A stretch of 32,345 bases of DNA, taken from Deltaproteobacteria bacterium. Its GTDB lineage: Bacteria > Desulfobacterota > DSM-4660 > Desulfatiglandales > Desulfatiglandaceae. Numbering within the stretch: the first letter of the stretch is position 1; every line of letters begins with the position of its first letter. Of the stretch, positions 1 through 32,345 are shown piece after piece. Location: assembly GCA_021737425.1 (NCBI GenBank), contig JAIPDZ010000013.1, positions 1 through 32,345 on the forward strand, read 5' to 3'. The notes below the pieces were generated by a model. The model was not told where the DNA came from, made no database searches, and worked only from the letters and a program-made list of their open reading frames with translations. The position numbers were made by a program, and so were the translations under genes.

Positions 1-105
1 AAAATCAAAACCATGAAACGCCAAGCTTACGGATATCGAGATCATGAGTTCCTCAAACTTAAAATAATGGCTGCTCACCAAACAAAATACGCTTTAGTTG
101 GATAG
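1..105 (+). pseudogene. C-terminal end of an ISL3-family transposase (cut by window edge)
   Basis: The window opens inside a reading frame that ends at TAG 103-105. The 34 visible residues include a KRQAYGYRDHEF segment followed by LKLKIMAAHQTKYALVG, which resembles the C-terminus of ISL3-type DDE transposases, where a K/R-R-x-A-Y-G-[FY]-R-D motif is common. Catalytic residues would lie upstream, outside the window, so it is unknown whether the gene is intact. A candidate ISL3 terminal repeat follows at once, as expected for the 3' end of such an element. The assignment rests on motif memory over a short segment. Confidence 0.6.
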
Positions 106-113
106 CAAAAGTA

Positions 114-133
114 CGCAAATTCCGGATGAACCG
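114..133 (+). repeat. Candidate right terminal inverted repeat of the ISL3-like element
   Basis: Directly after the transposase stop lies CGCAAATTCCGGATGAACCG. Read on the other strand it begins near GGTTCATCCGGAATTTGCG, which resembles the GG-rich, CCGGAATT-containing ends often seen on ISL3 elements. The left end is outside the window, so the repeat cannot be verified. The second transposase frame is open from about position 130, immediately past this repeat, which suggests the ISL3 element inserted into an older element here. Confidence 0.3.
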
Positions 134-1421
134 AAATTCGTGATCCACTGATGCTGAAGATTCTGGAGAAGATCCTGACGGGGTATGATGACCTTATCTG
201 TGATCGCCTGAGCAGAACATACCCATCTAAAAAGAGAAAAGGTCTGGGACATCATGCCAGAAAGAACGATCCTGAAAAGGGTTTTTGCCGAGGCCGTAAG
301 ATCCTTAAGCGGGGTTACCGCAATAGAGCCAGACAGTTTTCGACAATTTTTGGTAAGGTGGATGTCCCCTTGAGGGTGGTGGAGTGCTGTCAGTGTGGCG
401 CCCGGTATTCTCCTTTGCTGGATGCCTTGAAGATCGGTGCCTATCATCGAAAGGAATCCAATTTTGAACATGAGGTGATCGAAGCAGTGATCGACACCAA
501 CTATCGAAGGCTGATCAGCGGACGATCCATCGATATATCCTTGGGTGGCATCCATAATATTGTTGTAGGGAGCGATATTGATCAAACCTACCAAGAAGCT
601 GTTGATATAGAAGACTTCTCAGCACTGATGGCTGATGGCACCGGGGTTAAACAGCACAAAGGCCGAAAAGGGGAACTTCGCGCTGTTGTGGGCATCACGC
701 ACAAGGGGCGTGTGGAGCCCTTGGGTTGTTTTGCCAATACCCAATGGTCTGAAATAGACCGCATTATCAGAGAACGAATAAAGCAAAACAAACAGTATCA
801 GATCCCTTTTATCTATGATGGTGAACCTGGCTTGGATACCTTTCTATCTGGCGTTGCTGAATCTCAGCGCTGTACCTGGCATGCTCCAAGAGGCCTATAT
901 CATGCCCTGTGGGAAGACAAGCTGAAAAAGAAGGACAGCCAAGAGCACATCGACGCTATAAAGGGACTCATAGGCATTGAACTCCCAGAGGGCGAATACG
1001 AACTACTCAAGGAAGAAGACAAAGAACAGGTAGAAGAAAAATATCAATCCAGCAAGGCTGAAATAGTCGATCTTATTCAGACGTTCAAAGATAAGGGCTA
1101 CAGCCATGGGGCGTCATACCTGGAAAACCTGTCCGACCGGCTGTTTACCAACATTGACATATGGTTAAAAACAGGTGTCATTGCACCCAAAACGATTTCC
1201 TTATTGGAGAGGGTGTTCCGAGAAGTCGGTCGTCGTCTCAAACGAATCGCTTGGGGATGGGCAGACAAAACGGTTACCAAACTCTCCAAGATGATCATGC
1301 TCAAACAATATTCCAAAAACAAATGGGAACAGTACTGGTTGAAAAAACTCGGCATCGAGGGTCACTTCAATGTCTCGATTAAATCCGTCGAATTGTCCCC
1401 ATGCCAACACTTTTGAACGTT
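134..1421 (+). mobile_element. Remnant of a second insertion sequence flanked by unrelated DNA
   Basis: The left boundary is inferred from the end of the ISL3-like repeat, and the right boundary from the point (about 1421) where yhcG homology on the minus strand stops after GKRLI. The left flank is ISL3 sequence and the right flank is a yhcG fragment, so no target-site duplication is expected or seen. The block looks like nested insertion followed by loss of one side. Confidence 0.45.
151..1416 (+). pseudogene. DDE transposase of an ISH6/ISLre2/IS256-like element, probably 5'-truncated
   Basis: A 421-residue frame with transposase features: a CQCG zinc-finger-like pair near residues 80-90, a first acidic motif LMADGTGV (about residue 150), a second IYDGEPG (about 224) and a C-terminal ERVFREVGRRLKRIAWGW block carrying the likely catalytic Glu. 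The DGT...DGE...E spacing fits RNase-H-fold DDE transposases of the ISH6/ISLre2/IS256 assemblage; I cannot fix the exact family. No ribosome-binding site precedes ATG 151. The frame stays open upstream to about 130, where the ISL3-like end lies, so the true N-terminus was probably lost to that insertion. The frame ends at TGA 1414-1416, a few bases before recognisable yhcG sequence resumes on the other strand. Confidence 0.65.
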
Positions 1422-1618
1422 ATCAATCTTTTTCCATATTCGGCTCGCTCTTTGCCTTCCTGTTCATGCTCAACGATCAGATACCCGATCTGCCAATAGG
1501 CCTGAACCATGGCAAAATTAACGGCCCGATAGGCTGAAGAACGTGCCTTTTCGAGAACATCGCGAATTTCCCTATAAAGGCTATCGAGTTCCTTCAACTG
1601 CATGATATCCCTATTCAT
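1421..1618 (-). pseudogene. yhcG / DUF1016 N-terminal fragment, truncated by the insertion sequence
   Basis: About 66 residues in the minus frame (LYREIRDVLEKARSSAYRAV, then NFAMVQAYWQIGYLIVEHEQ, then GKERAEYGKRLI) match the N-terminal helical domain of DUF1016/YhcG proteins, which normally continue into a PDDEXK nuclease domain for a total of about 340 residues. Here the match ends abruptly after RLI at 1421. The frame then reads a dozen unrelated residues, which belong to the antisense of the IS end, to a stop at 1379. The nuclease domain is absent. ATG 1618 is the likely start; a TTG at 1624 is also in frame. Neither has a clear Shine-Dalgarno. The nearby dyads at 1670-1733 may be what is left of its control region. 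Confidence 0.7.
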
Positions 1619-2050
1619 TTTCAATTGACGGCTGACTTTCTAAGTCTAATCATGACTTGTCTAAGACTCCACAAGCCTTGTAAAGTTTTGATCATGAAAT
1701 GTCCGCTCTCACCAATATATCACAAGCCTTGTGATGAATTCGAGAAGCAAATTTTGGCCTTTGTTTCTGATGTCATGGTCACCGCTGGAAGTTGGCGAAT
1801 GAATAATTCTAACGGCTAAGACAAGATCATTTGACAGAAATATTCCCTATTTTTGTTTATTAAAAATGCCGTCCAAAAGTCAACGGAAAACCGGGGCAAT
1901 GAACAACCGCTTGATTTTATAAGGAAGGATAGCACAGGAGTTTGTCAGATGCGGTCACAAGCAGAGAAGATTTTTTGAAAAAAATTCCCTTGGCATAATC
2001 TTTTGATTGCAGCTATTTCTAAAGGTGGATCACCCCGTTGGCTCCAGGTG
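1619..2050. other. Gene-free stretch next to the IS debris
   Basis: No frame here has protein-like composition or a ribosome-binding site. The longest one (1625-1819, plus) resembles no family I know. The stretch looks more AT-rich than the neighbouring genes. The only structure found is the repeated dyad at 1670-1682 and 1721-1733. It is probably degraded intergenic DNA between the IS insertion and the clpB terminator. Confidence 0.5.
1670..1733. repeat. Two copies of a CACAAG-C-CTTGTG dyad
   Basis: CACAAGCCTTGT occurs at 1670-1681 and again at 1721-1732. The second copy extends to a perfect 13-base inverted repeat (CACAAG C CTTGTG, 1721-1733); the first has one mismatched end base. Centres are 51 bp apart, 50-115 bp upstream of the truncated yhcG start on the minus strand. 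This could be an operator pair for the lost gene. Confidence 0.4.
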
Positions 2051-2098
2051 GAAAAAAATCGGGTGCCAGGATCAGCAGGTCCCTAACCCTGACACCCG
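2051..2098 (-). terminator. Rho-independent terminator of clpB
   Basis: On the minus strand CGGGTGTCAGG pairs with CCTGGCACCCG (11 positions, one G-T pair) around a 17-base loop and is followed by ATTTTTTTC. It lies 71 bp beyond the clpB stop codon. A competing inner pairing (CAGCAGGT with ACCTGCTG, 2073-2080 and 2101-2108) is also possible. Confidence 0.75.
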
Positions 2099-2168
2099 GA
2101 ACCTGCTGCAGTTTTTCGCTCTCGGAAGAAGAGAACACTCTGGTTCTCTAACAAATGGGGAATGACTT

Positions 2169-4763
2169 TTAGGCGGGCACCGCCTCTATGTTCACCTCGC
2201 CGTCGGTTACATCGATTTTCACATGATCCCCTTCCTTCACCGAGCCGTCCAGGATCTTGACCGCCAGGGGATCCTGGATGTAATGCTGAATGGCCCGCCT
2301 GAGGGGCCTGGCCCCGTACACCGGATCGAATCCGATGTTGGCCAGGAATTCCTTGGCATCCTCCGTGAGATCCAGGGTGATTTTATTGGCCTCCAGCCGT
2401 TTGCTCAGGAGTTCCACCTGAATCCCCACGATCTGCTTGATCTCGGCCTGGCCCAAAGAATTGAAGATGATAATTTCATCGATCCGATTCAAAAACTCGG
2501 GTTTGAAGGTGGCCCGCAGGGTGTCCATGACCGCCTTTTCCATTTCCGGGCGGTTTTCCTGGCCCGCCTCCTGGATAAACTGGCTCCCCACATTGGAGGT
2601 CATGATCAGGACCGTGTTTTTGAAGTCCACGGTCCTCCCCTTGCCGTCGGTCATGCGGCCGTCATCCAGGATCTGGAGCAGGGCATTGAATACGTCCGGG
2701 TGGGCCTTTTCGATCTCATCAAACAGGACCACGGAATAGGGATGCCTGCGAATGGCCTCGGTCAGGTATCCGCCCTCCTCGTAACCCACGTATCCGGGCG
2801 GGGCCCCGATGAGCCGGGCCACCGAGTGCTTTTCCATGTACTCGGACATGTCCACCCGCACCATGTACTGCTCGTCGTCAAAGAGAAACTGGGCCAGGGC
2901 CCGGGCCAGTTCGGTCTTTCCCACTCCGGTAGGGCCCATGAAGATGAACGATCCGATGGGCCGGTTGGGATCTTGAATGCCTGAGCGGGCCCGGCGAACC
3001 GCGTTGGAGACCGCATCAATGGCCTGATCCTGGCCCACCACCCGCATGGACAGTCGCTCTTCCATCTTGAGGAGCTTTTCCTTTTCCCCTTCCATCATAG
3101 TGGACACCGGGATGCTGGTCCACTTGGAGACCACCTCGGCAATGTCCTCGCTGTCCACCTCTTCCTTCAGCATCTTCTTTTCAGACTGCAATTCCGCCAG
3201 CTTCTGGTTCTCCTCCTCCAGGGTCTTCTCCAGTTCGATGAGGGTGCCGTACTTGAGTTTGGCCGCCTTGGCCAGATCCCCTTCCCGTTCCGCGATCTGG
3301 GCCTCGGAACGGGTGGATTCCAGTTTCCCTTTGATCTCCTGGATCTGGGAGATGGCCGCCTTTTCCTGTTTCCAGTGCTGGGTCATCTCATCGGTCTGGG
3401 CCTTGAGGGCCTTCAATTCCTCTTCGATTTTGCTCAGACGGGTCTTGGAGCCCTCATCCTTTTCCTTTTTAAGGGCCTCTTTTTCGATCTCCAGCTGGGT
3501 GATCCTCCGCTGGATGTCATCGATCTCCGCGGGGAGGCTGTCGATCTCGATCCGCAGGTGACTGGTGGCCTCATCAATGAGGTCTATGGCCTTGTCCGGC
3601 AAAAACCGGTCCGTGATATACCGGTTGGAGAGGGTGGCCGCAGCCACTAAGGCCGAATCCTTGATCCGCACCCCGTGGTGGACTTCATATTTCTCTTTCA
3701 GCCCCCGCAGGATGGAAATGGTGTCTTCCACAGTGGGTTCTTCCACCATCACCGGCTGAAACCGCCTCTCAAAGGCCGCATCCTTCTCAATGTATTTGCG
3801 GTATTCCTTGATGGTGGTGGCGCCCACACACCGAAGCTCCCCCCGGGCCAACGCCGGCTTGAGCATATTGGAGGCGTCCACGGCCCCTTCGGCCGCCCCG
3901 GCCCCCACCAGGGTGTGCATCTCGTCGATGAACAGGATGATCTGTCCCTGGGCATCGGTCACTTCCTTTAACACCGCCTTTAACCGGTCTTCAAACTCCC
4001 CCCGGTATTTGGCGCCCGCAATCAAGGCTCCCATGTCTAAGGCCACCACTTTTTTGTCCCTGAGGGTCTCCGGTACGTCCCCTTCCACGATCCGCTGGGC
4101 CAGCCCTTCCACAATGGCCGTCTTGCCCACCCCCGGCTCGCCGATCAACACCGGATTGTTTTTGGTCCTCCTGGAGAGCACCTGCACAATCCGCCGGATC
4201 TCGTCATCCCGGCCGATCACCGGGTCCAGGTCGTCCTTGGCGGCGATGGCGGTCAGGTCCCTGCTGTACCGCTCCAGGGCCTGGTACTTGTCTTCCGGAT
4301 TCTGGTCCGTGATGCGCTGCCCCCCCCGAATATCCACCAGGGCCTTTAAGATGGTATCCCGGGTGACCCCGGCGGATGTCAGGATCCGGGCCGACTCTCC
4401 TCCCTTCTCTTCGGTGGCCGCCAGGAGGATATGTTCCAGGGATACGTATTCGTCCTTGACCTGCTCCGCCTCCTTGAAGGCCTTGTCCAGTACGGTCTTG
4501 GACCGGGGAGAAAGATAACTCTGGCCATACCCCGCACCGGATACCTTGGGCAGCTTGTCTATGGCCGCTTCAAATTCCTTGTTGAGCCGATTCTGGTCGG
4601 CGCCGATCTTGCCCAGGAGCGGTGGAACCACCCCCTCCTTCTGGTCCAAAACCGCCTTGATGATGTGCTCGGGTTCGATCTGTTGGTTGGAAAACCGCTC
4701 TGCGAGCTGTTGAGAGGCCTGAATCACTTCCTGCGCCTTTAAGGTGAATTTGTCAAATTGCAT
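2169..4763 (-). CDS. clpB: ClpB protein disaggregase (Hsp100 AAA+ ATPase)
   Basis: ClpB is the cytoplasmic hexameric disaggregase that, with DnaK, threads and rescues aggregated proteins using ATP. The 864 residues match the usual family length. Visible in order: Clp N-domain repeats (1-145); AAA-1 with Walker A GEPGVGKT at 208-215 and a [13 protein letters not shown] Walker B/pore region; a long charged coiled-coil middle domain (about 410-530), which distinguishes ClpB from ClpA/ClpC; AAA-2 with GPTGVGKT near 605 and [14 protein letters not shown]; and the D2-small domain with [10 protein letters not shown] near the end. AAGGAGGAA precedes the ATG at 8-bp spacing. It is monocistronic, with its own promoter and terminator. 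No CIRCE element was seen and the promoter reads as sigma-70-like rather than heat-shock-specific. Confidence 0.97.
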
Positions 4764-4830
4764 ATCTTTATATTCCTCCTTGGAAAAACGTATTTATACG
4801 AACATGTTCATTTTTGATTTAAACATAAGG

Positions 4831-4859
4831 AAATTAAGTACGTTAGAGGTAATTGTCAA
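4831..4859 (-). promoter_or_regulatory. Sigma-70-type promoter of clpB
   Basis: On the minus strand TTGACA (4854-4859) is separated by exactly 17 bp from TAATTT (4831-4836), about 70 bp upstream of the clpB start. The leader between it and the RBS contains the perfect 10-base palindrome GAACATGTTC (4800-4809). Confidence 0.6.
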
Positions 4860-4861
4860 GT

Positions 4862-4880
4862 GGATCAGAGGAGTTGATCC
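4862..4880. repeat. Inverted repeat between divergent clpB and Fe-S gene promoters
   Basis: GGATCA (4862-4867) and TGATCC (4875-4880) form a perfect 6-bp dyad around a 7-base spacer. It sits just upstream of both -35 elements, where one regulator could affect both genes. No regulator is identified. Confidence 0.35.
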
Positions 4881-4893
4881 TGCAATTGTTCAG

Positions 4894-4922
4894 TTGACAG
4901 GATGATGGGCATTTGGTAAAAA
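4894..4922 (+). promoter_or_regulatory. Probable sigma-70 promoter of the HdrD-like gene
   Basis: TTGACA (4894-4899), a 17-bp spacer, then TAAAAA (4917-4922, four of six consensus bases). It is 72 bp upstream of the ATG at 4994. Confidence 0.5.
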
Positions 4923-4993
4923 ACTGCACCTTGTTAGTTTATTCACATAGTCAACATATAAGGCATATCTTTGACTGAAAGGAGCAATTCCAT

Positions 4994-6142
4994 ATGGAAG
5001 CACTAACCCCGTTTTACGAAGTGAATGAAGCCCTTGTAGCCATGGGCGCGGAAAAGTTGAACCTGTGCATGCAATGCGGGATGTGTGCCGGTTCATGCCC
5101 CTGGCGGATCGTGGACGGTCCTTTTAATGTTCGACGCCTCATCAGGATGGCCCAGCTGGGCGTGGAGGGATATGAATCCGACGATATCCTGTACGGGTGC
5201 ACCACCTGCAACAAGTGCGTTCTCAAGTGCCCGAGGGGGGTCACCATCATCGACGTGGTCCGGGCCATGCGCGCCATGATCGCGGAAACCGGGGCCATCC
5301 CCGGCGTGCTGAGGACGGCCACGGGCAGCGTCCACAGCAATGGAAACCCCTGGTCCGAACCCCGGGAAAAACGGACCCATTGGATGGAAGGCCTGGACGT
5401 GCCCCGCTTTGAGGAAGGCACGGAGTATTTCCTTTTTGTGTGCTGTACCTCGGCCTATGATGCCAGGAGCCAGAATATCGCCAAGGCCATGGTCAAGGTG
5501 CTTTCCGCCGCAGGAGTCAATTTCGGCGTCATCGGTGAGGAGGAGAACTGCTGCGCCGAATCCGTGCGCAAGATGGGCGACGAAGAGCTTTTCATGAATA
5601 CGGCCCAGAAAAATATCAAGCTGTATCAGGACAAAGGGGTCCAAAAGATCATCACCACCTCTCCTCACTGTTACTATACCTTTACGCATGAGTATCCCGA
5701 ATTGGGAGGGGAATTCGAGGTGATCCACTACATCCAGCTGCTGGCGGAACTGTTACAATCAGGAGACCTGAAACTGCCCGGCACCCTGGATCAGAAAGTG
5801 ACCTACCATGATCCCTGCTATCTGGGAAGGCATAACGATATCTATGATGCGCCCCGGGAAGTCATCTCCGCGGTGACCGGGGACAACCTGGTGGAGATGA
5901 AGCGGATCAGAAAGGAGAGCCTCTGCTGCGGCGCGGGCGGGGGACGGCTCTGGATGGAGACCAAGCCCGAATGGCGGTTTTCCGATTTGAGGATCCATGA
6001 GGCGTGTGAGACCGGGGCCCCCATCCTGGCCACGGCCTGCCCCTACTGCATCTCCATGCTGGAAGACAGCCGAAAGACCACCAACAAGGAAGATGAGATC
6101 ATTATCAAGGATATCTCGGAACTCATCGCAGAGGTATTGTAA
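4994..6142 (+). CDS. HdrD-like (Fe-S)-binding protein with two CCG domains
   Basis: A 382-residue cytoplasmic electron-transfer protein of the HdrD/GlpC/GlcF type. Two ferredoxin motifs are visible near the N-terminus: C25-x2-C28-x2-C31-x3-C35-P and C69-x2-C72-x2-C75-x3-C79-P. Two CCG-type cysteine domains follow (FVCCTSAYD with ENCCAES; HDPCYLGRHN with SLCCGAGGGR), which in heterodisulfide reductase ligate an unusual 4Fe-4S cluster at the catalytic site. The start is ATG 4994, with AAAGGAG 10 bp upstream. There is no membrane segment and no partner subunit (flavoprotein, DsrK/TmcB/QmoC-type membrane protein) beside it, so the redox partner and substrate are unknown. It stands alone between a promoter and a strong terminator. 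Confidence 0.85.
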   Translation: MEALTPFYEVNEALVAMGAEKLNLCMQCGMCAGSCPWRIVDGPFNVRRLIRMAQLGVEGYESDDILYGCTTCNKCVLKCPRGVTIIDVVRAMRAMIAETGAIPGVLRTATGSVHSNGNPWSEPREKRTHWMEGLDVPRFEEGTEYFLFVCCTSAYDARSQNIAKAMVKVLSAAGVNFGVIGEEENCCAESVRKMGDEELFMNTAQKNIKLYQDKGVQKIITTSPHCYYTFTHEYPELGGEFEVIHYIQLLAELLQSGDLKLPGTLDQKVTYHDPCYLGRHNDIYDAPREVISAVTGDNLVEMKRIRKESLCCGAGGGRLWMETKPEWRFSDLRIHEACETGAPILATACPYCISMLEDSRKTTNKEDEIIIKDISELIAEVL

Positions 6143-6160
6143 GATTCTCCGGCTCAACCC

Positions 6161-6193
6161 GAAAAAGCCTTGCCCTAACGGCAAGGCTTTTTC
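6161..6193 (+). terminator. Strong, near-symmetric rho-independent terminator
   Basis: GAAAAAGCCTTGCC (6161-6174) pairs perfectly with GGCAAGGCTTTTTC (6180-6193) around a 5-base loop, 19 bp after the Fe-S gene stop. The A-run and T-run flanks allow termination in either direction. It insulates that gene from larC. Confidence 0.85.
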
Positions 6194-6228
6194 GTCCCAA
6201 CTCGTATGAAATCTCACGATTGGCTGAT

Positions 6229-7404
6229 ATGAAAATTGCCTTTCTCGACTGCTTCTCCGGTATCAGCGGCGACATGTTCTTGGGCGCCCTGGTGGACGCG
6301 GGCCTCCCCTTGGAGGACCTTACGGCGCGTCTTAAGACCCTCCCGCTTTCCGGTTATGACCTCCAGGCCCGTCGAGCAGGACGACATCAGATATTCGGAA
6401 CCCAGGTACAGATACGCGTTCATGACAAGGCGCACATACACAGGGGACTCGGTGACATTCGAGATATCATCAGCAGCGGAGATCTGAGCGAATGGGTCCG
6501 AACCACGGGGATCAGACTGTTTGAAACCCTTGCGCGGGTGGAAGGGGCCATCCACGACATTTCCCCTGAGGCGGTCCATTTTCATGAAGTGGGAGCAGTG
6601 GATTCCATCCTGGATATGGTGGGCACCCTGTACGGCATTGAACAGCTCGGCATACCCAGGCTGTATGCATCCCCCCTCCCCTTGGGCTCCGGACTTATGA
6701 CCAGCGCCCATGGGGCCATACCGATCCCTGCCCCGGCCACCATGGCCCTTTTACAGGATGTGCCCGTATTCGATGCAGGGGTTGACCATGAATTGGTGAC
6801 CCCCACCGGGGCCGTCCTGGTCAAGGAACTAACCCATGCCTTCGGTCCCATGCCGGCCATGAAGGTTCATCAAATCGGGTATGGGGTAGGCACCGGGGAC
6901 TTGGCCGACCGACCCAATCTCCTTCGGATCCTCCTGGGTGAAACCGAAGCCGGATCCAATGTGGAAGGCATAGTGGTCCTGGAGACCAACCTGGATGATG
7001 TCAGCCCGGAGATACTGGGATATCTCATGGAGAGGCTCTTTGAGGCCGGCGCCCTGGACGTGGTGTTTTTTCCCGTACACATGAAAAAAAATCGCCCGGG
7101 CGTACAGCTCCAGGTTATGGGTCGACCGGATCAGAAGGCGCTTTTGACCGAACTCATCGCTCAGGAAACGGCCACCTTGGGCGTTCGGTTTCACTACACC
7201 CAGCGCTCGGTCTTTGAAAGGGCCCAAGCAGAAGTGGACAGTCCCTGGGGCAAAATCAAGGTAAAGCGAATCGTCCATGAAGAGGGGAAGTCCTTTCTGG
7301 CGCCGGAATATGAGGCGTGTAAACAGATTGCCCACAAACACAACATCCCCTTACGCCGGGTGGTTCATTGGGTGTTGACACTGAACCGGCCATTCACTGC
7401 TTGA
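6229..7404 (+). CDS. larC: LarC-type nickel insertion protein (nickel-pincer cofactor synthesis)
   Basis: A 391-residue DUF111/LarC protein. LarC inserts nickel, with CTP hydrolysis, into pyridinium-3,5-bisthiocarboxylic acid mononucleotide to finish the nickel-pincer cofactor of lactate racemase and related LarA enzymes. The N-terminus IAFLDCFSGISGDMFLGALV is the family signature. Also present are HFHEVGAVDSILDMVG, SPLPLGSG, LVTPTGA, and the central ETNLDDVSPEILGY metal/nucleotide region. ATG 6229 gives the standard MKIAF start; an in-frame TTG at 6220 would add three residues, and neither has a good Shine-Dalgarno. No larA, larB or larE is in the window. The stop overlaps the start of pgpA (TGATG), so the gene heads a coupled run of unrelated function. 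Confidence 0.9.
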   Translation: MKIAFLDCFSGISGDMFLGALVDAGLPLEDLTARLKTLPLSGYDLQARRAGRHQIFGTQVQIRVHDKAHIHRGLGDIRDIISSGDLSEWVRTTGIRLFETLARVEGAIHDISPEAVHFHEVGAVDSILDMVGTLYGIEQLGIPRLYASPLPLGSGLMTSAHGAIPIPAPATMALLQDVPVFDAGVDHELVTPTGAVLVKELTHAFGPMPAMKVHQIGYGVGTGDLADRPNLLRILLGETEAGSNVEGIVVLETNLDDVSPEILGYLMERLFEAGALDVVFFPVHMKKNRPGVQLQVMGRPDQKALLTELIAQETATLGVRFHYTQRSVFERAQAEVDSPWGKIKVKRIVHEEGKSFLAPEYEACKQIAHKHNIPLRRVVHWVLTLNRPFTA

Positions 7405-7928
7405 TGTCAAAACATCAATCTGATACGGTGAGACATTCGGATCCCCCTCAAAAAATGGGCTTCAGCGGATGGATCATCCTGGGCCTTTCCACCTGGTTCG
7501 GCACGGGATTTGCGCCCGTGGCCCCGGGGACGGCCGGGACCCTGGCGGCCATCCCCTTGGTCATCCTGTGCGGGTATCTCGGCGGATGGTACAGCCTTTT
7601 CGTTCTCCTGGTGGTGACGCTGACAGGCATCTGGGCGTCCCATCAGAGCCGGGCCCTCTTGGGCGAGGAGGACCCGGGTCCGGTGGTGATCGACGAAGTG
7701 GCCGGATATGGGCTCACCCTTTTTTTACTGCCCGTAAACTGGCTGACCATCGGAGCGGGGTTTTTGTTGTTCCGGTTTTTTGATATCCTGAAACCGTGGC
7801 CGGTGAACCGGGCGGAACGCCTCAAAGGGGGGGTGGGAATTGTCATGGATGATCTGGTGGCGGGGCTGTACGCGCACCTCATTCTGCGCATCGGATTGTG
7901 GATGTTTGCAATAGACCATGTACGGTGA
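7404..7928 (+). CDS. pgpA: Phosphatidylglycerophosphatase A
   Basis: A 174-residue inner-membrane enzyme that dephosphorylates phosphatidylglycerol phosphate to phosphatidylglycerol. Family motifs are present: TWFGTGFAPVAPGTAGTLAA at the N-terminus, VVIDEVAGYG, FRFFDILKPWP and the C-terminal GVGIVMDDLVAGLYAH. Several hydrophobic segments span residues 30-165. ATG 7404 overlaps the larC stop in a TGATG arrangement that implies translational coupling. A TTG 12 codons upstream extends the frame inside larC and is less likely. The 3' end overlaps cinA by 11 bp. Confidence 0.93.
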   Translation: MSKHQSDTVRHSDPPQKMGFSGWIILGLSTWFGTGFAPVAPGTAGTLAAIPLVILCGYLGGWYSLFVLLVVTLTGIWASHQSRALLGEEDPGPVVIDEVAGYGLTLFLLPVNWLTIGAGFLLFRFFDILKPWPVNRAERLKGGVGIVMDDLVAGLYAHLILRIGLWMFAIDHVR

Positions 7929-9174
7929 AATCATAACCATAGGGAACGAGCTTACCTCGGGCCGGACCGTGGATATCAACTCCTGGTATGCTGCGGGCCG
8001 TCTCACCGCCTCCGGATTGGGCGTAATCCGGGTGACCTCGGTGGGGGACGACGTTCAAATGGTGACCCGGGCCCTCAAAAGGGCCCACACTTCTTCCAGG
8101 TTTGTGATCGTCACCGGGGGGCTGGGCACCACGGAAGATGACATGACCTGTAAGATTGCGGCCCATGCCTTAAACCGACCGTTGCGCCTGGACAGGGAGA
8201 TGCTCAAAAAGATCCAGCACTATATTGATGCACAGGGCATCAAGATGACCCCTCCCCTGGAAAAAATGGCCTATATGCCGGAAGGGGCCAGGATGCTCAA
8301 TCCCACCGGCGGGACCTGTGGATTTTCCATAGAGGACAAAGAAGTTCGCTTCTATTTTCTGCCCGGTGTGCCGGAACAATCGCGTTATCTTATGGATACG
8401 GTGGTGCTTCCGGAACTCCTGGGCCTGTATGAGGCCCTCCCGGTTATGGGGCAACGGATCATTAAGATTTACGGCATGAACGAGCCCCATATTGCTGAAA
8501 AACTGGATCAGCTCAGGGGAAAGATAGGAGAAGTGGTCTTGGGATTTTATCCCCGGTTTCCTGAGAATCACCTCACCCTCAGCCTCAAGGGAGAGGATAA
8601 CGCCCAGGTCACAGCGGTCCTGGATCGGGTGGAACAGGAGATAACGGCCATCCTGGGGACCTGTGTATTCAGCACGGACGGCCAAGACATGGAAGAGGTG
8701 GTGGGCCGCATCCTGGTTCAGAAAGAGATGACCCTCAGCGTGGCCGAGTCCTGCACCGGGGGGCTCATCGGCCACCGGCTGACCAACGTGCCCGGGAGCT
8801 CTCAATACTATCAGGGAGGGGTGGTCTCCTACAGCAACCGCCTGAAAACGGCACTGCTCGGGGTGAATGAAGAGACCCTGAAAAGACACGGGGCCGTGAG
8901 CGCAAAAACCGCCAAAGAGATGGCACAGGGCGTGCGCCGGCAGACCGGGAGCCATCTCGGGCTGGCCACCACCGGTATTGCGGGGCCGGAGGGCGGAACC
9001 CGGGAAAAACCGGTGGGAACGGTCTATATCGGGTTGTGCCGGGGAGAAGAGGCGCTTTCCACAGGGTACCGGTTCTCCGGGGACAGGCAACAGATCAAGC
9101 AGCAGAGCGCCACCATGGCCCTGGACTGGATCCGAAGGTATCTCAGTGGGTATTCGTTCCTTCCTGGCATTTGA
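7918..9174 (+). CDS. cinA: CinA: NMN deamidase / competence-damage protein
   Basis: A 418-residue two-domain protein. The N-terminal MoCF-like COG1058 domain (EIITIGNELTSGRTVD; VTGGLGTTEDDMT) is linked in the family to ADP-ribose pyrophosphatase activity. The C-terminal PncC domain (about 260-415; VAESCTGGLIGHRLTNVPGS, QGGVVSYSN, TGIAGPEGG) deamidates nicotinamide mononucleotide for NAD recycling. The length is normal for full-length CinA. The start lies within the last codons of pgpA and the end overlaps thpR by 29 bp, so expression is coupled. cinA near recA is a recurrent gene order in bacteria. Confidence 0.93.
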   Translation: MYGEIITIGNELTSGRTVDINSWYAAGRLTASGLGVIRVTSVGDDVQMVTRALKRAHTSSRFVIVTGGLGTTEDDMTCKIAAHALNRPLRLDREMLKKIQHYIDAQGIKMTPPLEKMAYMPEGARMLNPTGGTCGFSIEDKEVRFYFLPGVPEQSRYLMDTVVLPELLGLYEALPVMGQRIIKIYGMNEPHIAEKLDQLRGKIGEVVLGFYPRFPENHLTLSLKGEDNAQVTAVLDRVEQEITAILGTCVFSTDGQDMEEVVGRILVQKEMTLSVAESCTGGLIGHRLTNVPGSSQYYQGGVVSYSNRLKTALLGVNEETLKRHGAVSAKTAKEMAQGVRRQTGSHLGLATTGIAGPEGGTREKPVGTVYIGLCRGEEALSTGYRFSGDRQQIKQQSATMALDWIRRYLSGYSFLPGI

Positions 9175-9715
9175 ACTGCCCGTCGAAATCAAAAAGGGGG
9201 TGTCCGCCGTATCCGAGGACTTGAAAAATTCCTCCCTCAACGCCCGATGGGTCAAGGTGGAGAACATCCACCTGACCATGGTTTTTCTGGGCCATATGGC
9301 GCCTGAACACCTGGAGTCCATCCAGGAGCGGGTCGGCGCCGTATGCCAAAACCACCGCCCCTTTGAGATCATCATCCAGGGGCTGGGGGTCTTCGGCAGC
9401 AAGCGACATCCCCGGGTCTTATGGATGGGGCTCAGCGGTGATGTAAAAAGGCTGGCCGTGTTCAGGGATGACCTGCAGGACGCCCTGGAACCGTTCGGCG
9501 TCAAAACGGAGAAACGCGTCTTTAAACCGCATCTCACATTGGGACGGTTTCGGAAGGGGGCCAGATCGACCCCGGATTTGGACACCCTCCTGTCCCGTTT
9601 TGATACGCTGACCAGCCCGGCATGCCTGCTGGAAGAACTGGTCCTGTTCAGGAGTGATCTACTGCCCGGTGGCGCAGTATATACGCCGCTGGGGCGATGG
9701 CCCTTGGAAAGATGA
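9146..9715 (+). CDS. thpR: ThpR: RNA 2',3'-cyclic phosphodiesterase (2H family)
   Basis: A 189-residue member of the 2H phosphoesterases (formerly '2'-5' RNA ligase'), which hydrolyses RNA 2',3'-cyclic phosphates. Both catalytic HxTx motifs are present: HLTM with His42/Thr44 and HLTL with His129/Thr131. A VGIRSFLAFELP N-terminus is typical. The start is taken as GTG 9146, because it gives the family N-terminus and follows GAAGG at about 8 bp; the longer frame upstream lies within cinA and does not look like protein. The physiological substrate in bacteria is unsettled; ligase activity is seen in vitro. Confidence 0.9.
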   Translation: MGIRSFLAFELPVEIKKGVSAVSEDLKNSSLNARWVKVENIHLTMVFLGHMAPEHLESIQERVGAVCQNHRPFEIIIQGLGVFGSKRHPRVLWMGLSGDVKRLAVFRDDLQDALEPFGVKTEKRVFKPHLTLGRFRKGARSTPDLDTLLSRFDTLTSPACLLEELVLFRSDLLPGGAVYTPLGRWPLER

Positions 9716-9800
9716 CTTGAAACCCGAAATCCGGATGCCAGAATTCGACTGAGGCCCAAGGCCTGCACGGGGTATTTGGATTTATGACGGAGGTGGACCT

Positions 9801-10823
9801 ATGGACAGAGAAAAAGCAGTTGATTACGCCATTTCTCAGATAGAAAAGCAGTTCGGCCGGGGCTCCATTATGAAGCTGGGAGAGGGAAAGGTCATTGATG
9901 TACCTGCCATCTCCACCGGCTCCCTGACCCTGGACCTGGCCCTGGGCGTGGGGGGGGTTCCCCGGGGCCGGGTGGTGGAAATATATGGCCCCGAGTCCTC
10001 CGGAAAGACCACCCTGGCCCTTCATATTGCTGCCGAGGCCCAGGCCAAGGGGGGAATGGTGGCGTTTGTGGATGCCGAGCACGCCCTGGATGTGGCCTAT
10101 GCCAAAAAGCTGGGGGTGGACGCGGACAGCCTGCTGGTTTCCCAGCCGGATACCGGAGAACAGGCCTTGGATATTGCGGAGATCCTGGTGCGAAGCGGGG
10201 GGATTGATGCCCTGATCATCGACTCAGTGGCCGCACTGGTGCCCAGGGCCGAAATCGAGGGAGAGATGGGAGACCAACACGTGGGTCTCCAGGCCCGGCT
10301 CATGTCCCAGGCCCTCAGAAAACTAACCGCCACCGTGAGCAAATCCAGGACCACCATTATTTTTATCAACCAGATCCGCATGAAAATCGGCGTCATGTTC
10401 GGAAATCCCGAGACCACAACCGGCGGCAACGCGCTCAAGTTTTATGCCAGTCAGCGCTTGGACATCCGTCGAATCGGCGCCATCAAAGAAGGAGACCAGG
10501 TGATCGGGAACCGCACCCGCGTCCGGGTGGTGAAAAACAAGGTGGCCCCGCCCTTTAAGGATGCGGAGTTCGATATTATCTATGGAGAAGGAATCTCCAA
10601 AGAGGGGGATATCCTGGATCTCGGTGTCTCCTTGGATATTGTGGAAAAAAGCGGGGCCTGGTATTCCTTCCAGGGAGACCGGATCGGACAGGGCCGGCAG
10701 AACGTAAGGCGATTTTTGGCTGAAAATACGGATATACGGGATCAGATTGCCCGATTGATCATCGAAAAGACCGGCGTGAATCCGGAAAAGGAAGAGAACA
10801 AAACCGAGACCGCCCAGGACTGA
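9801..10823 (+). CDS. recA: RecA recombinase
   Basis: The DNA strand-exchange and SOS co-protease ATPase. Walker A GPESSGKT lies at about 63-70; [46 protein letters not shown] (Walker B and loop 1 region), [30 protein letters not shown] (loop 2) and [13 protein letters not shown] all appear in order. At 340 residues it is complete, with a short acidic tail. GGAGGTGG precedes ATG at good spacing. I see no E. coli-type (CTGT-N8-ACAG) or Gram-positive (GAAC-N4-GTTC) LexA box in the 85 bp upstream. recX is not next to it; alaS is. Confidence 0.98.
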
Positions 10824-10901
10824 GAAGGCCTGCAATCGTTTTGCAGACAAAACAAAAAAATCCATGCGAATATTGTGAATAGATAGACTGAGATAAAAGA
10901 C

Positions 10902-13553
10902 ATGATGGATTTCAGAGAGATCAGAACGCGCTTTTTAAACTACTTTAAGGCCCATGGCCACCGGGTCGTGCCCAGTTCCGCCCTCATTCCGAGAGACGAT
11001 CCCACCTTGTTGTTCACAAACGCGGGCATGGTGCAGTTCAAGGCGGCCTTCCTGGGGGAGGTGAATCCGGGGTACACCCGGGCCGCCACTTCCCAGAAAT
11101 GCCTACGTGCCGGCGGGAAGCATAACGACCTTGAAAATGTGGGTTACACGCCCAGGCATCATACCTTTTTCGAGATGCTGGGGAATTTCTCTTTCGGGGA
11201 TTACTTCAAAGAGGAGGCCATCCTGTGGGGGTGGGAATTGCTCACCGAAGGCTACAAGCTCCCGCCTGACAAACTTTATGCCTCTGTATACCACGAGGAT
11301 GACGAGGCCTATCGCATTTGGAACCATGAGGTCGGCATCCCCACGGACCGGATCGTCCGGTTGGGCGAAAAAGACAATTTCTGGGCCATGGGAGATACCG
11401 GACCCTGCGGTCCCTGCTCCGAAATCCACCTTGACCAGGGCCCTTCCGTGGGCTGCGGCAGGCCTGACTGTGCACCCGGATGCGACTGTGACCGTTATCT
11501 CGAGATCTGGAATCTGGTATTCACCCAATTTGCTCGGGACCCGGAGGGGCATCTCACCCCCCTCCCCAAGCCCAACATCGATACCGGCATGGGACTCGAA
11601 CGGCTCTCGGCCGTGGTTCAGGGGGTCCGATCCAATTATGATACGGATATCTTCAAGGGGATTATCTCGGCTATCCAAGCGCTTTCCCCCCACACCTACG
11701 GACGGGACCAGCGGCAGGACGTGGCCTTCAGGGTCATATCAGACCACGCCCGGGCCGTATCGTTCATGATCGGCGACGGAATCCTGCCCTCAAACGAGGG
11801 ACGGGGCTATGTACTCAGGCGGATCATCCGGCGGGCCATTCGATTCGGTCAGGTGATCGAGCTGAAGGACCCGTTTCTGCGCACCATATGCGACAAGGTC
11901 ATTGACATTATGGGCCCCGACTATCCGGAACTGGACCGGGAAAAACAGTTTATCCAGGGGGTGGTGGACAACGAGGAGAAACGGTTTTCCGACACCCTCA
12001 ACTACAGCATGAAGGTCCTGGATGAAGAGATCCAGCGCCTCAAAGCAGATGGGCGGGATACCATTCCCGGGGAAGTGGTATTTAAGCTTTATGATACCTA
12101 TGGCCTGCCATTGGATATCGTGCAGGATGTGGCCCGGGATGAACACCTGCGCGTGGACACGGACGGCTATCAGGAGGCCATGAACCGGCAGCGGCGTCTT
12201 TCTCAGGCATCATGGAAGGGCAGCGGCGACCAAGAAATCCCCCCGGCGTTCAGGGGGATGCTCTCACGGGGAGTGGTCACCCGATTTGTGGGGCATGACA
12301 CCCTCCGGTGTGAAGGCCGGGTCAAGGGCATCATACAAAACGGGACAGAAACAGAGGGGATTGAAAATGCGGTGGACACCATTGAAGTGGTGTTGGACCA
12401 AACGCCCTTTTATGCGAAGTCCGGTGGACAGGTGGGAGACCAGGGCCTGCTGACCACGGACGGGACCCGATTCCGGGTCACGGACACCCTAAAATATGGA
12501 TCCGATCTGATCGTCCACAAGGGCAGGCTGGAGGCGGGGACGCTGCGCACGGGCGACACCCTCCAGGCCCAGGTGGACCCGGAAAAACGGGCCGCCACCG
12601 CCCGGAATCACTCGGCCACCCATCTGCTTCACGCGGCCCTGCGGCAGGTGCTGGGGGATCATGTGAAACAGGCGGGATCTCTGGTCTCCCCGAAACGGCT
12701 TCGGTTTGATTTCAGCCACTTTGCCCAGGTTGACGCTGAAGCCCTGAAGGAGATTGAACGTATGGTCAATGTACACATTCGGAACAATCTCCCCCTGAGA
12801 ACCGACCAGATGTCCAAGGAATCGGCCATGAAAACAGGGGCCATGGCCATCTTCGAAGAACGGTACGGTGATACGGTGCGACTGGTACGCATCGGCGATG
12901 GGATCAGCCTGGAATTATGCGGGGGGACTCATGTGGCGCACACCGGTGACATCGGCCTGTTTCGTATCGTCGGCGAGGGTGCTGTGGCGGCCAATATGCG
13001 CAGGATCGAGGCGCTTACCGGTGAAGCAGCCCTCCTATACGACCAGGATCAGGAGGCGGCCCTGCGGCATGCCGCAACCCTGTTGAAGACCACGCCCGAG
13101 ACCGTGGGTGAGCGGATCGAACGCCTCTTAGAGGAGCTCAAGGATAAGGAACGGCAGATCCAATCCCTCAAAGGGAAGCTTCTGGCGCAAAAATCGGATG
13201 ACCTCCTTTCCGGCGTACAGGAGGTAAACGGCGTCCGGGTGGTGGCCCGTGAGGTGGAGGCCGGATCCCCCAGGGAGTTGAGGGATGCCGGCGATCGCAT
13301 CCGGGATAAGCTCGGATCAGGGGTGGTGCTGTTGGGGGCCAGGGTGGAAGACCGGGCTATTTTGACCTGTATGGTCACCCCTGATTTGGCCGATCGATTC
13401 AAGGCGGGAGATATTGTCAAACACCTCTCGGCTATGGTGGGAGGAAAAGGAGGCGGCAGGCCCGACATGGCCCAGGGCGGCGGCAACCAACCCCAAAAAA
13501 TAGGGGAGGCCATGGAGGCGCTCTATGGGCTAATCAAAGAAAAAGCCCTTTAG
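10902..13553 (+). CDS. alaS: Alanyl-tRNA synthetase
   Basis: Charges tRNA-Ala and edits mischarged Ser/Gly. The 883 residues match bacterial AlaRS. Visible: class II catalytic core from the N-terminus (FTNAGMVQFK; FFEMLGNFSFGDYF; GPCGPCSEIH; DTGMGLERL), an editing domain with HSATHLLH (about 569-576) and CGGTH (about 673), and a C-terminal coiled coil and C-Ala/DHHA1 domain with GGKGGGRPDMAQGGG. Cysteines in CGRPDCAPGCDCD add a small insertion seen in some AlaRS. Two tandem ATGs (10902 and 10905) could start the protein; the upstream site is weak (GAGA). The last 24 bp overlap the 3' end of bamD on the other strand. Confidence 0.98.
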   Translation: MMDFREIRTRFLNYFKAHGHRVVPSSALIPRDDPTLLFTNAGMVQFKAAFLGEVNPGYTRAATSQKCLRAGGKHNDLENVGYTPRHHTFFEMLGNFSFGDYFKEEAILWGWELLTEGYKLPPDKLYASVYHEDDEAYRIWNHEVGIPTDRIVRLGEKDNFWAMGDTGPCGPCSEIHLDQGPSVGCGRPDCAPGCDCDRYLEIWNLVFTQFARDPEGHLTPLPKPNIDTGMGLERLSAVVQGVRSNYDTDIFKGIISAIQALSPHTYGRDQRQDVAFRVISDHARAVSFMIGDGILPSNEGRGYVLRRIIRRAIRFGQVIELKDPFLRTICDKVIDIMGPDYPELDREKQFIQGVVDNEEKRFSDTLNYSMKVLDEEIQRLKADGRDTIPGEVVFKLYDTYGLPLDIVQDVARDEHLRVDTDGYQEAMNRQRRLSQASWKGSGDQEIPPAFRGMLSRGVVTRFVGHDTLRCEGRVKGIIQNGTETEGIENAVDTIEVVLDQTPFYAKSGGQVGDQGLLTTDGTRFRVTDTLKYGSDLIVHKGRLEAGTLRTGDTLQAQVDPEKRAATARNHSATHLLHAALRQVLGDHVKQAGSLVSPKRLRFDFSHFAQVDAEALKEIERMVNVHIRNNLPLRTDQMSKESAMKTGAMAIFEERYGDTVRLVRIGDGISLELCGGTHVAHTGDIGLFRIVGEGAVAANMRRIEALTGEAALLYDQDQEAALRHAATLLKTTPETVGERIERLLEELKDKERQIQSLKGKLLAQKSDDLLSGVQEVNGVRVVAREVEAGSPRELRDAGDRIRDKLGSGVVLLGARVEDRAILTCMVTPDLADRFKAGDIVKHLSAMVGGKGGGRPDMAQGGGNQPQKIGEAMEALYGLIKEKAL

Positions 13554-14273
13554 ATCTCCCCACCAGGTGCCCTCTTCTTCTTCCTTTTGAAGGCCTTTTT
13601 CTTTGCACTTTTTGATATATTCAAGGGCCTCATGGTATTGCCCCAAGTCCGGGTAATGCTCGATGGCATACAGGTACCGGTCCATGGCCGCCTCATATTT
13701 TCCCATCTTGAAGTAGAAATGACCCACATACAATTCATGCCTGGCCAGGTTCACATAGCATTCCCTCAGCTTTTTGCGGGCCCGGTCTGCGTACGGACTC
13801 TTCCGGTACCGTTTGATGAGCCGGTCAAATTCTTCTTTGGCCTGGTGGGTGTGGGACTGGTCCCGGTCAACGGTTTTGGACCGGCTGAAATAGCACATGC
13901 CCTCTCTGAAAATAACGTAGGGGATTTGGGGGTTCCGGGGATGGAGTCTTTCAAATTCCCTGTAGGCATCATAGGCCTCTGCATAAAGATCCTGTTCATA
14001 AAGGGCGTCCGCCATCTTGAGTTCGGCGTCAATGGCATACTTGCTGTAGGGATATCGATCCGTTATCTTCTGAAAGATTTCAGTGGCGGCCTTCCATTTT
14101 CCATCCCTGTACTTCTGAAGCCCGTCGCTCATCAGCTCCGCAGGCGTTAATTCCTCTTCACCAAAGAGTGAATCCCACAATGCGCAGCCGTTGAACATCA
14201 GCAACATACAAAGGAGGAAGAAGGACCACACAACCCCCGTGTGGATACGTTTGAAAGGCATGGGCATGGTCAT
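13530..14273 (-). CDS. bamD: BamD outer-membrane assembly lipoprotein
   Basis: A TPR-rich periplasmic lipoprotein of the BAM complex, which inserts beta-barrel proteins into the outer membrane. From ATG 14273 the protein has 247 residues: a hydrophobic signal (about 12-29) ending in LLMFNGC with the lipid-accepting Cys30 (imperfect lipobox), then TPR repeats beginning ELMSDGLQKYRDGKWKAATE and including AIDAELKMADALYEQDLYAEA and YFKMGKYEAAMDRYLYAIEH, and a charged tail. The longer frame (to 14351) would run through the upstream trxA terminator and gives a poor signal peptide, so the internal start is preferred. AAGG lies about 9 bp before it. It overlaps alaS tail to tail by 24 bp. Confidence 0.88.
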   Translation of the reverse strand: MTMPMPFKRIHTGVVWSFFLLCMLLMFNGCALWDSLFGEEELTPAELMSDGLQKYRDGKWKAATEIFQKITDRYPYSKYAIDAELKMADALYEQDLYAEAYDAYREFERLHPRNPQIPYVIFREGMCYFSRSKTVDRDQSHTHQAKEEFDRLIKRYRKSPYADRARKKLRECYVNLARHELYVGHFYFKMGKYEAAMDRYLYAIEHYPDLGQYHEALEYIKKCKEKGLQKEEEEGTWWGDLKGFFFD

Positions 14274-14306
14274 CCCGTTCGACCTTGAGGCGCTCGAGAG
14301 GCCAAA

Positions 14307-14337
14307 CAAAAACCCCGCCTTGTTGAATGGACGGGGT
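14307..14337 (-). terminator. Rho-independent terminator of trxA
   Basis: On the minus strand ACCCCG (14332-14337) and CGGGGT (14312-14317) close a 14-base loop and are followed by TTTTG. It lies about 22 bp beyond the trxA stop and upstream of the preferred bamD start. Confidence 0.65.
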
Positions 14338-14359
14338 CTGCGCTTGGGCATAATGGTTC

Positions 14360-14683
14360 TTATAATAATTTCTTCAGTTCCGCGTCGAGGTGGCTCTTGG
14401 GATAGGCGCCCACAATGGTCTGGGCCACCTCTCCGTTTTTAAACAGAATAAGCGTGGGAATATTGCGGATACCGAATCTGGCAGGGGTTTCGCGATTTTG
14501 GTCCACGTCCATCTGGGCGATCTTTATCTTTCCATCGTAATCCTTGGCCAGTTCCTCCACCACAGGACCGACCATTTTGCAGGGACCACACCATTCGGCC
14601 CAAAAATCCACCATAGCCGGAATTTCCGACTGAATAATCTCTTCATCAAAGTTTCCGTCCGTTACTTGTAACAGATCGGCCAT
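14360..14683 (-). CDS. trxA: Thioredoxin
   Basis: A 107-residue cytoplasmic thioredoxin with the active site WCGPC (Cys32/Cys35) in VDFWAEWCGPCKMVGP, the buried Asp in AMVDFW, and the cis-proline motif in IRNIPTLILFKNGE. There is no signal peptide, and the length is that of classical TrxA. AAAGGAGG precedes the ATG. It is preceded by a terminator (14745-14781), so it should have its own promoter in 14684-14744, although no convincing -10 was seen. It donates electrons to reductases such as ribonucleotide reductase and peroxiredoxins. Confidence 0.95.
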   Translation of the reverse strand: MADLLQVTDGNFDEEIIQSEIPAMVDFWAEWCGPCKMVGPVVEELAKDYDGKIKIAQMDVDQNRETPARFGIRNIPTLILFKNGEVAQTIVGAYPKSHLDAELKKLL

Positions 14684-14744
14684 TTACTGCCTCCTTTCAC
14701 AACACATCTTTGGTAACAGCCCACTCAATGTTCCACTTACCGGT

Positions 14745-14781
14745 CAAAAATTGGGTCCTGGAAACATTCGCCCCTGGACCC
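14745..14781 (-). terminator. Rho-independent terminator after the rhodanese operon
   Basis: On the minus strand GGGTCC and GGACCC (14776-14781 with 14753-14758) pair, extended past an A-A mismatch by further G-C and G-U pairs, and are followed by AATTTTTG. It lies 11 bp after the stop of the 60-aa gene and separates that operon from trxA. Confidence 0.65.
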
Positions 14782-14792
14782 TCCGATGGGGG

Positions 14793-14975
14793 TTACTGAG
14801 CCGGTTCTTCCAAAAGACCCTTCATACTCTTTATTAACGTCACCGGAACAGGGCCGGAGTTGACATAAAGGTCAAGAATCTGCTTCGGCACCTTGGTTTT
14901 CGCTTCCACCGCATCCCACCCGATGCCCTTCTCTTCCACCTGATTCATGAGTTTCACAAGTTCTTCTGAATCCAT
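14793..14975 (-). CDS. Small 60-residue protein, possible helix-turn-helix fold
   Basis: Not a family I recognise. The start is ATG 14975, with GGAGG 11 bp upstream. A GTG at 14987 is in frame but overlaps that ribosome-binding site, so it is unlikely. The sequence is soluble and helical, with no signal peptide or cysteine. The part GWDAVEAKTKVPKQILDLYV resembles the helix-turn-helix spacing of small Xre-like domains, but that is inference. It starts 16 bp after the stop of the secreted rhodanese and is followed at once by a terminator, so the two are clearly co-transcribed. Confidence 0.65.
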   Translation of the reverse strand: MDSEELVKLMNQVEEKGIGWDAVEAKTKVPKQILDLYVNSGPVPVTLIKSMKGLLEEPAQ

Positions 14976-14991
14976 TGCCTCATACACCTCC

Positions 14992-15612
14992 CTATTTTTT
15001 CTTGGCCGGACTCAGGTCCGGAGGATAAATGAATTTAGGATTTATCTCATAGGTCCAAGGCAGCCCCCACCATTGCCAACCATAATGTCGCCTGTGGTTA
15101 AAGCCTTGTATTTTATTCCTTTTGGCCAATTGATGATAAAATTTATGTTTATCGCTGTCCTCAAAAAACGGAAACTTGGGTCCTTCAAAACCGTACATTA
15201 CGTCATAGACATTCTTGAACCCGGCCTTGACCAGCGCGTCGGCCGCCCGGGCACTTCGCGTACCATCACATGAAATGATCAGCAGGTTATCCGTTTTTTT
15301 AAATACCTTGCTTACCTCATCCACAAATGCCGGGTTCTTTTTCCCCACGGCGTACGAATAGGATTCATCCTCCTTTTTCAGCTCACCGGTGAAAAATTCA
15401 TAGGGGAAGAGATAGGCATTGATAGGATGTCCCACGAACTGGTACTCCGCTCTGGTCCTCACATCGACCAGGTAGGTGTCCGGAACCGTATTGAGCATAT
15501 CATACGCCTCAATACTCAAAATATTCTTGGGACCATCGGCAAAACCCAACGAGGGCGAGGTGCAGAAAATAGCCAAAAGTACAATAAAAAAGAGGAGAAA
15601 TTTTCTGTTCAT
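14992..15612 (-). CDS. Secreted rhodanese-like protein
   Basis: A 206-residue protein with an N-terminal signal peptide (MNRKFLLFFIVLLAIFCTSP, cleavage near residue 25) and a single rhodanese domain: LVDVRTRAEYQFVGHP, LLIISCDGTRSARAADALVKA with candidate catalytic Cys115, and GFKNVYDVMYGFEGP. Rhodaneses carry sulfane sulfur as a cysteine persulfide; here the site would be periplasmic. The C-terminal 55 residues, rich in Trp, His and Pro (HRRHYGWQWWGLPWTYEI), extend past the domain and are unusual. ATG 15612 is chosen for the signal peptide; a TTG at 15639 would add nine residues and lacks a better RBS. First gene of an operon with the 60-aa protein. Confidence 0.85.
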   Translation of the reverse strand: MNRKFLLFFIVLLAIFCTSPSLGFADGPKNILSIEAYDMLNTVPDTYLVDVRTRAEYQFVGHPINAYLFPYEFFTGELKKEDESYSYAVGKKNPAFVDEVSKVFKKTDNLLIISCDGTRSARAADALVKAGFKNVYDVMYGFEGPKFPFFEDSDKHKFYHQLAKRNKIQGFNHRRHYGWQWWGLPWTYEINPKFIYPPDLSPAKKK

Positions 15613-15740
15613 GGCTGAAACTACTTTTGTTGTTTTCAATTCGGTTGTGCGTATGCTTGGGTATCCGGTGGCCTACTGATTTTGCAGACTGCAGTCGGGC
15701 CTCAGACGGCATCTTTGATTCGGGTTTCTTATGGCATAAA

Positions 15741-15769
15741 TCATTAATCGGTTACCCCTTGTTTGTCAA
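15741..15769 (-). promoter_or_regulatory. Possible promoter of the rhodanese operon
   Basis: On the minus strand a consensus TTGACA (15764-15769) is 17 bp from TAATGA (15741-15746), a poor -10. The -35 is perfect but the whole is weak, 129 bp upstream of the ATG. Confidence 0.3.
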
Positions 15770-15868
15770 TGAAAAATGCGGTACCGCCTGTTTTGAGATA
15801 ACAAATTCCCGTGAAAGGTCTCAAGGGTCCTGCCAGGCCTTGAATCATTGAATTGGACGCCATGCTTC

Positions 15869-15897
15869 TTGACAGGAGGCCACAGACCCTCTACAAT
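15869..15897 (+). promoter_or_regulatory. Strong sigma-70 promoter for DUF362-ilvE-mtnA
   Basis: TTGACA (15869-15874), a 17-bp spacer, and TACAAT (15892-15897, five of six consensus bases), 85 bp upstream of the DUF362 start. Confidence 0.7.
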
Positions 15898-15982
15898 CCC
15901 TGAACCCGAATTTTTAGGCCTACAAAATGGACCTGCAAAACAGGGCACAGCGTGTTGGAACAAGGTTCAAAGGAGGGTTCAA

Positions 15983-17092
15983 ATGACGGAAACCAAGGTC
16001 TATTTTACAGACCTGAGAACCACCTTTAAGGAGAATCTACCGGCCAAGTTGATCAGGCTGGTGACAGAGGCCGGTTTGGAACAGGTGATCGCTCCCCGGA
16101 ACCTGGTGGCCCTTAAGCTACACTTCGGTGAAAAGGGAAATACGGCCTTTATTCGGCCCCTCCTGGTCCGGCCACTGGTAGAGCGACTGAAGGAGCTGAA
16201 AACACTGCCATTTCTGACCGATGCCAACACCCTGTATGCAGGGACCAGGGGAAACAGTGTGGCGCACCTGGATACAGCGGTACAAAACGGGTTTGCTCCA
16301 TCCGTGGTAAACGCCCCCCTTATTATTGCGGACGGCCTCAGGGGTGCTTCTCATTCCAGGGTAAAAATTGATCAGGAATACATCCAAACCGCCTATATCG
16401 GCAAGGATATTGTGGAGGCGGACTGCCTGATCAGCATGGCCCATTTCAAAGGGCACGAGTTGTCCGGTTTTGGAGGGACCCTCAAAAACCTGGGGATGGG
16501 CTGCGCCTCCAGAAAAGGAAAACTGGCACAGCATTCGGATCTCTCTCCCAAGGTCAAGGCCAAGAAGTGCGAGGGGTGCGGGGCCTGTGGGGAACACTGC
16601 GCCCAAAACGCCATCTCCCTGGAGGATGGGAAGGCGGTCATTGATCCGGAAAAATGTGTGGGTTGCGGTGAATGCATCCTTATCTGTCCCAACGGCGCCA
16701 TTGATGTTCAGTGGAACGCGGATATTGCGCTCTTTCAGAAAAAAATGGCCGAATACACCCTTGCGGTGCTCAAGGGCAAATCCCAAAAGGCCCTTTTCCT
16801 TAATTTCCTGACAGATATTTCACCGGCCTGCGACTGTTATCCCCATAGTGACGCCCCCATTGTGCCGGACATCGGCATCCTGGCCTCCAGGGATCCGGTG
16901 GCCATCGACCAGGCCGCCGTGGACCTAATCAATAAACAGGCGGCCCTGCCCGGTTCCTCCCTTTCCCGACATACGGCCCCGGGAGAGGATAAATTCAGGG
17001 GGGTTTATCCCAAGATCGACTGGAGCGTTCAACTGGCACATGCGGAAACCATAGGGATCGGCCATCGAGACTATACCCTTGTCGCCATTTAA
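15983..17092 (+). CDS. DUF362 domain protein with two 4Fe-4S motifs
   Basis: A 369-residue cytoplasmic protein. The N-terminal and C-terminal parts form a split DUF362 domain (LKLHFGEKGNTAFIRPLLVR; MAHFKGHELSGFGGTLKNLG; ILASRDPVAIDQAAVDLIN). A ferredoxin insert carries C-x2-C-x2-C-x3-C near 196-207 (KKCEGCGACGEHC) and a second near 224-234 (KCVGCGECILICP). Such proteins are common in anaerobes; biochemical function is not established. ATG 15983 follows AAAGGAGGG at 7 bp; the upstream extension to 15848 crosses the promoter and is rejected. The gene leads into ilvE after 83 bp with no terminator, so co-transcription is plausible. Confidence 0.88.
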   Translation: MTETKVYFTDLRTTFKENLPAKLIRLVTEAGLEQVIAPRNLVALKLHFGEKGNTAFIRPLLVRPLVERLKELKTLPFLTDANTLYAGTRGNSVAHLDTAVQNGFAPSVVNAPLIIADGLRGASHSRVKIDQEYIQTAYIGKDIVEADCLISMAHFKGHELSGFGGTLKNLGMGCASRKGKLAQHSDLSPKVKAKKCEGCGACGEHCAQNAISLEDGKAVIDPEKCVGCGECILICPNGAIDVQWNADIALFQKKMAEYTLAVLKGKSQKALFLNFLTDISPACDCYPHSDAPIVPDIGILASRDPVAIDQAAVDLINKQAALPGSSLSRHTAPGEDKFRGVYPKIDWSVQLAHAETIGIGHRDYTLVAI

Positions 17093-17175
17093 GGCCCTTT
17101 ATCAAAAAAAATGTCTGGTAAGATTCACAGGGAAAAAGACCCTGGATGCCATTTATCAACGTTAAGGAGATGTCA

Positions 17176-18249
17176 ATGGAAATCAAAGTGACAAAAGCCA
17201 GTTCCGATCAATTGAAAGCCAAGCCGACCGATGAATCCAAACTGGGATTCGGAGACCTGCTTACCGATCATATGTTTCTCATGAACTATGAGGCCGGCAA
17301 GGGCTGGTTCGATCCCCGCATCGAGCCCTTCCATGACCTTCAGATCAACCCGGCGGCCATGGTGCTCCACTACGGGCAGGAGGTATTTGAAGGGCTCAAG
17401 GCCTACCGGGGAAAAGACGGGCGGATCAATCTTTTCAGACCCGCCAAAAACTTTGAGCGGTTGAACCGATCCGCGAGAAGGCTCTGTATGCCGGAGGTGG
17501 ATACGGACCTGGTCATGGAGGGGATGAAGCAACTCATTTTGCTGGACAAGGAATGGGTTCCCCATAGTCCGGGGACCTCCCTGTACATCCGGCCCACCAT
17601 GGTGGCCACCGAACCTCATCTCGGGGTCAGGCCGGCTCAAAGCCATCTCTTTTATATCATCATCGGCCCGGTGGGGGCCTACTACAAGGAAGGCCTCAAC
17701 CCGGTTCGAATCTATGTGGAGGATTTTTTTGTGCGAGCGGCCGTGGGCGGTACCGGGGAGGCCAAGACCTCCGGGAATTATGCCGCCAGCCTGCTGGCTG
17801 CAGAGGAGGCCAAGGAAAAAGGCTTCACTCAGGTGTTGTGGTTAGATGCCAAGGAGCGCAAATACGTGGAAGAAGTGGGCACCATGAACATGTTCTTTCT
17901 GATTGACGATGAAGTGATCACGGCGCCCCTGACCGGTACCATTCTCCCCGGTGTGACCCGGGAGTCCGTAATCCGGCTGGTCACAGACTGGGGGCTCAGG
18001 GTATCGGAGCGGTCTTTGGCCATTGACGAGGTGGTCCAGGCGGCAAAGGACGGCCGGTTAAAAGAGGCCTTCGGCACCGGCACAGCCGCGGTCATATCGC
18101 CGGTGGGTCAGATTACCTACATGGGCCAGAATTTCGTGGTGGCCGGCGGAAAGATGGGAGACCTCTCTCAACGGCTCTATGATGAGATCGTGGCCATTCA
18201 GTACCGGCAGAAACCCGATCCCTACGGCTGGGTGGAAATGATTGATTAA
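17176..18249 (+). CDS. ilvE: Branched-chain amino acid aminotransferase
   Basis: A PLP-dependent fold-type IV aminotransferase (357 residues, class IIB length) that interconverts Leu/Ile/Val and their 2-oxo acids. Visible: LHYGQEVFEGLKAYRG, YIRPTMVATEPHLGV, the PLP-lysine region GTGEAKTSGNYAAS (Lys in EAKTSGNY), YVEEVGTMNMFF and AFGTGTAAVISPVG. ATG 17176 lies six bases after AAGGAG; upstream in-frame ATGs at 17146 and 17170 are too early or touch the RBS. mtnA follows after 10 bp, suggesting that this enzyme may also transaminate 4-methylthio-2-oxobutyrate to methionine, an activity documented for IlvE-family enzymes in Bacillus. Confidence 0.94.
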   Translation: MEIKVTKASSDQLKAKPTDESKLGFGDLLTDHMFLMNYEAGKGWFDPRIEPFHDLQINPAAMVLHYGQEVFEGLKAYRGKDGRINLFRPAKNFERLNRSARRLCMPEVDTDLVMEGMKQLILLDKEWVPHSPGTSLYIRPTMVATEPHLGVRPAQSHLFYIIIGPVGAYYKEGLNPVRIYVEDFFVRAAVGGTGEAKTSGNYAASLLAAEEAKEKGFTQVLWLDAKERKYVEEVGTMNMFFLIDDEVITAPLTGTILPGVTRESVIRLVTDWGLRVSERSLAIDEVVQAAKDGRLKEAFGTGTAAVISPVGQITYMGQNFVVAGGKMGDLSQRLYDEIVAIQYRQKPDPYGWVEMID

Positions 18250-18259
18250 AAGGAGAGAG

Positions 18260-19291
18260 ATGATCCCGACCATTGAATGGCAAGAGAATTACGTTCGAAT
18301 GGTGGACCAGCGCAAGCTCCCGCGCAAGGTGGAATGGGTAACCTGCAGGGGGTATAAGGATGTGATCCGGGCCATTCAAAACATGGTGATCCGGGGGGCG
18401 CCCGCCATTGGTGTGGCCGCGGCCATGGGGATGGCGCTGGGGGCCCGATCCATACGGGTCAAGGACCCTCAAGCGTTTATAAAGCGGCTGCAGGACATCG
18501 GCCGCAGGATGCGGGATGCCCGGCCCACGGCGGTGAACCTCAGATGGGCAGTGGAGCGGATGCTCTCCCTGGCAAAGGAGTATGCGGACCGGCCGGCTCA
18601 AGAGATTAAAGAACGCCTACAGGAGGAATCCCAACGGATACTAAATGAGGATATCGAGAGTAACCGAACCATGGGCCGAAACGGAGCGGCCCTGGTCCCC
18701 CAGGGGGCGGTTATCCTCACCCACTGTAATGCCGGGGCCTTGGCCACCGGCGGGTACGGTACGGCCCTGGGGGTGATTCGGGCGGCCCATGAAAGACATA
18801 AGGACATACGAGTGATTGCAGATGAAACCCGGCCGTGGCTGCAGGGCTTGAGACTGACCGCCTACGAACTCATGGCCGACGGCATCCCCGTATCCGTGAT
18901 CGCCGATAATGCGGCAGGCAGCCTCATGCGGCAGAAGAAAATCGACCTGATCATTACCGGGGCGGACCGAATTGCGGCGAACGGGGATGTGGCCAACAAG
19001 ATCGGGACCTATCAGGTGGCGGTACTGGCCAGAACCCATAAGATCCCCTTCTATGTGGCCGCCCCGGTCTCCACTATCGACCCCACCCTGCCCAACGGGG
19101 ATCAGATCCCGGTGGAAGAAAGAGACCCGCGGGAGATTCACACCCTGGGCCAAACGCAATTGGGCCCGCCACAGGTCATCGCCCTCAATCCCGCCTTTGA
19201 CATCACCCCTTCCAAGTATGTATCCGCCATTATCACGGAGAAGGGGGTGATCCGTCCCCCTTACCGCCGGGCCATACGGGCGCTGTTTTAA
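18260..19291 (+). CDS. mtnA: Methylthioribose-1-phosphate isomerase
   Basis: Converts S-methyl-5-thioribose 1-phosphate to the ribulose form in the methionine salvage pathway. The 343 residues contain family motifs: NMVIRGAPAIGVAAAMGMAL, RPTAVNLRWAV, ILTHCNAGALATGGYGTALG with catalytic Cys156, DETRPWLQGLRLTAYEL, and ITGADRIAANGDVANKIGTY with the catalytic Asp near 236. Start ATG 18260 follows AAAAGGAG at 4-6 bp; an ATG at 18242 overlaps ilvE and precedes that RBS. No other mtn gene is in the window. The stop shares the TTAA at 19288-19291 with the convergent dehydrogenase gene. The related eIF2B-like ribose-bisphosphate isomerases are the main alternative, less likely here. Confidence 0.9.
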   Translation: MIPTIEWQENYVRMVDQRKLPRKVEWVTCRGYKDVIRAIQNMVIRGAPAIGVAAAMGMALGARSIRVKDPQAFIKRLQDIGRRMRDARPTAVNLRWAVERMLSLAKEYADRPAQEIKERLQEESQRILNEDIESNRTMGRNGAALVPQGAVILTHCNAGALATGGYGTALGVIRAAHERHKDIRVIADETRPWLQGLRLTAYELMADGIPVSVIADNAAGSLMRQKKIDLIITGADRIAANGDVANKIGTYQVAVLARTHKIPFYVAAPVSTIDPTLPNGDQIPVEERDPREIHTLGQTQLGPPQVIALNPAFDITPSKYVSAIITEKGVIRPPYRRAIRALF

Positions 19292-20319
19292 GAAGATATG
19301 TTCAAGACCTTGGCGCCCCTGATCTTCCGCTCCTTGAGCTCCATGAGCGCTTGATTGGCGGCCTCTAATTCAAATTCCTGGACCTCGGGCTTGATGGGAA
19401 TCTCGGCGGCAAGGGCAATAAACTCCTTCAGGTCCCGGATGGCCACATTGGCCACACTCTTGATCTCCTTCTCCAGCCACAGGTGCTCCGGATAATCGAG
19501 TTTCAACAGGTACTCCTGGTCCCTGGCCTCCTTTCGGATGGCGTTGATCACCAGCCTTCCCGCAGGTTTCAAGTTTTTGAGGGCCTCCACCACCGGCTTC
19601 CACGCCGGGGTGGTGTCGATGATGCTGTCCAATCTCACAGGAGGAACCGCTTCCGTGTCCCCGGCCCAGACCGCCCCCAACTCCATTGCAAAGTCCCGTT
19701 CTCGGGGACTCCTGGCAAACACGAATACCTGGGATCGGGGATAGCGGTGTTGCACCATTTTTAACACCAGGTGGGCCGAAGCCCCGAACCCGGTGAGCCC
19801 CAGACGCTGGCCGTCTGTCAGGTCCGTCAATCTCAGGGAACGGTATCCGATGGCCCCTGCGCACAAAAGGGGGGCGGCCTGTGCATCGGAAAAGGTGTCC
19901 GGGATCCCAAAGGCGGTCCGCTCAGGCACGCACATATATTCCGCATATCCCCCGGGCGCATCCCGTCCGGTGGCCTCAAACCCTTCACATAGGTTTTCCT
20001 CGCCCTTCCTGCAATATTCGCAATCACCGCAAGAAGAAAAGATCCAGCCGACGCCTACCCGGTCTCCCGAACGGTATTGTGTTGCGTCGCTTCCCCGCGC
20101 TTCCACCCGGCCCACCACCTGATGCCCCAACACCATGGGGAAACGGGGCGGCGGGGTCCGTCCCTCAATTTCATCCAGTTCGGTGTGACAGACCCCACAT
20201 GTGGATACCTTTATGAGGATCTCTCCTGCCTTGGGCACCGGATCGGCCAGTTCCACCATTTGGAGCGGGGTGTGATTTTCCTTTAGATTCCATATACGAT
20301 TCAACACCATTGCCTTCAT
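19288..20319 (-). CDS. Zinc-dependent alcohol dehydrogenase (MDR family)
   Basis: A 343-residue medium-chain dehydrogenase/reductase. Catalytic-zinc ligands are in STCGVCHTELDE (Cys41) and VLGHQVVGRV (His66). The structural-zinc cysteines are Cys97, Cys100, Cys103 and Cys111 (SCGDCEYCRKGEENLC). A Rossmann segment LGLTGFGASAHLVLKM follows. The usual Glu after the catalytic His (GHE) is Gln here (GHQ), as in some MDR subfamilies. Start ATG 20319 has GGAGG at 7-bp spacing; upstream in-frame ATGs overlap the RBS or lack one. The substrate cannot be read from sequence: primary alcohol/aldehyde interconversion with NAD(P)H is likely. Single gene, convergent with mtnA, divergent from the histidine kinase. 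Confidence 0.88.
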   Translation of the reverse strand: MKAMVLNRIWNLKENHTPLQMVELADPVPKAGEILIKVSTCGVCHTELDEIEGRTPPPRFPMVLGHQVVGRVEARGSDATQYRSGDRVGVGWIFSSCGDCEYCRKGEENLCEGFEATGRDAPGGYAEYMCVPERTAFGIPDTFSDAQAAPLLCAGAIGYRSLRLTDLTDGQRLGLTGFGASAHLVLKMVQHRYPRSQVFVFARSPRERDFAMELGAVWAGDTEAVPPVRLDSIIDTTPAWKPVVEALKNLKPAGRLVINAIRKEARDQEYLLKLDYPEHLWLEKEIKSVANVAIRDLKEFIALAAEIPIKPEVQEFELEAANQALMELKERKIRGAKVLNISS

Positions 20320-20387
20320 GTGCATACCTCCCTGTGTCCAATGGATACGGTCCAACCGAATGTCTTGTCTTCCCATTTCTCCATATC

Positions 20388-20416
20388 AAGATACCAGAGC
20401 CGGCTCGTTTGGACAA
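20388..20416 (-). promoter_or_regulatory. Possible promoter of the alcohol dehydrogenase
   Basis: On the minus strand TTGTCC (20411-20416), a 17-bp spacer and TATCTT (20388-20393), 69 bp before the start codon. Four of six consensus bases in each box. Confidence 0.35.
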
Positions 20417-20523
20417 TGGCTTACGCTGGGAGAGTTTCCCGCCGCCACTTGATTTTCCAATCAAAACCGGATATGAACATGATCAGGGGAAGGCCCATTT
20501 ACCAAGACCGATCGGATACACTC

Positions 20524-21651
20524 ATGCCCAATCTCCAACCCACAGAAATCAGCCCCCTTATCCTTCAAAATATGTTGGACAATCTTCCGGTAGGCCTGAT
20601 GGTGATCCATGTAAACGGAGAGACGCTCACCGTCAATCAGGCTGCATCAAAGATCTTGGGGTACCCGCTGAACGCCTTTGATGGGGAAAGGTGGGAAGCA
20701 CTCCTTGTGGACAGAGAGAAAAACGACGCATTCAACCGGATTATCGTCGATATCGTAAGGGAGAAAAAGGTGAATCTGAAGCGGAACGTATGGTATACCC
20801 GACCTGACGGGAAAACCCTCCACCTCTCCGTCACCGGCTCCTTTTTAAGAGAAGGTGAAAACATTGAAGGCATTGCGGTGCTTATAAACGACCTGACCGA
20901 GCTTCACCGGGCACATGAAAATGAAAAGGCCGTTTTACAGGAAAACAGTGAGCTTCAGCACGAAAGGGCGGAAAGCATCCGTCATCTGGCCGAGGCCGTA
21001 GCCCATCAGATACGGAACCCGGTTGCGGCCATCGGCGGCTTTTCCATGCGATTGCTTCATAAGCTGGATCCAAACGACCCCAACCGGAAGTACCTGGAAA
21101 CCATACTGGATGGGAGCAAACGACTTGAAGATATTGTAAGGGCAGTGGGGAGTTACACCAGGCTGCTCCGGATATCGCCACAACGGGTATCCGTCCTTGC
21201 GGTTTTGGAGAGGGCCCAGGCGGAAATAGCCCCAAAAGAGGCCGAGCTATCCCGTAAAATCGCATGGACCGTTCAATCAGAGCCTGAGGAGATGATCCTC
21301 GATCCCGAGCTTTTCTGCCATGCATTGAAAGAGCTTTTCCTTAATGCCTTGGAGTTCTGCAATGATCATTGCATCGCCATTTCGGTTGCTATCCGCAAAA
21401 ATGAGGATCATATGGACGTGGAGATAAGGGATACGGGGAGCGGAATTTCAGAAAAAGACAGGCCCTATATCTTTGACCCCTTCTTCACCACAAAGGCGGT
21501 GGGCGTGGGCATGGGTCTGTGCAGGGTGAAACGGATCATTTCCGACCACAAGGGCCGGATACGGGTGGACAGCGTGCCTGGGAAGGGGACCTCGGTAACC
21601 TTACGGCTTCCCGAGTCGTCCGGGATCCAACATAAGGCATCTAACTCATGA
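20524..21651 (+). CDS. PAS-domain sensor histidine kinase
   Basis: A cytoplasmic two-component kinase without transmembrane segments. From ATG 20524 it has 375 residues: a PAS domain (about 10-120; MLDNLPVGLMVIHVNGETLT through GIAVLINDLTELHRA), a coiled linker, a HisKA domain with VAHQIRNPVAAIGG (phospho-His161), and a HATPase domain with N box LNALEF (about 273), G1 DTGSGI (about 303) and G2 VGMGL. No receiver domain or partner regulator gene is adjacent. The start is uncertain: the frame extends to 20320 but the upstream part is low-complexity with respect to known domains, and no strong RBS marks any ATG. The stop overlaps the rfbD start (ATGA), so translation is coupled to the rhamnose genes. 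Confidence 0.85.
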   Translation: MPNLQPTEISPLILQNMLDNLPVGLMVIHVNGETLTVNQAASKILGYPLNAFDGERWEALLVDREKNDAFNRIIVDIVREKKVNLKRNVWYTRPDGKTLHLSVTGSFLREGENIEGIAVLINDLTELHRAHENEKAVLQENSELQHERAESIRHLAEAVAHQIRNPVAAIGGFSMRLLHKLDPNDPNRKYLETILDGSKRLEDIVRAVGSYTRLLRISPQRVSVLAVLERAQAEIAPKEAELSRKIAWTVQSEPEEMILDPELFCHALKELFLNALEFCNDHCIAISVAIRKNEDHMDVEIRDTGSGISEKDRPYIFDPFFTTKAVGVGMGLCRVKRIISDHKGRIRVDSVPGKGTSVTLRLPESSGIQHKASNS

Positions 21652-22535
21652 GAATACTTATCACCGGGGCCACCGGTCAACTGGGGAGTGATTGTCAGGA
21701 GATCCTCAAGGAGTCCTTTGAGACCATGCCGCTGGGATCAAAGGACCTGGATATCACCCGCAGGAGGGAGGTGGAAGGGGTCATTGGGGAAACCAGGCCG
21801 CAGATCATTCTCAATTGTGCCGCTTTCACCCGAGTAGATGCCTGCGAGACCGAACAAGAATCCGCCTGGCGGGTCAATGTGGATGGGCCTGAAAATCTGG
21901 CCATGGCCGCCGATCAGCATGGGGCGCATCTGATTCACATTTCATCGGATTATGTCTTTGACGGCAAAAAACCGGTACCCAGGGCCTACATTGAAACCGA
22001 TGGCATCAATCCTCTCTCTTATTATGGTAAGACCAAATGGGAAGGCGAGGCGGCGGTCAGGCGGGCCACCGACAACCACACCATCGTGAGAACCGCATGG
22101 GTATACGGCCACAGGGGACAAAATTTCCTAAAGACCATGCTGCGGCTGGCCCTCAAGGGGCCCCACAAAGCCATAAGAGTGGTAAACGACCAGTTCGGTT
22201 CACCCACCTGGAGCTACCGGCTGGGCCGTCAAATTGCCAGACTCCTGACATCCGGGTCCAAAGGGACCTACCATGCCACAGCCGAAGGGTATGGGACCTG
22301 GTATGAACTGGCCGGGGACTTTCTGGATCAGATGGAGGTCCCCCACACATTGATCCCCTGTACCACCGCGGAATATCCCACCCCGGCCAGGAGGCCCATG
22401 AACTCCATTCTGGAAAACCGGCGCCTCAAAGAAGCAAATCTGAACCTGATGAAAGACTGGCAAAGTGATCTATGGCAATTTGTCCATAGGTACAAAGATC
22501 ATTTACTAACGGAGATAAATGAGGTCCAGGTATGA
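21648..22535 (+). CDS. rfbD: dTDP-4-dehydrorhamnose reductase
   Basis: The last step of dTDP-L-rhamnose synthesis: NAD(P)H reduction of dTDP-4-keto-rhamnose, for O-antigen or other surface polysaccharide. The 295 residues show the extended-SDR fold: GATGQLGSD nucleotide loop, NCAAFTRVDACE, HISSDYVFDGKK, the catalytic YYGKTKWEGE (Tyr-x3-Lys), RTAWVYGHRGQNF and NDQFGSPTW. The start ATG overlaps the kinase stop and the stop overlaps rfbB (ATGA), giving a tightly coupled trio. rfbA and rfbC are not in the window. Confidence 0.93.
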   Translation: MRILITGATGQLGSDCQEILKESFETMPLGSKDLDITRRREVEGVIGETRPQIILNCAAFTRVDACETEQESAWRVNVDGPENLAMAADQHGAHLIHISSDYVFDGKKPVPRAYIETDGINPLSYYGKTKWEGEAAVRRATDNHTIVRTAWVYGHRGQNFLKTMLRLALKGPHKAIRVVNDQFGSPTWSYRLGRQIARLLTSGSKGTYHATAEGYGTWYELAGDFLDQMEVPHTLIPCTTAEYPTPARRPMNSILENRRLKEANLNLMKDWQSDLWQFVHRYKDHLLTEINEVQV

Positions 22536-23584
22536 AAAACATGTTGGTGACAGGCGGATGCGGGTTTATCGGCACCAATTTTATCCGCTATATCTTGGAG
22601 GAATCAGACTTTGAGGGGCGTCTCATCAATGTGGATGCCCTGACCTACGCCGGCAATCCGGAGAACCTCAAAGAGATTGAGGAGAGGTTTCCAGAGCGGT
22701 ACGTCTTTATCCAAGAAGACATCTGCGATGCTGACGCCATGAGACGGGTGTTTGATGCCTATAAAATCGACACGCTCTGCCATTTTGCAGCCGAATCTCA
22801 TGTGGATCGGTCCATTGCGGCCCCGGGGGCGTTTATTCAAACCAACATCGTGGGGACCTTCAACCTGCTGGAACTGGCCCGGAAAAACCTGGATCGTCTG
22901 GTGTTGTTTCATCATATCAGCACCGATGAGGTATTCGGGAGCCTGGGACCGGAGGGGTATTTTACAGAAGAAACGCCTTACAGCCCCAACAGCCCCTACT
23001 CCGCGTCCAAGGCCTCCTCCGATCATCTGGTAAGGGCCTATCACAAAACCTATGGACTTCCGGTGACCCTGTCCAACTGCTCCAATAACTACGGACCGTA
23101 TCAATTCCCGGAAAAGCTCCTACCCCTCATGATTCTCAACGCCCTGGAAGGCGGTTCGCTTCCGGTTTACGGGGACGGACGCCATGTGAGGGACTGGCTG
23201 TATGTGCGGGATCACTGCACCGCCATATGGCGGATCATGAAAGCTGGGAAACGGGGGGAAACCTATACCGTGGGCGGCAACACGGAAATGGAAAATATCG
23301 GCATTGTGGAAATGCTCTGCGATATTTTGGATGGACTTCCGGTGCCTAAAATCCATTGCGCCAGAAGGGCCCTGATCGCATTTGTCAAAGACCGGCCCGG
23401 CCATGACCGCCGGTATGCCATCGATTCAACAAAACTGAGAAGACAACTGGGGTGGCAACCGGAAGAGTCTTTTGAAACCGGCCTCAGAAAGACCATCCGT
23501 TGGTACCTGGACCACCGGGACTGGGTGGATCGGGTGAGAAGCGGTGCGTATCAGCAATGGATCGCCTCACACTATGGCGAATAG
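22532..23584 (+). CDS. rfbB: dTDP-glucose 4,6-dehydratase
   Basis: Converts dTDP-glucose to dTDP-4-keto-6-deoxyglucose, the step before epimerisation and RfbD in rhamnose synthesis. 350 residues: GGCGFIGTNFIRY NAD-binding loop, HFAAESHVDRSI, HHISTDEVFGSLG (Thr-Asp-Glu catalytic triad), PYSASKASSDHLVRAY (Tyr-x3-Lys), NCSNNYGPYQFPEKLLP, VRDWLYVRDHC, and RPGHDRRYAID. The length is standard. It overlaps rfbD by 4 bp. No terminator could be seen in the short gap before the convergent lysine-rich gene. Confidence 0.95.
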   Translation: MKNMLVTGGCGFIGTNFIRYILEESDFEGRLINVDALTYAGNPENLKEIEERFPERYVFIQEDICDADAMRRVFDAYKIDTLCHFAAESHVDRSIAAPGAFIQTNIVGTFNLLELARKNLDRLVLFHHISTDEVFGSLGPEGYFTEETPYSPNSPYSASKASSDHLVRAYHKTYGLPVTLSNCSNNYGPYQFPEKLLPLMILNALEGGSLPVYGDGRHVRDWLYVRDHCTAIWRIMKAGKRGETYTVGGNTEMENIGIVEMLCDILDGLPVPKIHCARRALIAFVKDRPGHDRRYAIDSTKLRRQLGWQPEESFETGLRKTIRWYLDHRDWVDRVRSGAYQQWIASHYGE

Positions 23585-23607
23585 CGTCTTGACCTGCAAC
23601 TTCTCTA

Positions 23608-23964
23608 TTAATTTTCCTTGGCTGTCCCCTCCTTTTTCTTCTTTTTCTTTTTCTGTCGTTTGCTCTCTGCAGGGGCTTCCTCCATCTTGCCCTTTTTCCC
23701 TTTTTTGGGCTTTTCTTTCCGGGGGACCGCAAGCTTCTCAGCCTTGAGCCTGGCCATCTCTGCTATTTTTTGCTCCTTTTTTTCAATCACACCGAGTCGC
23801 CTGTCCGCCTCTCGCAGCTTGGCCCGAAGGGCCCTGACAGAGGTGTCTTTGGCCTTTTTCTCAGGCGGCACCCCTTTTTCCTCCAATTGGGACAGCCTTT
23901 GCTCCAACTGTCTTTCCCAGGACGCTTTCTGTTCTAATCTCGCTTCTTTGCTTTTGGATACCAT
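23608..23964 (-). CDS. Lysine-rich coiled-coil protein, 118 residues, unknown function
   Basis: No family recognised. From ATG 23964 (AAAGGA seven bases upstream) the protein is almost entirely charged: an N-terminal coiled-coil-like half (ARLEQKASWERQLEQRLSQL; RALRAKLREADRRLGVIEKK) and a basic tail with two K-rich clusters ending KRQKKKKKKKEG. There is no signal peptide, membrane segment or cysteine. The longer frame to 24171 is not protein-like. The tail could bind nucleic acid or simply be disordered. It converges on rfbB with a 23-bp gap. The real RBS and sustained heptad-like pattern make it more than a chance frame. Confidence 0.6.
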   Translation of the reverse strand: MVSKSKEARLEQKASWERQLEQRLSQLEEKGVPPEKKAKDTSVRALRAKLREADRRLGVIEKKEQKIAEMARLKAEKLAVPRKEKPKKGKKGKMEEAPAESKRQKKKKKKKEGTAKEN

Positions 23965-24083
23965 GAATTCATCCTTTCTATATCCCTCTGATTCTGAAGG
24001 GCTTTCAAAGGCCCTCCCTTCCAGGGGTTCTCTTAGCAGGAATTTCACAAATAGTAAAGAACGTAATAGGCTCTCTAATCCTC

Positions 24084-24113
24084 TTGACAAGGAGTGGGAT
24101 TTCTTTTTAATAA
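24084..24113 (+). promoter_or_regulatory. Weak promoter candidate upstream of the DUF481 gene
   Basis: TTGACA (24084-24089), an 18-bp spacer and TAATAA (24108-24113), an imperfect -10. A transcript from here would begin near 24120 and meet the hairpin at 24155-24184 before the coding region. Confidence 0.3.
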
Positions 24114-24154
24114 AAAGACTTGAGCCAACGATCGATTGACGTACATCAGTCTGT

Positions 24155-24184
24155 AAAGCCCGGTGAAACACTGGGCTTTATTTT
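24155..24184 (+). terminator. Terminator-like hairpin in the DUF481 leader
   Basis: AAAGCCCGGTG (24155-24165) pairs with CACTGGGCTTT (24169-24179) in an 11-bp stem containing one G-U pair and an AAA loop, followed by ATTTT. The G-U pair becomes an A-C mismatch on the opposite strand, so it is built for the plus strand. It lies 20 bp before the start codon of the next gene, a position suited to attenuation or to ending a very short upstream transcript. Confidence 0.55.
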
Positions 24185-24203
24185 GTGTGGAAAGGACTTG
24201 AAG

Positions 24204-25238
24204 ATGAGGGGATTGAGACTCTTTATATGTGCCGCCGTTTTTCTATGGCCGGGTATGGCCCATGCCGACGAGATCATCATGCACAACGGGGACCATATCC
24301 AGGGCCGGGTGGTATCCTTAGACTCGGGGAAATTGGTATTTGAGACCGACTATGCCGGCGAGATTACGGTGGACTGGAACCAGGTGTCCAACCTGACCAC
24401 CGAAGAACCCCTTGAGATCCGTCTGAAAGACGATCAGGCCCTCAAGGGAAAGGCCGTGACCTCCACTGAGGGGACCCTTACGCTCAAGCCCGAAAGCGGT
24501 CCCCCCGCTCCGCCCATCCAGATGTCCCAAGTGATCCAACTGCATCCGCCCAAGCCCCCGCCAGCATGGGAATGGAGCGGACGGGTCAGTGCGGGGGCCA
24601 GCAAAAACAGCGGCAACACCGAAACCGAAACCTACGATTTGGATGGGGAACTCACTTTGAAAAAATTCCCTCATAAAATCAAGGCCTACGCAGAATACCA
24701 TCGAGAAACAAGCAAAGAAGAGGTGACCCAAGACAAGGGCCTGGCTTCACTGAACTACAATCGTTTTGTAAGTGAAAAATGGTATCTGTTCGGGAATGCC
24801 TTGGGGGCAAGAGACGCACTCAAGGACTTGAATTTTCAGGGAAACATCGGTGGCGGTCTGGGATATCAATTCTGGAACTCCAAACAGAAAAATCTATCCA
24901 TTTCCTTGGGTCCCAATTATGTTTATGAAAGGTATTCCAGAAAGATGAGGGCCTTTGACAATAAGGATTATCGTGAATATCTCGCCGCATTCTGGAACGT
25001 GGACTTTGATATCTGGATTTTTGAAGATATACTTCAGGGCTTCCATCACAATGACGGGACCGTGGATGTGCAAGACGGCGAAAACTGGCAGATACGGACC
25101 CGAACCGGGTTGCGGTTCCCTTTGAAATACGGATTGTTCACGTCCTTTCAATACAATTATGACTTTGTAAATGTCCCTGCCGACGGTAAGGAGCAGTATG
25201 ACGCAGCATATATTTTTAAACTGGGATGGGGGAGGTAG
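24204..25238 (+). CDS. DUF481 (YdiY-like) outer-membrane protein
   Basis: A 344-residue exported protein. The signal peptide covers about residues 1-22 (MRGLRLFICAAVFLWPGMAH), followed by a small beta-rich N-terminal part with repeated GDxIxGxVVSLxxGKLxF-type elements (DEIIMHNGDHIQGRVVSLDS). From about residue 125 the DUF481 beta-barrel begins (WSGRVSAGASKNSGNTETET) and continues in alternating aromatic strands to the C-terminal KLGWGR. DUF481 proteins are outer-membrane proteins, some induced by salt stress; no transport function is established. ATG 24204 has GGAAAGGA at seven bases; the extension upstream crosses the hairpin and is rejected. Followed after 20 bp by the convergent hypE. Confidence 0.85.
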   Translation: MRGLRLFICAAVFLWPGMAHADEIIMHNGDHIQGRVVSLDSGKLVFETDYAGEITVDWNQVSNLTTEEPLEIRLKDDQALKGKAVTSTEGTLTLKPESGPPAPPIQMSQVIQLHPPKPPPAWEWSGRVSAGASKNSGNTETETYDLDGELTLKKFPHKIKAYAEYHRETSKEEVTQDKGLASLNYNRFVSEKWYLFGNALGARDALKDLNFQGNIGGGLGYQFWNSKQKNLSISLGPNYVYERYSRKMRAFDNKDYREYLAAFWNVDFDIWIFEDILQGFHHNDGTVDVQDGENWQIRTRTGLRFPLKYGLFTSFQYNYDFVNVPADGKEQYDAAYIFKLGWGR

Positions 25239-25258
25239 CCGGCCCTGCCTGCTTCAGG

Positions 25259-26269
25259 CTAACAGATCCTGGGCAACTGTTCTCCACTCAGCATGGATAA
25301 AATCCGGGTGCCGCCCACCCGGGTCTTCAACAGGACCTTCCCCGGATTTTCAGCGGTCACCTCACCAATGATGCAGGCGTTTGTTCCGTATTTTTCCCCT
25401 TTCATAATGTTGAGCACCGCATCCGTATCTTCGGGCCGCACAAAGACCAGGCATTTTCCTTCATTGGCCACATAGAGCGGATCTAAGCCCAGGACCTCTG
25501 AAGCGGCCCTGACCGGTTTTGAAACAGGGAGTCTGTCCTCAAACAGGGTGATGCCCACACCTGACCGGCCCGCGGTCTCATTCAGGGCGGTGGCCACGCC
25601 GCCCCGGGTGGGATCCCTCAGCACATGAATGCCTTGTGCATGGTCTGCCAACATGGCAGAGACCAGCCAATTCAGCGGTGCGCTGTCGCTGATGAGCGGG
25701 CTTTTGAATTGAAGCCCTTCTCGCTGCGTCAGGATGGTGATGCCATGATCGCCGATATGGCCGTTAATAAGGACCTGATCGCCCACTTGGGCGTTCCCCA
25801 CGCCCACCTCGACTCCGGGTTCCACCGTGCCGATACCTGCCGTATTAATAAATATCTTGTCCATGTGACCCTTTTCCACCACCTTGGTATCACCAGCCAC
25901 CACCTTTACACCCGCCTCCCGGGCAGCTTGGCCCACCGATGCCACGATAGTCTCAAGGGTTTCCATGGAAAGGCCTTCTTCCAGGATAAGACCCAGGGTG
26001 AGATAGAGCGGTTTTGCGCCCTGCATGGCCAAGTCATTGACCGTGCCGTGTATGGCAAGGCTGCCGATATCCCCCCCTGGAAAGAAGATGGGATCCACCA
26101 CATACGAATCAGTGGTCATGGCCACACCTTGCCCTGAGATGTCCACCAGCGCACTGTCATCGAGGCGGTTTAGATACCGGTTATTGAGACGTTTGAGGAA
26201 TATTTCTCCGATAAGTTCTTGGGAAGCCTCCCCACCGCTCCCGTGATCCAGGCTAATCTCCTTGGGCAT
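25259..26269 (-). CDS. hypE: HypE: hydrogenase maturation carbamoyl dehydratase
   Basis: HypE dehydrates a carbamoyl group on its C-terminal cysteine to a thiocyanate, the source of the CN ligands of [NiFe]-hydrogenase. The 336 residues show the PurM/AIRS fold (DHGSGGEASQELI; VAMTTDSYVVDPIFFPGGDIG; VNDLAMQGAKPLYL; VVAGDTKVVEKG; DPTRGGVATALNE; PLYVANEGKCLVFV) and end with PRIC, the diagnostic terminal Cys336. ATG 26269 gives the family N-terminus; AAGGAG lies 12 bases upstream (long), and the longer frame to 26335 runs through two hairpins. No hypA, B, C, D or F and no hydrogenase gene is nearby. It faces away from selD, an AIRS-family relative. Confidence 0.94.
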   Translation of the reverse strand: MPKEISLDHGSGGEASQELIGEIFLKRLNNRYLNRLDDSALVDISGQGVAMTTDSYVVDPIFFPGGDIGSLAIHGTVNDLAMQGAKPLYLTLGLILEEGLSMETLETIVASVGQAAREAGVKVVAGDTKVVEKGHMDKIFINTAGIGTVEPGVEVGVGNAQVGDQVLINGHIGDHGITILTQREGLQFKSPLISDSAPLNWLVSAMLADHAQGIHVLRDPTRGGVATALNETAGRSGVGITLFEDRLPVSKPVRAASEVLGLDPLYVANEGKCLVFVRPEDTDAVLNIMKGEKYGTNACIIGEVTAENPGKVLLKTRVGGTRILSMLSGEQLPRIC

Positions 26270-26293
26270 TTTGCTGATCCGCTCCTTCCTGGT

Positions 26294-26359
26294 GCAGCGC
26301 TCCCCCTCCCTGCGCTGCCCCGCCCGGGGAGCCATTGGTTCCCAGGCCCCGGCTCCCCG
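26294..26359 (-). promoter_or_regulatory. Two GC-rich hairpins in the hypE leader
   Basis: CGGGGAGCC (26325-26333) pairs perfectly with GGCTCCCCG (26351-26359) around a 17-base loop. GCAGCGC (26294-26300) pairs with GCGCTGC (26312-26318) around 11 bases. Both fall in the transcribed leader of hypE just before the AAGGAG site. They could modulate translation or mRNA stability, or could be an intergenic repeat; no known riboswitch was recognised. Confidence 0.45.
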
Positions 26360-26550
26360 TATGAAATATATCAGGCCTCCATGTCGTGATTTTTCTTGTT
26401 AACAGAAACCCCCTTAAATCGCAACAGGAACGACTATCGGATTTTCTGATATCAAACGGTTTTTCAATCGGAATTTCCAGCTTGCAAAACAGGAAGTTTG
26501 GGCTTAATTTTTTTATTTAAATCATTGTAGCCAAGTATTAAGGAGTCATT

Positions 26551-27600
26551 ATGGACTCATCAGAGGCCCTTCGCCTGACCCAAACGGTCGCCGGATCGGG
26601 ATGAGCGTCAAAATTACCCCCAGGGGACCTGGACCGGGCACTTTGTGGATTGGACTTTCCAACCGATGCAAACGTCATCGTGGGTCTGGACCACGCAGAC
26701 GATGCGGCGGTTTACCAAATAACCGAAGAAATCGCCATGATCCAGACCGTGGATTTTTTCACGCCTATCGTGGATGATCCTTACTGGTTCGGACAGATTG
26801 CCGCAGCCAATGCCTTGAGCGATGTGTATGCCATGGGCGGAGTTCCCAAGACGGCCATGAATCTGGTGGCGTTTCCTTTAAAAGATATGGGCATGGATGT
26901 ACTCCGCCAAATCATTCAGGGCGGGCTGGATAAGATGAGAGAAGCTGAGGTGGTCCTGGTGGGGGGGCACAGCGTGGAGGACAAGGAACTCAAATACGGG
27001 CTCTCCGTTACCGGCTTTGCCCACCCCTCCCGGGTGCTTACCAATCGCAATCTCCATGAAGGGGATCAGATTATCCTCACCAAACCCCTGGGTACGGGGA
27101 TCATCAATACCGCCGTCAAGGGCGGACTGGCGTCTTTAAAAACCATTCGAGATGTCACTGAACTCATGGCGGCCCTCAACCGGAATGCGGCCGAGATCAT
27201 GGCCGAGTTCCCGGTTCACGCCTGCACCGATGTCACCGGCTTCGGGCTGCTGGGGCATATGGCCGAGATGATTGTGGATTCCGGGTTCGGTATGGTCCTT
27301 CGATCAGACAGGATTCCCATAATTTCCGAGGCCCTGGAGTATGCCGGGATGGGCCTGGTCCCTGCCGGGGCCTACAAAAACAGGGAGTTCAGGGAGTGCA
27401 TGGTCACCTTCGAACCCGGGGTGGATCGACTCCTGCAGGATGTTCTTTTTGATCCCCAGACCTCTGGAGGGCTTCTGATCTGTGCGGAGGGGAAGAAGGC
27501 CCGGGACCTGGTTGACCATCTAAGCGATGGAGGGGTTGAATCGGCCCGGATCATCGGAGAGGTGGTCTCCGGTGCAGCCGAGAAAATCGTGGTAAAGTAG
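26551..27600 (+). CDS. selD: SelD: selenide, water dikinase, selenocysteine-containing
   Basis: Makes selenophosphate from selenide and ATP, the selenium donor for selenocysteine synthesis. The 349-residue frame starts at ATG 26551 with AAGGAG eight bases upstream and contains an in-frame TGA at 26602-26604 (codon 18). Around it the sequence reads QTVAGSG-U-ASKLPPGDLDRA, which places Sec18 and Lys21 where E. coli SelD has the essential Cys17 and Lys20. The frame is continuous into LCGLDFPTDANVIVGLDHAD, VQTVDFFTP-like IQTVDFFTPIVDDPYWFGQI, GGHSVEDKELKYGLSVTG, CTDVTGFGLLGHM and FDPQTSGGLL. The usual family length is about 345. A caller treating TGA as stop would begin at TTG 26650 and lose 33 residues including the active site. 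yedF follows 61 bp downstream. Confidence 0.94.
26602..26632 (+). promoter_or_regulatory. UGA selenocysteine codon with SECIS-like hairpin
   Basis: The TGA at 26602-26604 is followed by a short hairpin CCAGG (26620-26624), loop GGA, CCTGG (26628-26632). The loop starts 20 bases after the UGA and carries G at its first two positions, which fits bacterial SECIS elements recognised by SelB. The stem is only five pairs, with the lower part not clearly paired. Confidence 0.65.
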
Positions 27601-27661
27601 GCCTTTATGGGGGTGAAGCATCCCTGGGGGCCGCCACCCATGCCAATGAAGGAGCACATAA

Positions 27662-28261
27662 ATGGGAAATGAGATAGACTGCCGTGGGTTGGCTTGCCCG
27701 GCTCCGGTATTACAGACCAAGTCTTTTATCGAGACTGAACATCCGGAAACCGTCCATGTACGGGTGGACAATAAAGCCGCCAAACAGAATGTCACCCGAT
27801 TTCTGGAATCCCGGCATTTTGAGGTCTCGGTGAAGGAAAATGACGCCGGCTTTGAAGTGATCGGCACTGCAAAAGGGGCGACCGCGCCGGCACAAGAGAT
27901 GGTTCAGTCAAGGGATAAGGAGAAAAAACGGATCATGGTCATGGTGGCCACCGACCGCATAGGTCACGGGGACGATGCTCTGGGCCTTAAATTGATGGGC
28001 AGTTTTGTCAAGACCCTCAGGGAAATGGGAGATGAATTATGGCGCCTAATCTTTGTCAACAACGGGGTTAAGCTCACCATTGAGGGCTCGGATCTCGTAC
28101 CGGTGATTCAGGCCATAGAGAAAGACGGGACCGGGATCCTGGTATGCGGCACCTGTCTCACCCATTTTGGCCTGCTGGATAAAAAACAGGTGGGCGAAAC
28201 CACCAACATGCTGGACATTGTGACCGCCATGCAACTGGCGGATAAGGTCATCAACATCTAA
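27662..28261 (+). CDS. yedF: YedF: sulfurtransferase-like selenium metabolism protein
   Basis: A 199-residue fusion of an N-terminal TusA/SirA domain (DCRGLACPAPVLQTK with the conserved Cys12 of the CPxP motif) and a C-terminal DsrE-like domain (about 95-199; IMVMVATDRIGHGDDALGLK, LIFVNNGVKLT, GILVCGTCLTHFGL). This architecture defines the selenium-metabolism YedF family, which tends to co-occur with selD and selenoprotein synthesis; a role in delivering selenium or sulfur is inferred, not proven. GAAGGAG lies seven bases before ATG 27662. It is 61 bp downstream of selD with no terminator, so a selD-yedF operon is likely. Confidence 0.92.
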   Translation: MGNEIDCRGLACPAPVLQTKSFIETEHPETVHVRVDNKAAKQNVTRFLESRHFEVSVKENDAGFEVIGTAKGATAPAQEMVQSRDKEKKRIMVMVATDRIGHGDDALGLKLMGSFVKTLREMGDELWRLIFVNNGVKLTIEGSDLVPVIQAIEKDGTGILVCGTCLTHFGLLDKKQVGETTNMLDIVTAMQLADKVINI

Positions 28262-28416
28262 CGCCGCCTGGTGCATCAGCAGGTCCCCCCCTGAGAAAGG
28301 CTGTGAAAAACAATTGAATTTAAGGGAACCTTGATGTAATCTTGGTTCAAAAGGGGAGGTGATGGAGCCACCACACCCGGGGCAAAACCGAACCCCACAG
28401 GCCAGGAGGATCATCC

Positions 28417-28821
28417 ATGGACACCCGGAGCTTCGCCCCCCGGCGGCAAAAAAACAGAAAAAGCAAGCCCGAAGACATAAAGGCGGTGGTCGCCCGGGCC
28501 CGGCAGGAACAAAGAAAACTGGAGGAGACCTACCGGGAGAGGTCCCTCAAAATCCATCCCTGGGTATGTGCCCGCTGCGGCCGGGAATTCTCCGCCGGAA
28601 ATCTCCATGAACTCACCGTCCATCACAAGGACCATGATCATACCCATAACCCGCCTGATGGCAGCAACTGGGAAAACCTCTGCATATACTGTCATGAAAA
28701 CGAACACCGCCGTCATCTGGATCACCTGGAAGCCAAGGGCATGGAGGTGGGAGGGGATCAGGACAGCGGGTTTACCCACACTCCCTTCGCCAGCCTAAAG
28801 GACATGATGAAAAAGGAATGA
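28417..28821 (+). CDS. HNH nuclease, YajD-like
   Basis: A 134-residue protein. The N-terminal 45 residues are basic and probably disordered. The HNH domain follows, with two zinc-binding cysteine pairs (CARCGREF and CIYCHENEH) enclosing LTVHHKDHDHTHNPPDGSNW with the catalytic His pair and the Asn of NWENL. The layout matches small YajD-type HNH proteins, whose biological target is unknown. AGGAGGA lies six bases before ATG 28417. The stop overlaps the start of the CDF transporter (ATGA). About 155 bp separate it from yedF, including small GC hairpins (GGTG...CACC and GGGG...CCCC around 28357-28398) of no known class. Confidence 0.87.
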   Translation: MDTRSFAPRRQKNRKSKPEDIKAVVARARQEQRKLEETYRERSLKIHPWVCARCGREFSAGNLHELTVHHKDHDHTHNPPDGSNWENLCIYCHENEHRRHLDHLEAKGMEVGGDQDSGFTHTPFASLKDMMKKE

Positions 28822-29744
28822 CCACGAACAACCACAGGCGCGGTCTACGTTCGGGCCAGAAGGTCACCTGGGTCGGGGTCATGGCCAACACCCTCCTGAT
28901 GGCGTTCAAGTTCTTCGCAGGGGTATTCGGTCACAGTCAGGCCCTTATCGCCGATGCGGTTCATTCCGTATCCGATCTGTTTACGGATATCATCGTCCTA
29001 TTCGGGATTCGAATCGGCCGGAAAGGACCGGATGAGGATCATCCATTCGGCCATGCGCGTCTGGAAACTCTGGCCTCCGCCATCGTCGGCGTGGCCCTGA
29101 TCATTACGGCCTGTTATCTCGGCATCACGGCGGCGTTCAATATTCATCGCCATGCCGAATATATTCCCACCCCCCTGGCGCTGATCGGGGCCGGGGTGTC
29201 CATCGCCGTTAAAGAGGCCCTATATCATTACACGGTCCGGGTCGGCCGACGGATCCACAGCCAGTTGATTGTGGCCAATGCCTGGCATCACCGGACCGAT
29301 TCCCTCTCCTCGGTGGCCGTTTTCCTCGGTGTGGCCGGATCGCTCATTAACCCCGACTGGCATACATTGGACGCCTTTGCCGCCCTGTTGGTCTCCTTTT
29401 TCATCATAAAGGTGGGAATAGACATTCTGTGGGACAGTATCCGCGAATTTACGGACACGGCCCCCCCGCCGGAGATCCTCCAGGAGATTAAAGGCTGCGC
29501 CAGCGGTGTGGCGGGCGTAATGGATATCCATGATGTGCGCGTCCGGTCATCCGGAGGGCTTTATCTCATGGAGGCCCACATTGTGGTGGACGGAAATCAA
29601 ACCGTTTCCCAGGGGCACCGGATTGCCAAGGAGGTGGAGCGATGCCTGCTCGATGACGTGGTGGGGGTGGAGCGGGTGATCGTGCATGTGGACCCCGCAG
29701 ATGATGAGGAGGCTCAAGGAGAGAGGAAGGCCCCCTCCCCTTGA
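28818..29744 (+). CDS. Cation diffusion facilitator, zinc-type
   Basis: A 308-residue inner-membrane metal/proton antiporter. Transmembrane segments run from about residue 18 to 205, followed by a cytoplasmic ferredoxin-like domain. The metal-site motifs are His49-x3-Asp53 in ADAVHSVSDL (TM2) and His157-x3-Asp161 in NAWHHRTDSLSS (TM5). This HD-HD pattern is associated with Zn (and Cd) selectivity, whereas DD-HD suggests broader Zn/Fe use. DEDHPFGHARLETLAS between TM2 and TM3 is the family signature. It is translationally coupled to the HNH gene. No metalloregulator gene is next to it. Confidence 0.9.
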   Translation: MTTNNHRRGLRSGQKVTWVGVMANTLLMAFKFFAGVFGHSQALIADAVHSVSDLFTDIIVLFGIRIGRKGPDEDHPFGHARLETLASAIVGVALIITACYLGITAAFNIHRHAEYIPTPLALIGAGVSIAVKEALYHYTVRVGRRIHSQLIVANAWHHRTDSLSSVAVFLGVAGSLINPDWHTLDAFAALLVSFFIIKVGIDILWDSIREFTDTAPPPEILQEIKGCASGVAGVMDIHDVRVRSSGGLYLMEAHIVVDGNQTVSQGHRIAKEVERCLLDDVVGVERVIVHVDPADDEEAQGERKAPSP

Positions 29745-29758
29745 GCGAGATGTATCCA

Positions 29759-30310
29759 TTAATAGGGATGGAACTCCCTGATACGGAAAGATTTTTCCGC
29801 TTCGGAGGGATATTTTCGATATTCAGTAATCTTGAATTTACCCGCAAACTGGTTCACGAACGGATGGCCGGCTGCAGCCCATCCCACGACCCCTTTGTCA
29901 TAAAGGTATACATTCTTGTAGCCGTATTTATACAGAAAACCCGCCACATATTTTCCCCGGTGGGACGTACGGCACCATACATAGATCTCAGCGGTGGGGT
30001 CCGTGATCTTCTTGGGGATGGTATACATATGGCCGGCATGGATATGGTCGGTCCCCTCGATGTGAAAGGCATAGAATTCCGGATGGGTCCTCACATCAAT
30101 CAGGTAGGCCTCCTTTTTTCCGTCCATCACCGCCTTGTAGACTTCATAGAATTTTTCCACACCGATGATATGGTCCTTTGGAATCTCATCCACAAAAGAT
30201 TGAACCACTTTTTTTTCTTGCGCTTTCAGCGGGTTATCACCCGCACCCACCAGTCCGGCGGAACCCAGTAAAAAGGTCAATGCCACTGCAACCACAGCGA
30301 TTCTCTTCAT
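29759..30310 (-). CDS. Secreted rhodanese-like protein (second)
   Basis: A 183-residue protein with a signal peptide (MKRIAVVAVALTFLLGSAGL, cleavage near residue 23) and a single rhodanese domain: YLIDVRTHPEFYAFHIEGTDHI, then the active-site loop VWCRTSHRGKYVAGF with Cys113 in a six-residue CRTSHR loop typical of catalytic rhodaneses, then YGYKNVYLYDKGVVGWAAAG. It would act in the periplasm on sulfane sulfur, with natural donor and acceptor unknown. TTAGGAGG precedes the ATG. It has its own promoter and converges with the CDF gene at a 14-bp gap. It is not closely similar to the protein at 14992-15612. Confidence 0.88.
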   Translation of the reverse strand: MKRIAVVAVALTFLLGSAGLVGAGDNPLKAQEKKVVQSFVDEIPKDHIIGVEKFYEVYKAVMDGKKEAYLIDVRTHPEFYAFHIEGTDHIHAGHMYTIPKKITDPTAEIYVWCRTSHRGKYVAGFLYKYGYKNVYLYDKGVVGWAAAGHPFVNQFAGKFKITEYRKYPSEAEKSFRIREFHPY

Positions 30311-30408
30311 TTTAAAACCTCCTAACTAAAATTGTTCTAATTTTTATTATTGGACCCTGTCGCTCTTCTCCACCCCCTTCCCGGGACTCAATCCGTATTT
30401 TCCCACGC

Positions 30409-30437
30409 AGTATATGAAATGGAGCGGATATCGTCAA
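30409..30437 (-). promoter_or_regulatory. Sigma-70 promoter of the second rhodanese
   Basis: On the minus strand TTGACG (30432-30437), a 17-bp spacer and TATACT (30409-30414). Five of six consensus bases in the -35, and a good -10, 98 bp upstream of the start codon. Confidence 0.6.
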
Positions 30438-30506
30438 CCCCCTTTTCTTTTTTACCTGAGGGTTCCGGGGCACTTCTGTGGGGCAGAGGCCGCCGGCCCT
30501 TGCGCC

Positions 30507-31838
30507 CTATATGAGCGGTTCCATAATACCCAACCGATGGATCTTCCGGCGCAGGGTGTTCTTGTCGATCCCCAGTTCCCTGGCGGTGGCCACCTTTTTC
30601 CACCGGTTCCGTTCCAGGGCCTGTTGAATGGCCCGTTTTTCGATCTCTTTCAGAGTAAGACCGGTGGGGACCAGCATGGAGCCGTTCTTGGGGATCAATT
30701 GCTCAGGCAGACATTTCAGTCGGATCAATTCACCCTTGCAGAGCACAAATGCGTGTTCAATGGCGTTTTCCAGTTCCCGGACATTACCCGGCCAGTCATA
30801 CAGCATAAGCGCGGCCATTGCTTCCTGGGTCATGCCCACAATCTTTCGGCCGGTCATGTCATTGAAGTGCTGAATAAAGTGATCCACCAGCAAGGGAATA
30901 TCCTCCCTTCGTTCACAAAGGGGTGGCAATACCATCTTGATCACGTTAATCCGAAAATAAAGATCCTCCCTGAACCGGCCTTCCTGCACCAGCTTTTCCA
31001 TATCCCGATGGGTGGCGGCGATGACCCGGGCATTTGTTTTGATCTGTTTTGTGGATCCCAGGGGCTCATAGACCTTTTCCTCCAGAACGCGCAAGAGCCT
31101 TATCTGGACTGCCTGCGAAATATCCCCGATCTCGTCCAGGAAAATGGACCCATCCTGGGCCAGGGAAAACCGGCCGGGCTTGTCCTTCTTGGCATCGGTG
31201 AATGCCCCGGCCTTGTATCCGAACAATTCCGATTCACACAGGTTGTCCGGCAACGCCCCGCAGTTGACCGCCACGAACGGTCCGTCGCGTTGGGTACTGC
31301 TGTTGTGGATGGCCCTGGCAAAGATCTCCTTTCCGGTGCCGCTCTTCCCCTGGATCAAAACCGTACTGTTGCTTTCAGCGATCTGGGGAAGCATTGAAAA
31401 CAGTTTGACCATCTCCCCGTTTTTGCTCACAATATCCTCAAAAGACTGCTGTTTGAGCAAAGCCCGCCTCAGCTTCTTGACAACGGTCAGATCCCTGAAG
31501 GTCTCCACCCCGCCGATGATTTGGCCCGCCTCATTTTTTAACAGCGCGGTATTGACACTGATGGGAATCGATTTTTTGTCCGCGCGGATAATATGAACCG
31601 GCATATTCTCAATGGGGCTTTTCGTCTCCATGGTGTGTCGGAGCACACACCCGGTTTCGCACACATTGGCCCTGTACACCTCAAAGCAGGGCCGCCCCAT
31701 GGCCTCCTGTCTGGAAATGCCGGTAATGACTTCAGCAGCCGCGTTAAACGAGGTGATCTCCCAGTCGAGATTCACCGTAAAAACGCCGTCAGCGATACTG
31801 TCCAATATGATCTGGTAATGCCTGTCCAAGGAATACAT
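30507..31838 (-). CDS. PAS-containing sigma-54 enhancer-binding protein
   Basis: A 443-residue transcription activator. The N-terminal PAS domain (about 5-120; ILDSIADGVFTVNLDWEITS) carries three cysteines, Cys51, Cys60 and Cys64 (C-x8-C-x3-C). The AAA+ sigma-54-interaction domain has Walker A GKSGTGKE (164-171), the sigma-54 contact loop GAFTDA (211-216, a variant of GAFTGA), and Walker B SIFLDEIGD. The Fis-type helix-turn-helix lies at the end (VATARELGIDKNTLRRKIHR). ATG 31838 follows AGGAG at six bases; the frame upstream to 31892 is not needed. It lacks a receiver domain, so PAS ligand or redox sensing is the likely input. It is divergent from a canonical sigma-54 promoter with two dyads between, as in orp-type clusters of Desulfovibrio. 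Confidence 0.93.
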   Translation of the reverse strand: MYSLDRHYQIILDSIADGVFTVNLDWEITSFNAAAEVITGISRQEAMGRPCFEVYRANVCETGCVLRHTMETKSPIENMPVHIIRADKKSIPISVNTALLKNEAGQIIGGVETFRDLTVVKKLRRALLKQQSFEDIVSKNGEMVKLFSMLPQIAESNSTVLIQGKSGTGKEIFARAIHNSSTQRDGPFVAVNCGALPDNLCESELFGYKAGAFTDAKKDKPGRFSLAQDGSIFLDEIGDISQAVQIRLLRVLEEKVYEPLGSTKQIKTNARVIAATHRDMEKLVQEGRFREDLYFRINVIKMVLPPLCERREDIPLLVDHFIQHFNDMTGRKIVGMTQEAMAALMLYDWPGNVRELENAIEHAFVLCKGELIRLKCLPEQLIPKNGSMLVPTGLTLKEIEKRAIQQALERNRWKKVATARELGIDKNTLRRKIHRLGIMEPLI

Positions 31839-31923
31839 TGAGATCTCCTGATGTGCGAAAATAGGTTCCCCATGAAACGCTTGATGATTCATTCAAAAAC
31901 ATAAGCTCGCCCTATGGGAGACA

Positions 31924-31951
31924 TCTATATTAAAGCATGAGGCGGGGTCAA
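31924..31951 (-). promoter_or_regulatory. Sigma-70 promoter of the enhancer-binding protein gene
   Basis: On the minus strand TTGACC (31946-31951), a 16-bp spacer and TATAGA (31924-31929), 86 bp before the start codon. The two dyads lie immediately upstream, so autoregulation is possible. Confidence 0.45.
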
Positions 31952-31968
31952 TCATAAAAAGCCTTTTG

Positions 31969-31983
31969 GGTACAATTTGTTCC
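31969..31983. promoter_or_regulatory. Upstream activator dyad, copy 1
   Basis: GGTACAATTTGTTCC, an imperfect 15-base palindrome with half-sites GGWACAA/TTGTWCC. It is 33 bp centre to centre from copy 2 and about 150 bp upstream of the sigma-54 promoter, a normal distance for an enhancer-binding-protein site. Confidence 0.65.
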
Positions 31984-32001
31984 AATGCGCCCGCTATTAA
32001 G

Positions 32002-32016
32002 GGTACAAATTGTTCC
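32002..32016. promoter_or_regulatory. Upstream activator dyad, copy 2
   Basis: GGTACAAATTGTTCC, identical to copy 1 except for one central base. Both copies are preceded by an extra G. The 33-bp spacing is close to three helical turns, placing both on one face of the helix. The centre is about 121 bp upstream of the -12 GC. Confidence 0.65.
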
Positions 32017-32116
32017 CGAAGCCTCACTATGTCTTACTCTATTTCACCCGGACAAGTCCAACTTTTTCGATTAACATCAAGTTCTTGTACCCACGCCCAT
32101 CACCGACTGTCTATAC

Positions 32117-32132
32117 TGGCATAGAAGTTGCT
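32117..32132 (+). promoter_or_regulatory. Canonical sigma-54 promoter (-24/-12)
   Basis: TGGCA (32117-32121), six bases, TTGCT (32128-32132). The invariant GG (32118-32119) and GC (32130-32131) are separated by ten bases, matching TGGCAY-N5-TTGCW. The predicted transcription start is about 12 bp further, near 32143, firing rightward away from the activator gene. Confidence 0.8.
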
Positions 32133-32142
32133 CAATAACTTT

Positions 32143-32281
32143 GGGAGAGGCCTTTGCAGAAACATTATCCTTCGCCTTTCACGGTTCATCGCAACAATAC
32201 CTTCCCGAGAAAAGCGGTCGTAAGGATGGGATAAAAAATCGGCATGAGATCACGACGCCTGCAAAGGTCTCCCTTTTATTT
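32143..32281 (+). ncRNA. Structured leader or sigma-54-driven small RNA, unknown class
   Basis: The predicted first transcribed bases GGGAGAGGCCTTTGCAG (32143-32159) pair with CTGCAAAGGTCTCCC (32259-32273): 15 base pairs interrupted only by a two-base bulge (GG 32149-32150). The distal arm is followed by TTTTATTT, like an intrinsic terminator. Inside, ATCCTT (32167-32172) pairs with AAGGAT (32222-32227), extendable by CG/CG and CC/GG past single bulges. The whole element is about 139 nt. It could be a free small RNA or an attenuating leader of the gene that starts at 32310. It does not match a riboswitch, 6S RNA or tmRNA as far as I can tell. Folding was done by eye. Confidence 0.5.
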
Positions 32282-32309
32282 GCATTTATGAATATCCATC
32301 CGACGGATT

Positions 32310-32345
32310 ATGGCCAAGGTGGGGATTCCCATATTTCAATCGAGA
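32310..32345 (+). CDS. Start of a probable NifX/NifB-type metal-cluster protein (runs off window)
   Basis: Twelve codons are visible from ATG 32310, reading MAKVGIPIFQSR and open to the window end. Short [KR]-[VI]-[AG]-IP-[IV]-[FW] starts of this kind are common in small dinitrogenase Fe-Mo cofactor biosynthesis (NifX/NifB C-terminal) domain proteins of sulfate reducers, including proteins of orp clusters. The Shine-Dalgarno is weak (GGA close to the ATG). An overlapping ATG at 32288 in another frame is open too but reads less like a known family. The call rests mostly on context: a sigma-54 promoter and activator directly upstream. Confidence 0.4.
   Translation, partial: MAKVGIPIFQSR

Follow-up and report, generated by a model that had tools for sequence, protein, structure and literature searches.

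The 5' leader of an operon at the right-hand end of the window (the whole stretch of 32,345 nucleotides analysed here, from a deltaproteobacterium of the family Desulfatiglandaceae) begins with a long-range stem whose two arms are the terminal inverted repeats of an IS5-type insertion element. Comparison of sequences establishes the promoter, the arms, the identity of their ends and the position in an operon leader, and shows that the element is conserved in a second genus although its flanks are saturated. The element has probably been recruited to serve in the leader of the message; from indirect evidence in two lineages we infer that selection has acted on the RNA, and also that the leader stem affects the stability or processing of the mRNA. 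The explanation we favour, with a confidence about midway between doubt and acceptance, is that an IS5-type MITE inserted here long ago and that selection has retained it as a leader stem in which the mRNA's 5' end is buried. The features on which this account draws are as follows.

30507 to 31892, minus strand: divergent PAS-type sigma-54 activator (PAS, Sigma54_activat and HTH_8 by Pfam; orthologs in relatives)
31968 to 31983, plus strand: upstream site 1, GGGTACAATTTGTTCC, candidate activator site (sequence; paired sites at orthologous promoters)
32001 to 32017, plus strand: upstream site 2, GGGTACAAATTGTTCCC, candidate activator site (same basis as site 1)
32117 to 32132, plus strand: predicted sigma-54 promoter, TGGCATAGAAGTTGCT (-24/-12; sole match in the window, kept at orthologous loci)
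32143 to 32309, plus strand: leader between the predicted start and the PF02579 gene
32147 to 32271, plus strand: 125-bp non-autonomous, insertion-derived leader element with IS5-type terminal inverted repeats (MITE ends in relatives; ISNme1; ortholog in genome G017)
32147 to 32159, plus strand: 5' arm of the stem P1, GAGGCCTTTGCAG
32165 to 32172, plus strand: 5' strand of a weakly supported inner helix, TTATCCTT
32222 to 32229, plus strand: 3' strand of the same weakly supported inner helix, AAGGATGG
32237 to 32258, plus strand: conserved block TCGGCA..A.ATCACGACG adjoining the 3' arm and common to G017 (16/20 columns identical)
32259 to 32271, plus strand: 3' arm of P1, CTGCAAAGGTCTC, followed by TTTTATTT, the latter not conserved in G017
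32310 to 32345, plus strand: start of a 115-aa PF02579 (NifX/NifB-like) protein, first gene of the operon (contig overlap; Pfam; synteny)

The sigma-54 promoter that the initial annotation had placed ahead of the structure stands up well, since the pattern TGGCAY-N5-TTGCW has a single match in the window (0.06 expected) and this match is conserved at orthologous loci. It carries GG and GC at -24/-12 with the correct spacing, an activator and upstream sites lie nearby, and the -12 C at 32131 puts the predicted start at 32143 (+/-1). The same promoter, with paired upstream sites, is present at the orthologous loci of at least 9 other genomes. The divergent activator is the likely regulator of this promoter; its orthologs in relatives (70-84% identity) are likewise divergent and adjoin the same promoter, and a scan of the genome's contigs with the activator gave only a distant match. 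Upstream sites 1 and 2 are probably binding sites of the activator, judging by their sequence. Paired palindromic GGGTRCAWNTTGTTCCC-like sites occur upstream of the orthologous promoters (window 31968-32017; L045-L047, L080-L087, L103-L111, L132), and this palindrome is a candidate binding motif of the PAS-type activator.

The window stops where its contig does, and its final 321 bp recur, at 97% identity, at the end of contig C72, on which the operon continues beyond the window and the PF02579 gene runs on at 7885-7538 of L003 (minus strand). The joined order is divergent activator, two palindromic sites, promoter, leader, PF02579 gene, multihaem cytochrome with an in-frame TGA, and rhodanese. 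We found the same order in two genomes of another genus (G034 and G031), and the activator, PF02579 gene and cytochrome together in a member of another family (G439). This synteny supports the view that the window contig and C72 are adjacent in the genome and do not merely carry copies of a dispersed repeat, in which case the sequence differences between them are strain variation. A recent repeat within the organism's own genome was considered and rejected, the sole second copy being the dovetailing contig end. Because the next contig supplies the PF02579 gene starting at 32310 and then the cytochrome and rhodanese genes, the element is the operon's 5' leader.

The paired arms reported by the initial annotation near the predicted start are real: 32147-32159 and 32259-32271 form an unbroken run of 13 pairs that includes a single G.U, and enclose a loop of about 100 nt. 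P1 extends to 15-16 pairs when the outer G's are included (32143-32145 with 32272-32274) and A32146 is bulged. The claim that transcription starts exactly at the base of this stem holds within the +/-1-2 nt precision of a sigma-54 start in the window, but the G017 stem starts about 4 nt past the predicted start. When the 453-nt intergenic region was shuffled with its dinucleotide composition kept, 2/200 sequences gave a stem of at least 13 pairs, and the whole window holds just one longer stem of this kind. The structure as a whole folds better than shuffled controls, but this is true of both strands (z = -2.2 on the plus and -3.7 on the minus strand) and does not single out the strand predicted to be transcribed. 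The nested ATCCTT/AAGGAT stem that had been described within the loop does exist and appears in the minimum free energy structure of the second strain copy, but in the window copy it lies about 1 kcal/mol above the optimum, and it stands out weakly from shuffles (p about 0.10).

The identity of the arms points to their origin. They read GAG[G/A]CCTTTGCA...TGCAAAGGTCTC, an IS5-type terminal inverted repeat. The end 12-mer TGCAAAGGYCTC has 29 matches in G018 and 29 in G439 as against 0 for the reversed control, and the right and left ends of the element agree at 12/12 and 11/12 positions, respectively, with GAGACCTTTGCA, the end of the relatives' MITEs and of ISNme1, an IS5 family member with the terminal repeats GAGACCTTTGCAAAA/TTTTGCAAAGGTCTC (PMC4596501). 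In the relatives, copies of TGCAAAGGYCTC bound dispersed elements of 123-185 bp; in 26 of about 40 copies the flanking target duplications agree at 4 or 5 of their 5 bases, and MITEs with the same ends carry several unrelated interiors. The multi-copy family of G018 and G439 (123-185 bp; e.g. L139, L143, L161, L169, L176, L197) has ends GAGACCTTTG[C/A]A and 5-bp target duplications. The flanks of the window element, TGGGA and CCTTT, match at 0/5 positions and so show no target-site duplication, and its own genome (G000) contains no second element beyond the window and the overlapping contig. A PF05598 transposase with these ends was not found in six genomes, the assemblies of which are fragmentary.

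The window element thus resembles IS5-family elements and MITEs with ISNme1-type ends (ISNme1, ISPg1, BrickBuilt) in its 12-bp ends, GAG[A/G]CCTTTGCA/TGCAAAGGTCTC, in its shortness and lack of coding capacity, and in its size range. It differs from them in the missing target duplication, its single genome copy, its own interior and its fixation at a single site that is orthologous between two genera. Given the missing target duplication, the differing interior and the lack of a further copy in the genome, we regard it, on sequence grounds, as derived from an IS5-type MITE and not as a current member of such a family.

Conservation was found in G017, which belongs to a different genus of the same family and has an activator 84% identical to that of the window, the same promoter and the same element, placed 32 bases from the promoter start as compared with 30 in the window. 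We located this ortholog via synteny, blastn having missed it, and on its scaffold a gap of N's separates the element from the cytochrome; among the relatives, G017 was the only one with the element at the orthologous position. The flanks of the two copies align no better than shuffled sequence (z -0.9, -0.2, 0.7), whereas the element aligns with z = 10.5. Within it the arms are identical at 24/26 positions and the interior at 53/99 (Fisher p = 2e-4), and the right half of the interior reaches z = 5.1. All 13/13 pairs of P1 are kept across the window, the second strain copy and G017; the pair G32159-C32259 of the window is C-G in G017, and one G.U of P1 has become G-C in the second strain copy. 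The conservation and covariation of the arms on which the initial annotation would have relied are therefore present in part: the arms are kept in G017 with one compensatory pair, but covariation across the two lineages is not significant, 161/500 shuffles scoring as high. Conservation beside saturated flanks is, in these alignments, the stronger argument.

Our favoured account of a retained insertion can be set out as a sequence of events. A non-autonomous IS5-type element would have landed just downstream of the operon's sigma-54 promoter in a common ancestor of the window genus and that of G017, before the two split, and selection would since have retained it within the 5' leader. The activator and sigma-54 would start transcription at about 32143, and the first ~16 nt of the transcript would pair with nt ~117-132, so that a duplex would enclose the 5' end, the ~100 nt between would form a side domain and the message would run on to the gene at 32310. 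An influence on mRNA lifetime or processing would be most likely: the paired 5' end may resist 5'-end-dependent decay, or the duplex may be an RNase III site, as has been reported for the Correia elements of Neisseria. The Correia element downstream of the mtrCDE promoter is reported to be cleaved by RNase III at its ends (PMC10969869). Like it, the window element is an inverted-repeat element that lies between promoter and gene and would be transcribed into the leader, where its paired ends form a stem; the two differ in that their sequences are unrelated and the promoter here is of the sigma-54 type.

Several observations count against this account. The element is found in two lineages only, lacks a target duplication and has a single genome copy; the minus strand folds as well as the plus strand or better; the same promoter and operon occur in at least 5 genomes whose leaders lack the element; and, as noted, P1 covariation is not significant and no transposase with these ends was found. 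If the account is true, a miniature transposable element has persisted at its site in different genera, where it supplies the first ~130 nt of a sigma-54 message, and the step from insertion to leader can be traced, since relatives hold multi-copy elements with the same ends, element-free leaders (G031) and a retained copy. It would also serve as a warning that a "structured RNA at +1" can be a pair of terminal inverted repeats.

The alternative that deserves most attention, although we consider it clearly less probable, is that an IS5-type MITE lies in the leader by chance and has no effect, the likeness to G017 being due to a later insertion or exchange. Its ends do belong to an abundant mobile family, leaders without the element exist, and other leaders of the operon hold repeat debris, such as GAGACCTTTGAA in G439. 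Against such an inert remnant, the flanks are saturated and the element is not; had there been two insertions, both must have hit the same place in the same orientation, with the GAGGCC variant of the left arm and the inner block ATCACGACG in common; and the target duplication expected of a recent insertion is missing. It is improbable, to a much greater degree, that the inverted repeat acts at the level of DNA, binding a protein or bending DNA past the promoter with RNA pairing irrelevant. Inverted repeats are symmetric as DNA, both strands fold well, and an IHF site in a Correia element provides a precedent (PMC10969869), but the arms lie ~100 bp apart, unlike a simple operator, and the strain change from G.U to G-C is neutral or improving for the plus-strand RNA.

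An equally improbable reading goes back to the initial annotation, which saw either a discrete sRNA of about 139 nt or a leader that decides termination, with transcription ending past the 3' arm at its T-run. The predicted start at the stem base and the presence of TTTTATTT 3' of the 3' arm in both strain copies speak for it, and a stem followed by a T-rich stretch is what the window copy has in common with intrinsic terminators and attenuators. These are GC-rich hairpins with a short loop and a U-run, whereas here the loop is ~100 nt, a scan for intrinsic terminators called none, and the arm in G017 is followed by TATTCAATTCC, which has no T-run. Termination here would moreover shut off the operon unless there were a read-through mechanism, and none is visible. 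Because the leader sits between the sigma-54 start and the operon, into which it runs directly and in syntenic order, neither termination nor a free sRNA is likely. Least probable, to our minds, is a ligand- or redox-sensing leader of riboswitch type, in which P1 would close a sensor domain and the ATCACGACG block would read a selenium- or sulfur-related signal. Its appeal lies in a probable selenoprotein in the operon, in SelD and YedF in the same window, and in a feature shared with structured leaders closed by a P1, namely a long-range helix near the 5' end around a domain with a conserved block; unlike those, the element has no Rfam match, occurs in two lineages only and is missing from several genomes that run the orthologous operon, and its inner helix is weakly supported. 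An intermediate version, a transposon-derived leader RNA with a selected sensor-like domain (P1 and ATCACGACG) that would control stability or translation of the selenoprotein operon, seems unlikely, though somewhat less so than pure sensing, DNA-level action or termination.

Leaders with the same promoter and operon in G031, G005, G012, G037 and G007 are without the element. Its absence from these orthologous leaders indicates that its influence on the regulon is confined to one lineage and that it lies outside the regulon's core; by this comparison the structure is a lineage-specific addition and not an essential part of the regulon. In wider searches, blastn of the leader against 46 genomes of the family returned its own contig pair only, the covariance model R1 revealed no further ortholog in 85 genomes of the order and 395 of the phylum, and the plasmid collection searched gave no match. 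The weak R1 matches were rejected: the one in G029 (L165) is a different MITE, which has the duplication AAATG, that in G324 (L208) is MITE-like, and that in G178 (L207) is a repeat of an unrelated kind. Rfam gave no match to the leader at the gathering threshold and none of relevance at a permissive E value, in keeping with the initial annotation, which did not recognise the class.

A different stretch of ~120 nt occupies the same leader in G034 and G033 (L045, L046) and is absent from G031 of the same genus (L047), which indicates that this leader has gained or lost sequence on more than one occasion. We considered homology between this insert and the window element and rejected it, as their similarity was not above that of shuffles and a shared 10-mer lies on opposite strands and was judged to be due to chance. 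The corresponding intergenic region of G439 (L132) has a single MITE end, GAGACCTTTGAA, and G033 has a GTCATTCCGG repeat (L046 965-1080) with a below-threshold score against Rfam WsnRNA46.

The multihaem c-type cytochrome of the operon (L003 6100-7440, minus strand, on C72) has its reading frame interrupted at residue 71 by an in-frame TGA (GEG-TGA-GGxVEPLAPHEK), which was present in 23/23 relatives read (L079-L101). A hairpin, GGAGCCGTTGGCTCC, lies 3' of this TGA, and in L101 (AACTCCGTTGGAGTT) its stem is altered on both sides, as expected of a SECIS element; from these sequences the cytochrome is a probable selenoprotein. An NCBIfam scan of the cytochrome listed a weak match to ExtM alone, and ExtKL was not listed. 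Elsewhere in the window, 26650-28261 encodes the selenide water dikinase SelD and, after it, the selenium protein YedF; the listed SelD frame begins at about profile position 34, and its true start probably lies upstream, perhaps via a Sec codon. Near the other end of the contig, an ISH6-family transposase is present at 151-1416.
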